NCBI GenBank assembly: GCA_018064925.1
Contig: JAGHUH010000013.1
Location: 1 to 64,000, forward strand
Direction: 5' to 3'
DNA from: Candidatus Cacconaster stercorequi
GTDB lineage: Bacteria; Bacillota; Clostridia; Oscillospirales; Oscillospiraceae
Length of the DNA: 64,000 bases
Made by a program: the position numbers and the translations under genes. Under the pieces are notes generated by a model, which had not been told where the DNA came from, ran no database searches, and saw only the letters and a list, made by a program, of their open reading frames with translations. How positions within the stretch are numbered: position 1 is the stretch's first letter; each line of letters opens with the position of its first letter. Shown one piece after another: positions 1 through 64,000 of this stretch.

Positions 1-2517
1 AAATCTTGATGATGCCTTTCTGGGCGTAGTTGCCGAACTTTACTTCTACAACCTTAACTCCGCTGTCCTCAGCGGAATTGTCCTCCGTAACATCGAACTT
101 CACGGGATCAGAGCTGAGAACATAACCGTAAGGAGCAGATACTTCGACGAGAGAATAGCCCTTGCCGAATTCAAGCTTTTCGGGAGTAATCAGCATACCC
201 GCGTCGTTGGTGTAGAAGGTGTCGATAGTAGTAACTTCCGGATAGGTGAAAGTCATTTCCACCTTAGTGCCGTCGGGACGGTAGATCTGGAAGCCTGCGC
301 CGGCATAAGGAATGGTCTTTCCGGTTTCTGCATCTACCTTGATAACCTTAATGAAAGACTCGAAGTTTGCGTTATTGATAAGGTAGCGATAAGTTTCACC
401 GTCCTTAGCAATAAACACATCAAAGTCGGGCATCAGTTCACGGCCTTCCCAGCCGGAGAGCTGATGGACGGTGTAAACGCCGTAAGGCATATCCTTGCTC
501 TGAGCAAAGCCGTTCTCATCACAGGTGAGATAATCACGCTCGGTTTCCTTGGCTGTATCAAAACTGCCGGAAGACTTCAGATAGATTGCGAATACCGCAC
601 CTTCTTCCGGAGTCTCGATCTTGGTCTCGCCATCGTCGGTGTGCTTGATGATTGCGATATTGCCTTTCTGAACCTGTTCGGTCACGTCAATGGCAGGTGC
701 AGAATTGCGCTCAACGGTGTAGAGCTTTGCTTCTGCGCCGACATGATAGGTTGCATTATCCAGCAGATAGCCTTCGGAGGGTTCGATTTCCTTGATGCTC
801 CAGTCGTCGCCGCAGACATAATAGGAAGTGGTAAACTGGCCGTTCTTGTCGGTGACATAGGTGTCAACGAGTTGATCTCCCTTATAAATTCCGTAGGTCG
901 CGCCTGCAAGGGAAGCGTCGCCCTGTGCAGTTCCGGCTTTTTTATCACTCTTGGTGACAGTTACATTGAACTTCTTGAGAATATTGGAGAAGCTCTTATT
1001 CGTTACGCTGTTCCATTCAACCGCAGCACTCTGACTTGCGGGAACGACATAGCGAACCGCCGTATCGACTTCCTCCAGCGTATAGCCGGAGCCAATCAGC
1101 ACGTCCTCAAAGGTTGCAACACCCTTGCTGTTCGTAACGGCAAACTCATCGACGGCAAGACCGCTGACAGAAGTGCCGTACAGGTGGAACTTTACGCCCT
1201 CAACAAGACCGTCTTCGGAAGTCTTGGTGACAGTGAGATCACCGCGGCGCAGTACGTTATTGAAAGAAACGGTTGCGGTCTGTCCTGCGAGAACGGTCAC
1301 ACGATGGGTTTCCTGCGGAACATACTTGTCATAGCTCTGCTCGGTTACGGTATAGGTGCCCGGCATGAGATTGTCGATCTGGATTTCGCCTCGACTGTTC
1401 GTAGTAACGGTCTGATTTACGCCGTCACCGACAACGGTGAACTTGATCCCATCTACCTTGCCGTCTTCAGAAGTCTTGATGATCTTCGCGCTGCCGTAGC
1501 TGACTTTGACATTAAGGAAAGCCTTAACAGGATCGCTGACAGAGGCGGAATAAGTGATAGTGTCCTGATGACCACCTCCGATATTGCCATCGGACCACAC
1601 AATGATTCCTGCGCGCTTCTGGCTCTTAGTAGCGGTGATTGATACGGTATTGCTCGGCGCAGTCGTTGCTGTGATAGTGAGCTTGTTTCCGCTGACACTG
1701 AAGTTCATCCCCGTAACATTAGCTGCGAATGTGTACTGAGAAAGAACATTGTTGCTGTCGGTCAGAGTAGCAACATATTCGCTGCCATTCCACTCGAGCT
1801 CGATTTCCTGTGCCTTGGCAGAGCTTTTTGCCATGAAGCTGGGAATCTTGGTGTGGTTCTGGACGCTGGAAACGATGCTGTCATAGTAAGAACAGATTGC
1901 ACTATACAGGGGATGCTTTGTGCTAACGCAGGATTTCACAGCATCATAGCCACCTGTGCTTACATGGTTAAAATTGGCGTCACGCTCACCAACGATAGTC
2001 TCCATACGAGGAGCTGCGTGGCATAGGCATAAGCGATCTTGTCCGCATCCGCTGCGTTCTGGCTTCTCCAAGAGGTCGATACTGTGCCATGATAGCCATA
2101 CTGCATAATGCGGCCAAGCAGAAGCTTAATAGTATCAGGCTCAATGGTTTTGTTATAACTGGTGGGATAGTTGTCCCAGAAGTTTTCACCATATCCGGTG
2201 AAGGTTTCGCCCAGTTCTCTTGTAATACCGGGCTCGATGCAGTATACGACCTGCCCGTCATAGCTTTCCATACAATGAATTGTTGTCATTGTACTTGCTT
2301 CTGTTGCCCAGCCATTCATATAATGCTTTTCCGAATGACCCCAAAGGTCTTCACTGTACACCTGATTAGCATCTCCATCACGGGGGAAGCCGACGGAATA
2401 TGCCTCTGCGGTCTCGGAAGCTGCAAAGGCAGTTGTGGCTGTGCCAATGAGCGCGGTAAATGCCATAAGAACTGCAAGCAGCCCCGACATTCCGCGCTTG
2501 AGAATTTTCTTTTTCAT
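1..2517 (-). pseudogene. Cys-Gln thioester / Cna-B (SpaA-type) repeat surface adhesin, frameshifted, C-terminus beyond window edge
   Basis: Signal peptide MKKKILKRGMSGLLAVLMAFTALIGTATTAFA. Thioester-domain-like MESYDGQVVYCIEPGI...ATQLLVW. After a -1 shift at about 2002-2003 the frame stays open to base 1, with repeated Cna-B-like blocks (e.g. DGKVDGIKFTVVGDGVNQTVTTNSRGEIQIDNLMPGTYTVTE; DGLVEGVKFHLYGTSVSGLAVDEFAVTNSKGVATFEDVLIGSGYTLEE). Confidence 0.8.
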
Positions 2518-2545
2518 TCTTTTGTCCTCCTTTAGACATGAAAAA

Positions 2546-2567
2546 AGCACCGTATTTCTACGATGCT
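2546..2567 (-). terminator. hairpin terminator between lipoprotein and adhesin genes
   Basis: minus strand AGCATCGTAGAAATACGGTGCT followed by TTTTTTC. Confidence 0.55.
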
Positions 2568-2591
2568 CATTTCGGAATATTGAATTGATGA

Positions 2592-3305
2592 TTATGCGTA
2601 TCCCACATAGATGAGATAACTGTTTGTCCCGACACATTCGTACCAGATCCAGACATCGGTTATATCCTCATCCCCGGCGTATCTGTTCAGGCGGGAGTTG
2701 ATGTCTCTTTCAAGATAAATGCAATCGGGGTTGGCGGTAATCGGATTGTCCCAGCAATCGACTGCGGAACTCTCCAATGTCAGTCCCTTACTGACCGCAA
2801 CGCCTTGCGCGTAAGAAATCCAGTAGTTTATATCAAAGGACGGTTCGGGTTCCGGCTCTGGCTCAACCGGTGGAGCCGGCGGTTCCGTTTCCTTTGGAAC
2901 TTCTGTTGTCTTCGGTGCTTCTGTTTCCTTTGGCTTCTCTGTTACGGGAGCAGTTTCAGGAGTTTTCGTTTCCGTTGGTTCGGAAAAAGGCTTTACCGGC
3001 TCAAAAGAAGGAAGCGTCACGCTGTCACCTGTGGCTCTCGTTTCTTCCTTTGGCTGCGGAGTGCTTTCCGTTTCTTTAACGTCAGGCACCGTCGTTTCAG
3101 AAGCGATACCGGATTCTTCAGGGGAATCTATATCAACGCTTGATTGGGGTGCATCCGTCTCTTGGGAGTTTTCTTCACTGTTCTTAATTGGAAGTGTTTC
3201 GCTCACAGTGGGCTCGGTTGGTGTATCCGATATCTGCGGATCATTTGCGCAGCCACATAAGGAAAGGATCAGGGCAGCCGTAATTATCATAAGTGTTTTT
3301 CTCAT
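2592..3305 (-). CDS. Lipoprotein with Pro/Thr/Glu-rich linker and short C-terminal domain
   Basis: MRKTLMIITAALILSLCGCAND lipobox, RBS AAGGAGG upstream of ATG at 3305, long low-complexity TEKPKETEAPKTTEVPKETEPPAPPVEPEPEPEP linker. Confidence 0.7.
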   Translation of the reverse strand: MRKTLMIITAALILSLCGCANDPQISDTPTEPTVSETLPIKNSEENSQETDAPQSSVDIDSPEESGIASETTVPDVKETESTPQPKEETRATGDSVTLPSFEPVKPFSEPTETKTPETAPVTEKPKETEAPKTTEVPKETEPPAPPVEPEPEPEPSFDINYWISYAQGVAVSKGLTLESSAVDCWDNPITANPDCIYLERDINSRLNRYAGDEDITDVWIWYECVGTNSYLIYVGYA

Positions 3306-3486
3306 AGGATCAGCCTCCTTTGGTTTTTCACCTATAATTGTACGGATGCGCTGTCGTACTTTCAACTGTGCCGCCTATATTTTCTCCTTTTGAGCAGGTA
3401 TGCTGGTTTTGAAGAAGGGGGGAGTGTGAGGGGGGAAGAAACATTCTCCGCCCATAAAAGGGTACACTACTCCCTTGGCGTAAGGA

Positions 3487-4440
3487 TCATCTTGCTTCGC
3501 CACGGTCTTTCTGCCTTTCCTGATACCGATGATAATACTCAAGCGCTTTCATAATATAATCACCGGTTTTTTCATAAGGAACATTAGCAGGAATAAACCT
3601 TCTCGCTTCTTCGTACTTGATGTTGATCTTCTCTTTCTGATTCGGCTTTTCCTCGATCATGATCGACTCGATCACTTCCTGAGGCAGCTTTCCTTCATTT
3701 GATAACTTCTTCATCTTGATTGCCTGGGCAAGAGACGGTGTAGCATCCGTGTAGGAAATTTCTTCGAGCAGCGCAGCCTGTTCCTCTTTTTTGAGATAGG
3801 ACAGTTCAACTGCCGGTCTGAACGCGATACGGCTCTCATCAACAAGCTGGAGCAATTCGGGAATAAGCTCGGTCAGACGGATATATCGAAAAATAGTGTT
3901 TTTGCTTTCTCCGACTTCTTCTGCCATTTCCTCCGAAGATTTTGTCCCCAAAGAATTGTTCCCCAGTGGGGAATAATTTTCTTGAGAAGGTCTACCTGCC
4001 TGTCTCTTCATAGCTTCAAGACGCATCTTATACGAAAATGCTTTCTCGCTCGGAAGGATTGTGGAACGCTGCAAGTTCGATTCAACCATTAAGATAATCG
4101 CTTCGTCACGGGTCATTTCCCGGACTTCGGCTTTGACGGTATCAAGTCCTGCAAGTTCACAAGCCTTCTTTCTGCGATGTCCGGATACGATTTCGTACCG
4201 TCCATCATCCTTCGGACGAAGTGTGACTGGCGTGATAATCCCGCGCTCTTTAATACTCTGAACAAGCTGATCCATATCCTCATCAACTTTTACCTTGAAG
4301 GGATGGTCGGGGAAATCATCAATTTCCGAAATGGGCACATCATAAATTCTGGGGAGCTTGTTTTCTTTACGCTCCGCATCATTCATAAAAAGCTCATCGT
4401 ACCCGGTCAGGCCCAAATCGATTCTTTGCACGTTCTTCAA
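3487..4440 (-). CDS. ParB/RepB/Spo0J-family partition protein
   Basis: VDEDMDQLVQSIKERGIITPVTLRPKDDGRYEIVSGHRRKKACELAGL ParB N-terminal motif; follows ParA. Confidence 0.9.
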   Translation of the reverse strand: MKNVQRIDLGLTGYDELFMNDAERKENKLPRIYDVPISEIDDFPDHPFKVKVDEDMDQLVQSIKERGIITPVTLRPKDDGRYEIVSGHRRKKACELAGLDTVKAEVREMTRDEAIILMVESNLQRSTILPSEKAFSYKMRLEAMKRQAGRPSQENYSPLGNNSLGTKSSEEMAEEVGESKNTIFRYIRLTELIPELLQLVDESRIAFRPAVELSYLKKEEQAALLEEISYTDATPSLAQAIKMKKLSNEGKLPQEVIESIMIEEKPNQKEKINIKYEEARRFIPANVPYEKTGDYIMKALEYYHRYQERQKDRGEAR

Positions 4441-5218
4441 TTTCTGTCACCTCCTTCGTGAGTGCCTCATACGCTGCCGCGACTTTGCCGTTCTTGTCAT
4501 GAGAGAAAATACTTTCTCCGGAAAGACTGCACTCCGCAGCTCTTACCGAAAATGGAATCTCGGAATTGAACACGCGGATGTTTTCTCCCACAGAAGAACG
4601 CAGCGATGAGATAATCGCCTTTGCATTGTTTGTGCGGTTATCTACCATCGTCAGCAAAATACCGTCAATCTTCAGTCTCGGATTGATCTGCCGCTTGATC
4701 TTTGAAATAGAGCGTAAAAGCAAGTTAAGACCTTTGGTTGACAGGAAGTTCGGCTGAGACGGAATAATCACACTGTCTGCCGCAACAAGCGCATTGACCG
4801 TCATCATTCCCAGAGAAGGCATACAGTCAATAAGGATATAGTCGTAATTCTTCTTCATGCCGTCGATAGCGTTTTTCAAAACATACTCGCGGCTCATAAC
4901 GTTGAACAGGCCGGTTTCCATGCCGGACAACTCAATATTAGAAGGAAGCAAGTCAACACCTTCCGGATGCGTAATAATAGCATTACCGGGCGGCTGTTCA
5001 TCATCAATGACCGACTGCATAAGGGAAGAAAGCGAAACATCCAACTCATCGGGATTCTTCACTCCGAGGCTTACCGTTAAGCTACCCTGCGGGTCAGCGT
5101 CAACAAGCAAAACCTTTTTACCTGAGTTTGCAAGTCCCACGCCGAGATTGACTGCGGTTGTCGTTTTACCGACTCCACCTTTCTGATTTGTGATGGCAAT
5201 CACTTTACAGTTTTCCAT
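4394..5218 (-). CDS. ParA-family ATPase
   Basis: AITNQKGGVGKTTTAVNLGVGLANSGKKVLLVDADPQGSL Walker A; DYILIDCMPSLGMMTVNAL; overlaps ParB start. Confidence 0.95.
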   Translation of the reverse strand: MENCKVIAITNQKGGVGKTTTAVNLGVGLANSGKKVLLVDADPQGSLTVSLGVKNPDELDVSLSSLMQSVIDDEQPPGNAIITHPEGVDLLPSNIELSGMETGLFNVMSREYVLKNAIDGMKKNYDYILIDCMPSLGMMTVNALVAADSVIIPSQPNFLSTKGLNLLLRSISKIKRQINPRLKIDGILLTMVDNRTNNAKAIISSLRSSVGENIRVFNSEIPFSVRAAECSLSGESIFSHDKNGKVAAAYEALTKEVTEIEERAKNRFGPDRVR

Positions 5219-5724
5219 GTGGTATCCTCCTTTCTTTTTATTTGAACCATTTCTGATCCACTAAAACCTCAAAGATAATCTTTGGGGCTTTAGTGGTTGC
5301 ACTTAATTTTTCCTCGAACCCCAAGTGCAAAAAAGGAAATCATCAGACGCCCGATAGCGAATCGGGTCCATGGGAATCTCACCCCTGCCGGGTTCTCCGC
5401 CAGCTCCGTAGAGAAGTATCATTAGCCCTGTAGCGTTTCATTGCCATATCCGTAGCTGTCGGATATTTCAGAATGGTTCGGAAACGCTCGCCACCTTGCT
5501 TTCCGTTATAACCCGGATGGGCAGGAGGGTCTTGGCGCACCTTCATTCGGCTGGAGCTCTCGCCCCCGCACAGGAACGTACCTGATGAATGTATATTCGG
5601 TTGTCAAAGTGCATCGAGGTTTTTTGTTCCTCAAAGAGTAGGCAGCGAGAAAGGCCAAAAATTGCGGGTAGACCAAAAAAAGTTGTAAAAATTTTTTCAT
5701 GAGCTCCTCCAGCGAATAAAAAAA

Positions 5725-5749
5725 GCACCACATCAAAATGATGAGGTGC
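5725..5749 (-). terminator. rho-independent terminator
   Basis: GCACCTCATCATTTTGATGTGGTGC followed by TTTTTTTATT on minus strand. Confidence 0.6.
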
Positions 5750-5770
5750 AATAAAAATGAGCAAAAAAAT

Positions 5771-5807
5771 AACGGGTATCTGATCAAGAAATGAACAGAT
5801 ACCCGTT
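5771..5807 (-). terminator. rho-independent terminator downstream of ppdK
   Basis: perfect 12-bp inverted repeat AACGGGTATCTG/CAGATACCCGTT followed by ATTTTTTT on minus strand. Confidence 0.7.
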
Positions 5808-5903
5808 TGTAGGACTTATTTCAGGCGAGAAAGCCTAATTTTTGAAGCCGTTTTTTCATCAGTTTTCGATGCTGAAAACCCTTGATATTACTGGCTTTTT
5901 TGC

Positions 5904-8537
5904 TTAATTCCGCGAGTCTTTAATTGCGGCCTGCGCGGCGGCGAGGCGGGCAATAGGCACGCGGAAGGGGGAGCAGGACACGTAGTCCAGACCGACCTTG
6001 TGGCAGAATTCCACGGAAGTGGGGTCACCGCCGTGCTCGCCGCAGATGCCCAGATGCAGCTCGGGACGGGTCTCGCGGCCCATCTTGGCAGCCATCTTCA
6101 CCAGCTTGCCCACGCCGGTCTGATCCAGACGGGCGAAGGGATCGTTCTCGTAGATCTTGGTGTCATAGTAGGAGGGCAGGAACTTGCCGGCATCGTCACG
6201 GCTGAAGCCGAAGGTCATCTGGGTCAGGTCGTTGGTGCCGAAGGAGAAGAACTCGGCTTCCTTGGCAATCTCGTCGGCGGTCAGAGCGGCTCTGGGGATC
6301 TCGATCATGGTACCCACCAGATACTTCATGGACACGCCGGCCTTCTCCAGCTCCTCGTTGGCGGTTTTGACCACGATATCCTTGACGAACTTCAGCTCCT
6401 TGACCTCGCCCACCAGGGGGATCATGATCTCGGGCACCATGTTCCAATCGGGGTGCTTGGCCTGCACCGCGATGGCGGCGCGGATGACGGCACGGGTCTG
6501 CATCACGGCGATCTCGGGATAGGTGACAGCCAGACGGCAGCCACGGTGGCCCATCATGGGGTTGAACTCATGCAGACCGGAGATAATGGCGCGGATATCC
6601 TCTACGCTCTTGTTCTGTGCCTTGGCCAGAGCGGCAATGTCGGCCTCCTCGGTGGGAACGAACTCGTGCAGAGGGGGATCCAGGAAGCGGATGGTGACGG
6701 GGCAGCCCTCCATGGCCTCGTAGATGCCCTCGAAGTCACCCTGCTGCATGGGCAGCAGCTTGGCAAGGGCGGCCTCACGCTCTTCCTTGGTATCGGAGCA
6801 GATCATTTCGCGGATGGCGGAAATGCGGTCACCCTCAAAGAACATATGCTCGGTGCGGCACAGACCAATGCCCTCGGCGCCCAGCTCACGGGCCTTCTTG
6901 GCATCGTGGGGAGTGTCGGCGTTGGTGCGCACCTTCAGGCGGCGATACTTGTCAGCCCATGCCATGATGCGGCCGAAGTCGCCGCCCACGGAAGCGTCCA
7001 CAGTGGGCATGGCGCCGTCGTAGATATTACCGGTGGAACCGTCCAGGCTCAGCCAGTCACCCTCGTGATAGACCTTACCGGACAGCGTAAAGCACTTGTT
7101 GTCCTCATCCATATTGATGGCGGAGCAGCCGGACACGCAGCACTTGCCCATGCCGCGGGCCACCACGGCTGCGTGGGAGGTCATGCCGCCGCGTACGGTC
7201 AGGATGCCCTGTGCGGCTTTCATACCCTCAATATCCTCGGGAGAGGTCTCCAGACGAACCAGCACCACCTTCTCGCCGCGGTCATTCCACTCCTTGGCAT
7301 CCTCGGCGGTGAATACGATCTTGCCGCAGGCAGCGCCGGGAGAGGCAGGCAGCGCCTTGCCCACGGGAGAGGCGGCCTTCAGTGCATCGGCGTCAAACTG
7401 GGGATGCAGCAGGGTATCCAGATTTCTGGGATCGATCATAGCCACGGCCTCGGCCTCGGAGATCATACCCTCGTCCACCAGATCGCAGGCGATCTTCAAC
7501 GCGGCGGGTGCGGTACGCTTGCCGTTGCGGGTCTGGAGCATATAGAGCTTGCCGTGCTCCACGGTGAACTCCATGTCCTGCATATCGCGATAATGGTTTT
7601 CCAGCAGCTGGCAGACATTCTGGAAATCGGCAAAGGCCTGGGGGAACTTTTCGGCCATCTGGGCGATGGGCATGGGGGTACGCACGCCGGCCACCACATC
7701 TTCGCCCTGGGCGTTGGTCAGGAACTCACCCATCAGCTTCTTCTCGCCGGTGGCGGGGTTGCGGGTAAATGCCACGCCGGTGCCGCAGTCGTCACCCATG
7801 TTGCCGAAGGCCATGGACTGGACATTGACGGCGGTGCCCCAGGAATAGGGGATATCGTTGTCGCGGCGATACACATTGGCGCGGGGATTGTCCCAGGAGC
7901 GGAACACGGCCTTCACGGCGCCGATGAGCTGCTCGGTGGGATCGGTGGGGAATTCCTCGCCGATCTTGGCCTTATACTCAGCCTTGAACTGACCGGCCAA
8001 CTCCTTGAGATCCTCTGCGGTCAGCTCCACATCCTGTGTCACGCCGCGCTTGGCCTTCATCTCGTCGATGAGCTGCTCAAAGTACTTTTTGCCCACTTCC
8101 ATGACCACATCGGAGTACATCTGGATGAAGCGGCGATAGCAGTCCCATGCCCAGCGGGGATTGTTGGACTGCTTGGCGATGACCTCCACCACTTCCTCGT
8201 TCAGGCCCAGGTTCAGGATGGTATCCATCATGCCGGGCATGGAAGCACGGGCACCGGAGCGGACGGAAACCAGCAGGGGGTTTTCCTTGTCGCCGAACTT
8301 CTTGCCGGTGATCTGCTCCATCTTCTTGATATTTTCCATGATCTCGGCCATGATCTCGTCATTGATCTGACGGCCGTCCTCATAATACTGTGTGCAGGCC
8401 TCCGTAGTGATGGTGAAGCCCTGGGGTACAGGCAGACCGATGTTGGTCATTTCGGCCAGATTGGCGCCCTTGCCGCCCAGCAGCTCGCGCATGGTGGCGT
8501 TGCCTTCTGTGAAAAGATAGCAATATTTCTTACTCAT
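5904..8537 (-). CDS. ppdK: Pyruvate, phosphate dikinase
   Basis: 877 aa; MSKKYCYLFTEGNATMRELLGGKGANLAEMTNIGLPVPQGFTI; GGMTSHAAVVARGMGK catalytic His; FGTNDLTQMTFGFSRDD. Confidence 0.97.
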   Translation of the reverse strand: MSKKYCYLFTEGNATMRELLGGKGANLAEMTNIGLPVPQGFTITTEACTQYYEDGRQINDEIMAEIMENIKKMEQITGKKFGDKENPLLVSVRSGARASMPGMMDTILNLGLNEEVVEVIAKQSNNPRWAWDCYRRFIQMYSDVVMEVGKKYFEQLIDEMKAKRGVTQDVELTAEDLKELAGQFKAEYKAKIGEEFPTDPTEQLIGAVKAVFRSWDNPRANVYRRDNDIPYSWGTAVNVQSMAFGNMGDDCGTGVAFTRNPATGEKKLMGEFLTNAQGEDVVAGVRTPMPIAQMAEKFPQAFADFQNVCQLLENHYRDMQDMEFTVEHGKLYMLQTRNGKRTAPAALKIACDLVDEGMISEAEAVAMIDPRNLDTLLHPQFDADALKAASPVGKALPASPGAACGKIVFTAEDAKEWNDRGEKVVLVRLETSPEDIEGMKAAQGILTVRGGMTSHAAVVARGMGKCCVSGCSAINMDEDNKCFTLSGKVYHEGDWLSLDGSTGNIYDGAMPTVDASVGGDFGRIMAWADKYRRLKVRTNADTPHDAKKARELGAEGIGLCRTEHMFFEGDRISAIREMICSDTKEEREAALAKLLPMQQGDFEGIYEAMEGCPVTIRFLDPPLHEFVPTEEADIAALAKAQNKSVEDIRAIISGLHEFNPMMGHRGCRLAVTYPEIAVMQTRAVIRAAIAVQAKHPDWNMVPEIMIPLVGEVKELKFVKDIVVKTANEELEKAGVSMKYLVGTMIEIPRAALTADEIAKEAEFFSFGTNDLTQMTFGFSRDDAGKFLPSYYDTKIYENDPFARLDQTGVGKLVKMAAKMGRETRPELHLGICGEHGGDPTSVEFCHKVGLDYVSCSPFRVPIARLAAAQAAIKDSRN

Positions 8538-8842
8538 GTGATAACCTCCATGAAATGATATTATTATGGTACATTTGGAACAACTCGTCTGGAATGTTTG
8601 GTATCAATTATCACCATATATTATAGGCAAAATTTTCACAAAATGCAAGTATTTTTTGGGAAACTTCGTTATTTTCCATATTTTGTGCAGAGAATGGAAA
8701 CTTTATACTCTCCGCAAGAAACTTTTCGGGAAAAGTCTGCGGAAAACTTGCCGCGGGGTTTCCTTTTGTGATATACTAACTAATAACTGTACACTGGGAT
8801 GATAGCGGGAAAAAGTTCCGCGCGCCGAAACGGAGGGGGAGC

Positions 8843-9685
8843 ATGGCACAGATGTTGGCAAAAGACAGCGACCTAGCGCGTCAGATCTGTGCGCTGAGCC
8901 GGCAGAGGGTTCTGCCCCATGCGGTGATCCTGTCCGGCGCAGGCGACCGGCTGTCGGCCGCCCGGTTTCTGGCGGCAGCCATGGTGTGCCGTGATGAGCG
9001 GGAGCGCCCGTGTCTGGCGTGTGGCCCCTGCCGCAAGGTGGCGCAGGAGATCCACCCGGATGTGCATATCGTGCAGGACACCGAGCGCCGTGAGCTGAGC
9101 GTGGACAGCGTGCGCGAGCTGCGGAAGGATGTTTATATCTACCCCAACGAGGGTGAGCAGAAGGTGTATATTTTTGCCGATTGCCAGCAGCTGAACGAGC
9201 GGGATCAGAATGTGTTGCTGAAAATTGTGGAGGAAGGCCCGCCGTACGCTGCCTTCATCTTCTGCACGGAGAGCACCGCCACCCTGCTGCCCACCATCCG
9301 CTCCCGATGCGTGGAACTGAAGCTGCGGCAGGAGGATGCACAGCAGGAGAGCGAACAGGTGGCCGCGCTGTGTAAGGCCCTGGCCGGTGCAGAGCTGCTG
9401 CCGGTGGCATCGTTTCTGGTGGCGCTGGAAAATCAGAAGCCGAAGCGTGAGCAGGTGCAGCAGCTTTTGCAGGATACCTGGCGCATTGCGGCGCAGGCGT
9501 TGGCGGCGCAATGCGGCGGAGCGGCGGCATCGGCAAGTGCAGAGCATTTGAGTCGCAGTCTGAATCGCCGTCAGCTTCAGCGCCTGACGGAGCTGCTGAA
9601 AAAGTACAGCATGGAGTGTAATTATAATGTAGGCGCCGGCCACATTTTAGGGGCTGTTTGCGCAGAATGGGAGGAAATCCTATGA
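8843..9685 (+). CDS. holB: DNA polymerase III delta' subunit (clamp loader)
   Basis: HAVILSGAGDRLSAARFLAAAMVCRDERERPCLACGPCRKVAQEIHPDV; VYIFADCQQLNERDQNVLLKIVEEGPPYAAFIFCTES; upstream of RicT-like gene as in other Firmicutes. Confidence 0.85.
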   Translation: MAQMLAKDSDLARQICALSRQRVLPHAVILSGAGDRLSAARFLAAAMVCRDERERPCLACGPCRKVAQEIHPDVHIVQDTERRELSVDSVRELRKDVYIYPNEGEQKVYIFADCQQLNERDQNVLLKIVEEGPPYAAFIFCTESTATLLPTIRSRCVELKLRQEDAQQESEQVAALCKALAGAELLPVASFLVALENQKPKREQVQQLLQDTWRIAAQALAAQCGGAAASASAEHLSRSLNRRQLQRLTELLKKYSMECNYNVGAGHILGAVCAEWEEIL

Positions 9686-10971
9686 CAACTGTCATTTCCG
9701 TCCGCTTCCGCGGCGGATGTAAAACCTATTTTTTCGATCCCCGCGAGCTGGAGATTGCCGCGGGTCAGAATGTCATTGTGGAAACGGCGCAGGGCATTGA
9801 ATTTGCCCAGTGCGTGGAGGGCAACCACGAGGTGGAAGATACCCAGGTCGTTCAGCCTCTTCGCGCTGTGGTGCGCGTTGCCACGGAGAATGACCGCCGC
9901 ACGGCGGCGTATAACCGCAGCCGCGAGAAGGATGCCTTCACCATCTGCCAGCGGAAAATTCTGCAGCACGGGCTGGAGATGAAGCTGGTGCGGGTGGAGT
10001 GCAGCTTTGACGGCAACAAGATCCTGTTTTTCTTCACGGCGGACGGCCGTGTGGACTTCCGCGAGCTGGTGAAGGATCTGGCGGGTGTGTTCCGCGCCCG
10101 GATCGAGCTCAGGCAGATCGGCGTCCGTGACGAGGCCAAGATGCTGGGTGGTCTGGGTATCTGCGGCAGACCGTTTTGCTGCAGCCAGTTTATGGATGAG
10201 TTCATGCCGGTGTCCATCAAGATGGCCAAGACCCAGAATTTGAGCTTGAATCCCACCAAGATCTCCGGTACCTGCGGCCGGCTGATGTGCTGTCTGAAGT
10301 ATGAACAGGACGCCTACGAGGATGCGCTGAAGCGCCTGCCCAAGAATGATTCCTTCGTCATGACGCCGGATGGCCCGGGGAATGTGACGGATGTGAATGT
10401 CATCAAGGAGATGGCTACCGTCCGTCTGGACGATCAGCCGGAATCCCCTCGCCGCTATCATGCCTGTGAGCTGAATATTCTACGCAACGGCAAGGGCTCC
10501 CGTGACGGGATCGTGGTGCCGGAGGAGCGCCCGGAGCGCTTTGTGGAGGAGGCGGTGGAGGAAGTAATTCCGGTCCCCACGCTGGTATCCGATTTTGAGA
10601 CGGACGAGCCGACGCCGGAGAAGAACGGTGACGGCGGCAGACGGCGCCGCGGTCGTGGCCATCGCGGTGGTCGGAGAAACGGTGACGGCGAAAAGGCTGT
10701 GGTCACGGTGGAAAAGCGCGAGCCGGCATCCGGCAAGGGCGAGAGCCGAAAGAGCGAAAAGGCCGAGGCCGTTAAAAGCGGCGAGGGCAGAGCGCATCGT
10801 TCCCGTCGTCGGGGCGGTCGCGGCGACGAGTCCAAGCCGACGCCCGTTGCGGTCAAGCCCGTAAGCGCGGAAAGCGGCGCGCAGAGTGCTGCGGCCCATA
10901 AGCGTCCCCGTCATCGTGGCGGACGCCGCCACGGCGGCAAGAGCGGCGGCGCACCCAAGAAGGCAGAATAA
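9682..10971 (+). CDS. ricT: PSP1-domain protein (RicT/YaaT family) with basic RGG-rich C-terminal tail
   Basis: LGGLGICGRPFCCSQFMDEFMPVSIKMAKTQNLSLNPTKISGTCGRLMCCLKYEQDAY Cys motif; ATGA overlap with holB. Confidence 0.85.
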   Translation: MTTVISVRFRGGCKTYFFDPRELEIAAGQNVIVETAQGIEFAQCVEGNHEVEDTQVVQPLRAVVRVATENDRRTAAYNRSREKDAFTICQRKILQHGLEMKLVRVECSFDGNKILFFFTADGRVDFRELVKDLAGVFRARIELRQIGVRDEAKMLGGLGICGRPFCCSQFMDEFMPVSIKMAKTQNLSLNPTKISGTCGRLMCCLKYEQDAYEDALKRLPKNDSFVMTPDGPGNVTDVNVIKEMATVRLDDQPESPRRYHACELNILRNGKGSRDGIVVPEERPERFVEEAVEEVIPVPTLVSDFETDEPTPEKNGDGGRRRRGRGHRGGRRNGDGEKAVVTVEKREPASGKGESRKSEKAEAVKSGEGRAHRSRRRGGRGDESKPTPVAVKPVSAESGAQSAAAHKRPRHRGGRRHGGKSGGAPKKAE

Positions 10972-11032
10972 ACAGAACGATTTCGGCCGCTGCGGCAGCA
11001 GCGGCCGATTTGACGGTAAGGAGATAAGATCC

Positions 11033-11914
11033 ATGGGGAAATTTGACGGCGTGTTGATCGCCAGTGATTTTGATAATACGGTGGTGTATACCGAGGGTGC
11101 GCTGCGTGCCGGCACGGAGCAGCCGCCGGTATCCCAAACCAACCGGGAGGCCATAGAATATTTCATGGCGCAGGGCGGCATTTTTTCCATTGCCACCGGC
11201 CGTGCGCTGCCGGCCTTTGCGCCGCTGGCGGATAAAATCCCCATGAACGGTCCCACGGTGCTGTTCAACGGCGCGGCGATCTACGATTTTTCTGCCGACC
11301 GTTATCTCCGCACGGCGTTTCTGCCGGAGAGCATTCGCGGCCATGTCCATGAGGTGCAGGCGGTATTTCCCGATCTGGCGTTTGAGATCTACCACGATGA
11401 CAACTCCATTCAGGCGGTCAACCCCAATGCGATCACCCGCAGCCATCAGCACCTGACCCACTCCCCCACCGTGACGATTTCGGATATTGACGAGGCGCCC
11501 TCCCCCATTGCCAAGGTACTGCTTGAGGAGGAGCCGGCCTGTCTTGCCCGTGTGGCGGAGTTTATCCGCAGCCAACCGTGGGCGGATACTTACGAGGTGG
11601 TGCTTTCCGCCGATTGCCTGATGGAAATTACCGCCCACGGCGCCAATAAGGGCGGCATGGTGGCGTGTCTGGCGTCGGATCTGGGCATTGGGCGGGAGAA
11701 TGTCTATTGCGTGGGTGACCACAACAACGATATTCCCATGCTGGAATTTGCCCATGTGGGCTTTGCCCCGCAAAACGCCATCGAGTCGGTGCATCAGGTG
11801 CCGGGGGTTCATATCCTGCCCAACTGTTGGGAGGACGCCATCGCCGCCATGATTGCGGAGCTTGACGGGCTATATGGGACTGATGTGAAACAAATGGCAA
11901 ATAATTTTTCATAA
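11033..11914 (+). CDS. HAD-family (Cof-type) hydrolase
   Basis: GVLIASDFDNTVVY motif I; GIFSIATGRAL; CVGDHNNDIPMLEFA. Confidence 0.85.
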   Translation: MGKFDGVLIASDFDNTVVYTEGALRAGTEQPPVSQTNREAIEYFMAQGGIFSIATGRALPAFAPLADKIPMNGPTVLFNGAAIYDFSADRYLRTAFLPESIRGHVHEVQAVFPDLAFEIYHDDNSIQAVNPNAITRSHQHLTHSPTVTISDIDEAPSPIAKVLLEEEPACLARVAEFIRSQPWADTYEVVLSADCLMEITAHGANKGGMVACLASDLGIGRENVYCVGDHNNDIPMLEFAHVGFAPQNAIESVHQVPGVHILPNCWEDAIAAMIAELDGLYGTDVKQMANNFS

Positions 11915-11950
11915 TAAGAAAACATAGTAATTGAAAAAAAGTTGAATTTA

Positions 11951-11979
11951 TTGACATATATAGGGAAAAGCGATATGAT
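11951..11979 (+). promoter_or_regulatory. sigma-A-type promoter (TTGACA-N17-TATGAT)
   Basis: ttgaca at 11951-11956, 17-nt spacer, tatgat at 11974-11979, ahead of the FGE-like CDS. Confidence 0.65.
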
Positions 11980-12039
11980 TGCTTTAGCTGATCTCAGGGC
12001 GCATCCATTGCGCTGAAGAGGAAAGAGGAGGATGAAATC

Positions 12040-12951
12040 ATGAAATATCGCTATGACAAATTTACGCTGGAAGCGGACAAGGATATTATCTTTGAAATCA
12101 TGGAGGGCGAGGGCCGTGAACTGGTGATTCGCGCCAAGAACCGTCTGCTGTCCGTGAATGTATATTCTCAAAACTATGTCAATCCCCCCATTCCAACGGG
12201 ATATACTTATGTCTGCGGTGAGTGGAACAACGGCTTTGTCATCCAGCGCGATGCCGATGGCAGCCAGTTTGTGTGGGTGCCGGTGGGCAGTCTGGATGAA
12301 GACGGCACGCTGGACGGCGAAAACTTCTCCGAGAAGTTCGGCAGAAGAAACTATCAGGGCGATATGTTCTCCAAGCGCGAGTTCCACGAGGAGCTGGAAG
12401 GCGAGGTACAGGAGCAGCTGGAGAGTGTGAAGAAATACGGCGGCTTCTATATTTCCCGCTATAACATTTCCGAGAGTGCAGAGGGTGCGCCGCAGTCGGT
12501 GAAGGGCGTCATGCCCAAGGTCAATGTGAATTTTAACGAGGCCAAGGCAAGCGCCGCCCTGCTGGAAAACGGCGAGGAACTCAAGAGTCATCTGGTGTTG
12601 GGCGCAGAGTACGACTCCGTGCTGGCGTGGCTCATCAAGTCCGGCGCCAAGTCCCGGGAGCTGATCGTAGAAAACTCTACCGCATGGGGCAACCATTGGA
12701 ACACGGATGGCGGCAGCCAGACCGTTGTGGCAACGGGCAGCAGCGAGGACTGGTGCGCCAACGGCATCTATGATCTGGCCGGCAATGTGGACGAATGGAC
12801 GCAGGAAGAGAACGGCAGATCCCTGCGGGTGGTGCGCGGCGGCAACTATTATTACGATGGCTATAATTGCCCCATCTCCTATCGCTGCGCCATCAATCCG
12901 TTCCGCGATTATAACAACACCAGCTACCGCATTGCTCTGTGGATCAAGTAA
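12040..12951 (+). CDS. Formylglycine-generating-enzyme/SUMF1-like (C-type-lectin fold) domain protein
   Basis: GSQFVWVPVGSL; KYGGFYISRYNIS; ANGIYDLAGNVDEWTQ; LRVVRGGNYYYDGYNCPISYRCAINPFRDYNNTSYRIALW. Confidence 0.75.
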   Translation: MKYRYDKFTLEADKDIIFEIMEGEGRELVIRAKNRLLSVNVYSQNYVNPPIPTGYTYVCGEWNNGFVIQRDADGSQFVWVPVGSLDEDGTLDGENFSEKFGRRNYQGDMFSKREFHEELEGEVQEQLESVKKYGGFYISRYNISESAEGAPQSVKGVMPKVNVNFNEAKASAALLENGEELKSHLVLGAEYDSVLAWLIKSGAKSRELIVENSTAWGNHWNTDGGSQTVVATGSSEDWCANGIYDLAGNVDEWTQEENGRSLRVVRGGNYYYDGYNCPISYRCAINPFRDYNNTSYRIALWIK

Positions 12952-12967
12952 GACAAATGATAAAAAA

Positions 12968-12988
12968 AGAGACCGCACCGCGGTCTCT
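12968..12988. terminator. bidirectional terminator between FGE-like gene and lepA
   Basis: aaaaaaAGAGACCGCaccGCGGTCTCTtttttt, convergent genes. Confidence 0.8.
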
Positions 12989-13003
12989 TTTTTTATCGTA
13001 TTC

Positions 13004-14812
13004 TCAATCACTGTCCAGTTTAAGCACAGCCATAAAGGCCTCGGTGGGTACCTGTACCGTACCCAGATTCCGCATCTTCTTCTTTCCTTCCTTCTGCTTC
13101 TCCAGCAGCTTTTTCTTTCGGCTGATGTCGCCGCCGTAGCATTTGGCCAGCACATCCTTGCGCATGGCTTTGACCGTCTCGCGGGCGATGATGCGTCCGC
13201 CGATGGCGGCCTGAATGGGTACCTCGAACAGCTGGCGGGGAATGTTGTCCTTCAGCTTTTCGCACAGACGGCGGGCGCGGTGATAGGCCTTGTCCTTGTG
13301 GGCGATGAAGCTCAATGCGTCCACGCCGTCGCCGTTCAGCAGCAGGTCTACCTTCACCAGCTCGCTGGTGCGGTAACCGCTGAGCTCGTAGTCCAGACTG
13401 GCGTAACCCTTGGTGTTGGCCTTCAGCGTGTCGAAGAAGTCGTAGATGATCTCATTCAGCGGCATTTGATAGTGCAGCTCCACCAGATGGGTGTCCAGAT
13501 ACTGCATATCGTTGAATTCACCCCGGCGATCCTGACACATGGGCATGATGTTGCCCACGAAATCCTGCGGCGTGATGATGGAGACTTTCACATACGGCTC
13601 CTCGGCGTGCTCGATGGTGCCGGGATCGGGATAGTTGTGGGGATTGTCCACCTTCACCATGGTGCCGTCGGACTTGTAAACATGGTAGATCACCGAGGGC
13701 AGCGTGGTGACAAGGTCAAGGTTGAACTCGCGCTCCAACCGCTCCTGAATGATTTCCATGTGGAGCATTCCCAAAAAGCCGCAGCGGAAGCCGAAGCCCA
13801 GCGCCACGGAGGATTCCGGCTCAAAGGTCAAAGAGGCATCGTTCAATTGCAGCTTTTCCAATGCGTCACGCAGATCGGGATATTTGCTGCCGTCCTCGGT
13901 GTAAATACCGCAGTAGACCATGGACTGTGCCGGACGGTAACCGGGCAGGGGCTCTGCGGCGGGGCTGGCGGCATCGGTGATGGTGTCGCCCACCTGGGTG
14001 TCCTTTACATTCTTGATGCTGGCGGTGAAATAACCTACCTCGCCGGCCTGCAGGCACTCGGTGGGCTCATTGCCCAGCGGCTTGAGGTAGCCGCATTCCA
14101 GGATAGTGTATTCCGCGCCGGTGGCCATCATGCGCACGGTCTGGCCTTTGCGGATGGTGCCCTGCTTCACGGCGAACAGCACCACCACGCCCACATAGGG
14201 GTCATACTGGCTGTCAAATACCAGTGCCTGCAGCGGTGCGTTGGGATCGCCGGTGGGGGCAGGGATATTCTGCACGATATCCTCCATCACGGCGTCAATG
14301 TTCAGACCCAGCTTGGCGGAGATCTCCGGCGCATCCAGCGCAGGCAGACCGATGATATCCTCCACCTCCTGCTTGGCCTTCATAGGATCGGCGGCAGGCA
14401 GGTCGATCTTGTTGAATACGGGCAGGATCTCCAAATCATGCTCCATGGCAAGGTAAGTGTTGGCCAGTGTCTGCGCCTCCACACCCTGGGTGGCATCTAC
14501 CACCAGCAGCGCACCCTCGCAGGCGGCCAGAGAGCGGGACACCTCATAGTTGAAGTCCACATGACCCGGGGTGTCGATGAGGTTCAGGGCGTAGGTCTCG
14601 CCGTCCTGCGCCTTATACAGCAGATGCACGGCGCGGGACTTGATGGTGATGCCGCGCTCACGCTCCAGATCCATGTTGTCCAGAAGCTGGTTTTCCATCT
14701 CGCGCTCGCTGACGGCCTCGCACTTTTCCAGCAGGCGGTCGGCCAGCGTGGATTTGCCGTGGTCGATGTGGGCGATGATGGAAAAATTGCGGATTTTAGA
14801 TTGATCAAACAT
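13004..14812 (-). CDS. lepA: Elongation factor 4 (LepA GTPase)
   Basis: [39 protein letters not shown]; full-length 602 aa. Confidence 0.97.
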
Positions 14813-14841
14813 AATGAACTCTCCTTCCGGGGAAATAGGGG

Positions 14842-15516
14842 TTACTGTACATCCATGTGGCGGTTTGCCCGCTCATCGGTGCTGTGAAAGACCTGTGTGA
14901 CGCTTTGGTTCAATCCGGGATAATTCTGCGCAAGACTTTCCGATGTGAATGGAGGAAAGTTCTCCTTCTCGCAGGCATCCAGCGCCCGGGTATAGGTAAT
15001 GGAGGACAGCATCATGTCTGCCTGCACGACGCCGGCGTTGAAATCCTCCGGTACGATGGCAAAGAAGTCCTCGTTGCTGCCGCAGCGGCGATAGAGCTGC
15101 CGCAGCAGTTGATAGAGCGCTCCGCTGAGGTAATCGCCGGCGGCGGTAATGGCCTGCCGGTTGTTGGTCTTGCCCAGCAGATCGAACAGCACATTGGCGG
15201 TGTTGACGATGAGCTTTTTCTGCAGCGTAGCCAGAATACTGCCCTTCAGCGTACCCTTTTCGCCGCTGGAGTCATACAGCTCGTCGGCATCGATCATGGC
15301 GCCATCCCGTGAGGAGGTGCGGCCCAACAGATAGTCGGCAGATACATGATAAAAGTCGCAGGCCCTTGCCACAAAGGCAAGACCCGGCTCGCGGATTCCG
15401 TTTTCGTAGTGACTCAGCAGCGCCTGGGAGATGCCAAGCTGTGCGGCGGCTTTCCGCTGCGAGATGCCCTTTTCCTGCCGCAGCAGGCTCAGGGTGCGGG
15501 AAAAATCAGTTGCCAT
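14842..15516 (-). CDS. XRE-family transcriptional regulator
   Basis: [63 protein letters not shown]. Confidence 0.85.
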
Positions 15517-15748
15517 GGTTTCTCACCCGAATCTTTCTATATAATACAGGAAGTAAATTATAGCGCACTTTATACTGTTTGTAAATGAGTATCTGCGAAA
15601 ACCACGCGAAAAAACCGCATAATGGTACTTTTTTTGCAGCAAAAGATGCCTCTGCGACAGGCGGTGACAATTTCCACTTGACGGGTGACAGAAAAAACGG
15701 TATGATAAATTGTAACGATTTTGTAACTTTTGGATAAGGACCACGAAT

Positions 15749-17461
15749 ATGCAGACAGAACCAAAGAAAGCGTCCCCGCAGGAAAAGTCCCGGTCATCGG
15801 GCGGCCTGCTGAGAGCGTGGAAAGAAAAGTTAAAAGCGTGGCGTGAGTGCTGCGAGGCACACCCGGATCTTTTTACACTGAACATTCAGGCCGGAGTTCG
15901 GAAGCTGGCGGGTCGCATTCGTGCCGTAGCCGGGAAGCTGCGGCGTCTGTCAGCGCAGAAGAAGGCGTATAAATTTCCGGAGTCGGAGCATAGGGCGGCG
16001 CAGCTGTTCCTGTTTCTGATTGGATCTCTTCCCCGCCGCGGCGCACAACTGCGGGAAAAGCTGCTGCGGCGGCGCAAGTGGCATATTGACCACGGCGGCA
16101 AACGGCGGGCACTGCTGGATCGCTTCCGTCTGCATCCGGCGGTGTTTCTGAGCGGCGCGCTGGCGGTGGCGGCGCTGGCTGTGGCGCTGTCCCTGTATAC
16201 TGTGGGTGTCACGGTGCAGTATGACGGCATCAGTCTGGGTGCGGTGGCCAACCGCCGGACGGTGACGGCTGCGGTAGCGGAGCTGGAGGAGATCACCCGC
16301 ACCACGCTGAATGATGCCGATTATGCGGTGGATGCAGACCTGCTGCAATCGCAGCGGCATCTGGTGGCCCGGAAGGAGCTGGAAACAGGCGAGGAATTCC
16401 GCGACAGGCTATGCGGACAGCTCGGTCTGGTGGCCTACGGCTATGTGCTGTATATTGATGGCGAACCCATTGCGGCCACGCCGCATTCTGATGCGCTGGA
16501 CGAACTGCTGGAACAGATGAAGACCGGCTATATCACGCCCAACACGGTGGACTGCTACTTCAAAGAAGCGGTGGAGATCCGTCAGGAGTATATCGACGCG
16601 TCCTATATGACCAATCTGGGCTACATTGCCCAGCGGCTGAACGACACCAAGCAGGATGAGGTAACCTACACCGTGAAATCCGGCGACGCATGGTCGGAGA
16701 TTGCGGAGAACAACGATATGAGCAACAAAGAGCTTCTGGCGTTGAACCCGGGCTACGATATTAACAATATCCACATTGGTGATGTGCTGACAGTTACCCG
16801 CGCGGTGCCCTATCTGACCATTGTGGATGTGGAGCGCCAGAACTATGTGAAGGATATCCCCTATAAGATTAAGTATAAGAACGATTCGTCCATGTATGAG
16901 GGTGATTACAAGGTCATATCTGCCGGCAAATACGGCAAGGCAGATGTCACCGCCAATGTCACCTATATCAATGGTGGGGAGACCGACCGGGAAGTGGTGG
17001 CATCTGTCACGCGGATCAAGCCGGTGGCAGAGCAGCGTCTCCGCGGCACCAAGAAGCGTCCTACCTGGATGCCCACCGGTAATTTCCAGTGGCCCTGCTC
17101 CGGTGGCATTACCTCCGACTTTGGGTATCGTGATACGGGGATCCCCGGTGCGTCTACCTACCACGAGGGCATTGACATTTCCGACTCCTACGGTACGCCC
17201 ATCTGCGCCTCGGACGGCGGCACAGTGAGCTATGCCGGTTGGATGAGCGGCTATGGGTATCTGGTGATTATTGACCACGGCAACGGCTATGAAACCTATT
17301 ATGGACATAACAGCTCCCTGCTGGTGTCGGAGGGAGAGCATGTATTCCAGGGTCAGCAAATCGCCTGCATGGGCTCCACCGGTATTTCCAGTGGTGACCA
17401 CTGCCATTTCGGCGTGATGAAGAACGGCACCTTTGTCAACCCGCTGAACTATCTGTCATAA
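15749..17461 (+). CDS. M23 peptidoglycan peptidase with LysM and G5-like domains
   Basis: YTVKSGDAWSEIAENNDMSNKELLALNPGYDINNIHIGDVLTV LysM; YHEGIDISDSYGTPICASDGGTVSYAG...GHNSSLLVSEGEHVFQGQQIACMGSTGISSGDHCHFG M23. Confidence 0.92.
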   Translation: MQTEPKKASPQEKSRSSGGLLRAWKEKLKAWRECCEAHPDLFTLNIQAGVRKLAGRIRAVAGKLRRLSAQKKAYKFPESEHRAAQLFLFLIGSLPRRGAQLREKLLRRRKWHIDHGGKRRALLDRFRLHPAVFLSGALAVAALAVALSLYTVGVTVQYDGISLGAVANRRTVTAAVAELEEITRTTLNDADYAVDADLLQSQRHLVARKELETGEEFRDRLCGQLGLVAYGYVLYIDGEPIAATPHSDALDELLEQMKTGYITPNTVDCYFKEAVEIRQEYIDASYMTNLGYIAQRLNDTKQDEVTYTVKSGDAWSEIAENNDMSNKELLALNPGYDINNIHIGDVLTVTRAVPYLTIVDVERQNYVKDIPYKIKYKNDSSMYEGDYKVISAGKYGKADVTANVTYINGGETDREVVASVTRIKPVAEQRLRGTKKRPTWMPTGNFQWPCSGGITSDFGYRDTGIPGASTYHEGIDISDSYGTPICASDGGTVSYAGWMSGYGYLVIIDHGNGYETYYGHNSSLLVSEGEHVFQGQQIACMGSTGISSGDHCHFGVMKNGTFVNPLNYLS

Positions 17462-17471
17462 GAGCAGCATA

Positions 17472-17506
17472 AAAATATCCACTCCCTTTTGGGGAGTGGA
17501 TATTTT
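17472..17506. terminator. bidirectional terminator
   Basis: AAAATATCCACTCCC...GGGAGTGGATATTTT between convergent genes. Confidence 0.75.
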
Positions 17507-17513
17507 ATGCGTT

Positions 17514-18404
17514 TTACTCAAAGAAATCAAACAGACTTGCCTGATAGGGCAGGCCGGCCTTGCCGATCTGACGGAATTGAGCGGCATTTTCCTCTGCCAG
17601 CGCGTCGGTGATCACCATCTTGCGGATGATATTTTTCACGGTTTTGTCCAGCGCGGTGTCCTCCCGGTAATCGGCGGGGAAAATGAAGTCCACGCGACCC
17701 TTTGCCAGCAATTCCTCCACGCCCTGTCGGTTTTCCTCCTGATATACGGCGATGGCCTGTCCGCCATAGGCGCGCATCATCTTCATGCAGGGCACGTCGC
17801 TGAGTCCGTCACCCACATAGATCATGTTGGTGAAGGGGACGCGTTTGCTGTCGTCGGGCATGGAGTCATTCAGCTCCTTATCCTTGGCCAGATCCAAAAT
17901 GCCCTTGTTGATGCGGTAGACGAATTGGGTCTTGTTGGTGAAGTTGACATCCAGCTTGGGCCACGAAGCCAGTCCCTGCTCGTTATAGAAAAATTCACAG
18001 GCGTAGATCTCCTTGAACTCACCGGCCAGTCCGCTGCCCTCGATGATCTCCTTCAGACCGGAGGACAGCACATAGTGCTCAATCTGCACGCCCAGACTTT
18101 CACCGAAGGCATTGATGCGGGCAAACCATTCCCGCACGCCGGGAAACAGAACCATGGATTTTCCGCAGCTCACCAGAAAATCACGGGTCAGCGGAATGTT
18201 CCGCGCCTGACATTCGGCGATCATGGTGTACATATAGGCCAGCAGACCGTCCATGCGGTTGTTGCGGCCGAAGGTATTGGCAATGTGCCAGAATTCCGAC
18301 GGTGTCATTCCCAATGCCGGGATGAAGGCGTAGTCCTCCATATCAGTGGTGCACAGCGTTTTGTCAAAGTCGTATAGTAAGGCAATAATGGGCTTTTCAG
18401 TCAT
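17514..18404 (-). CDS. HAD-superfamily phosphatase (phosphoserine-phosphatase-like)
   Basis: IIALLYDFDKTLCTTDMEDYAFIPAL; HYVLSSGLKEIIEGS; IYVGDGLSDVPCMKMMRAYGGQAIAV. Confidence 0.8.
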   Translation of the reverse strand: MTEKPIIALLYDFDKTLCTTDMEDYAFIPALGMTPSEFWHIANTFGRNNRMDGLLAYMYTMIAECQARNIPLTRDFLVSCGKSMVLFPGVREWFARINAFGESLGVQIEHYVLSSGLKEIIEGSGLAGEFKEIYACEFFYNEQGLASWPKLDVNFTNKTQFVYRINKGILDLAKDKELNDSMPDDSKRVPFTNMIYVGDGLSDVPCMKMMRAYGGQAIAVYQEENRQGVEELLAKGRVDFIFPADYREDTALDKTVKNIIRKMVITDALAEENAAQFRQIGKAGLPYQASLFDFFE

Positions 18405-18428
18405 AATAATTCCTCTTTGGTGAAAAAA

Positions 18429-18448
18429 AGCGGCTCCGCAGAGCCGCT
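18429..18448 (-). terminator. terminator downstream of divIVA
   Basis: AGCGGCTCtgcgGAGCCGCT (minus) followed by T tract. Confidence 0.65.
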
Positions 18449-18464
18449 TTTTCTTTTAAATGGG

Positions 18465-19238
18465 TCAGTTATCGCTGCCGTAATTGCGGCCGAATCTCAA
18501 ATTTTCCAGATTGAAATCGGCAGAAATGGTTTTTTCAACCACGGGTTGCTCTTCAACCGTGGGACGATCTTCAATCACGGGATTCATCTCAATGGTGGGC
18601 GTTTCCTGCGCAACGGGAGTCTCCTCGACAGCGGGCTGCTGTGGAGCGGCTTCTTCTGTAATGGGTGCTTCCTCCACATCAGATATTTCTTCTGCGGTAT
18701 CAAATGCGGGCATATCCTTCAGGATATCCTGCTCGATCATGTGCACGGTTTCAGCCTCTTTGGCGCTGTCGGCCTGAAGGTCTTCCATCTCAAGCTCGGG
18801 CAGAGCATTTAGGAAGGTAACCTGAACGGCACACAGCTCTTTACTGCGGGAAACAAACTCGCTCAGCTTCTGCTGTGCCAGAGCCAGCTTCTGCTCTGTC
18901 AGGCGGGTCTGAGCTTCAAGGGCAGCCGTCTTTCTGTCGGCTTCTTCTCTGGCTTCGGTGAGGATCTGCTGCTTTTCCGTCTGTGCCTGCTGCACCAGCT
19001 GGGAGGCCATCTTCTGGGCGGTCAGCAGCGTGGAGCGCATGGCGTCCTCGGTGGCGCGGTACTCCTCGATCTTCTCAGCCAGCACCTTCAGCTTGGCCTT
19101 CAGCGTGGCGTTATCCTTGTACAAAGAGGTATAGTCCTCGGTCAGAGTGTCCAGAAACTCGTCCACGGCAGCCATGTTGTAGCCGCCGAAGGAGGCCTTG
19201 GGGAATACCTTTTCGGAAACTTCCTGGGGTGTAAACAT
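18465..19238 (-). CDS. divIVA: DivIVA-domain protein
   Basis: MFTPQEVSEKVFPKASFGGYNMAAVDEFLDTLTEDYTSLYKDNATLKAKLKVLAEKIEEYR; upstream sepF. Confidence 0.9.
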   Translation of the reverse strand: MFTPQEVSEKVFPKASFGGYNMAAVDEFLDTLTEDYTSLYKDNATLKAKLKVLAEKIEEYRATEDAMRSTLLTAQKMASQLVQQAQTEKQQILTEAREEADRKTAALEAQTRLTEQKLALAQQKLSEFVSRSKELCAVQVTFLNALPELEMEDLQADSAKEAETVHMIEQDILKDMPAFDTAEEISDVEEAPITEEAAPQQPAVEETPVAQETPTIEMNPVIEDRPTVEEQPVVEKTISADFNLENLRFGRNYGSDN

Positions 19239-19268
19239 TTTGCTATCCCTCCGATATGTTTTGTGTCA

Positions 19269-19718
19269 TTACAGATACAGGCCGTTGTTTTCCAGCTCGT
19301 CAATGAGATCACCCATAATATCCACGGAGTACGGGGTGATGATATAGGTGTTGGCGGCAACCTTCTTGATCTTGCCCTCGGTGGCGTAAGCGACACCGCT
19401 GAGGAAGTCAACCAGACGACGGGCAATATCCTTGTTGGTGGATTCCAGATTCAGCACGACGGTGCGCTTTTCGCGCAGATGATCGGCGATCTCAGAGGCG
19501 TTTTCAAAGCGCTCGGGCTTGACCAGCACCACCTTCAGCTGAGCGGTAGCGTTGATATTGACCACCTTGTTGCGGCGATCCTCGATCTTGCGATCCTCTT
19601 TTTTGGGTTCAATGAAGGCGTCCTTGGCAGTCTTGGGCTGCTCCAACTCATCTTCATAATCGTAATCTTCGTCGTCGTAGGGGTGAATAATCTTCTTGAA
19701 TTCGTCCATCAAGCTCAT
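19269..19718 (-). CDS. sepF: Cell division protein SepF
   Basis: MSLMDEFKKIIHPYDDEDYD; VVLVKPERFENASEIADHLREKRTVVLNLESTNKDIARRLVDFLSGVAYA. Confidence 0.95.
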   Translation of the reverse strand: MSLMDEFKKIIHPYDDEDYDYEDELEQPKTAKDAFIEPKKEDRKIEDRRNKVVNINATAQLKVVLVKPERFENASEIADHLREKRTVVLNLESTNKDIARRLVDFLSGVAYATEGKIKKVAANTYIITPYSVDIMGDLIDELENNGLYL

Positions 19719-19736
19719 GGTAAAGCCTCCCAAATT

Positions 19737-20432
19737 TTATTTTGTATAGTTTCTCGCGCCGAAAATGGCGGTGCCCACGCGAACCATATTGCTGCCGGCT
19801 CGAATGGCATCCTCAAAATCGCCGCTCATACCCATAGAGATATATTCCCACTCATTATCGTACATTTTTGCGCTTATGTCAACAAAAAGGGACTGTACTT
19901 TCGCAAAATATGGCAGATTTCCGTGTGGTTCAGTCTCTACCGGGGGAATAGCCATCAGACCGCGCACCCGAATATGGGGCAGTGTCTTGGCCAGCGCGGC
20001 GGCATCGGCCAGTGCTTCAGGAGCAAACCCGCTCTTGGCCTCTTCGCCGCCGATGTTCACCTCCAGCAGGATATCCTGTACGATGTCCAGCTTTGCGGCG
20101 ACTTTTTCAATCTCCTGCAGCAGCTCCGCGGAGCCAACCGATTCGATCAGATCCACCTTTCCCACCACCTGCTTGACCTTGTTGCGCTGCAGATGGCCGA
20201 TAAAATGCAGCGGTGCGCCCTCGTAGGCGTTTTCGCTGAGCTTCTGCGTCATTTCCTGCACGCGGTTTTCGCCCAGCACATCAATGCCGGCGGCAATGGC
20301 CTCGCGGCAGGCGGCGGCATCGTTCATTTTGCTGGCACCGACCAGCGTGATGTCGGCGGCAGTACGGCCGGTTTCGCGGGCAGCGGCGTCGATCCGTGTG
20401 CGGATGGCGGCAATATTTTCAGCAATAGACAT
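19737..20432 (-). CDS. ylmE: YggS/YlmE-family PLP-binding protein
   Basis: DITLVGASKMNDAAACREAIAAGIDVLGENRVQEM; LHFIGHLQRNKVKQVV; YISMGMSGDFEDAIRAGSNMVRVGTAIFGAR. Confidence 0.93.
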   Translation of the reverse strand: MSIAENIAAIRTRIDAAARETGRTAADITLVGASKMNDAAACREAIAAGIDVLGENRVQEMTQKLSENAYEGAPLHFIGHLQRNKVKQVVGKVDLIESVGSAELLQEIEKVAAKLDIVQDILLEVNIGGEEAKSGFAPEALADAAALAKTLPHIRVRGLMAIPPVETEPHGNLPYFAKVQSLFVDISAKMYDNEWEYISMGMSGDFEDAIRAGSNMVRVGTAIFGARNYTK

Positions 20433-20495
20433 GAAATTCCTTCCTTTCTGTGGGGGGGTGTATCGACTGGTAAAACAGGCGCGTGCCTGTCAGAA

Positions 20496-21704
20496 TTACG
20501 GCTCAATGACCTTGCCGACCTCCAGCTCGGCGGCGGTGATGATCACCTCGTCACCGGTGCGCAGGATCTGCTCACCGGCGGCATCGGCGGTGGGTTTGAT
20601 CAGCGTGTAGCCATCACCCTGATAGACCACTTCCGCCGGCTTAAACTGGGCGGTCATGCCCACCACGCAGTAGACGCCGCCCTGCCCTTCTTCGTTCATG
20701 CGCAGCGCATTGGCGGGGACGCGGATGCCGCTGTAAGTGGCCAGGATCAGCTCCGCCTGCTGATGGCGCAGCTGGGTGGTTTGGGCAATGTAACGGTTGC
20801 CGGTCAAAATCACCGTCTGTCGTCCGTCCTCCTGGGCGCTGATGCGATAGACCGTCACGGGAATATCCTGTTCGAAGCCCTTGGCAAAGTGCAGCTTGGC
20901 GGATTGCCCCTTCGTCAGCTGTCGGGCCTGCTCCGCGGTAACATTGGCGGCGTAGTACCAGGTGCTTCCGTAAATCAGCTTGCCCACATTGGCGGTGGTG
21001 TCGGTGCTTTTTACCTTGTCCAGCCGGGAGGGCTTCAGCTTTTTGAGCATCTTGGGCGTCAGCGTGGTTTCGTATCCATCGCAGATGGCGGAGTAGGTGC
21101 CGGCCTTGGGCGCGGTGATGTTCTGCGCGTTGGACAGAGAATTGCGCAGCGTGCGCAGGCTTTTCTTCACGGTATCAATATTGGCCTGAATCTCATCGTT
21201 GGAGGAATAGGTGTGGCTGCGCTTGAGGATGGCGGCCTTCAGTGCCGAAATATCATCGGCGGCGGTGGAATAATCGCCCCGCGACACGCTGCCCTGCAGC
21301 TGCAGGATACTGTCATTGATGGAGCTGTCCAGCTTCAGCGCGGCATCGGCATCCAAATAGGTGGACATGGCAAATTCCAACTGCTGCAGCTGCAGCTCCT
21401 GCTCCTCAATTTCGCCGACGGTTTTCAGCGCATCCTCATTTTGATAGGCGATGGCGATGGTCTGCCCTGCGCCCACATGGGCACCCTCGCCCAGAACATG
21501 GCTCAGCGTGACGGCGCCGGAGGAAAAGGTTTCCTCGGATCGGATCATCCAGCCGTCCAGTTCGATGGACGCGGCGGATTGGCTGGGATAGGCCAGTGTG
21601 GTAGTAAAGGGGTCGGTGATGTACTGGTAGCCCTCTGCGGCGAAATACACCACAACGCCAATCAAAATGGCGATGGACAGAAATTTGAAAGGACTGTTTT
21701 TCAT
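20496..21704 (-). CDS. HlyD-like membrane adaptor/secretion-type protein
   Basis: MKNSPFKFLSIAILIGVVVYFAAEGYQYITDP TM; lipoyl-like/coiled-coil organisation EGAHVGAGQTIAIAYQNEDALKTVGEIEEQELQLQQLE. Confidence 0.65.
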   Translation of the reverse strand: MKNSPFKFLSIAILIGVVVYFAAEGYQYITDPFTTTLAYPSQSAASIELDGWMIRSEETFSSGAVTLSHVLGEGAHVGAGQTIAIAYQNEDALKTVGEIEEQELQLQQLEFAMSTYLDADAALKLDSSINDSILQLQGSVSRGDYSTAADDISALKAAILKRSHTYSSNDEIQANIDTVKKSLRTLRNSLSNAQNITAPKAGTYSAICDGYETTLTPKMLKKLKPSRLDKVKSTDTTANVGKLIYGSTWYYAANVTAEQARQLTKGQSAKLHFAKGFEQDIPVTVYRISAQEDGRQTVILTGNRYIAQTTQLRHQQAELILATYSGIRVPANALRMNEEGQGGVYCVVGMTAQFKPAEVVYQGDGYTLIKPTADAAGEQILRTGDEVIITAAELEVGKVIEP

Positions 21705-21747
21705 GATCGGTTACCTCTCTGGCGGCCATCCGCCGGAGGCGGTGCCG

Positions 21748-21978
21748 CTATGCCTGCTCCTCCATCAGTGAGATGGGATGCATGGGAACAATGGTGGAAA
21801 TGGCGTGCTTGTAGATGACCTGCTGCTTTCCGTCGGTGTCTAATACCAGGGTAAAGCAGTCAAAGCCGTGGACCACGCCCCGCAGCTGAAAGCCGTTCAT
21901 CAGAAATACGGTCACGGGCATATTCTGCTTGCGGGCACGGGTGAGAAAAATTTCCTGAAGATTGTTTGTCTTTTGCAT
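21748..21978 (-). CDS. hfq: RNA chaperone Hfq
   Basis: [60 protein letters not shown]. Confidence 0.96.
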
Positions 21979-22039
21979 ATCGTCTGCTCCTTTTCTCTTT
22001 TTGCGGACGATAGCATGGTGACAGCTCGTCCGCCGGAGG

Positions 22040-22984
22040 TTATCGTAATCCCTCGGCGGTGAGGATTTCTGTCGCTTTTTGGAGAGCCAGGGAAAAAATC
22101 GGTTCTTTTTCCCAATAGAGCCAGTGGATGTCTTTGTTTCGCCTCAGCCAGGTGAGCTGGCGCTTGGCGTATTGCCGGGAGCGGAGCTTGACCTCCTCCA
22201 CGGCCTCCTGTTCCGTAATCAGCCCCTCCTCCACGGCTAAAAACTGCTTGTAGCCGATGGCCTGCAGGGCGGTGGCGCTGCGGGGCAGTCCGGAGGAGAG
22301 CAAGGTGCGTACCTCCTGCAAAAGTCCCTGCTGCACCATCAGATCGACCCGGCGGTCGATGCGGTCGCGGAGATCCTGCCGGTGGGCAAAATCCAGACCG
22401 ATATATACGGCGTCATATTTCGGCGGTGTCTGACGGGTGCGGCGGTTATGCTCGGTGATAGTCATGCCGGTCTCCAGATAGACCTCCAGCGCCCGGATAA
22501 TGCGCTTTTCATCCTTGAGATGGAGCTTTTCGGCGGCGGTGGGGTCAATGGTGCGCAGTTCTTCCAGCAAAACGGCACTGCCCTCTTGGGCCATCCGATT
22601 TTGCAGCATGGTCCGCGTTTCGCCGCCGGCACTGCCGGAGGCAAAGTCGGTGCCCCGCACCAGTGCATCAAGATACAGTCCCGTGCCGCCCACCAAAATG
22701 GGCAGCTTGCCCCGTCCAAGGATGTCCTGTATGCACCCATCGGCCATTTCGCAGAACCGCGCCACCGACCAGCTCTCGCCCGGGTCGGCCACGGCGATCA
22801 TGTGGTGGGGGATGCCCTCCATCTCATCGGGGGTGGGGGCGGCGGTGCCGATGGTCATCCCGCGGTAGATCTGCATGGAGTCCACGCTGACCACCTCGCC
22901 GTTGTACGCTTTGGCCAGCGCCACGCCCATTTTGGTTTTTCCGGAGGCCGTAGGCCCCACGACACAGAGTATCTTCGGCGTCAT
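22040..22984 (-). CDS. miaA: tRNA dimethylallyltransferase
   Basis: [51 protein letters not shown]. Confidence 0.96.
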
Positions 22985-23202
22985 AGATCGTCCCTCATGT
23001 TGCTGTTGTTTCCTCCCCGCACATAGCGCAGCAGATCCAGTCCGGCGCACAGGTAGGAGGAAACGGTCAATGCCAGAAACAGGCCGCGCGGGACAAAATC
23101 AAGGGGAAGCACGCCGGTATAGTTCAGCAGAAACAGCGTACCTGCCGCAAAATTTACATTGGCGGAGAGATAATTTGCCTTTGCCCACTGGTTTTTGTCC
23201 AT
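22981..23202 (-). CDS. Small two-TM hypothetical membrane protein
   Basis: MDKNQWAKANYLSANVNFAAGTLFLLNYTGVLPLDFVPRGLFLALTVSSYLCAGLDLLRYVRGGNNSN; between mutL and miaA with overlapping stop/start. Confidence 0.6.
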   Translation of the reverse strand: MDKNQWAKANYLSANVNFAAGTLFLLNYTGVLPLDFVPRGLFLALTVSSYLCAGLDLLRYVRGGNNSNMRDDL

Positions 23203-23212
23203 GAAATTCTCC

Positions 23213-25117
23213 TTATGCGCGCTTGAACATTTTCTCGATTTCGTATTTTGTCAGCTTGTATTTCACCGGGCGGCCGTGGGGGCAGTATTGAATCTGGCCG
23301 GACTGCACCTTTTCCACCAGCGCCGCCATTTCGGCCCGGTCGGTGGTCATGCCGGCCTTGATAGCGCTCTTGCAGGCCATGGTGTGCAGCAGCTCGTCCC
23401 GGGCGCTTTCCGGGTCGGCGCGGCCGGACAGCAGCTTGCCCGCCAGCTCCTCCAGCGTGGCGCAGGCGTCCTCGGCGCAGATATCTGCGGGTACTTCACG
23501 CACGAGAACGGTGCCGTCGCCGAAGTCCTCGCAGGCAAAGCCGAACTGCCGCAGCGTGGTGAGATTTTCCAGCACGGCGGCGTATTCCTCGCTGCTTAAT
23601 GTCACCGTCAGCGGCACCAGAAGCGTCTGCGCCATCAGCGGCTGGGTGTTCTCCTTCAGTTTATCGAAACGGATGCGCTCGTGGGCGGCGTGCTTGTCGA
23701 TGAGCCACACGCAGCCTGCGTCATCCTCGCAGATGATGTAAGTTTTCAGCACCTCGCCAACGATGCGCCAGGGCACCTGTTTCACCGGCTCCATGGTTTG
23801 CTGTACCGGCACGGGCAGGGGTTCCTGTACCGCAATGTCGGGTGCTTTCGGCGCCGTGATCTCCACCGTTACTTCCCTGCCCTGCAGCGTGATCGGTGTC
23901 TGCACGGTGTTTGTGTCATGCGGCATCACATCCCGCACCACGGATTTCTTTTCCGTGGCGGAAATCGGAGCGGCAGGACGAACGGGCACGGCAGGGGTCA
24001 CGGGACGGGTGGTGTAGGAACCAACAGGCGTGGCGGATTTTTGCCCCTCGGCGGTCTTTTCCTTAAATTGCTGCACATTCAGCTTCTGATAAAAGCTCTC
24101 CTGTTTCGGCTCTGCGGCCGCCGGACGCTTCTCGGCGTTCAGCTTGTCCAGCACGGTGTAATACACCGCATCGAATACGGATTTTTCCGACAGGAATTTC
24201 ACCACGGTCTTGGCAGGATGCACATTCACATCCACGGCCCCGGCGGGCAGTGTGATATGCAGCACACAGCCGGGGAATTTCCCCTTCAGCAGTTGGTTGC
24301 GATAGGCTTCCTCCAGCGCGGTGGTGAGCAGCGGGGACTTCACAAAGCGCCCGTTGACGAAAAATACCTGACGGGCACGGGTGCCGTGACCGTTCAGCGG
24401 CTTGGTGACGAAGCCCTCCACGGCAATGTCACCGCTGCAGCCGCGGATAGGCAGCAGGTTCAGCGCAAAGCCGCGCCCCATGGCGGCATAAATGGCAGAG
24501 GACAGCTTCCCGTCGCCGGGGGTATGAAGCACCTCGTTGCCGTCACGCAGCAGCTTGAAGGAGATATCGGGATGACTCAATGCCAGATGGGTGACGATGC
24601 CGGTCACGGCGCTGCCCTCGGCGCTGTCTTTTTTCATAAATTTCATACGGGCGGGGGTGTTGTAGAAAAGATTCCGCACTACAATGGTGGTACCCTCCGG
24701 ACAGCCGGTATCCTGCACCTCGCCGGCCACACCGCCATCCAGATGGAGCATGGCGCCGCAGGCGGCACCCTTTTCCCGGGAGAAAATATCCACATGGCTG
24801 ACCGCGGCGATGGCGGCCAACGCCTCACCCCGGAAGCCCAGCGTGCCGATGGCGCCCAGGTCGTCGGCGGTGCGCAGCTTACTGGTGGCGTGGCGCAGGA
24901 AGGCGGTGGGCAATTGCCCGGGGGCGATGCCGCAGCCGTTGTCGGTGATGCGCAGATAGGTCAGACCGCCCCGCTCCAGCTCCACCACGATGGCGCTGGC
25001 ACCGGCGTCAATGGCGTTTTCCAGAAGCTCCTTGGCCACACTGGCGGGACGCTCCACCACCTCGCCGGCGGCAATCAGATCCGCCACATGGGAAGAAAGT
25101 TGTTGAATGTCGGGCAT
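23213..25117 (-). CDS. mutL: DNA mismatch repair protein MutL
   Basis: MPDIQQLSSHVADLIAAGEVVERPASVAKELLENAIDAGASAI; GFRGEALAAIAAVS; C-terminal ACKSAIKAGM. Confidence 0.97.
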   Translation of the reverse strand: MPDIQQLSSHVADLIAAGEVVERPASVAKELLENAIDAGASAIVVELERGGLTYLRITDNGCGIAPGQLPTAFLRHATSKLRTADDLGAIGTLGFRGEALAAIAAVSHVDIFSREKGAACGAMLHLDGGVAGEVQDTGCPEGTTIVVRNLFYNTPARMKFMKKDSAEGSAVTGIVTHLALSHPDISFKLLRDGNEVLHTPGDGKLSSAIYAAMGRGFALNLLPIRGCSGDIAVEGFVTKPLNGHGTRARQVFFVNGRFVKSPLLTTALEEAYRNQLLKGKFPGCVLHITLPAGAVDVNVHPAKTVVKFLSEKSVFDAVYYTVLDKLNAEKRPAAAEPKQESFYQKLNVQQFKEKTAEGQKSATPVGSYTTRPVTPAVPVRPAAPISATEKKSVVRDVMPHDTNTVQTPITLQGREVTVEITAPKAPDIAVQEPLPVPVQQTMEPVKQVPWRIVGEVLKTYIICEDDAGCVWLIDKHAAHERIRFDKLKENTQPLMAQTLLVPLTVTLSSEEYAAVLENLTTLRQFGFACEDFGDGTVLVREVPADICAEDACATLEELAGKLLSGRADPESARDELLHTMACKSAIKAGMTTDRAEMAALVEKVQSGQIQYCPHGRPVKYKLTKYEIEKMFKRA

Positions 25118-25170
25118 GGGAAAACCTCCCTTCAGTTAATGCATCATGATAAATGCACAATGCAAAATGA

Positions 25171-25353
25171 TCATTTCGATAAAACGGTTTGCGATGTAGA
25201 GGTCGGCGTCCTCGACGGCTCGTTTCGCAAAATTTGCTTAGATAAAACATATTCCCGTTTCCGTTTTGTCAGATGCTTGTACAGGTTTACAATCCTCACA
25301 GCGAACGGAAAGCTCTTATCAAGGATAATATGATCGTCGATATCTCTTTTCAT
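25171..25353 (-). pseudogene. Truncated four-helix-bundle (S23/IVS-type) protein remnant
   Basis: MKRDIDDHIILDKSFPFAVRIVNLYKHLTKRKREYVLSKQILR matches the N-terminal half of the ORF at 44919-45275, then diverges to EPSRTPTSTSQTVLSK. Confidence 0.7.
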
Positions 25354-25359
25354 TTAGCA

Positions 25360-27966
25360 TTATGCATTTAGCATTGCTTTCAGCTCGTACAGCAGGTTCA
25401 GCGCCTCCAAAGGGCTCATGGTGTCCACCTGAGCGCGGCGCAGTTGATCAATGGCCTCTGCCTCGCCCATGGCGGCAAAGGACACCTGCTCGCTGTCATC
25501 CGTCACAGGTGCGGCGGGACGCCCGGCGTCCTGCTCCAGCTCCCGCAGGATCTTCTTGGCGCGGAAGACCACGGTGTCCGGCAGACCTGCCAGACGGGCC
25601 ACCTCAATGCCGTAGCTGCGGTCGGCGCCGCCGGGGATGATCTTGCGCAGGAAAATAATGTCCTCGCCCCGTGTGCGGACGGCGATGCTGTAATTTTTCA
25701 CGCCGGGGAGGGTGTCCTCCATGGCGGTAAGCTCGTGATAATGGGTGGCAAACAGCGTTTTAGCTCCCAGCTTTTTCGTGTCGGCGCAGTATTCCAGCAC
25801 GGCCCGGGCAATGCTCATGCCGTCAAAGGTGCTGGTGCCGCGGCCGATCTCGTCTAAAATCAGCAGGGAGTTGGCGGTGGCGGCGTGGAGAATGTCGCTG
25901 ACCTCCGTCATCTCCACCATAAAGGTGGATTGTCCGGCGCTCAGGTCGTCGCTGGCGCCGATGCGGGTGAAAACGCGATCCACCACGCCGATGTGTGCAT
26001 CGTGAGCGGGGACGAAGGAGCCGATCTGCGCCATCAGGGTGATCAGTGCCACCTGCCGCATATAGGTGGATTTACCCGCCATGTTGGGGCCGGTAATGAT
26101 GGCGACCCGGTTTTCCCGCTGTCCCATGTAGGTGTCGTTGGGCACGAACAGGGTATCCCTGCGCATGGCCTCCACCACGGGATGGCGCCCATCGTGGATC
26201 TCGATCACGCCGCTGTCATCCACCACCGGACAGCAGTAGTTGTTCTTCACCGCCACGGCGGCAAAGGAGCACAGCGTGTCGATCTGTGCCACGGCGGCGG
26301 CAGTCTGCTGAATGCGTCCGACGGCGTCAGCGATCTGCTGGCGCAGGGTCTGGAACAGCTCGTATTCCAGTGCCGATACCCGGTCGGCAGCGGAGAGGAT
26401 GTCGCTCTCCAGATTTTTTAGTTCCTGGGTGATGTAGCGTTCGCCGTTTACCAGCGTCTGCTTGCGGATATAGGTCTCGGGCACCTGATCTTTGAACGAG
26501 TTGGATACCTCGATGTAATAGCCGAATACCTTGTTATAGCCGATTTTCAGCGTCCGGATGCCGGTGCGTTCCTTTTCGGTGGACTCCATCTCGGCGATGA
26601 TGTTCTTGCCGCCATGGAGAATGCTCCGCAGGCGATCCACCTCCGGATGGAAGCCGTCGCGGATAAATTCACCCTCCCGGATGGAGAAGGGCGGCTCATC
26701 CACCAGTGTCATGCCGATGAGGGAGCACAGATCGTTGAGATCGTCCAGTTGTTCGTTCAGTTCACGCAGAAGTCCTTTGGGGAATGCGGCCAGCTGCGCC
26801 TTGACCTCCGGCAGCTTCTCCATGGCGGTGCGCAGTGCAGCCATATCCCGCCCGCCGGCACTGCCGTAGACGATGCGGCCGATGAGCCGCTCCATATCGC
26901 CGATACCGCTGAGGGTCAGGATCAGCTCCTCCCGCTCCACGGTATGGCTGACCAGCGCGTTCACCGCGTCCAGCCGGCGGCAGATGGCGCTGACCCCCAG
27001 CAGGGGACGCTCCAGCCAGGAGCGCAGGCAACGGGCGCCCATGGCGGTCTTTGTTTTATCCAGTACCCAGAGGAGACTGCCCTTCTTCTCTTTGGAGCGC
27101 AGCGTCTCCGTCAGCTCCAGATTGCGCCGGGTGGTGAGATCCAGCTCCATGAACTGTCCCTCCCGGTAAAATTCCAGATCGTCAATGTGGCTCAGATCGG
27201 TTTTCTGCGTTTCGTGCAGATAGCCCAGCAGCGCACCCAACGCCAGCGCGGCGGCAGGATTGTTTCGGGGCAGTCGGGCAAAGGCCTCGTCGCCGAACTG
27301 CTGACGGATCAGCTTTTCGGCGTATTCCGTCTGAAAGCGGGCGGCGGGCAGCTTCTCCATGTGGCAATGAAATTTGGTGTCCAGCACGCTGTGAAGCTCC
27401 TCTGTGAAAAAGGCGGCCTCGTTCACCACGGCCTCGGCGGGAGAAAACCGTCCCAGCTCGTTGAGCAGATGCTCCAATCGCTCCGGCCCTTCAAAAGCAG
27501 TGGCGTGGGTCTTACCGGTGGAAATATCGCAGGCGCACAGCGCGGCAAAGTCGTCGTCCAGATAGATACCGGCGCAGAAGTTGCTGCGCCCGTCCTCCAG
27601 ACACGCGCTGTCGATGACCGTGCCGGGGGTCACCACCCGGATGATATCCCGCTTCACCAGTCCCTTGGCCTTGGCGGGGTCCTCGGTCTGCTCGCAGATG
27701 GCCACCTTGTAGCCCTTGGCAATGAGCCGCGCAATATAGGCATCGCTGGCGTGGTAAGGAATGCCGCACATGGGCACCTTTTCCTCGAAGGACTTGTTTT
27801 TATCCTTGTCGCGGGTGGTCAGCGTCAGATCCAGCTCCCGGGACGCCGTGCGGGCATCGCTGCCAAACATCTCGTAAAAGTCACCCAGACGGAAAAACAG
27901 GATGGAATCCTTGTTTTGCTCCTTGATCTCCAGATATTGCCGCATCATGGGCGTCAGTTCCGCCAT
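25360..27966 (-). CDS. mutS: DNA mismatch repair protein MutS
   Basis: TPMMRQYLEIKEQNKDSILFFRLGDFYEMFGSDA; ITGPNMAGKSTYMRQVALITLMAQIGSFVPA; LILDEIGRGTSTFDGMSIA. Confidence 0.98.
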   Translation of the reverse strand: MAELTPMMRQYLEIKEQNKDSILFFRLGDFYEMFGSDARTASRELDLTLTTRDKDKNKSFEEKVPMCGIPYHASDAYIARLIAKGYKVAICEQTEDPAKAKGLVKRDIIRVVTPGTVIDSACLEDGRSNFCAGIYLDDDFAALCACDISTGKTHATAFEGPERLEHLLNELGRFSPAEAVVNEAAFFTEELHSVLDTKFHCHMEKLPAARFQTEYAEKLIRQQFGDEAFARLPRNNPAAALALGALLGYLHETQKTDLSHIDDLEFYREGQFMELDLTTRRNLELTETLRSKEKKGSLLWVLDKTKTAMGARCLRSWLERPLLGVSAICRRLDAVNALVSHTVEREELILTLSGIGDMERLIGRIVYGSAGGRDMAALRTAMEKLPEVKAQLAAFPKGLLRELNEQLDDLNDLCSLIGMTLVDEPPFSIREGEFIRDGFHPEVDRLRSILHGGKNIIAEMESTEKERTGIRTLKIGYNKVFGYYIEVSNSFKDQVPETYIRKQTLVNGERYITQELKNLESDILSAADRVSALEYELFQTLRQQIADAVGRIQQTAAAVAQIDTLCSFAAVAVKNNYCCPVVDDSGVIEIHDGRHPVVEAMRRDTLFVPNDTYMGQRENRVAIITGPNMAGKSTYMRQVALITLMAQIGSFVPAHDAHIGVVDRVFTRIGASDDLSAGQSTFMVEMTEVSDILHAATANSLLILDEIGRGTSTFDGMSIARAVLEYCADTKKLGAKTLFATHYHELTAMEDTLPGVKNYSIAVRTRGEDIIFLRKIIPGGADRSYGIEVARLAGLPDTVVFRAKKILRELEQDAGRPAAPVTDDSEQVSFAAMGEAEAIDQLRRAQVDTMSPLEALNLLYELKAMLNA

Positions 27967-28098
27967 GGAAATGCCTCCTTTACGAAAGAATTGTGCAAAA
28001 AGTTGTGGAAAGTGTGGAAAAGCGCAGATTTCCTCTTTAAAAATCCGGCCAAAAATGGTAATAACAGATGGCTGACATAATGTGGGACAATGGCGCCC

Positions 28099-29541
28099 TT
28101 ATGCCAGCGTGCCGAACAGTGCCCAAGTGTTGCTGTCGGTGATGGTCACATCACGGTACTGCCCGATGAGAGACTTGTCCCCCACCAGATGCACCAGCCG
28201 TCCGCCGGCGGTGCGAGAGGACAGCGGCCAACGGGCATCGTCGGTCTCACCGTCGATAAGGACGCGGACGGTTTTTCCCACATAGCCCGCGTGGAGCCGG
28301 GCAGAGATCTCGTTCTGCGCGTCGCACAGGCGGTCGAACCAGACCTGCTTTTCTTTTCGGGGCACGGGGTCGTCCATTTTGGCGGCGGGTGTGCCGGGAC
28401 GGGGTGAGAAAATAAAGGTGAACAGTGCGTCGAACTCCACCTGCTTCACCAGTGCCACGGTCTCCATGGCCTCGGCTTCCGTTTCGCCGGGGAAGCCGAT
28501 GATGACATCGGAGGTCAGCACCAGCTCCGGCATGACCTTGCGGGCATAGGTAATGAGATCAAGATATTTTGCCCTGTCATAGGGGCGGTTCATGGCCCGC
28601 AGCACGCGGTCAGAGCCGGACTGCACCGGCAGATGGAGCTGCTTGGCGATGTGCTTGCATCGGGCCATGGTATCGAACAGCTTGTAGGTGGCGTCCTTGG
28701 GTTGGGACGACATGAAACGAATGAGATAGTCGCCGGGGATCTCGTCGATGGCGGACAGCAGATCGGCAAAATCGTAGCCGATGTCCAGATCCTTGCCGTA
28801 GGAGTTGACATTCTGCCCCAGAAGCGTAATTTCCTTGTAGCCCGCCTCCACCAGCTCCCGCACCTCGGAGAGGATCTTCTCCGGATCGCGGCTGCGTTCA
28901 CGACCCCGGACATAGGGCACGATGCAGTATGAGCAGAAGTTGTTGCACCCGTACATGATGGAGACCCACGCCTTGATGGTGCCCTCCCGGACAACAGGCA
29001 TCCCCTCGGCGATCTGACCGTGTTCCTCCTCCACGGAGAACACTCGGCGCCGGCGGGAATAGACCTGATACAAAAGCTCCGGGAAGCGCCACATGGCCTG
29101 CGGCCCGAACACCAGATCCACATGGCGGTAGGACTTGCGCACCTTTTCCGCCACTTCCGGGCGCTGCGCCATGCAGCCGCACAGGCAAATGATCTGCTCC
29201 GGGTTGGCCTTTTTGGTGTGGGTCAGGGCGCCCAGATTGCCGTAAACCCGCTTTTCGGCGTGGTCACGGATGGCGCAGGTGTTCAGCACGATGATGTCGG
29301 CCTCCTCCGCCTTGTCGGTGAAGGTGCAGCCCATGGCCTCCAGCATACCCATGATGTGCTGGCTGTCGGCCACATTCTGCTGGCAGCCGAAGGTATCCAC
29401 CAGTGCCCGGGGCTGCTTGCCGCGCAGACGGTGGAGTGCATTGATCTTATCGGTAAAATCCTTTTGACGGGCCATCTGGCTCTCGTCCAGGACGACTTGT
29501 TTTCTTTCCAAAATAAACCTCCCGGCCGCCGGATATGACAA
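28099..29541 (-). CDS. miaB: tRNA-2-methylthio-N6-dimethylallyladenosine synthase
   Basis: ALVDTFGCQQNVADSQHIMGMLEAMG; MYGCNNFCSYCIVPYVRGRERSR radical SAM; C-terminal TRAM domain. Confidence 0.96.
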   Translation of the reverse strand: MSYPAAGRFILERKQVVLDESQMARQKDFTDKINALHRLRGKQPRALVDTFGCQQNVADSQHIMGMLEAMGCTFTDKAEEADIIVLNTCAIRDHAEKRVYGNLGALTHTKKANPEQIICLCGCMAQRPEVAEKVRKSYRHVDLVFGPQAMWRFPELLYQVYSRRRRVFSVEEEHGQIAEGMPVVREGTIKAWVSIMYGCNNFCSYCIVPYVRGRERSRDPEKILSEVRELVEAGYKEITLLGQNVNSYGKDLDIGYDFADLLSAIDEIPGDYLIRFMSSQPKDATYKLFDTMARCKHIAKQLHLPVQSGSDRVLRAMNRPYDRAKYLDLITYARKVMPELVLTSDVIIGFPGETEAEAMETVALVKQVEFDALFTFIFSPRPGTPAAKMDDPVPRKEKQVWFDRLCDAQNEISARLHAGYVGKTVRVLIDGETDDARWPLSSRTAGGRLVHLVGDKSLIGQYRDVTITDSNTWALFGTLA

Positions 29542-29649
29542 ATGGCGACACTACTCTACTTTAACTAAATAATTATACCACAAACCAAAAATCGCGTAAA
29601 GAGATTTTGTAATGATTTACACCCCGGAAAAATTATGGTAAGATGGCAG

Positions 29650-29815
29650 GGATATGCAGGGAAACAGGTGCAAATCCTGTGCGAGCCCGTCGCCGTAATG
29701 AGCCATTTCCGTGTGTTGTCCTTACCCGCAGCCGCATGCGGGGACAGGTCATTGGCAGTTTGCTGAGAAGGCCGGACAAACACCGCTCAAAGCCGAAATA
29801 TCTGCATACCAAAAC
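29650..29815 (+). promoter_or_regulatory. Cobalamin riboswitch
   Basis: GGGAAACAGGTGCAAATCCTGTGCGAGCCCGTCGCCGTAATG ... GGCAGTTTGCTGAGAAGGCC ... AAAGCCGAAATATCTGC match the ordered conserved blocks of the Cbl aptamer. Confidence 0.85.
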
Positions 29816-29877
29816 ACCTCCGCCATTTGCCGCGAGCGCCGGCGCAGGAGGAATATAAAACATAAGGAGAAAATGCG

Positions 29878-30324
29878 ATGAAAAAGACAGGCATGAAAAG
29901 ATGGCTGCGCATTTTTCTGTGCGTGGTGCTGATTGCGGCAATGGCACTGGCGGCAGTGGGATGCACAGACAAGACGGAGAGCGCCCCCGGCGACGCGTCC
30001 ATCACCTATACCGACGGCAGTGAGCTGGGTCAGGGTGAAAAGGCGTTTGCACTGACGGTGACGGAGCAGGACGGCAAGGAGAGTCATTTCACCGTCCATA
30101 CGGATGATGCCACCGTGGGTGAGGCGCTGCTGGATCTGGGACTGATCCAAGGCGAGCAGGGCGACTACGGCTTGTATGTGAAAACCGTGAACGGCATCAC
30201 GGCGGATTATGACACCGATGGCGTCTACTGGGCGTTCTATGTAAATGGCGAGTATGCCGCGACGGGTGTGGATACCACAGCCATCACCGACGGCGCGGAC
30301 TATGCGCTGAAGGTGGAAAAATAA
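29878..30324 (+). CDS. DUF4430 (transcobalamin-C-terminal-like) lipoprotein
   Basis: AMALAAVGCTDK lipobox; TVGEALLDLGLIQGEQGDYGLYVKTVNGITADYDTDGVYWAFYVNGEYAATGVDTTAITDGADYALKVEK. Confidence 0.85.
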   Translation: MKKTGMKRWLRIFLCVVLIAAMALAAVGCTDKTESAPGDASITYTDGSELGQGEKAFALTVTEQDGKESHFTVHTDDATVGEALLDLGLIQGEQGDYGLYVKTVNGITADYDTDGVYWAFYVNGEYAATGVDTTAITDGADYALKVEK

Positions 30325-30337
30325 GATACCCATTAAA

Positions 30338-30359
30338 AGCCCGCCGATGTCGGCGGGCT
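30338..30359 (+). terminator. terminator after DUF4430 gene
   Basis: AGCCCGCCGAtgTCGGCGGGCTTTTT. Confidence 0.75.
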
Positions 30360-30443
30360 TTTTGTGTGGAGCAGCAGGAAATAAAGTTGCAAAATCGTGT
30401 GATGCGGGGTATGATAATTAAAATATACTATGCGAGGGAGCTT

Positions 30444-30935
30444 ATGCTGTATCTTATCATTCTGGCCGCGCTGATTGCCGCCGATCAGGGATTGAAATAT
30501 TGGACGGTCACGCATCTGGCGCTGGGCGAAACCACCGCTTTCCTGCCGCCGCTGGTGCAGCTGACCCGCCTGCATAACTACGGCGCGGCGTGGTCCAGCC
30601 TGTCCGGCAAAACGGTGGTGCTGCTGGTGGTCACCACGATTTTGATGGCGGCGGTGGCGGTGCTGCTGGTGAAAAAGATCGTGCGCCATCCGTTGGGCGT
30701 GACCGCCGGATTGCTGATTTTAGGCGGCGGGATCGGCAACTATATCGACCGCATCGCCCACGGCTATGTGGTGGATATGTTCGATCTGATGTTCATGAAC
30801 TACCCCGTGTTCAATCTGGCGGACTGCTTTGTGGTGGTGGGTGCCATTCTGGGCGCGGTCTACTACCTGTGGATTTACGATAAGTACGATAAAAGGACAA
30901 AAAACCATGACAACGACCCTGCAGGCGACAAGTGA
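30444..30935 (+). CDS. lspA: Signal peptidase II
   Basis: LYLIILAALIAADQGLKYWT; RLHNYGAAWSSL; GGGIGNYIDRIAHGYVVDMFDLMFMNYPVFNLADCFVVVG. Confidence 0.95.
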   Translation: MLYLIILAALIAADQGLKYWTVTHLALGETTAFLPPLVQLTRLHNYGAAWSSLSGKTVVLLVVTTILMAAVAVLLVKKIVRHPLGVTAGLLILGGGIGNYIDRIAHGYVVDMFDLMFMNYPVFNLADCFVVVGAILGAVYYLWIYDKYDKRTKNHDNDPAGDK

Positions 30936-31824
30936 ACACGCCGGTGCGCGGATGGACAGCTTTCTGGCATCGGCCATGGAGGGCGTCAGCCGCAGTGCGG
31001 CGGCACGGCTTTTGAGCGAGGGCGCTGTCACCGTGAACGGGAAACCGGCGGCAAAGAATGATCGTCTTTCCGGCGGTGAGACCGTCTGCGTAACGATGCC
31101 GGAGGTGACGGAAACCGAGCTGACGGCGCAGGATATCCCGCTGGATGTGGTGTATGAGGATGCGGATGTCATCGTGGTGAATAAGCCGTCGGGTCTGGTG
31201 GTGCATCCCGCGCCCGGGCACCCGGATGGTACGCTGGTGAACGCCCTGCTGCACCATTGCGGCGCGAGTCTGTCCGGCATCGGCGGCGAGAAGCGTCCCG
31301 GCATCGTCCACCGCATTGACCGTGACACCAGCGGCCTCATCATTGCGGCGAAAAATGACGCGGCGCATCTGGGACTCAGCGCACAGCTTTCCGACCATAC
31401 CCTTGCCAGAACATACGAGTGCATCGTGGTGGGCAATCTCCGGGAGGATAGCGGCACGGTGGATGCCCCCATCGGGCGGCACCCCACGGATCGCAAGAAG
31501 ATGGCGGTTACCGCGAAGAACAGCCGTCAGGCGGTGACGCACTGGGAGGTGATCGCCCGCTACCCCGGCTTTACCCATGTGCGCTGCCGTCTGGAAACCG
31601 GCAGGACGCATCAGATCCGCGTCCACATGGCGCACATCGGCCACCCCATTCTGGGCGACACGGTGTACGGCAATAAAAAGCCGGTGCCCGGTCTGACGGG
31701 ACAGTGCCTCCACGCGGTGGGCCTGCGGTTCCTCCACCCCCGTACCGGGGAGACGGTGGAGCTGACCTGTCCCCTGCCGGAGGAATTTGAAAAGCAGCTT
31801 CAAAAATTAAAAAATAAAGCATAA
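30907..31824 (+). CDS. rluD: RluA/RluD-family pseudouridine synthase
   Basis: S4-like N-terminus; GIVHRIDRDTSGLIIAAKND; LETGRTHQIRVHMAHIGHPILGDTVYG. Confidence 0.95.
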   Translation: MTTTLQATSEHAGARMDSFLASAMEGVSRSAAARLLSEGAVTVNGKPAAKNDRLSGGETVCVTMPEVTETELTAQDIPLDVVYEDADVIVVNKPSGLVVHPAPGHPDGTLVNALLHHCGASLSGIGGEKRPGIVHRIDRDTSGLIIAAKNDAAHLGLSAQLSDHTLARTYECIVVGNLREDSGTVDAPIGRHPTDRKKMAVTAKNSRQAVTHWEVIARYPGFTHVRCRLETGRTHQIRVHMAHIGHPILGDTVYGNKKPVPGLTGQCLHAVGLRFLHPRTGETVELTCPLPEEFEKQLQKLKNKA

Positions 31825-31843
31825 TGTGAAGGAGAAAGAAAAC

Positions 31844-32440
31844 ATGACAAGACAGGAAATTAAGGAAAGAGCCAGAGCACAGTTGGGCAACAAGCTATTC
31901 GGCTATACATGGATGATGGCACTGCTGGCCTGCTTTATCTTCACGGCGATCACCGGCGCGGCAGCCAGTGTCATTGTCGGTATCGGCGCGCTGATCGTGG
32001 TCGGCCCCCTGACATACGGTCTGAATTATATGTTCCTCAAGCAGGCGCGGGAGGGCCAGCCCATGGAGCTGGGCGATCTGTTCAAGGGCTTTACCGATGA
32101 CTTCGGCGGCACGCTGCTGATCGGTCTGATGACCACGATCTTCACCATGCTGTGGAGCCTGCTGCTGATCGTGCCCGGCATCGTCAAGGGTCTGGGTTAC
32201 AGCATGGCTACCTACATTAAGGCAGACTACCCCGAGTATGACTGGAAGCAGTGCATAGAGCAGAGCCAGAACATGATGCGCGGCCACAAGGGTGAGCTGT
32301 TCATGCTGTATCTGAGCTTTATCGGCTGGCTGCTGGTGGGTGCGCTGTGTGCCGGTATCGGCACGCTGTGGGTTGTTCCCTATATCCAGGCATCCGAGGC
32401 ACAGTTCTATGAGAGTATCAAGAGCTATGTGATCGGTTGA
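31844..32440 (+). CDS. DUF975-family integral membrane protein
   Basis: multiple TM segments; YSMATYIKADYPEYDWKQCIEQSQNMMRGHKGELFMLYLSFIGW. Confidence 0.8.
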   Translation: MTRQEIKERARAQLGNKLFGYTWMMALLACFIFTAITGAAASVIVGIGALIVVGPLTYGLNYMFLKQAREGQPMELGDLFKGFTDDFGGTLLIGLMTTIFTMLWSLLLIVPGIVKGLGYSMATYIKADYPEYDWKQCIEQSQNMMRGHKGELFMLYLSFIGWLLVGALCAGIGTLWVVPYIQASEAQFYESIKSYVIG

Positions 32441-32454
32441 AAAATGCAACAAAG

Positions 32455-32483
32455 AATACCCCGATTTACAAAATCGGGGTATT
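32455..32483. terminator. bidirectional terminator
   Basis: AATACCCCGATTTacaAAATCGGGGTATTTTTT between convergent genes. Confidence 0.75.
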
Positions 32484-32495
32484 TTTTGTTGCGTA

Positions 32496-34505
32496 TTATT
32501 TTTTCGTATCCGGCATCATGCGCTGCAGGGTATTGCCTGTCCGGCGGGGCAGAAACAGCGGCACCCGCTCAATGATCACGGCGGCATTCTCGAAGCCGTA
32601 CCATTTCAGACGGTCGCCCAATGCCCGGCGGATGGCGTATTTGGCGGAAACCATGGCGTTGTCCACGGTGGAAAGGGTGTTGTTGGTGGGCAGCGTTTTG
32701 TGGATCATGCAGAATTTGAAGGTACCCACCTTGGACGGGCCGTAGATGGAGTGCTTCTTGTTCTGCTCCGGCAGCTCGCCCAGCTCCATCAGATCGGTGA
32801 CCACCTGACGGAAATAGACATTGATCATGGGATCGATCTTATAGCCCAGATGGAACTGGACATAAAAGACGAAATCGGTGCCGTAGTTTTCCACGGTGTA
32901 GTCCATCTGATAGGGCTCGTCGCAGGTGCGGACATTCAGGAACCAATAGGTCTTGGCACGCTTGGACTCCTTGTCCAGAATGGAGTACAGCAGATCACGA
33001 TCCAACTGCTCGGGATCGGTACTGTTGGTGATAAAGACTACATTGTCCGCGCACAGGGGGAAGCTCTCGTCCCGGCGCAGATCGTCCAGCTCGTCGATGT
33101 ATTCCCGGATGGGCAGCGTGACGCGCTGACTTTGCTCCACGCGGGTGCCGCGCTGCCAGATCAGCATCACCAGGAAGATCAGCGCGGCGATGATGATGAC
33201 CACATAGCCGCCGTGGGTGAACTTGGTCAGACTGGACAGGAAGAAAACCAGCTCAATGGCACCGAACAGCAGTGCCATCAGCCAGGCACCCAGCTTCTTG
33301 CCCCAGACCTTGTCCATGTAGACCATCAGCAGCACGGTGGTGGTCAGCATGGTGATGGTGATGGACAGACCGTAGGCGGCCTCCATGCGGGCGCTGGTAC
33401 GGAAGTACAGCACCACCAGCGTGCAGCAGATCCACAGCACGGAGTTGACCACGGGGATATAGAGCTGACCCTTGGTCTCGGCGGGGTACCGGATCTGCAT
33501 ATGAGGCATCAGATCCAGACTGATGGCCTCGGATACCAGCGTGTAAGAGCCGGTGATCAGCGCCTGGGAGGCGATGATGGCGGCGGCTGCACCGATGATC
33601 ACGGCGAAAGGACGCAGCATGGCGGGCAGCATCTGGAAGAACGGGTTCATATCCTCAATGGTGGCCAGCGCGGGATTGCCCAGATTGCGGATCAGCCACG
33701 CGCTCTGACCGGCGTAGTTCAGGATCAGGCACAGCTTGACGAAGGGCCAGCTGGCGTAGATATTGGCCCGTCCCACATGACCCATGTCGGAATACAGCGC
33801 CTCGGCGCCGGTGGCGGACAGGAACACGCTGCCCAAAATCATAAAGCCGGCCTTGTTATAGGGGCTGGTCAGGATGCGGATGGCCCACAGGGGATTCAGC
33901 GCCTGCAATACGCTGAGGTCACGGAGCATATAGACAACGCCCACGCCGCCCAGGAAGGAGAACCAGACCAGCATCACGGGGCCGAAGGCCTTGCCGATCT
34001 TGCTGGTGCCGGCCCGCTGCACGGCGAATAGCGCGGCAATAATGGTCAGGGTAATGATCAGCACCACAGTCTGTCCCTTCCCCAGGAAAGTATCCATGGC
34101 GGGGATACTGCGCAGACCTTCGATGGCGGTGGTCACAGTGACGGCGGGCGTCAGAACACCGTCGGCCAGCATGGTGGCGCCGCCGATCATGGCAGGGACG
34201 ATCAGCCACTTGCCGTATTTTTTCACCAGACTGTACAGGGCGAAGATACCGCCCTCGCCGTGGTTATCGGCCTTCATCATGATCAGTACATGCTTGATGG
34301 TGGTCAGCAGCGTAATGGTCCAGATCACCAGAGAGAGCGAGCCGATGATCAGCTCACGACTGGACGCGCCGATGCCGCCGTTGCCCTCCAGAATGGACTT
34401 CATCACATACATGGGGGAGGTGCCGATGTCGCCATAGACGATACCGATGGCGATCAGCATCATGCCGAGACTGGCTTTTGATGTGTTCTTCTTTTCAATA
34501 CTCAT
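32496..34505 (-). CDS. kup: KUP-family potassium transporter
   Basis: LGMMLIAIGIVYGDIGTSPMYVMKSIL; ADNHGEGGIFALYSLVKKYGKW; ATGAEALYSDMGHVGRANI. Confidence 0.95.
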   Translation of the reverse strand: MSIEKKNTSKASLGMMLIAIGIVYGDIGTSPMYVMKSILEGNGGIGASSRELIIGSLSLVIWTITLLTTIKHVLIMMKADNHGEGGIFALYSLVKKYGKWLIVPAMIGGATMLADGVLTPAVTVTTAIEGLRSIPAMDTFLGKGQTVVLIITLTIIAALFAVQRAGTSKIGKAFGPVMLVWFSFLGGVGVVYMLRDLSVLQALNPLWAIRILTSPYNKAGFMILGSVFLSATGAEALYSDMGHVGRANIYASWPFVKLCLILNYAGQSAWLIRNLGNPALATIEDMNPFFQMLPAMLRPFAVIIGAAAAIIASQALITGSYTLVSEAISLDLMPHMQIRYPAETKGQLYIPVVNSVLWICCTLVVLYFRTSARMEAAYGLSITITMLTTTVLLMVYMDKVWGKKLGAWLMALLFGAIELVFFLSSLTKFTHGGYVVIIIAALIFLVMLIWQRGTRVEQSQRVTLPIREYIDELDDLRRDESFPLCADNVVFITNSTDPEQLDRDLLYSILDKESKRAKTYWFLNVRTCDEPYQMDYTVENYGTDFVFYVQFHLGYKIDPMINVYFRQVVTDLMELGELPEQNKKHSIYGPSKVGTFKFCMIHKTLPTNNTLSTVDNAMVSAKYAIRRALGDRLKWYGFENAAVIIERVPLFLPRRTGNTLQRMMPDTKK

Positions 34506-34532
34506 GGAATTCCCTTCTTCACTCATAAAAAA

Positions 34533-34767
34533 TAACGCTGCAAAAAATGCAGCGTCAAAGGGCAGACAAAGGAGCCACAGCCAAACGCGGACACGCCTGT
34601 GTCCGTGATGAATACTGTGGGATAGATTTGTTTGTCCTTCCGGCGCTGACGAGATTAGCTGTCGTGTTAGAGGGGGAAGGTCCTCCGCCATAAATAACGC
34701 ATATGGCTGCACACCCGAAGTTGGTTCTCCCGCCGAAGCTCGTAAAAACTTCGTTAAGCGTGCCCGC
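34533..34767 (-). promoter_or_regulatory. c-di-AMP (ydaO-yuaA) riboswitch with terminator hairpin, in kup leader
   Basis: minus strand GCGGGCACGCTTAACGAAG...GCGGGAGAACCAACTTCGGGTGTGCAGCC... then terminator ACGCTGCATTTTTTGCAGCGTTATTTTTTA just upstream of kup. Confidence 0.85.
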
Positions 34768-34886
34768 ATTATAGCACTCCTATTTAAAAATGTCCATAGG
34801 AAATTTCCCATATACGAGTTTTTGAAAAAAATTTGAAAAAAGTGTTGACAAAAACAGGGGTCTGCGCTATTATATCAGTGTTGTCC

Positions 34887-34962
34887 GCGCGGTTAGCTCA
34901 GCTGGTAGAGCACATGCTTGACGTGCATGGGGTCACAGGTTCAAGTCCTGTACCGCGCACCA
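34887..34962 (+). tRNA. tRNA-Val (GAC)
   Basis: 76-nt cloverleaf GCGCGGTTAGCTCAGCTGGTAGAGCACATGCTTGACGTGCATGGGGTCACAGGTTCAAGTCCTGTACCGCGCACCA. Confidence 0.95.
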
Positions 34963-34968
34963 TCAAAA

Positions 34969-34990
34969 CACCGACCTGATCAGGTCGGTG
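34969..34990 (+). terminator. terminator after tRNA-Val
   Basis: CACCGACCTGATCAGGTCGGTGTTTTT. Confidence 0.8.
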
Positions 34991-35030
34991 TTTTTGCATA
35001 GTAAGGAAAAATCAAAAGGGGATGCTTACA

Positions 35031-35765
35031 ATGGAAAAAATCGCACTGGTGACCGGATCCTCCCGCGGGATCGGCCGTGCCATTGCGGCGCAGCTTGCCC
35101 ATGAGGGCTATGCGGTCTGCGTCAATTACCGTGTGCGCAAGGATTGCGCCGATGATCTGGTGGAAAAGCTGCGGCAAGACGGCTGCCGCGCCATGGCGGT
35201 GCAGGCGGATGTGTCTGACCGGGCGCAGGTGAATGCCATGGTGAAAAAAGTGGAAGAGACCTTCGGCCCCATTTCCGTGCTGGTGAACAACGCCGGCGTG
35301 GCGGGTCAGTCGCTCTTTCAGGATGTCAGCGACGAGATGTGGCACCGCTATTTCAGCGTGAATGTGGATGGCGCGTTCCATGCCACCCAGGCGGTACTGC
35401 CCCATATGCTGCATGAACACCGGGGCAGCATTGTGAATATTTCCTCCATCTGGGGCCAGCGCGGCGGAAGCTGTGAGGTGACCTATTCCTGCACCAAGGC
35501 GGCGCTGATCGGCCTGACCCGCTCTCTGGCTATGGAGCTGGCACCTACCCATATTCGTGTCAACTGCGTGGCGCCCGGCGTTATCAAGACGGATATGCTG
35601 GACGCCCTGCCCCCCGAGATACTGCCCCAACTGGCGGAGGAGACCCCCATGCGCCGTCTGGGTACGCCGGAGGACATTGCGCGGGCGGTCTGCTTCCTGC
35701 TCAGCGATCAGGCAGATTTTATCACCGGTCAGGTGCTCACCGCGGACGGCGGCTTTATTCTATAA
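35031..35765 (+). CDS. SDR-family oxidoreductase (3-oxoacyl-ACP reductase-like)
   Basis: ALVTGSSRGIGRAIAAQLAHEGY; VNNAGVAGQ; IVNISSIWGQRGGSCEVTYSCTKAAL; C-terminal ITGQVLTADGGFIL. Confidence 0.92.
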   Translation: MEKIALVTGSSRGIGRAIAAQLAHEGYAVCVNYRVRKDCADDLVEKLRQDGCRAMAVQADVSDRAQVNAMVKKVEETFGPISVLVNNAGVAGQSLFQDVSDEMWHRYFSVNVDGAFHATQAVLPHMLHEHRGSIVNISSIWGQRGGSCEVTYSCTKAALIGLTRSLAMELAPTHIRVNCVAPGVIKTDMLDALPPEILPQLAEETPMRRLGTPEDIARAVCFLLSDQADFITGQVLTADGGFIL

Positions 35766-35780
35766 AAATCGGAACATGAG

Positions 35781-35816
35781 AAAAGGACAGCTTCGCCATG
35801 GCGAAGCTGTCCTTTT
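35781..35816. terminator. bidirectional terminator
   Basis: AAAAGGACAGCTTCGCCATGGCGAAGCTGTCCTTTTT near-perfect palindrome between convergent genes. Confidence 0.85.
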
Positions 35817-35819
35817 TCC

Positions 35820-36707
35820 TTATGATGAGAGGTGGCGGGGGAAGTTGCCGCCGATGTGTACACCCTCCTGCACCATGAAAAAGGCATTCGGGTCCATCTT
35901 GTGCATGGCCTGCTGCAAGCTGTCGATCTCATATTTAGACAGGCACACGCACAGCACCTGCACATTGTCGCCGGTGTAGGCGCCCTTTGCCTCCCAGTAG
36001 GTGACGCCGCGTCCCAGCTCATTCATGATAAAGCGGGGCAGCTCGGGATTGCGCACCTTGGTGAAAATCAACACCTGTACGGTGATATTCTGCCGGTGAA
36101 CGCGATCCATAAACAGGGAGTTGAACACGGTATAGATGGCGGAGTACAGCGCGGTGGAAGCGTCAAACAGCAGCAGGCAGATGAGATACAGCACCGCGTT
36201 ATACGCAATGGAGAATTTGCCTACCGTAAAATGACTTCCCTTGCTGGAAAGGTACAGTCCCAGAATATCCAGCCCGCCGCAGGAGGCGCCGCAGGTCAGC
36301 ACCAGACCGTTGGCAAATCCGGCCAGAATGCCGCCTACCAGACAGCTTGTCAGCATATCCTCAATGATGGGCACGGTGGGGATGGGGATAATGGTAAGGA
36401 ACAGAGAATTTGATACCGTACAGGCCACGAGCCAGAGCACGAACTGTCGCCCCAGTGTGCGATACGCCAGAAACAGCAGCGGGATATTCAGAACGAAATA
36501 CAAAACGCCGGCCAGATTCAGGGAAACCGCGGCGATTCCCAGCTTGGTATGCAGAACGGTGCAGATTAGCTGGCAGGTGCCGAACAGGCCGCTGCTGTAC
36601 AGCTGATGCGGGCTGACGAACAGATTGATGGCAACGGCCAGCAGAAAAGAACCGAACAGCGCCATTAAAAAGCGCAGAGGCCGATTGTGCAGAGCTTTGT
36701 TTAGCAT
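35820..36707 (-). CDS. YitT-family membrane protein (DUF2179 C-terminus)
   Basis: LLAVAINLFVSPHQLYSSGLFGTCQLICTVLH; CGASCGGLDILGLYLSSKGSHFTVG; C-terminal EKAKGAYTGDNVQVLCVCLSKYEIDSLQQAMHKMDPNAFFMVQEGVHIGG-like block. Confidence 0.9.
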   Translation of the reverse strand: MLNKALHNRPLRFLMALFGSFLLAVAINLFVSPHQLYSSGLFGTCQLICTVLHTKLGIAAVSLNLAGVLYFVLNIPLLFLAYRTLGRQFVLWLVACTVSNSLFLTIIPIPTVPIIEDMLTSCLVGGILAGFANGLVLTCGASCGGLDILGLYLSSKGSHFTVGKFSIAYNAVLYLICLLLFDASTALYSAIYTVFNSLFMDRVHRQNITVQVLIFTKVRNPELPRFIMNELGRGVTYWEAKGAYTGDNVQVLCVCLSKYEIDSLQQAMHKMDPNAFFMVQEGVHIGGNFPRHLSS

Positions 36708-36778
36708 GGTGCGATCTCCCTTCACAGATTGTGGTATACGCATTATATGCGTTTGCGAAGAAATGTCAAGGGGGAAAT

Positions 36779-37066
36779 TTACAAGCTGTACCGCAGGGCG
36801 CGATAGAGCTTTTCCATGGCGCGTGACAGGGAACGGGAAACGGTGGATTTCTGGATGCCCAGCTCCCGGGCGATGTCGGTCACCCGCATATTCCGGGTAA
36901 AGTGCATCCGCAGAATCTGACGCTCCCGTCGGGTCAGCTCCTGCTCCACGGCCACCGGCAGATTGGTCAGCAGACGCCGAACCTGCTCGCTATTTCCGCC
37001 GGCTGCATCCTGCCGCCACAATCGCAGACTGGCCAGATCCATGGGATCATAGGGAGTATTGGGCAT
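36779..37066 (-). CDS. Small sigma-70 region-4-like HTH protein
   Basis: LTRRERQILRMHFTRNMRVTDIARELGIQKSTVSRSLSRAMEKLYRAL. Confidence 0.65.
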   Translation of the reverse strand: MPNTPYDPMDLASLRLWRQDAAGGNSEQVRRLLTNLPVAVEQELTRRERQILRMHFTRNMRVTDIARELGIQKSTVSRSLSRAMEKLYRALRYSL

Positions 37067-37280
37067 AGGGACGATACCTCCTGTCATAATATCGTGCGGT
37101 CAGGTTGGCCAGCTCTCTGGTCTGGCGCTCCAACGGCCGCAAATCGTTGATGCGACGATTCAACACTTGAATTTCTGCCGGATCATCACTTTGCTGAATT
37201 TGCAGGGTGAGCTGCCGGATGCGCTCCTGTATGGCCATCGCACCGGCGGCGTATTGCGGGGATAGTTGCTGCAGGGTCAT
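37047..37280 (-). CDS. Small coiled-coil hypothetical protein preceding the sigma-like ORF
   Basis: MTLQQLSPQYAAGAMAIQERIRQLTLQIQQSDDPAEIQVLNRRINDLRPLERQTRELANLTARYYDRRY; overlaps next ORF. Confidence 0.55.
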   Translation of the reverse strand: MTLQQLSPQYAAGAMAIQERIRQLTLQIQQSDDPAEIQVLNRRINDLRPLERQTRELANLTARYYDRRYRPYAQYSL

Positions 37281-37335
37281 GAAAGGGCTCCTTTCTCATG
37301 TGGTAAAAAAAATGGCACTTTGCTGATAATAAGTG

Positions 37336-37364
37336 TTGACAAATGAGTCAAGTTCTGTTAATAT
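37336..37364 (+). promoter_or_regulatory. promoter of tRNA-Thr/tRNA-Tyr unit (TTGACA-N17-TAATAT)
   Basis: ttgaca 37336-37341, taatat 37359-37364, about 20 bp before tRNA-Thr. Confidence 0.7.
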
Positions 37365-37382
37365 ACATTTTGCTGGTCGTAC

Positions 37383-37458
37383 GCTGGTGTAGCTCAGCTG
37401 GTAGAGCAGCTGATTTGTAATCAGCAGGTCGGGGGTTCGAGTCCGTCCACCAGCTCCA
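37383..37458 (+). tRNA. tRNA-Thr (TGT)
   Basis: GCTGGTGTAGCTCAGCTGGTAGAGCAGCTGATTTGTAATCAGCAGGTCGGGGGTTCGAGTCCGTCCACCAGCTCCA. Confidence 0.95.
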
Positions 37459-37467
37459 ATTTCATAT

Positions 37468-37552
37468 GGGGGATTTCCCGAGTGGCCAAAGGGGACAGAC
37501 TGTAAATCTGCTGGCAACGCCTTCGGTGGTTCGAATCCACCATCCCCCACCA
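37468..37552 (+). tRNA. tRNA-Tyr (GTA)
   Basis: GGGGGATTTCCCGAGTGGCCAAAGGGGACAGACTGTAAATCTGCTGGCAACGCCTTCGGTGGTTCGAATCCACCATCCCCCACCA, long variable arm. Confidence 0.95.
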
Positions 37553-37801
37553 AAAAGCGAGTTATGCCGTGTGGCATGGCTCGTTTTTTTCGTGGGAATT
37601 GGATTCGAACAGGGCGGCGGCCCGCAGGCTGCAAAAAACATGCCGGTGGCATGTTTTTTAGCCCGCGGCTTGCGAATCCACCATCCCCCACCAAAAACGA
37701 GTTATGCCGTGTGGCATGGCTCGTTTTTTTATGTAAAAATCGGGATGGTGGATGAGAAGTTTATCCCCCCTTGTGGGGGAAATCCACCATCCCCCACCAA
37801 A
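37533..37801. repeat. Direct and inverted partial copies of the tRNA-Tyr 3' end with associated hairpins
   Basis: AATCCACCATCCCCCACCAAA at 37534+, 37675+ and 37781+; first two followed by identical CGAGTTATGCCGTGTGGCATGGCTCGTTTTTTT; inverted GGGATGGTGGAT at 37742-37753 and GGATTCGAAC at about 37601-37610. Confidence 0.85.
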
Positions 37802-37882
37802 CAACTCCGGGCGATTTTATCGCCCGTTTTTTTATGCCCCGGTATATCCGCCGCCCGGTGGGGGTATACTGTTGACGGTACA

Positions 37883-37957
37883 ACAAGTATCTTGATGATA
37901 CGGTTACTATATCACAAGAAGTTTGTTGTGTCAAGCATAAAATAACAAGTTTCTTGT
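37883..37957. promoter_or_regulatory. Putative repressor operators ACAAG-N3-CTTGT upstream of XRE-S24 gene
   Basis: ACAAGTATCTTGA 37883-37895; CACAAGAAGTTTGTTGTG 37913-37930; ACAAGTTTCTTGT 37945-37957. Confidence 0.5.
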
Positions 37958-38039
37958 TAAATGTAATTGACAAAAACAAGAAAGTAAGTTAATATAAACA
38001 CAGATTTTGTCGAACGGTGTAGAAAAGGAGGCGGCGCGG

Positions 38040-38789
38040 ATGAGTTTTGGCGAACAGTTACGCCATCGACGCGAGGAACTGCAGCTATCCCGTGCGGAGC
38101 TGGCGGAGCGATTGGGTGTGTCACGCTCTGCGGTGGGCAATTACGAGACGGGAGTCAGCGCACCCAAGGAGGAAATTTTACTGCAGCTGTTTGACGCGCT
38201 GCAGGTGGATCCTAACTATCTGTACCGCGACAGTTTCCGTGCGGATACGGCCTTCACCTGCTCGAATGAGGAGCGTGTGCTGCTGCAAAAGTACCGTGCG
38301 CTGCATCCTGTGGGTCGTCAGGCGGTATACGCGTTGGTGAACAGCCTGCAGATCTATCAGGAGGAGCTGGAGGGTCAGCAGCTTCCGGCCGAGGTGCGAA
38401 CCATTCCGCTGTATTGCTGTCCGGCGGCGGCGGGTTACGCCGCACCGGTGTTCGGAGAGGATTATGAGCCTATCGAGGTCACCGGTGATGTGCCGCCGGG
38501 TGCGGAATTGGCGGTACGCATTCAAGGCGATTCCATGGAGCCGTATATTGCGGATGGCTCGGTGGTCTATGTCAATCACGACCCGCTGCAAAACGGCGAT
38601 GTGGGCATTTTTTGCGTGGACGGCGATATGCTATGCAAGCAGTACTACCGCGATCCGCTGGGCATGGTGTACCTCTTTTCGCTGAATCGGAAGCGTGCCG
38701 ATGCCGATGTGACCTTCTTTCAGGGCAGTGGACGCAGTCTGACCTGCTTTGGCCGCGTTATCATGCACACCCCACCCCTGCCGCGATAA
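38040..38789 (+). CDS. XRE-HTH / S24 peptidase (LexA/CI-like) transcriptional repressor
   Basis: LRHRREELQLSRAELAERLGVSRSAVGNYETGVSAPKEEIL; AAAGYAAP cleavage-like site; IQGDSMEPYIADGSVVYV; GDMLCKQYYRD. Confidence 0.9.
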   Translation: MSFGEQLRHRREELQLSRAELAERLGVSRSAVGNYETGVSAPKEEILLQLFDALQVDPNYLYRDSFRADTAFTCSNEERVLLQKYRALHPVGRQAVYALVNSLQIYQEELEGQQLPAEVRTIPLYCCPAAAGYAAPVFGEDYEPIEVTGDVPPGAELAVRIQGDSMEPYIADGSVVYVNHDPLQNGDVGIFCVDGDMLCKQYYRDPLGMVYLFSLNRKRADADVTFFQGSGRSLTCFGRVIMHTPPLPR

Positions 38790-38792
38790 AGA

Positions 38793-38824
38793 AAAAGCAC
38801 CGACCGTTCAAAGGTCGGTGCTTT
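38793..38824. terminator. bidirectional terminator
   Basis: AAAAGCACCGACCgttcaaaGGTCGGTGCTTTT between convergent genes. Confidence 0.75.
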
Positions 38825-38848
38825 TGGTTATGAAGATTTATTTTCCGC

Positions 38849-39589
38849 TTAATTGCTGCGGAAGCGGGACAGAAACTCCTGTGTTTCGGTTTTCCGGGGA
38901 TTACCAAATACCTGCTCCGGTGTGCCCTCCTCACAGATGACGCCCTGGTTCATGTATACCACGCGTGTGCTGACATCACGGGCAAAGGCCATTTCATGGG
39001 TAACGATCAGCATGGTGATCCCCTCCTCGGCCAGCTCCTGAATGACATGGAGCACCTCGCCCACCATTTCGGGGTCCAGCGCGGAGGTAGGCTCGTCGAA
39101 CAGCAGCACCTCCGGGGACATACATAGCGCGCGGGCGATGGCCACACGCTGCTTCTGGCCGCCGGAGAGCTGGCGGGGTCTGGCGTTGATATAAGGTGCC
39201 ATGCCCACCTTGGTCAGATATTTGATGGCGGTTTCCCGTGCCTGGTCCTTGCTTTTTTTCAGCACACGGATGGGACCTGCCATGCAGTTTTCCAGCACGG
39301 TCATGTTGGCAAACAGGTTGAAGGACTGGAACACCATGCCCACATGGGCGCGGTAGGCAGGGGCGTTGACGCTGCGGCCGGCCACATTCTCGCCGTGATA
39401 GAGGATCTCACCGGAGGTGGGCGTTTCCAGCAGATTAATGCAGCGCAGCAGCGTGGATTTACCGGAGCCGGAGGCGCCGATAATACTGGTCACATCGCCC
39501 TTCTGCACGGTAAAGTCGATATCCTTCAGCACCACATGAGCGCCGAAAGCCTTGGATAGGTGTCGGATTTCCAGAATAGTATCTGCCAT
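38849..39589 (-). CDS. Polar amino acid ABC transporter ATP-binding protein
   Basis: [67 protein letters not shown]. Confidence 0.95.
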
Positions 39590-39590
39590 C

Positions 39591-40436
39591 TTACTTCCCC
39601 CTCTCTTCTTCCAAATTGCGTTCCGCCAGCTCCTCGGGTGTCCGGGTGATGCGGTAGGTGCCGGCAGTCATGACCAGTGGGTCTACCTGTACCAAATCGT
39701 AATGGTCGGAGCCGTCCATCTTCTTCTCCAGAGCGCGGAGCAGGAAGGAGGCAATCAGCGTCATACACAGATATCCCACCATCTCGATGGCGGCGGAGGG
39801 GAAATACAGCAGGTTGATGCCCACAATGTTGCGGTGCTGGGCAAAAAATTCGGTGAAGCCGATGATGAACATCACGGAGGTATCCTTCACATTGATGATG
39901 AAGTTGTTGCCGATCTGAGGCATGATGTTGCGCAGGGCCTGAGGCATGATGACATAGAGCATGGTCTGGAAATGTGTCATGCCGATGGCCTTGGCACCCT
40001 CCGTCTGACCGGGGTCAATGGAGATGATACCGCCGCGGACGGATTCAGCCATGTAAGCGCCGGTGTTGATGGAAACGATGATAATGGAGGCCAGCCAGAT
40101 ACCGCTGTTGCCGGTGAACATGATGGCATTGTTGGTAAAGTACGGCAGACCATAGTAGATGAACACCGCCTGCAGTACCATGGGCGTGCCGCGAAAGACC
40201 TCCACATAGATACGCACCAGAATACGGATCAGCTTCAGAAAGAAGCGCTTGACGGCGCGGTCATTGGAGGTATAGGGGATGGTATTGAGCACACCGCAGA
40301 TCAGGCCAATGACGCAGCCGATCAGCGTAGCCACCAGCGCCAGAATCAGTGTGTTGCGGATGCCGCCCAGATACATGGGCGCGTATTTGGCCCACAGCTT
40401 GGCGATATCCTGCCCCAGAGCAATAAATCGTTCCAT
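39591..40436 (-). CDS. Polar amino acid ABC transporter permease
   Basis: [72 protein letters not shown]. Confidence 0.95.
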
Positions 40437-40459
40437 AGGATGTTCCTTCTTTCTGTAAT

Positions 40460-40490
40460 GTGAGCCGCCGGCATTTTATCGGCGGCTCAC
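40460..40490 (-). other. Intercistronic hairpin between substrate-binding protein and permease genes
   Basis: GTGAGCCGCCggcattttatcGGCGGCTCAC. Confidence 0.6.
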
Positions 40491-40502
40491 ATTGTGTTGT
40501 GA

Positions 40503-41363
40503 TTACAGAGCGGGCTGCACGGCGATAGCCTGATTCATCAGATCCTCGAAAGCAGCCTTGTCCATACCGGAGAGGACGGAGTTGGCAGCGTCCAGCAGAT
40601 TGGTGTTGCCCTTGGCAACGGAGAGACCGATGTTGATCTCACCCTCGTCCACCTGGAAGTTATCGGTGGAGTTGGAGAAGTCCAGCAGGACCAAATCGTC
40701 ATAGGCAGCCACAGCGCCCATCGCGGTGGGCATATCGGTGCAGATGAAGTCCACGGTACCGGTCTCCAGCGCCATGATCATAGCGGGCGCGGTCTCAGCG
40801 GCGGTCTGAATGTCAGCGCCCTTGATCTGGGGCAGGCAGGAGTCATACCAGATGGTAGCGGACTGGGAGGTGCACTTGCCGCTGAGCTCAGAGATACCCT
40901 TTGCGGAGGCCAGAGGGCTGTCGGCCTTGGTCACGCAGACGATGGAAGCGTAGAAGTAGGGGCCTGCCATGTCAACTTCCTGCAGACGCTCCTCGGTCAT
41001 GGACTGACCGGCGATGGCCATATCAATGGTGCCGCTCTCCAGAGCGGGAGTCAGGCCGCCCCATTCCAGAGCCATGATCTGCAGATCCCAGCCGTTGGCG
41101 TCGGCGATCTTCTTGGCGATCATCACATCGTAGCCGTTGGCATAGGAGCCGGGGTTGTTGGCGATAGCCACGGCGCCGTTGGAGTCGTCCATCTGGGTCC
41201 AGTTGTAGGGAGCGTACTGACACTCCATACCGACAGTCAGGATGCCGTCCTCTACACCGGGTACATTTTCGGCGGTATCGCCGGCGGTGTCGCTGCTGCT
41301 GCCGCAGGCCACCAGGGACAGGGCCATGATCATGGCCAGGATCAGGGTAAGAATTCTTCTCAT
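40503..41363 (-). CDS. Polar amino acid ABC transporter substrate-binding lipoprotein, predicted lysine from its riboswitch
   Basis: MRRILTLILAMIMALSLVACGSSSD lipobox; GMECQYAPYNWTQ; GLTPALESGTIDMAIAGQSMTEERLQEVDMAGPYF. Confidence 0.92.
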   Translation of the reverse strand: MRRILTLILAMIMALSLVACGSSSDTAGDTAENVPGVEDGILTVGMECQYAPYNWTQMDDSNGAVAIANNPGSYANGYDVMIAKKIADANGWDLQIMALEWGGLTPALESGTIDMAIAGQSMTEERLQEVDMAGPYFYASIVCVTKADSPLASAKGISELSGKCTSQSATIWYDSCLPQIKGADIQTAAETAPAMIMALETGTVDFICTDMPTAMGAVAAYDDLVLLDFSNSTDNFQVDEGEINIGLSVAKGNTNLLDAANSVLSGMDKAAFEDLMNQAIAVQPAL

Positions 41364-41417
41364 GTTGTTTCACCTTTCCTTTTTGTTGTTTTGGCGCGAA
41401 GCCATGCAATAAAAAAT

Positions 41418-41439
41418 GAACCGCTTTGTTAAGCGGTCC
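41418..41439 (-). terminator. L-box terminator/attenuator hairpin
   Basis: minus strand GGACCGCTTAACAAAGCGGTTC followed by ATTTTTTA. Confidence 0.7.
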
Positions 41440-41474
41440 ATAGGAAAGACGGAAAAAATAAGTCCGATACAGCC

Positions 41475-41645
41475 CAATGATAGCGCTCCACAAAGTAATT
41501 GTGACAGTCCGGCAGGTATTTCCTGACGGCCCAGCTCTGAAAATGCAGGCCAAATTCAAAGCTTCGGCGACGACCCCTTTCCCGCCTGGCGGCTACCTGA
41601 CCTTGCCAAACGGTACTGATGAACATCGCACCTCTATCAAGCGAT
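41475..41645 (-). promoter_or_regulatory. Lysine riboswitch (L-box)
   Basis: minus strand GATAGAGGTGCGA...AGTACC...GGCGGGAAAGGGGTCGTCGCCGAAGC...GCTGGGCCGTCAGGAAATACCTGCCGGACTGTCAC...GTGGAGCGCTATC. Confidence 0.88.
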
Positions 41646-41776
41646 TCAATTGCCCATATGGTAGCATGGAGTTGTACTTTTGTCAACAGGCGAAGTTATT
41701 ATTATTACTAATGACAGGGATGGGAGTTACCCGGCAGAGCAAAAAAAGAGGACACTCATAAATGAGTGTCCTCTTT

Positions 41777-41852
41777 TGGAGCGGGCGACGAGGCTCGAAC
41801 TCGCTACCTCGACCTTGGCAAGGTCGCGCTCTACCAGATGAGCTACGCCCGC
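41777..41852 (-). tRNA. tRNA-Gly (GCC)
   Basis: GCGGGCGTAGCTCATCTGGTAGAGCGCGACCTTGCCAAGGTCGAGGTAGCGAGTTCGAGCCTCGTCGCCCGCTCCA. Confidence 0.95.
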
Positions 41853-41932
41853 AAACGCAAGATTTATTATACGCATAAATCCTGCATCTGTCAACCCCTA
41901 AAATGACATTTTCTGAAAAAATCAAAATATCT

Positions 41933-42598
41933 TCAATTCTGCTGCGCGTCGGACTGCGGCTGCATCAGAATTTCGATGATGCCGGCGTTGTTCTGGGTGG
42001 GATAGAAATTGACCTGCCACTCCTCGTCATCGGAGATGCCGTTTTCTGTTCGCACCCGCTTTACGGTGCTGTATACATCATTTTTCTGGTGGTCAAAGTA
42101 TCCTACCTGAATGACCAATTCACTTTGTCCGGCGGCGACGGCGTCACTGAGCAGATCGTAAAGCGCCGCCACGCTGGTGGTATGCACGATCCCGCCCATC
42201 TGCTCCGGCGTTCTGCGATAGCTGATGGTCAGCGTGATCTGGCTGTAATTGCGGGAAGAGTCATCAATGTCATAGGTCATGTAATCCACGGCATAGGCGC
42301 CCATGGGGGTCTCCTGCTTGACCTCCTGACAGGCTTGCTCTGCCGCCTCGGCGGCGTTCAGCGTTTCCCCCTCGGTGGGATAGAGCCAGATGGTGCCGTC
42401 GGTCTCCTGCGAGCCGATGAGCAGCAGCAGATCGTTTACCAGATCCTGATAGCTTTCCGCGCGCAGCACAGAGCGATCCGCGCTCTCGTAGTAGGAGGAG
42501 GTGTGGGGCCGGACGCTGGTGTATTCCCGGTTCAGCACGGAGCAGCCGCTCAGCAAAAGAGCCGATGCCAGCAGCAGGGCCGGAATGCCTTTTTTCAT
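41933..42598 (-). CDS. Hypothetical lipoprotein
   Basis: MKKGIPALLLASALLLSGCSVLN lipobox; no family recognised. Confidence 0.65.
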   Translation of the reverse strand: MKKGIPALLLASALLLSGCSVLNREYTSVRPHTSSYYESADRSVLRAESYQDLVNDLLLLIGSQETDGTIWLYPTEGETLNAAEAAEQACQEVKQETPMGAYAVDYMTYDIDDSSRNYSQITLTISYRRTPEQMGGIVHTTSVAALYDLLSDAVAAGQSELVIQVGYFDHQKNDVYSTVKRVRTENGISDDEEWQVNFYPTQNNAGIIEILMQPQSDAQQN

Positions 42599-42622
42599 CG
42601 TACCCTCTCTCCTTTCCAGTGA

Positions 42623-44863
42623 TTACAGCAGCTCCAGCTGCTTTTCGTCGGAATCCTCCGGACGGATCAGTGCGCCGGCGGCGGGAATGGAACGCACGCG
42701 ATAGCGGCTCATGTTGGTGATCCCGGTGTCGGCAGGCCGCGCCACGCGCTCAAAGCGATACTTCGGCTTCACGGTCATCACCGCCACGCCCTGGGTGGAG
42801 CGGGTAGCCTTGGGTGATAGCAGCGCAGTGTGGAAGATCAGCGCCCGCGGCTCGTTGGTATAGAGCGCCAGCTCCTCGTCCTCTTGCAGCAGCATCAGCT
42901 CCACCAGCGGCGATTTGTCGCTGTATGCGCCGGTGAGCTTGCGGCGGTTGGAGGTGGTGGCATAGGACTGCAGCGGCACCTTGGCCACCTTGCCGCTTTC
43001 AAAGAAGAACAGCATATTGCCGCTGTAATCGCCGGGCAGGCACATATAGATGACATTTTCCCCGTCATCCATCCCCAGCTTGGCAGGCAGATAGTCACCC
43101 AGCACGGAGGCCTTGCTGTCGCCGAATTCGCTGACGCGGGTCTTGTAGACCTGACAGCGGTCGGTGAAGAACATGATCTCCTCCGCCATGGTGGTCTCGA
43201 AGCTCTGGCGCAGGGAGTCCCCCTCCTTGAACTTCTGCTCGCCGGACATCCGCAGAGACTGCGGCGTGATGCGCTTGAAGTAGCCCTCGCGGCTCAAAAA
43301 CAGATGCACCGGCGAGTTGTCCACCTGCGCTTCCTCCACATATTCCTCCACCTCGTGGTCGTAGATGATTTCCGTGCGGCGCGGGGCGGCGTACTTTTTC
43401 CGCACAGCGGTCAGCTCATCAATGATGATCTTGCGGATGCGGCGGGGCTGGGAGAGGATATCCTCCAGATCCAGAATTTCATCCTCCAGCGCGGCGGTCT
43501 CCTGCACGCGCTTGAGAATATATTCCTTGTTGATATTGCGCAGCTTGATCTCTGCCACATATTCCGCCTGCACCTGATCGATGCCAAAGCCGATCATCAG
43601 GTTGGGAATGACCTCGGCCTCCTCCTCGGTTTCGCGGATGATGGCAATGGCCTTGTCAATATCCAGCAGAATGCGCTTCAGGCCCTTCAGCAGGTGCAGC
43701 TTTTCCTTTTTCCTGTTCAGCACGAAGTAGACCCGGCGCTTGACGCAGTCGGTGCGCCACGCCGTCCACTCATTGAGGATTTCCCCCACACCCATGACCC
43801 GGGGCATACCGGCGATCAGGATGTTGAAGTTGCAGCTTACCGTGTCCTGCAGCGGGGTCAGCTTAAAGAGTTTCTGCATCAGCTTGTCGGGATCCACGCC
43901 GCGCTTGAGGTCGATGGCCAGCTTCAGACCACTGAGGTCGGTCTCGTCGCGCATATCGTTGATCTCCTTGACCTTGCCCAGCTTGATCAGCTCCGCCACC
44001 TTGTCCAGAATGACCTCCAGCGAGGTGGAGTAGGGAATTTCGTAGATCTCAATGAGATTTTCCTTTTTGATGTAGCGGTATTTGGCGCGCACCTTGATGC
44101 CGCCGCGTCCGGTGCGGTAGATCTCCCGCAGCTCCTCGTTGTTGCAGATCAGCTGACCGCCGGTGGAGAAGTCGGGTGCCGGCAGCGTGGAGAGAATGTC
44201 GTGATCGGGATTTTTCAAAAGAGCGACGGTGGTGTCGCACACCTCGCCCAGATTAAAGCCGCAGATCTGGGATGCCATACCCACGGCGATGCCCTGATTG
44301 GCGCTCACCAGCACATTGGGAAAGGTGGTGGGCAGCAGGGCGGGTTCCTTCATGGTGTTGTCGTAGTTGTCCACAAAGTCCACGGCGTCGCAGTCCAGAT
44401 CGCGGAACAGCTCGGCGCAGATGGGCGATAGCTTTGCCTCAGTATAGCGGCTGGCGGCGTAGGCCATGTCCCGGGAATAGACCTTGCCGAAGTTGCCTTT
44501 GCTGTCCACAAAGGGGTGCAAAAGGCTCTCGTTGCCGCGGGCTAAACGCACCATGGTCTCATAAATGGCGGCATCGCCGTGGGGATTTAAGCGCATGGTC
44601 TGACCCACGATGTTGGCGCTCTTGGTGCGGCTGCCGGTTAAAAGCCCCATCTTGTACATGGTGTATAAAAGCTTGCGGTGGGCGGGCTTGAAGCCGTCGA
44701 TCTCCGGGATGGCGCGGGATACGATCACGCTCATGGCGTAGGGCATATAGTTGGCGTCCAGCGTTTCGGTGATGGGCTGCTCCAGAATTTTGCCCTGCAA
44801 TCCCATCACATTGGGGCTGTTGATATGGCGTGTGATTTGTTCGGTATCTTTCTTCTTGGCCAT
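42623..44863 (-). CDS. parC: Type IIA topoisomerase subunit A (ParC/GyrA-like)
   Basis: YMPYAMSVIVSRAIPEIDGFKPAHRKLLYTMYKMGLL; DAAIYETMVRLARGNESLLHPFVDSKGNFGKVYSRDMAYAASRYTEAKL. Confidence 0.9.
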   Translation of the reverse strand: MAKKKDTEQITRHINSPNVMGLQGKILEQPITETLDANYMPYAMSVIVSRAIPEIDGFKPAHRKLLYTMYKMGLLTGSRTKSANIVGQTMRLNPHGDAAIYETMVRLARGNESLLHPFVDSKGNFGKVYSRDMAYAASRYTEAKLSPICAELFRDLDCDAVDFVDNYDNTMKEPALLPTTFPNVLVSANQGIAVGMASQICGFNLGEVCDTTVALLKNPDHDILSTLPAPDFSTGGQLICNNEELREIYRTGRGGIKVRAKYRYIKKENLIEIYEIPYSTSLEVILDKVAELIKLGKVKEINDMRDETDLSGLKLAIDLKRGVDPDKLMQKLFKLTPLQDTVSCNFNILIAGMPRVMGVGEILNEWTAWRTDCVKRRVYFVLNRKKEKLHLLKGLKRILLDIDKAIAIIRETEEEAEVIPNLMIGFGIDQVQAEYVAEIKLRNINKEYILKRVQETAALEDEILDLEDILSQPRRIRKIIIDELTAVRKKYAAPRRTEIIYDHEVEEYVEEAQVDNSPVHLFLSREGYFKRITPQSLRMSGEQKFKEGDSLRQSFETTMAEEIMFFTDRCQVYKTRVSEFGDSKASVLGDYLPAKLGMDDGENVIYMCLPGDYSGNMLFFFESGKVAKVPLQSYATTSNRRKLTGAYSDKSPLVELMLLQEDEELALYTNEPRALIFHTALLSPKATRSTQGVAVMTVKPKYRFERVARPADTGITNMSRYRVRSIPAAGALIRPEDSDEKQLELL

Positions 44864-44918
44864 TGGAACAATGTCCTTTCTTCAATCATGCTGAATGATA
44901 AATGATGAATGCTGAATG

Positions 44919-45275
44919 TTATTTGGAGTTTGAGGTGGCTGTTTTGCAAATTGAAGTCAACAGACCCAGTAATTCGGCCAGATCTGCCTGCAGGCTGTCA
45001 CACTGATCCTGCGTGATATAGTCTGTGGCGCAAAGTAGTTTCAGCCAGTAATCTGTTTCGCTGGCCTCTTTCAGGGCAATGGCCATTTTAGACGCGAAAT
45101 CCGCCTTGCTCTGCCCACGTACACCCTCGGCAACATTGGCGCCGATGCTTGTGCCGCAGCGCAGGATCTGTTTGGACAGGACGTATTCCTGTTTCTGACT
45201 GACAAGGTACTTGTGTAAATTTACGATTCGGATGGCAAAAAGAAAGCTTTTATCCGCAATCACATTGTTTCCCAT
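44919..45275 (-). CDS. Four-helix-bundle (S23/IVS-type) protein
   Basis: SFLFAIRIVNLHKYLVSQKQEYVLSKQILRCGTSIGANVAEGVRGQSKADFASKMAIALKEASETDYWLKLLCATDYI. Confidence 0.9.
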   Translation of the reverse strand: MGNNVIADKSFLFAIRIVNLHKYLVSQKQEYVLSKQILRCGTSIGANVAEGVRGQSKADFASKMAIALKEASETDYWLKLLCATDYITQDQCDSLQADLAELLGLLTSICKTATSNSK

Positions 45276-45319
45276 CTGTCTGTTCTCCATTTTGCATTTG
45301 GCATTTGGCATTTTGCACT

Positions 45320-47308
45320 TTAACTCACATCGATCATGTCCATGTATTTGTAGCCGTTTTCGGCGATATAATCCTTGCGCCCCGTCAGATTGTCTCCCAG
45401 CAGCAGATCAAAGACCCGTGCAGTCTCCTCTGCGTCGGTGGGCAGCACTTTCACCAGGCGGCGGGTCTCGGGATTCATGGTGGTCATCCACATCATTTCG
45501 GGATCGTTTTCACCAAGACCCTTGGAGCGCTGAATGGTGTACTTTTTCCCCTCCAGCTTTTTGGCGATATCGGCCTTCTCCTTTTCGGAATAGGCAAACC
45601 ATGTCTTGTCCTTGCAGTTGATTTCGAACAGGGGCGTTTCTGCAATGTAGACATAGCCCTCCCGGATCAGCGTGGGACACAGGCGGTAGAGCATGGTGAG
45701 GATCAGCGTGCGGATCTGGAAGCCGTCCACATCGCCATCGGTGCAGATGACCACCTTGCTCCAACGCAGATTGCGGATGTCAAACTGGTTGAGATCCTTG
45801 ATGGCCTTGCTCTGCACCTCCACGCCGCAGCCCAGCACTTTCATCAGATCGGTGATGATGTCACTCTTGAAAATGCGAGAATAGTCGGCCTTGAGGCAGT
45901 TCAGAATTTTGCCGCGCACGGGCATCAAGCCCTGAAATTCGGCATCGCGGCTCTGCTTGCAGGCACCCAGAGCGGAGTCGCCCTCCACGATGTAGATCTC
46001 CCGGCGGGACACATCCTTGGTGCGGCAATCCACGAACTTCTGCACGCGGTTGGCGATGTCGATCTTCTCGGTGAGCTTTTTCTTCTGATTGACGCGGGTC
46101 TTTTCGGCGGTTTCGCGGCTGCGCTTGTTGATCAGCACCTGTGCGGCGATCTTCTCGGCGTCATCGTGGTTTTCGATGAAGTAGATCTCCATCCGCTCCC
46201 GCAGGAATTCCGACATGGCGTCCTGAATGAACTTGTTGGTGATGGACTTTTTGGTCTGATTTTCGTAGCTGGTCTGGGTGGAGAAGTTGTTGGAAATCAG
46301 AATGAGGCAGTCCTGCACATCGGCAAAGGTGATCTTTGCCTCATTCTTGAGATATTTGTTGTTCTCCCGCAGATATTTGTCAATGGCGCCCACCATGGCA
46401 AGGCGGGTGGCCTTTTCCGGGGAGCCGCCGTGCTCCAAAAAGCTGGAGTTGTGGTAATGTTCGCAGATGGCGGCGCGGTTACTGAAGCAGCAGGCCACGG
46501 AGAGCCGAACCTTGTACTCCTTTTTGTCGGCGCGGTCACGGCCCCGCCGCTCGGCCTCCCAGTAAACGGGGGCGGTCAGCGCATCCTCTCCCGCCAGCTC
46601 GGCGATGTAGTCCTGAATGCCGTTTTCGTAGAGGAAGTCCTCAGTCTCGAATTTGTTGGCGCTCACTTCATTGCGCAAACGGAAGGTAACGCCGGCATTG
46701 ACCACAGCCTGCCGCTTCATGGTGTCACGGTAGTAGTCCACAGGGATGGCAATGTCGGTGAATACATCCAGATCCGGCAGCCAGTGGATGCAGGTACCGG
46801 TCTTTTTCTTATTGGTGGTCATTTCCGCGGTTTGCAGCTCGCCCACGATCTCGCCGCGCTCAAAGTGCAGCTTGTATTCCTTGCCCTCCCGGCGGACGGT
46901 AACATCCATGTAGCGGGAAGAATACTGGGTGGCGCAGGAGCCCAGACCGTTCAGACCCAAGGAAAACTCATAGTTTTCGCTGTTCTCGTTGTCGTATTTG
47001 CCGCCGGCGTACAGCTCGCAGAACACCAGCTCCCAGTTGTAGCGACCTTCCTTTTCATTCCAGTCCACGGGGCAGCCGCGACCCATGTCCTCCACCTGAA
47101 TGGAGTGATCCAGATAGCGGGTCACGGTGATCAGCTTGCCGTGACCCTCCCGTGCCTCGTCAATGGAGTTAGACATGATCTCGAACACGGCGTGTTCGCA
47201 GCCGTCCAGTCCGTCGGAGCCGAAAATGACCCCCGGGCGCTTACGCACACGGTCAGCACCCTTCAGACTGGAAATACTTTCGTTGTTATATTCCTGTTTC
47301 TTCGCCAT
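45320..47308 (-). CDS. parE: Type IIA topoisomerase subunit B (ParE/GyrB-like)
   Basis: LKGADRVRKRPGVIFGSDGLDGCEHAVFEIMSNSIDEAREGHG; IYIVEGDSALGACKQSRDAEFQGLMPVRGKILNCLK; VVICTDGDVDGFQIRTL. Confidence 0.93.
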   Translation of the reverse strand: MAKKQEYNNESISSLKGADRVRKRPGVIFGSDGLDGCEHAVFEIMSNSIDEAREGHGKLITVTRYLDHSIQVEDMGRGCPVDWNEKEGRYNWELVFCELYAGGKYDNENSENYEFSLGLNGLGSCATQYSSRYMDVTVRREGKEYKLHFERGEIVGELQTAEMTTNKKKTGTCIHWLPDLDVFTDIAIPVDYYRDTMKRQAVVNAGVTFRLRNEVSANKFETEDFLYENGIQDYIAELAGEDALTAPVYWEAERRGRDRADKKEYKVRLSVACCFSNRAAICEHYHNSSFLEHGGSPEKATRLAMVGAIDKYLRENNKYLKNEAKITFADVQDCLILISNNFSTQTSYENQTKKSITNKFIQDAMSEFLRERMEIYFIENHDDAEKIAAQVLINKRSRETAEKTRVNQKKKLTEKIDIANRVQKFVDCRTKDVSRREIYIVEGDSALGACKQSRDAEFQGLMPVRGKILNCLKADYSRIFKSDIITDLMKVLGCGVEVQSKAIKDLNQFDIRNLRWSKVVICTDGDVDGFQIRTLILTMLYRLCPTLIREGYVYIAETPLFEINCKDKTWFAYSEKEKADIAKKLEGKKYTIQRSKGLGENDPEMMWMTTMNPETRRLVKVLPTDAEETARVFDLLLGDNLTGRKDYIAENGYKYMDMIDVS

Positions 47309-47630
47309 AGTTTCCTCCAGCGATGGTAAAATGAAATCATAATTGCTTTATTGTAGCGTATTTTTTCCCATCTGGCAAGTACCGCCGGTAGCTTCCGACG
47401 GAATAATAGGACGCCTGACAAAAATACTCGTATAGAGAAAAAAGATGCAAGGTTTCCGTAAAAAATAACACGGTGACAACCGGTACAACACTTGTTATCA
47501 CAAGGTTTTGCACACTTTCCACAGAGTTTTCCACAGGATTATGTAAACATATAATTATTAAAAATCTGCCGAAAAAATCAAATTTACAGAATAGCATTGT
47601 AGAATACGGCATAGGGGCGCGAAAAAAGGC

Positions 47631-47651
47631 CCCACCCGTTTGGGGCGGGTG
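47631..47651 (-). terminator. terminator downstream of spoVAC locus
   Basis: minus strand CACCCGCCCCAAACGGGTGGGGCC then TTTTTTC. Confidence 0.6.
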
Positions 47652-47682
47652 AGAACCTTTCCGCGGTTAAATTTTCACCCTG

Positions 47683-47826
47683 TCAGCTCCAGTCGCCGGA
47701 AACGCCGTCAGGCGCCTGTGCTCCGTCATCGGACACGCTGTTCTCCGCGCTGCGCTCCCAGGGGCGACCGTCAAACCCGGTTTCCACCGGCGCCGGCTCA
47801 TCTTTCCTGCGCTTTTTCTTCGCCAT
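47683..47826 (-). CDS. Small (47 aa) basic-start hypothetical protein downstream of spoVAC
   Basis: ORF below track cutoff: MAKKKRRKDEPAPVETGFDGRPWERSAENSVSDDGAQAPDGVSGDWS, ATG 15 bp after spoVAC stop. Confidence 0.5.
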   Translation of the reverse strand: MAKKKRRKDEPAPVETGFDGRPWERSAENSVSDDGAQAPDGVSGDWS

Positions 47827-47840
47827 GTGCCATCACCCCC

Positions 47841-48284
47841 TTACAGCTTCTGCGTCAGCCATAATATTACGCCGTATACCACGCTGGCCGCTGTGCCGAA
47901 TACGATCACCGGCCCGGCAATGGTGAACATCTTTACGGCGGTGCCGGTGATAATGCCTTCGGCTTTGAAGTCAATGGCCGGCGATACCACGGAGTTGGCA
48001 AAGCCCGTGATGGGCACCAGCGTACCGGCGCCGGCATACCGTGCCAGCTTGTGGTAAAGTCCCAGCGCCGTAAACACCGCCGATAAAAACACCATGCTCA
48101 CCGAGGTAGCCGTGCCGGCATCCTCCGTGTTCAATCCCAATGCGGAAAAGCCGTTGGAGATCAACTGTCCCACAACGCAGATCAGGCCGCCGATAACAAA
48201 TGCCAGCGCCGTATTCTTCCACAAAGGGGATTTTTCCTGCTTTTTCTTCACATATTCCTGATACTCCCGGGGAGTCAGATCCAT
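47841..48284 (-). CDS. spoVAC: Stage V sporulation protein AC
   Basis: MDLTPREYQEYVKKKQEKSPLWKNTALAFVIGGLICVVGQL; LGLYHKLARYAGAGTLVPITGFANSVVSPAIDFKAEGIITGTAVKMFTIAGPVIVFG. Confidence 0.92.
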   Translation of the reverse strand: MDLTPREYQEYVKKKQEKSPLWKNTALAFVIGGLICVVGQLISNGFSALGLNTEDAGTATSVSMVFLSAVFTALGLYHKLARYAGAGTLVPITGFANSVVSPAIDFKAEGIITGTAVKMFTIAGPVIVFGTAASVVYGVILWLTQKL

Positions 48285-48404
48285 CGCTCGCCACATCCTT
48301 TCCCTCGTAGTGTGCCGCGGCGGAGAAAAAGTATACACCGTCTTGCCAAACGGGCGAAAAACGAATATACTGAAACCGAATTTGAAGCAAATTCGGAGGC
48401 GGCT

Positions 48405-49610
48405 ATGCACAAACAAACCATAAAAAAGGACAGACCGCTGGGTCTGTATATCCATATTCCGTTCTGCCGAGCCAAGTGCGCCTACTGCGATTTCTATTCT
48501 CTGCCCCATAGCGAGGAAAAGATGGACGCATATGCGGCTGCTCTGGAAAAGCACTTGCTGGAGGTGGCGCCCCGGGCATCGTGTCATACGGTGGATACCG
48601 TGTATTTCGGCGGCGGTACGCCCAGCTATTTCGGCGAAAAGCGGCTGACGCATCTGCTGAAGGTCATCAAAAAGCATTACCGGGTGAAAAGTGATGCCGA
48701 GATCACGCTGGAGGCCAACCCCGACAGTGCCGGGGACTGGCACACTCTGCGCACCCTGCGGCGCACCGGATTTAACCGCATTTCGTTGGGAGTGCAATCC
48801 TCGGATGACGCGCTGCTGCAGCACATCGGGCGCATTCACACATGGGCGCAGGTGCAGCAGGCGGTGGAGGCCGCGAAAAAGGCAAAGATCGAAAATCTGA
48901 GTTTGGATCTCATCTACGGCCTGCCGGGGCAAACAATGGAACTGTGGGAAAAGACATTGGGAGACGCGGTGGATTTGCAGCCCAAGCACCTGAGCTGTTA
49001 CGGATTGAAGGTGGAGGAGGGTACGCCGCTGTATCTGCGCCGAGCGCAGGAGGATCTGCCGGATGACGAGCTGCAGGCGGATATGTACCTGTACGCTGTG
49101 GAATTTTTGCGGCAAAACGGCTATGAGCAGTATGAGATCTCCAATTTTGCCAGACCCGGTTATGCCTCCCGCCACAATCTGAAATACTGGACGCTGGGGG
49201 AATATGCGGGCTTCGGCCCCGGCGCCCACTCCGATTTCGGCGGTGTGCGCTATGGGTACACCCGGGATCTGGACAGCTACATCGCCGGCGAGCTGAAGCT
49301 GTCGGAGTCGGAGGAAATTCCGCCCATGGAGCGGGACATGGAATACATCATGCTGCGTCTGCGCACCGATCTGGGGTTAGATCCCCGGGAGTTTGAAAAT
49401 CTGTTCCGTGAGCGGTTTGCGCCGCTGGAGGCTCTGCTGCAAACATATCAGGAGCACGCGCTGGCCTGTTGGGAGGACGGGCGCTGGCATCTGACGCCCA
49501 GAGGGTATCTGGTATCTAACCAGATCATCGGCGCGCTGCAGGACGAGCTGGCCCTGGCGAAAGCGCACCGCATAGCGGAAGCGGCCCGGGGCAATTACCG
49601 TATCGTGTAA
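48405..49610 (+). CDS. hemW: Radical SAM HemW-like (coproporphyrinogen III oxidase-like) protein
   Basis: GLYIHIPFCRAKCAYCDFYSLPH; TVYFGGGTPSYF; ANPDSAGDWHTLRTLRRTGFNRISLGVQSSDDALLQHIGR. Confidence 0.93.
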   Translation: MHKQTIKKDRPLGLYIHIPFCRAKCAYCDFYSLPHSEEKMDAYAAALEKHLLEVAPRASCHTVDTVYFGGGTPSYFGEKRLTHLLKVIKKHYRVKSDAEITLEANPDSAGDWHTLRTLRRTGFNRISLGVQSSDDALLQHIGRIHTWAQVQQAVEAAKKAKIENLSLDLIYGLPGQTMELWEKTLGDAVDLQPKHLSCYGLKVEEGTPLYLRRAQEDLPDDELQADMYLYAVEFLRQNGYEQYEISNFARPGYASRHNLKYWTLGEYAGFGPGAHSDFGGVRYGYTRDLDSYIAGELKLSESEEIPPMERDMEYIMLRLRTDLGLDPREFENLFRERFAPLEALLQTYQEHALACWEDGRWHLTPRGYLVSNQIIGALQDELALAKAHRIAEAARGNYRIV

Positions 49611-49620
49611 AAAAGAAAAA

Positions 49621-49642
49621 AGCGACCCTCGGCAGGGTCGCT
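49621..49642. terminator. bidirectional terminator
   Basis: AGCGACCCTcggcAGGGTCGCTTTTCTT between convergent genes. Confidence 0.7.
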
Positions 49643-49665
49643 TTTCTTATGCCTTGCAGCGCTGA

Positions 49666-50358
49666 TTATACCGCAATGCGGCGGATGCCGGGGCAGTCCC
49701 GCAGAAGCGTCAGCGCCTCCTCTGTGGTAATGGGTTCCTCCAACCGCACGATCATGGCAATGGTGACGGCGCCGTCTTCGCAGGTAATGTTGCTGCTTTC
49801 AATGCGCCCGTCATGGCGGTCGATCAGCGCCTGCACGGCATCATGCAGCATGGGCGTGTCCGCCATGCATACGGTGATATCCTGCAGCAAGGTGGCATCG
49901 TTTCCCACGGGGAAGCGGTGCAGCACCACCTGGATGAACACCAGCATACCGGTTTCGATAAGACCTACCCAGTACAGCCCCGCGCCGATGGCCAGACCCA
50001 CAGCGGCGGTGGCCCACATACCGGCGGCGGTGGTCAGTCCCTTGATCCCGGTGTCGTCCTTAAAAATGACACCCGCGCCGATGAAAGAGATACCGCCCAC
50101 CACCTGCGCGGCCAGACGGGCGGGATCGCCGGAATTGGCCATGTCAGCAAAGGCGTATTTGGACAGGATCATAAAAGCGGCGGCGGTGCAGGCGATGATG
50201 CAATGGGTGCGTGTCCCGGCCTCCTTTTGCCGCCGAGTGCGCTCCAGGCCGATGATCACGCCCAGTATACCGGACAGCACAATGCGGATCAGAAACTCCA
50301 GATTGTCGTATAGTGTCAGCGGGGATTCCCGCACAAAGTCGGTCAGCGAAGTCAGCAT
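49666..50358 (-). CDS. MgtC/SapB-family membrane protein
   Basis: LIRIVLSGILGVIIGLERTRRQKEAGTRTHCIIACTAAAFMI; GGISFIGAGVIFKDDTGIKGLTTAAGMWATAAVGLAIGAGLY. Confidence 0.93.
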   Translation of the reverse strand: MLTSLTDFVRESPLTLYDNLEFLIRIVLSGILGVIIGLERTRRQKEAGTRTHCIIACTAAAFMILSKYAFADMANSGDPARLAAQVVGGISFIGAGVIFKDDTGIKGLTTAAGMWATAAVGLAIGAGLYWVGLIETGMLVFIQVVLHRFPVGNDATLLQDITVCMADTPMLHDAVQALIDRHDGRIESSNITCEDGAVTIAMIVRLEEPITTEEALTLLRDCPGIRRIAV

Positions 50359-50381
50359 GGAAACACCTCCGTTGTTTTGTA

Positions 50382-51251
50382 TCAGACCCCCGTCAGATCA
50401 AAGGGCGGGGTATATTCCTCTTTTGCTGCGGTGCGTTCCTGGGTAAAGCCGTCCACGATGCCGCAGTTTTCCATATAGGCCACGGCGGCGCGGTATTCGC
50501 TGCGCGTTACATGGCGCGCAAGCGCTCCCTGTGCCCCGGGCTGGGGCGTATACTGTGCCATCAGGGAGAACAGCACCTCGCCGGGGCGGAATGTCCGCGC
50601 CACCCAGTCGATGCACTGCTTGGTGTTCTCCAGTTGTCCCGGCAGTACCAGATGCCGGATGACGGTGCCCTGCACCAGAAGCCCGTCCTCTATCACATAG
50701 GGGCCGGTCTGCCGCACCATTTCCCGGATGGCGGCGGTGGCGGTGTCGAAATAATCCGGCGCGGCGGACAGCCGTCGGGCAAGGTCGCTGTCGGCATATT
50801 TCAGGTCGGGCAGATAAATTTGCACCTTCCCCTCCAGCGTTTTCAGCGTTTCCACCCGCTCATAGCCGCCGCAGTTATAGACCACCGGCACCGGAAGCGG
50901 CGGAGTCAGCGCCGGCAGGATCCACGGCAGGAAGTGGGTGGGCGTTACCAGATTGATGTTGTGTGCGCCCTGTGCGATGAGGGCGTCAAAGATCTCCCGC
51001 AGACGCGCCGGAGAAATGGGTTTTCCGAAACCGTCGGCGGAGATCTCATGGTTTTGGCAATAGACGCATCGCAGCGTGCAGCCGGAGAAAAAGACCGTAC
51101 CGGAACCGTTGGTGCCGGAGATCACCGGCTCTTCCCACTGATGCAGCGCCGCCCGCGCCACACGCAGACCGGCGGGCATGGCACAAAAGCCGTGACCGTC
51201 TGTTTCCGTGCGCACCGCGCCGCACCGGCGGGGACAGAGATGACAGATCAT
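50382..51251 (-). CDS. Radical SAM protein (PflA-like, AmmeMemoRadiSam-type)
   Basis: CHLCPRRCGAVR...GTVFFSGCTLRCVYCQNHEIS; NLVTPTHFLPWILPAL. Confidence 0.85.
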   Translation of the reverse strand: MICHLCPRRCGAVRTETDGHGFCAMPAGLRVARAALHQWEEPVISGTNGSGTVFFSGCTLRCVYCQNHEISADGFGKPISPARLREIFDALIAQGAHNINLVTPTHFLPWILPALTPPLPVPVVYNCGGYERVETLKTLEGKVQIYLPDLKYADSDLARRLSAAPDYFDTATAAIREMVRQTGPYVIEDGLLVQGTVIRHLVLPGQLENTKQCIDWVARTFRPGEVLFSLMAQYTPQPGAQGALARHVTRSEYRAAVAYMENCGIVDGFTQERTAAKEEYTPPFDLTGV

Positions 51252-51835
51252 ACCTTGCTGATGTCAAAATCGGGGCCCAGATCGCCGCTCATCCAATGGC
51301 GGCGGCACAGGCCGATGTATTGGTCGTTGGCGCCGATGACCACCTGCGCACCCTCCTTTACCACATGACCGTGCTCGTCAAATCGGGCATTAAAGGCGGC
51401 CTTTTTGCCGCACCAGCAAATGGTCTTGACCTCCTCCAGCTTGTCGGCCAGCACCAGCAGATGGTAGCTGCCGGGGAACAGCTCGCCGCGGAAGTCCGCC
51501 CGCAGGCCGTAGCAGATCACCGGGATGCCGCAGTCATCCACCAGATGCACCAGATAGTAGACCTCGTCTTTGGTCAGGAACTGTGCCTCGTCGATGATGA
51601 TGCAGGCGTATTTTTGCAGCTCCTCATCGGGCATCTGCTGCATCTCATGGAAATAGACGCACGGATGGGTCAGGCCGATGCGGGAGCGCACCATGTGGTC
51701 GCCGTCCCGTGTGTCCATCTGGGGCTTCACCAGCAGGGTGTTCTGTCCCCGTTCTTCGTAGTTAAAGCGTGCCATCAGGGCGTTGGCGGTCTTGCTGGAG
51801 CCCATGGCGCCGTATTTAAAGTATAACTGAGCCAT
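51248..51835 (-). CDS. tdk: Thymidine kinase
   Basis: YFKYGAMGSSKTANALMARFNYEERGQNTLLVKP; CIIIDEAQFLTKDEVYYL; ICYGLRADFRGELFPGS. Confidence 0.95.
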   Translation of the reverse strand: MAQLYFKYGAMGSSKTANALMARFNYEERGQNTLLVKPQMDTRDGDHMVRSRIGLTHPCVYFHEMQQMPDEELQKYACIIIDEAQFLTKDEVYYLVHLVDDCGIPVICYGLRADFRGELFPGSYHLLVLADKLEEVKTICWCGKKAAFNARFDEHGHVVKEGAQVVIGANDQYIGLCRRHWMSGDLGPDFDISKV

Positions 51836-52892
51836 TTTCTTCGATCTCCCTTGTCAGTTTCTCAAAGGCGGAGGGCACCGCCCTCTGCCGGCGTGTTTCT
51901 GCATCGGCCCATATCCAATCGGTGGGGCCATCACCGCGAATTTGCAGGATATATCCCCGCATTTCCCAGCGGATGTGGGTAAATTCGTGCTTAAAGGATA
52001 TGGTTTTGATCCATTGGTGGGGCGTAAGTCCCCATTGTGCCACCTGCGTCGCGGCGGCAGACTCGTCCAGTATGCCCTCCACATGGGGGTATTCCCAGAG
52101 CCCGGCCAACAGCCCCTCGTCGGGTCGCTGACGCAGTGCGACCTCCCCGCCGCGCAGGAGCAGGAACACGGTCTTTTTCTCCACGCGTCTGGCCTTTTTC
52201 TTCTGCCGCACGGGAAGCTCCCGTTGACAGCCCAGCGCGGATGCCTGACAGAAGGTCTGCGCCGGACATTCCTCGCAAAGCGGCGCGCCGTTGGGCAGAC
52301 AGACCATGGCGCCTAAATCCATCAGCGCCTGATTGTATGCGCCGCATCGCTCCTGCGGCATGGCCTCCGCCATGGCATCACGGAACAGCTTGCGATTTTT
52401 GGTATCCAGTATGTCCAGCCGGCTGCCGGTCATGCGGGCGGCTACCCGCAGCACATTGCCATCCACCGCCGGCACACGCTGCTGAAACGCAATGGAAGCA
52501 ATGGCACCGGCGGTATAGTCGCCGATGCCCGGCAGGGTCAGCAGCTTTTCGTAGCTGTCGGGGAACTGACCGCCGTATTGCGCCACAATGACCTGCGCCG
52601 CCTTCTGCAGATTGCGGGCGCGGCTGTAATACCCCAGTCCCTCCCACAGCTTCATCAGTTGCTCCGGGTCGGCGTCGGCCAGATCCTGCACCGTGGGGAA
52701 CGCAGCCATAAACCGCTGAAAATAGGGGATCACCGCGCTGACACGGGTCTGCTGCAGCATGATCTCCGATACCCAGGTACGGTAGGCGCTGACCTCCTCC
52801 CGCCACGGCAGATGCCGCCGGTGCTCGTCATACCATCGCAGCAGCGGCGCGGACAGTTGATTGAGTTTCTCCTGATGTTCCATGTGACTCAT
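51816..52892 (-). CDS. mutY: A/G-specific adenine glycosylase
   Basis: LPWREEVSAYRTWVSEIMLQQTRVSAVIPYFQRFM; LPGIGDYTAGAIASIAF; CEECPAQTFCQAS FeS cluster loop. Confidence 0.95.
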   Translation of the reverse strand: MSHMEHQEKLNQLSAPLLRWYDEHRRHLPWREEVSAYRTWVSEIMLQQTRVSAVIPYFQRFMAAFPTVQDLADADPEQLMKLWEGLGYYSRARNLQKAAQVIVAQYGGQFPDSYEKLLTLPGIGDYTAGAIASIAFQQRVPAVDGNVLRVAARMTGSRLDILDTKNRKLFRDAMAEAMPQERCGAYNQALMDLGAMVCLPNGAPLCEECPAQTFCQASALGCQRELPVRQKKKARRVEKKTVFLLLRGGEVALRQRPDEGLLAGLWEYPHVEGILDESAAATQVAQWGLTPHQWIKTISFKHEFTHIRWEMRGYILQIRGDGPTDWIWADAETRRQRAVPSAFEKLTREIEENGSVIL

Positions 52893-53758
52893 TTTGAAAA
52901 TCGGCTGGCATAGCCGCAGCGGCGGCATAGCGCTTCGGTGGGCTGGCGGCGGGCAAAGCCATCACGCATGGCGGCGGCACGGGGCGCGGACAAAATGTCG
53001 CACAGCTCCTGCGAAAAGAGATTGCCCAGCGGGATATTCCCCTCTCCGTCCAGACAGCAGGGCACCACAGTGCCATCGCACAAAACGGCGATCTGTTGGC
53101 GCAGGCCGTGGCAGAACTGCACGCCGGCCTCCGGCGCCTCCGGATCCGGCCAGTCAAACTTTTCAGCACGCTCCAGAAAGATCCGTGGCCGCAAGGTACG
53201 GTTTCCGCGTCGGTCGGTGGGGAGATTTTTGATATCGTATTGTATTTTTTCGGACAAATAGTACAGTATGTTATCATTTTGGGCATCCAAACCGCCGTCA
53301 TTCCACAGTCGCAGCGCGCACAGCACGCCATTTGCGGAAAGGGCAAGGCAGCTTTGCCACACCCCGTCCAGATAGTCAGTCAGGGAGATTTGGCTGTCGT
53401 TGGCCTCGAAGCTGTGGAGCGATACACTGATCTTGTGCAGCGCCGAGGCGTGCAGCAGTGTGTCGAGCTGCTGGGGCAGCAGGGTGCCGTTGGTAGTCAG
53501 GCACACACGGAAGCCCAATTCGCCGGCAATGTTCAGCAGTTGGGGCAGTGCAGGATGCAGCAGCGGCTCGCCCAGCACATGGAAATAGAGGTAGTCGGTG
53601 TGCCCGCGCAGCTTCTGCGCCAGCGTGCGGAATTCCTCCGCCGTCATAAAGCGTGCTTGTCGCCTTGTGCCGGGGCAGAAGGAACAGCGCAGATTGCACA
53701 CATTGGTGATCTCGATGTAGGCTCGTTTCAACACAGCGTTTTCCTCCCTCCCGCGCAT
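52889..53758 (-). CDS. Radical SAM/SPASM-like protein
   Basis: YIEITNVCNLRCSFCPGTRRQ; C-terminal VVPCCLDGEGNIPLGNLFSQ...CRRCGYA. Confidence 0.85.
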   Translation of the reverse strand: MRGREENAVLKRAYIEITNVCNLRCSFCPGTRRQARFMTAEEFRTLAQKLRGHTDYLYFHVLGEPLLHPALPQLLNIAGELGFRVCLTTNGTLLPQQLDTLLHASALHKISVSLHSFEANDSQISLTDYLDGVWQSCLALSANGVLCALRLWNDGGLDAQNDNILYYLSEKIQYDIKNLPTDRRGNRTLRPRIFLERAEKFDWPDPEAPEAGVQFCHGLRQQIAVLCDGTVVPCCLDGEGNIPLGNLFSQELCDILSAPRAAAMRDGFARRQPTEALCRRCGYASRFSK

Positions 53759-53800
53759 AATCAGCCATATTGTATCATTTTTTTCGCCGCTTTGCAAAGG

Positions 53801-53833
53801 AAAAGCACACCTTCACAGGGAAGGTGTGCTTTT
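53801..53833 (-). terminator. terminator
   Basis: AAAAGCACACCTT...AAGGTGTGCTTTT. Confidence 0.7.
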
Positions 53834-53836
53834 TGA

Positions 53837-54853
53837 TTATCCAATCAGCAGATAGCTGCCCGTCTTGGGTGCCTCGGTCACCATGGGGACGATACGGCCA
53901 TCCATCACATAGTCAGCGGGCAGTGCCGCAGTCAGCGCGGCGATGTCCACTGCGCTGTCGGTATAGATGCGGTCAAACTGTTCGCTGAGCAGCTTGGCAG
54001 TCAGTCCGCTGTCGCCGCCGTTTTCTGCCAGCGGTTCACGCAGTACGATGGAGAGTATTGTGCCGTCAGGCAGCGCCTCACGAAGCTTCTGGGCAAAATC
54101 TGTCAGCGCGGCAGTCTTTTCAACGCCTTCACCGAAGTGGATGCGGGCCACATTACCGGTGGTGGGATAGCTGAAATTGTCCAGCAAAATTTCATCAAAG
54201 CCCAGATCCACGCACTCCTTGCACAGCGCTGTGACATAGTTCAGCGTGCCGGTCTTGGTGGGATCCAGCCAGCATTCGCCGTCATTGTCGTACCAGACAT
54301 CGCCAAGATCGTCCCGCATCAGGCCGGCCTCGTCCATCCGGGCAAAGGCGTACGCGGTGTCGGCAAGGCAGGAGATCCGCGCAACGGTATAGGCATCGCC
54401 GGACAACAGGGCCTTCATGTTGTTTAGCGCAACGGTGCTGCCCTGCGTGATCTCCTCCGGCAGTTCAATGGCGGTGTCGTAGGCAATCGCGCCATCATAC
54501 TGCTTGATGTTGACCACCAGCGCCTTTTCCTGCATCAGATCGCTGGTGTCCTGCTCCATACGGCCAAAGGGCAGCTCTTTGATCTTCAGCTCTGTCACAG
54601 CAGGGGCCTTGGGCTCCTCGCGGGTGATCTCCACATCATCGGGAGAGATGGGGTTTTCCGGCTCCGTCTTACTGTCGTTGTCTTTGCTCCACGGAAGCTC
54701 CAGATGGACATGATTTTCGTCATCGTATACCAGATAGTTCTGGCAGAACAGGAATGCCGCCGCCGCCAGCAGAACCAGAACCAGGCCGGCTGCCAGCAGC
54801 TTTTTGCCGGTGGAGCCGCGGCCGCGATAACTGTTATATCCTCGTGTTGCCAT
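53837..54853 (-). CDS. Membrane-anchored putative glycoside-hydrolase-like (DUF4015-like) protein
   Basis: N-terminal TM KKLLAAGLVLVLLAAAAFLF; VVNIKQYDGAIAYDTAI; YNDNDGECWLDPTKTGTLNYVTALCKECVDLGFDEILLDNFSYPTTG-type motif. Confidence 0.7.
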   Translation of the reverse strand: MATRGYNSYRGRGSTGKKLLAAGLVLVLLAAAAFLFCQNYLVYDDENHVHLELPWSKDNDSKTEPENPISPDDVEITREEPKAPAVTELKIKELPFGRMEQDTSDLMQEKALVVNIKQYDGAIAYDTAIELPEEITQGSTVALNNMKALLSGDAYTVARISCLADTAYAFARMDEAGLMRDDLGDVWYDNDGECWLDPTKTGTLNYVTALCKECVDLGFDEILLDNFSYPTTGNVARIHFGEGVEKTAALTDFAQKLREALPDGTILSIVLREPLAENGGDSGLTAKLLSEQFDRIYTDSAVDIAALTAALPADYVMDGRIVPMVTEAPKTGSYLLIG

Positions 54854-54857
54854 GGCG

Positions 54858-55301
54858 TCAGGGCTGGATGTTGTCCAGCAGATCCACGCGGCGGGCGTGA
54901 CGGCCGCCCTCAAACGCGGTGTTCAGGAACACTTCTACCATGCGCTTGGCCAGATTGGGCCCCACGATGCCGGCGCCCATGGCCAGCATATTGGCATTGT
55001 TGTGGCGGCGGGTCATTTCGGCAGACAGCGTGTCGGAGCACAGGGCGCAGCGGATGCCCTTGACCTTGTTGGCGGAAATGGAGATGCCGATGCCGGTGGT
55101 GCAGATGACGATGCCGTAATCATACTCGCCGCTGGCAACAGCACGGGCGACCTTCTCGCCGTAGATGGGATAGTCCACGCTGTCCTGATTGAAGCAGCCG
55201 AAATCCTCATAGTCGATGTCATTTTCTTCCATCCAGATCAGGATATCCTGCTTCAGCAGATATCCGCCGTGATCACAGCCGATGGCAATTTTCATAGTCA
55301 T
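54858..55301 (-). CDS. rpiB: Ribose-5-phosphate isomerase B
   Basis: KIAIGCDHGGYLLKQDILIWMEENDIDYEDFG; VICTTGIGISISANKVKGIRCALCSD. Confidence 0.95.
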   Translation of the reverse strand: MTMKIAIGCDHGGYLLKQDILIWMEENDIDYEDFGCFNQDSVDYPIYGEKVARAVASGEYDYGIVICTTGIGISISANKVKGIRCALCSDTLSAEMTRRHNNANMLAMGAGIVGPNLAKRMVEVFLNTAFEGGRHARRVDLLDNIQP

Positions 55302-55317
55302 TTTTCTCCTCTCGATA

Positions 55318-56127
55318 TTACAGGGACCGGAATTCCGGCTGCCCCTTTGTGAATGTGGTAAAGTAACGGAACCCACAGCTTCGCAGCAGTTCCTGCCGCT
55401 CCCGGATGGCGCAGCCCACATAGTCGGCGCTGTGGGCGTCGGTGCCCAGTGTGATGATCTCGCCGCCCATTTCCCGGTAAAGCGTCAGGATGTCCGCACC
55501 GGGCAGCGGTTCGTTGCCCCGGTTGGTGTTGCATTCGATGCCGATTCCCTTGGGGATGATGATGCGGAAGATGTCGGCAATGCGGTCCATGTGTTCCCGG
55601 AAGGTCAGCTCCTCGTGGTAATTTTCGTTGATATACCGCAGCGGCAGCGTCAGATGCCCCAGCACATGGAAGCGGCCCCATTGGGCGATGGCAACCACAT
55701 CGTCAAGATAGCTGTCGATGACCGCATGATAGTATGCCCGATCCCCCTGCGGAATAAAATAGAGATCCATGTAATCAAAGGCTTTCCCCGCCATATGTAC
55801 TGAGCCGATGGTAAAATCCAGCTCCGGTGCGTGATCCAGCAGGTAATTTGCCCGCTCAAAGGACATGGCGGCCTCGCCCACCTCGGCGCCCAGCTTGATG
55901 GCGATCCGATGGCCGTACAGCTCCCGCGCCTCCTGTAACTGCGCTTGCGCCTTTTCCCAGTCAAACTCCCATACCGGCAGGTAATCGTGCCAGTGAACGG
56001 TGTCCACATGGTCGGTGAAGCAGATCTCGTCCAGTCCCTGCCGGATGGCGGCTTGTGCCATCTCGGCCATGGTCAACCGGCCGTCAGGGGAACAGGTGGA
56101 GTGCATATGATAGTCTGCCAGATACAT
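55318..56127 (-). CDS. hisJ: PHP-domain histidinol-phosphatase
   Basis: YLADYHMHSTCSPDGRLTMAEMAQAAIRQGLDEICFTDHVD; ITLGTDAHSADYVG. Confidence 0.88.
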   Translation of the reverse strand: MYLADYHMHSTCSPDGRLTMAEMAQAAIRQGLDEICFTDHVDTVHWHDYLPVWEFDWEKAQAQLQEARELYGHRIAIKLGAEVGEAAMSFERANYLLDHAPELDFTIGSVHMAGKAFDYMDLYFIPQGDRAYYHAVIDSYLDDVVAIAQWGRFHVLGHLTLPLRYINENYHEELTFREHMDRIADIFRIIIPKGIGIECNTNRGNEPLPGADILTLYREMGGEIITLGTDAHSADYVGCAIRERQELLRSCGFRYFTTFTKGQPEFRSL

Positions 56128-56136
56128 AGGGGCTCC

Positions 56137-57273
56137 TTATTTTTTGAACTTACGGAAGAAGCTCTTCTGCTTTTCGTAGTTGCTCTCACCCAAAGTCTCG
56201 CTGAATTTCCGCAGTGCTTCTTTCTGCTCCTTATTCAGCCCCTTGGGCGTTTCGATATTCACGGTGATGTACTGGTCGCCGCGTCCGTGGCCGTTGAGCA
56301 CGGGAATGCCCTTGCCCCGCAGACGGAACACGGTGCCGGTCTGCGTCCCCTCGGGAATGGTGTATTTCACCTTGCCGTCGATGGTGGGAATCTCCAGCTC
56401 TGCGCCCAGAACGGCTTGGGTGAAGGTAATGGGGGCTTCGCAGAATACGGCGGTACCTTCACGGCGGAAGATCTCATGGGGCTGTACCATCACGGTGATC
56501 AGCAGATCGCCGCTGGGGCCGCCGTTTTTGCCGGCGTGACCCTGTCCTCGCAGGGAGATGGTCTGGCCATGGTCGATACCGGCGGGGATGGTGACCTTGA
56601 TGGTCTTGCGCTTGCGTACCTGCCCCTGACCGTGGCAATCGGGGCAGGGCTGGTGAATGATCTTGCCCTTGCCGCCGCACTTGGGACACTGGGTGGTGGT
56701 GGCGAACATGCCCATGGGTGTCTGGCGCCGCACCTGTACCTGACCGGAGCCATGGCAGTCGGGGCAGACCTCGGGCGTGGTGCCCTTGGCGCAGCCATTG
56801 CCCTTACAGGTGGGACACTGCTCGTTGCGGTCCAGTGTGACATTCTTCTCACAGCCGAAAGCTGCCTCGGTGAAGCTGACGGACACGCTCATGCGGATGC
56901 TCTCACCTCGCTGGGGCCCGTTGCGGCGCGCTTGACCGCCGCCAAAGCCGCCGCCGAAGAAGCTGCCGAAAATGTCGCCCAGATCGCCGAAATCAAATCC
57001 GCCGCCAAAGCCGCCGGCACCTGCGCCGGCACCGTAGTTGGGATCCACGCCGGCAAAGCCGAACTGGTCGTAGCGGGCTTTCTTATCGGGATCGGACAGC
57101 ACCTCGTTGGCCTCGTTGACCTCCTTGAATTTCTCCTCGGCTTCCTTGTCGCCGGGATTCATGTCGGGATGGTACTTGCGCGCCAGTTTTTTATATGCTT
57201 TTTTAATCTCGTCCTCGGATGCACCCTTCTGGATGCCCAGAACCTCATAATAATCTCGTTTTTCCTGTGCCAT
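56137..57273 (-). CDS. dnaJ: Chaperone DnaJ
   Basis: [45 protein letters not shown]; four CxxCxGxG zinc motifs. Confidence 0.97.
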
Positions 57274-57556
57274 AGTCTGTCTCCAGATGAAAAATTAAAA
57301 GTGAAAAATGAAAAGTTAAGGGCGATAAGATGCCGCCCGTCCGCTCTTTTCATTTCCGATAGCGCCACATAGGTGCTTATCATAACGCGAAATCATTTCA
57401 ATCAGTTTTTGAAGCAGCTTTGCCGCTTCAAAAACACCTTGGAAGCGAATGTAAGGGAGCGCTCGCACCGACCAAATGAACGAATGTGAGTGCGATCAGT
57501 GCGAGTATTTCCATGTAAAACGCAGTTTTCCATGGAATGTCTTAACACCACAAACA

Positions 57557-57576
57557 GGGACAGGTAGTCCTGTCCC
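57557..57576. repeat. REP-like palindrome in dnaK-dnaJ intergenic region
   Basis: GGGACAGGtagtCCTGTCCC. Confidence 0.6.
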
Positions 57577-57596
57577 CTATTTGCGGTAAAAATTCT

Positions 57597-59444
57597 TTAC
57601 TTATTCTGCTCGTCCTCGTCCACGACCTTGTAGTCAGCGTCGTAGTATTCGCCGCCCTGTGCGCCGGCATCGCCGGTGGGCTGGCCGCCCATGTTGCCCT
57701 CACCCTGAGGGGCCTGCTGCTGATACAGCTTCTCGCTCATCTTATAGAACAGCTGGGTCAGTTCCTCGGTAGCGGCCTTGATGGCGTCGGTATCGTCGCC
57801 CTTCAGGGTTTCCTTCAGCTTGTCGATACCGGCCTGGATGGGTGCCTTTTCGTTCTCGGGCACCTTGTCGCCCACTTCGCCCAGGGTCTTTTCGGCCTGA
57901 TAGACCATCTGGTCGGCCTGATTGCGAACCTCGACCTTTTCCTTGATCTTGGCGTCCTCGGCGGCGAACTGCTCGGCCTCCTTCACGGCCTTCTCGATGT
58001 CTTCCTTGCTCATGTTGGAGGAAGAGGTGATGGTGATGTGCTGTGCGTTGCCGGTGCCCAGATCCTTGGCACTGACATTGACGATGCCGTTGGCGTCGAT
58101 ATCGAAGGTGACCTCGATCTGAGGAACACCGCGGCGTGCCGGAGCGATGCCGTCCAGATGGAAGCGGCCCAGACTCTTGTTGGCAGCGGCCATCTCGCGC
58201 TCACCCTGCAGTACATTGACCTCCACAGAGGTCTGGTTGTCGGCGGCGGTGGAGAAGATCTGGCTCTTCTTCACGGGGATGGTGGTGTTGCGCTCGATCA
58301 GACGGGTGCACACGCCGCCCATGGTCTCAATACCCAGGGACAGGGGGGTCACATCCAGCAGCAGCAGACCCTTGACATCGCCGGTCAGCACGCCTGCCTG
58401 CAGAGCGGCGCCCATGGCCACGCACTCATCGGGGTTGATGCCCTTGAAGGGCTCGGAGCCGGTGAAGCTCTTCACGGCGTCTGCCACGGCGGGGATACGG
58501 CTGGAGCCGCCCACCATCAGCACCTTGGACAGATCAGAAGGACGCAGACCGGCGTCGGACATTGCCTGACGGACGGGGCCCATGGTGGCATCTACCAGAT
58601 GGCCGGTGAGCTCGTTGAACTTGGCGCGGCTCAGGGTAACATCCAGATGCTTGGGGCCGGTTGCGTCGGCGGTGATATAGGGCAGGTTGATGTTGGAGCT
58701 CATCACGCCGGACAGCTCGATCTTGGCCTTTTCAGCGGCTTCCTTCAGGCGCTGCATAGCCACCTTGTCGCCGCTCAGGTCGATGCCCTCGGCCTTCTTG
58801 AACTCGCTGACCAGATACTTCATGATGCACTCGTCGAAGTCATCGCCGCCCAGACGGTTGTTGCCGGCGGTGGCCAGCACCTCGATGACGCCGTCGTCGA
58901 TCTCCAAAATGGACACATCGAAGGTACCGCCGCCCAGGTCATAGACCATGATCTTCTGTGCCTGTTCCTTATCCACACCGTAGGCCAGAGCGGCGGCGGT
59001 GGGCTCGTTGATGATACGCTTGACCTCCAGACCTGCGATCTTGCCGGCATCCTTAGTGGCCTGACGCTGTGCGTCGGTAAAGTATGCGGGCACGGTGATG
59101 ACGGCCTCGGAAACGGTGCTGCCCAGATAGCTCTCGGCGTCGGCCTTCAGCTTCTGCAGGATCATGGCGCTGATCTCCTGGGGGGTGTAGTTCTTGCTGT
59201 CCACGCTGACCTTGTAGTCGCTGCCCATCTCGCGCTTAATGGAGGAAATGGTGCGGTCGGGGTTGGTGATGGCCTGACGCTTTGCCACCTGACCGACCAT
59301 ACGCTCACCGGTCTTGGAAAATGCCACCACAGAGGGGGTGGTACGGTTGCCTTCGGCGTTGGCGATAACGACTGCCTCGCCGCCTTCCATAACGGCTACG
59401 CAGGAATTGGTGGTACCCAGATCAATACCGATAACTTTGGACAT
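57597..59444 (-). CDS. dnaK: Chaperone DnaK (Hsp70)
   Basis: [42 protein letters not shown]; full length 615 aa. Confidence 0.98.
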
Positions 59445-59505
59445 AATAATTTGCCTCCTAAATGATATATAAATTTTAATTGATTACGAATGAAAAACAG
59501 AAAAT

Positions 59506-60054
59506 TCAGTTGGCCACCTTGACCATGGCGAAGCGAAGCACCTTGTCGCCCAGCATGAAGCCCTTCTGGAACACCTCTGCCACGGTGTTTTCACCTATGG
59601 CGTCGTCCTCGATGTGCATCACAGCGTTGTGCTTTTCGGGGTCAAAGGGCTGACCCTCCGCCTCAATCTCCGTCACACCCAGCTTTTCCAGTACGGACAA
59701 AAACTGCTTGGCGATCATTTCCAGACCCTGCCGGTGGCTGTCGCCCTCCTCGCACTGTGCGGCGCCCCGCAGCAAGTTGTCGTATACATCCAGAAACGGC
59801 TTGATGGTGTCGGCCTTGGCGGTGCCGTAAATGGCCTCCTTCTCCTTGGTGGTGCGTTTACGATAGTTGTCGTATTCCGCAGCCAGGCGCAGATACTTGT
59901 CATTGCCGTCGGATACCAGCTTGGCCAGCGCCTCCATCTTCTCCATCTGTTCCTTGGTGACGGTGAAGGTCTCCGGGGCGGTTTCTTCCTCTTTTACTTC
60001 CTCGACGGGAGCGGTGTTTTCCTGCTCCTGCTCCATCTTTTCCTTCTCGCTCAT
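59506..60054 (-). CDS. grpE: Nucleotide exchange factor GrpE
   Basis: LRLAAEYDNYRKRTTKEKE; VLEKLGVTEIEAEGQPFDPEKHNAVMHIEDDAIGENTVAEVFQKGFMLGDKVLRFAMVKVAN. Confidence 0.96.
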   Translation of the reverse strand: MSEKEKMEQEQENTAPVEEVKEEETAPETFTVTKEQMEKMEALAKLVSDGNDKYLRLAAEYDNYRKRTTKEKEAIYGTAKADTIKPFLDVYDNLLRGAAQCEEGDSHRQGLEMIAKQFLSVLEKLGVTEIEAEGQPFDPEKHNAVMHIEDDAIGENTVAEVFQKGFMLGDKVLRFAMVKVAN

Positions 60055-61100
60055 TCTTTCTCCTCCTTGGGGGGTAACTGGTTATTTTTACCGAACATGC
60101 GGCTCAAGCTCTCGGCAAAGTAGCTGAGGCGTGCCGCCACGGTGGCATAGTCCATTCGCGTGGGACCCACGACGCCCACCAGGCCGCGCATATTGTCGCC
60201 GATATCGTAGCTGGCGATCACCACACTGCTCTCTTTCAACGCCTCGTTGACATTCTCCGGGCCGATGAGGATCTGCATGGGTGCGTCGTCGGTGGGCAGT
60301 GGGAGGTTTTCCTTGTTGTCCACCATAAAGCTCATGATGTCCTGCGCCTTGTCCAGGTCGCGGTATTCCGGGAAATTCAGCAGCTGGCTGGCGCCGTTGG
60401 TGAATACCTCCTGATGGCTGGCATCGCGCAGCAGCTCGCAGGCATAATCCACCACCTGATTTAAAAGCAGGAACCACTGCCCGGATACCTGATCGCTGAG
60501 ACTCATCAGGCGGCTGTTCATGTCGTCGGAGCGGATGCCGGTGAAGTGCGTGTTTAAAAGGTGGCTCAGCTCCGGCAGCTTTTCCGGCTCGATGGGGAGC
60601 TGCAGATGCATCAGTTGGCTTTTGACCCGGCTGTCGCTGAGCATGACCACGGAAATGAAGCTGTTTTCATCCATGGCGATCAGCTCAAAGCGCTTCACAG
60701 AGGTGGCGCTGCGGTGATCGGCCACGGCGTAGGTGGGATAACCTACAAAGCTGGAAACCATCTGTCCTGCCTTGGCGATGATCTGATCCACCTGCGACAT
60801 CTTGCCGCTGAGGGTCTGGTTGATTTTCTCCGTTTCCTCTGCGCTCAATGCCCGCTTTTCCATCAGTTCGTTGACATACAGGCGGTAGCCCTTTGCCGAG
60901 GGAATACGGCCGGCGGAGGTATGTGGCTGCTCCAGATACCCCAGCTCGGTGAGGTCGGCCAGCTCGTTGCGCACGGTGGCGCTGCTGATCTTGCCGGGCA
61001 GCCGCTCCACGATGGCCTTGGAGCCAATGGCATCGGCGGTGGCGATATAGTTCTCCACCACGATCTTCAGTATTTGTTTTTTGCGATCCGTTAATTTCAT
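60051..61100 (-). CDS. hrcA: Heat-inducible transcription repressor HrcA
   Basis: MKLTDRKKQILKIVVENYIATADAIGSKAIVERLPGKISSATVRNELADLTELGYLEQPHTSAGRIPSAKGYRLYV. Confidence 0.97.
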   Translation of the reverse strand: MKLTDRKKQILKIVVENYIATADAIGSKAIVERLPGKISSATVRNELADLTELGYLEQPHTSAGRIPSAKGYRLYVNELMEKRALSAEETEKINQTLSGKMSQVDQIIAKAGQMVSSFVGYPTYAVADHRSATSVKRFELIAMDENSFISVVMLSDSRVKSQLMHLQLPIEPEKLPELSHLLNTHFTGIRSDDMNSRLMSLSDQVSGQWFLLLNQVVDYACELLRDASHQEVFTNGASQLLNFPEYRDLDKAQDIMSFMVDNKENLPLPTDDAPMQILIGPENVNEALKESSVVIASYDIGDNMRGLVGVVGPTRMDYATVAARLSYFAESLSRMFGKNNQLPPKEEKE

Positions 61101-61114
61101 GTGAAACCCCATAG

Positions 61115-61141
61115 TTAGCACTCGTCTTCCTTGAGTGCTAA
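61115..61141 (-). promoter_or_regulatory. CIRCE element upstream of hrcA
   Basis: TTAGCACTC-N9-GAGTGCTAA, 14 bp upstream of the hrcA start. Confidence 0.97.
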
Positions 61142-61206
61142 CCCAGTTTACCACCGCCTACCTGTAAAGTCAATACCTGCATTTTTAATTATTTGTGAAC
61201 GAAAAA

Positions 61207-61231
61207 AGCGGAGAGCGCAAAGCTCTCCGCT
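61207..61231 (-). terminator. terminator after folT
   Basis: AGCGGAGAGCtttgcGCTCTCCGCT followed by T tract on minus strand. Confidence 0.65.
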
Positions 61232-61240
61232 TGGTGAATC

Positions 61241-61837
61241 TCAATGCCATGGAATTTGCGCCGGGGTGTCCTGCGGCAGCAGCTTGCTCTTACGCAGGGT
61301 GGGGATCAGCGCCTGAAATACGATCACCAGCAGCACCACCTGCAAGGGCAGGTAGGCGGTATTTTTGATGAGACTGGTGATCATCAGTGGGATATATCCC
61401 TTGCCGGACAGGATGGAGTTCCAGAGAACGCCCAGACCCACGGTAATGGGATAGTTGGTGATGACCTTTGCCACGATGACGCGCCAGACGGTAAGCTTTT
61501 GGCGATAGAAGCACATGGCGTAGACCAGCATGGCCAGCATGGTGTCCAGTGTGTAGCCGGGGAAAAACGGGCCCTGCGGGTCGATGGCCCAGCCGAGAAT
61601 ATCCTCCACAAAGCCGAACACCAGACCCACCACTGGGCCGCCCACCATAGCGGCCACGGCACGGGGAACAAAAGTGACGGTGAGGTTGAGATTATACCCC
61701 ACGGGGATGCGAAAATACCCCAGCACAATGGATGCGGCGATCATTAGCGCGGCAAAAATCAGTACGCGCAGATTTTTCACCTCACGAGCGGCGGCGCGCC
61801 AGTAGTCACGGGAAAACGGGGATGGGAAAAGTTGCAT
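61241..61837 (-). CDS. folT: ECF transporter S component, folate type
   Basis: EVKNLRVLIFAALMIAASIVLGYFRIPVGYNLNLTVTFVPRAVAAMVGGPVVGLVFGFVEDILGWAIDPQGPFFPGYTLDTMLAMLVYAM; THF riboswitch upstream. Confidence 0.9.
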   Translation of the reverse strand: MQLFPSPFSRDYWRAAAREVKNLRVLIFAALMIAASIVLGYFRIPVGYNLNLTVTFVPRAVAAMVGGPVVGLVFGFVEDILGWAIDPQGPFFPGYTLDTMLAMLVYAMCFYRQKLTVWRVIVAKVITNYPITVGLGVLWNSILSGKGYIPLMITSLIKNTAYLPLQVVLLVIVFQALIPTLRKSKLLPQDTPAQIPWH

Positions 61838-61927
61838 AAAAAAACCTCCTTTGTCATTTTCGGCAGTCCGAAACCGGATCAGCCGCACAAAGGAGAACGG
61901 GAACAACAACCCGCAAAACCGATATGC

Positions 61928-62041
61928 GGCAGCGGGATGCGAAATCTGTACTGCAGGCAATGCCGTTTCGTCCGATGGACAACTCCCCGTTCCATCGGCA
62001 CTGGACCTCAAGGGCCGCGACACACAGATTTCTACTCTGCC
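61928..62041 (-). promoter_or_regulatory. Tetrahydrofolate (THF) riboswitch
   Basis: minus strand GGCAGAGTAGAAATCTGTGTG...TGCCGATGGAACGGGGAGTTGTCCATCGGACGAAACGGCA...GCAGTACAGATTTCGCATCCCGCTGCC. Confidence 0.92.
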
Positions 62042-62115
62042 TTGTTGATTTTATTATAGGCTCCATGGGAAAAAAAGCAAGCATGAATTGGTAATGGCTG
62101 ACATTAAGACATGAA

Positions 62116-62147
62116 AAAAGAGGAACCGCAAATGCGGTTCCTCTTTT
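62116..62147 (-). terminator. terminator after rsxB
   Basis: AAAAGAGGAACCGCAttTGCGGTTCCTCTTTT. Confidence 0.75.
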
Positions 62148-62163
62148 CATTTGTCGGGAAGAA

Positions 62164-63054
62164 TTACTCAGCCTTGGTGGCCTCGGCAGCGGCCTTGGCG
62201 GCAGCAGCCTTCTTCTCAGCGGCAGCCTTCTGAGCAGCCTTGAACTTCTCCTTCTCCTCGGGAGTGGGGATGGGCTCAATGGCGTTTTTGGGGCAAGCCT
62301 TGGCGCACATGGTGCAGCCCTTGCACTTGGCATAGTCGATGACAGCCACGCCGTTGACGACATGGATGGCGTCGAGCTTACAGGTGCGCTCGCACAGACC
62401 GCAGCCGATGCAGGAGTTGGCGCAGACCTTAGCGGCAGCAGCGCCCTTATCCTTGTTGGAGCAGTTGACGAAGACCTTCTTGGAATAGGGAACCTCGACA
62501 ATCAGCTTGCGGGGGCAAACTTCACGGCAGGCACCGCAGTTGGTGCACTTTTCCTTATCGACAACGGCAGCGCCGTTGGGGCCGATGTGGATGGCGTCGA
62601 ACTTACAAGCTTCCACGCAGGAGCCAAAGCCGAAGCAGCCGTACTTGCACTCCAGGACACTACCGCCGCAGACCTTACCGGCAGCGATGCAGTCCTTCAC
62701 ACCACGATACTCAAAGTTCTTGTTGGCATTTACGCCGCCGTTACACATAACGTGTGCAACCATCTTTTCGCCGGAAGGAGCTTCCATGCCCATGATGGCA
62801 GCGATCTTGGCAGCATTTTCAGGACCTGCAGGAGCGCAGGCGCTGACAGGAGCCTTGCCGGCCAGAATGGCCTCGGCGCAGCCGCCGCAGCCGGGATAGC
62901 CGCAGCCGCCGCAGTTGGCGCCGGCCAGGCATTCCTGAATCTGGGGCAGGCGGGGATCGACCTCAACCTCGAACACCTTAGCGGCGACAGCCAGGATCAG
63001 GCCGAAAACCAGTGCCAGAACGCCCAGAACGATAACAGCAAAAGCAATATTCAT
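62164..63054 (-). CDS. rsxB: Rnf/Rsx complex electron transport subunit B (ferredoxin-like)
   Basis: ANCGGCGYPGCGGCAEAILAGKAPVSACAPAG; multiple 4Fe-4S CxxCxxCxxxC motifs. Confidence 0.95.
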   Translation of the reverse strand: MNIAFAVIVLGVLALVFGLILAVAAKVFEVEVDPRLPQIQECLAGANCGGCGYPGCGGCAEAILAGKAPVSACAPAGPENAAKIAAIMGMEAPSGEKMVAHVMCNGGVNANKNFEYRGVKDCIAAGKVCGGSVLECKYGCFGFGSCVEACKFDAIHIGPNGAAVVDKEKCTNCGACREVCPRKLIVEVPYSKKVFVNCSNKDKGAAAAKVCANSCIGCGLCERTCKLDAIHVVNGVAVIDYAKCKGCTMCAKACPKNAIEPIPTPEEKEKFKAAQKAAAEKKAAAAKAAAEATKAE

Positions 63055-63068
63055 TGATTCTTACCTCC

Positions 63069-63653
63069 TTACCAGACCTTCAGGCCGCTGAAGCCCATAA
63101 AGGCCAGAGCCATCAGACCGGCAGTAACCAGGGCGATGGGGAAGCCGTCGAAGGCCTTGGGATTGTCAGCAAACTCCAGCTGCTCACGCACAGCGGCGAA
63201 CAGGAAGATAGCCAGCAGGAAGCCCAGGCCGCCGGTGATACCGTAAACCACAGACTCGATGAAGTTGTAGTTGTTCTGCACGTTGAGCAGGGCAACACCC
63301 AGAACGGCGCAGTTGGTGGTGATCAGAGGCAGATAAACGCCCAAGGCGGTGTACAGGGTGGGGATGTTCTTCTTCAGGAACATTTCCACGAACTGCACCA
63401 GACCGGCGATGACCAGAATGAAGGCCACGGTCTGCATGTAGCCCAGATCCAGCTTAACCAGGATGATGTTCACGCCGTAGCAGACGGCGGAAGCCAGGCC
63501 CATAACGAAGGTAACGGCAGCGCCCATACCAACGGCGGTGTCGATCTTCTTGGAAACACCCAGGAAGGGGCAGCAGCCCAGGAACTGTGCAAAGATAAAG
63601 TTGTTTGTCAGGATAGCGCCAAGGGAAATGGCGAGCAAAGAAGTAACACTCAT
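63069..63653 (-). CDS. rsxA: Rnf/Rsx complex subunit A
   Basis: [57 protein letters not shown]. Confidence 0.95.
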
Positions 63654-63656
63654 AAC

Positions 63657-64000
63657 TTACTTGGCCTCCTTTTTCTTTTCGCTCTTAGCAAGGGCCCACT
63701 GCATCACAGCAATCAGGGCACCCAGCGTCAGGAAGCCGCCAACAGGCAGAGTCAACAGCTTCATGCCAAACTCTTCGGGGAAGATGACGATACCGGGAGC
63801 AGCACCCAGTCCGCCGCCGCCCAGCAGGCCGCCGCCGAACTTACCGCTGCCGAACAGCTCACGGAATACGCACATAATGATCAGCACGATGGTGTAGCCG
63901 ATACCCTGGCAGATACCGTCCACTGCGGAGGCGGCCACGGTGTTCTTATTGGCGAACGCCTCGGCACGACCCAGAATGATGCAGTTCACGACGATCAGGG
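63657..64000 (-). CDS. rsxE: Rnf/Rsx complex subunit E (C-terminal part; start beyond window)
   Basis: [52 protein letters not shown]. Confidence 0.92.

Follow-up and report, generated by a model that had tools for sequence, protein, structure and literature searches.

A cobalamin riboswitch-linked DUF4430 lipoprotein of Candidatus Cacconaster stercorequi as a candidate corrinoid-capture partner of an ECF importer

What is a solitary lipoprotein gene, with no transporter beside it, doing behind a cobalamin riboswitch? The question is raised by a locus in the window, which is the whole 64,000-nucleotide stretch of DNA analysed here (positions 1 to 64,000 of contig JAGHUH010000013.1 from the Candidatus Cacconaster stercorequi assembly GCA_018064925.1). 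The plus strand carries a complete small transcription unit, made up of a promoter-like site, a cobalamin riboswitch, a ribosome binding site, a lipoprotein gene and a terminator. The promoter-like site (TTTACA-17-TAAGAT, 29616–29644, with a TG preceding the −10 element, as in extended −10 promoters) came from a consensus scan; it is weak, matches by consensus only and puts the predicted transcription start at about 29651. A ribosome binding site, AAGGAG (29864–29869), is followed 8 nt downstream by the ATG of a gene for a 148-aa lipoprotein (29878–30324), which is closed by an intrinsic terminator consisting of a 12-bp hairpin and a T run (30335–30363; −27.7 kcal/mol, z −6.6). The unit is monocistronic, with no adjoining transporter at the locus, in agreement with a preliminary description of this DNA that had read it as a B12-responsive unit with a terminator of its own.

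The upstream neighbour is a divergent miaB-like gene, and past the terminator lies an lspA-like gene (30444–30935, plus strand). The lspA product is the peptidase that matures lipoproteins; the placement of this gene just beyond the terminator of a lipoprotein gene is probably coincidence. The same window also holds, all on the minus strand, lysine (41473–41644), THF (61928–62041) and c-di-AMP (34629–34770) riboswitches and a pemK RNA (5368–5425), with the c-di-AMP riboswitch overlapping the listed ORF start of a KUP-like potassium transporter.

A covariance-model search with the Cobalamin model of Rfam, one of the checks proposed in the preliminary description, matched the aptamer (RF00174) at 29600–29823 on the plus strand with a cmscan score of 35.0 bits, 3.5 bits over the gathering score of 31.5 bits (E 3.4e-5 for the whole window, 1.8e-7 locally). 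The transcribed part probably spans about 29650–29815: given the predicted start at about 29651, this interval, which is also where the aptamer had originally been placed, fits better than the start of the model match at 29600. The riboswitch is of class-I type and its conserved core is intact (GGTGCAAATCC, CCCGTCGCCGTAA, GTCATTGG...CTGAGAAGGC). Across ten leaders of DUF4430 genes, compensatory changes were seen at 13 of the 24 consensus pairs, with a covariation score that none of 500 shuffles reached and that exceeded the scores of all slid versions of the structure.

Directly 3′ of the aptamer lies a hairpin, CCUCCGC...GCAGGAGG (29817–29851, plus strand; −14.8 kcal/mol), that has no T run and holds AGGAGG paired within it; nothing resembling a terminator hairpin turned up in the leader. 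The paired AGGAGG suggests that this hairpin, which folds no better than shuffled sequences (z −0.41), is a possible expression platform acting by translational control. The minimum-energy fold of the whole leader was no better than shuffles (z +0.41), and so no structural claim is built on that fold.

Is the link between riboswitch and gene peculiar to this genome? The window genome and 59 relatives together contain 79 DUF4430 matches and 88 cobalamin riboswitches. When short DUF4430 genes were defined as those whose match lies in a frame no longer than 300 aa (n = 45), 17 of them had a cobalamin riboswitch upstream on the same strand, compared with 0.02 expected by chance placement if the genes are counted as independent; in these 17, the distance from the end of the riboswitch to the domain match was 283 to 564 bases. 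A permissive search returned sub-threshold cobalamin-type matches before four more DUF4430 genes (AdoCbl-II in L071, L073 and L031; RF00174 in L082). A scan of 84,980 species genomes then yielded at least 557 relatives, the best 80 mostly from Lachnospiraceae, and among the first 40 a riboswitch lay within 900 bases upstream in 27 (0.007 expected, with relatives counted as independent); most of the genomes concerned hold just one or two cobalamin riboswitches. The association between DUF4430 genes and cobalamin riboswitches for which the preliminary description had suggested a survey is thus found in many genomes.

Several of the closest same-genus homologues (L064–L068) gave no cobalamin riboswitch, even in the permissive search, and DUF4430 is also found in large adhesin-like proteins without a riboswitch; we therefore limit our claim to the short, riboswitch-linked branch of DUF4430. 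In L066 and L067, short same-genus DUF4430 genes lie divergently beside TPP riboswitches, and no cobalamin riboswitch was found.

Larger arrangements also occur. A 1500-aa protein of cell-wall type, carrying S-layer homology domains and DUF4430, lies immediately 3′ of a cobalamin riboswitch (L191:1050–5558, plus strand). Two further cobalamin riboswitch-controlled proteins (L085:6440–8179, minus strand; L087:3146–5218, plus strand) join DUF4430 to a weak match to the prenyltransferase/squalene-cyclase alpha-alpha toroid, which tentatively hints at a transcobalamin-like domain pair in reversed order. Behind another cobalamin riboswitch (L186:997–2994, plus strand) stands a CbiK cobalt chelatase that resembles a lipoprotein and gives a NEAT match below threshold, and BtuFCD-like genes come next.

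What, then, does the gene encode? Judged by its sequence, the product begins with a signal peptide whose lipobox (...ALAAVGC) leads to Cys29, so that lipoprotein processing is predicted, and continues through a short linker into a transcobalamin-beta-like domain; the lipobox cysteine is invariant in all 11 sequences of the alignment (A2). Residues 78–139 (30109–30294, plus strand) match DUF4430 (PF14478) with 38.3 bits against a cut-off of 23.8, and the original naming of a 148-aa DUF4430 lipoprotein holds. The most conserved DUF4430 segments here are YGLYVKTVNG and YWAFYVNGEYA. The nearest solved protein by sequence is 3u7z of Ruminococcus gnavus (E 1.6e-12); matches to complement C8 and to designed repeats in the search of solved structures scored low and were taken as chance. 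A profile of 33 relatives matches human transcobalamin-1 (haptocorrin) with an E-value of 0.0018, and conservation is strongest in the stretch that aligns to the haptocorrin beta domain.

Comparison of folds leads to the same animal proteins. When an AlphaFold2 model of the lipoprotein (pLDDT 83, pTM 0.68) was submitted to Foldseek, 3u7z came first and ranks 3–19 were occupied exclusively by haptocorrin, transcobalamin and intrinsic factor, a run of 17 consecutive carrier chains with E-values, for this predicted model, of 2e-6 to 3e-4. The fold matches include isolated transcobalamin beta domains, both apo (5no0) and B12-bound (5np4), and beyond 3u7z and the B12 carriers the search gave no match with E < 0.01. 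The relationship of DUF4430 to transcobalamin and intrinsic factor, which had been put forward from the letters of the sequence, is thereby upheld. At 148 aa the protein has one domain only, and the alpha domain, which contributes to the very high affinity of transcobalamin, is absent; the protein may therefore act like a beta domain, although it does not count as a transcobalamin. In crystals, the beta domain of human transcobalamin on its own binds both cyanocobalamin and cobinamide and changes little in structure (PMC5599065), which makes a lone beta-type domain plausible as a B12 binder.

A candidate transporter for such a ligand appears as soon as other genomes are considered. Among the best 80 of the at least 557 relatives, the next gene in 79 loci encodes a membrane protein of about 170 aa, an ECF S component to which no Pfam family corresponds, and the same pair of DUF4430 and S-component genes occurs in 14 loci of the window’s own order. 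Among solved structures, the only sequence relative of these neighbouring S components is 6FNP chain A, which from its length and the match we take to be the S component of ECF-CbrT, the experimentally proven importer of B12 and cobinamide from Lactobacillus delbrueckii (PMC5997447). A search with the predicted fold of the S component found PanT, BioY and RibU without singling out CbrT; with matches at E of about 0.5 (the best) or worse, it supports the class and not the substrate. In three relatives (L075, L079 and L082) the DUF4430 gene and an EcfT-EcfA-EcfA-S operon are neighbours placed back to back, with a cobalamin riboswitch match on each side, some of these below the curated cut-off, and in other relatives the first gene of the ECF operon is a longer DUF4430 gene.

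The window genome has two cobalamin riboswitches in total, and the one other than the DUF4430 leader (G000:C36; 67.8 bits) drives EcfT together with an 876-aa EcfAA′-S fusion of two ECF ATPases and an S domain. This S domain matches 6FNP chain A (E 5.9e-9) and, by sequence, no other S component among solved structures. A solitary S component of the Lachnospiraceae-like kind was not found in the window genome by a search run without a positive control. The description of the gene as lone, with no ABC or ECF transporter attached, accordingly stands for the locus and fails for the genome, where the other riboswitch controls an ECF transporter whose S domain is CbrT-like; in relatives, too, the gene usually adjoins a CbrT-like S component or an ECF operon.

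The best explanation, and one that we regard as probable, is that a surface-anchored, transcobalamin-like protein of the beta domain only binds a corrinoid outside the cell and delivers it to an ECF importer of CbrT type whose genes lie at another locus, with cobalamin shutting expression off. We infer each of its parts: corrinoid binding, hand-off to the S component, the identity of the ligand, the OFF direction and the regulatory step. The ECF importer unit elsewhere in the genome has a cobalamin riboswitch too, and a single B12 regulon comprising two units, one for capture and one for import, would account for this most simply. Under cobalamin shortage, both leaders would permit expression; the lipoprotein, anchored outside the membrane, would capture a corrinoid (B12 or a relative), probably on a face formed by its two most conserved segments, and would pass this ligand on to the importer’s S domain. 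As cobalamin accumulates, both leaders would close, control of the lipoprotein probably being translational.

The near-constant neighbourhood with S components would also suit a lipoprotein that assists the ECF S component or its assembly, binds protein and not corrinoid, and is co-regulated with the transporter for that reason; so would the occurrence of DUF4430 in large surface proteins without a riboswitch, and the fact that some homologues appear membrane-anchored and not lipoproteins. We consider this unlikely, because the carriers of cobalamin make up the fold matches exclusively once 3u7z is set aside and because conservation peaks where the domain aligns to the haptocorrin beta domain.

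The use that the genome might make of a captured corrinoid bears on the identity of the ligand. In the window genome, a bin that is 88% complete, we found no B12-binding domain (PF02310), no class II ribonucleotide reductase NrdJ, no QueG and no credible cobalamin adenosyltransferase; a weak adenosyltransferase match (G000:C29) was rejected, because the sequence that holds it resembles a mobilisation relaxase and contains a coiled coil. That none of these was found, in a genome with a pair of cobalamin riboswitches and an ECF operon of B12 type, speaks against the proposed role. Incompleteness of the bin is a likely explanation, given its 88% and given that PF02310 is present in 31 of the 37 genomes compared, a total in which the window’s own is included. 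The want of a recognised B12 enzyme would also agree with a ligand other than B12 itself—a precursor such as cobinamide, a lower-ligand base or a tetrapyrrole—and cobinamide is bound both by CbrT (PMC5997447) and by the transcobalamin beta domain (PMC5599065). The DUF4430 gene stands alone, however, with no linked cobamide assembly or lower-ligand genes in the window, and we judge such a ligand decidedly unlikely.

Binding of cobalt or another metal has two points to recommend it: the depositors of 3u7z, the solved homologue, named it a putative metal binding protein, and in C. difficile a cobalamin riboswitch controls the cobalt importer cbiMNQO (PMC11477304). Yet the partner S components are CbrT-like by sequence, the fold is that of the cobalamin carriers and the domain alignments contain no conserved cluster of His or Cys residues, all of which make a metal ligand very improbable. 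That gene and riboswitch are a relict, left over in a lineage that has given up using B12, is scarcely credible: the missing PF02310, NrdJ, QueG and adenosyltransferase and a riboswitch merely 3.5 bits over its cut-off would fit, but the reading frame, lipobox and terminator are intact, an ECF operon lies under the second riboswitch, the bin is 88% complete and PF02310 occurs in most relatives.

Beyond corrinoid capture in this one genome, DUF4430 proteins might in general serve CbrT-type ECF importers, which are otherwise described as capturing their ligand with the membrane S component only, as extracellular subunits dedicated to corrinoid binding; the domain, which also occurs fused to an alpha-alpha-toroid-like one in proteins under cobalamin riboswitches, might then be a bacterial counterpart of the animal B12 carriers. 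On this wider proposal we hold the scales to be even. If the proposed role is true, the short branch of DUF4430 with riboswitch linkage acquires a function, and ECF importers gain a capture protein. A widespread riboswitch-linked domain with the fold of human B12 carriers is a directly testable candidate, with implications for B12 competition within the gut and for the origin of the animal carriers.

Of the known systems that come close, 3u7z (RUMGNA_00854) has the same DUF4430 domain (aligned structurally, 36% identity and 1.1 Å rmsd) and differs in its deposition as a putative metal binding protein; a search of largely open-access literature found no paper on its function, and none linking bacterial DUF4430 with B12. 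The beta domain of transcobalamin, haptocorrin and intrinsic factor shares the predicted fold and gives a weak but significant profile match; the animal carriers, however, have an additional alpha domain, are soluble and are read by receptors, whereas the DUF4430 protein described here is a bacterial lipoprotein of the beta type alone. BtuG and BtuH of the Bacteroidetes (PMC6143338, PMC8941943) are surface lipoproteins that catch B12 ahead of an importer, as is predicted here, but they belong to another phylum and serve another importer, and their chains are not among the sequence or fold matches of the lipoprotein to solved structures. ECF-CbrT is the only solved structure matched by sequence both by the S domain of the genome’s ECF operon and by the S gene of the homologues; there, the S component is itself the binding protein and has no extracellular partner (PMC5997447), whereas in the window genome a capture lipoprotein would be added and one polypeptide joins the S domain to the ATPases. 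Each of the elements, cobalamin riboswitches, DUF4430 and ECF-CbrT, is already known; what would be new is a dedicated extracellular protein that captures B12 for an importer of the ECF type.
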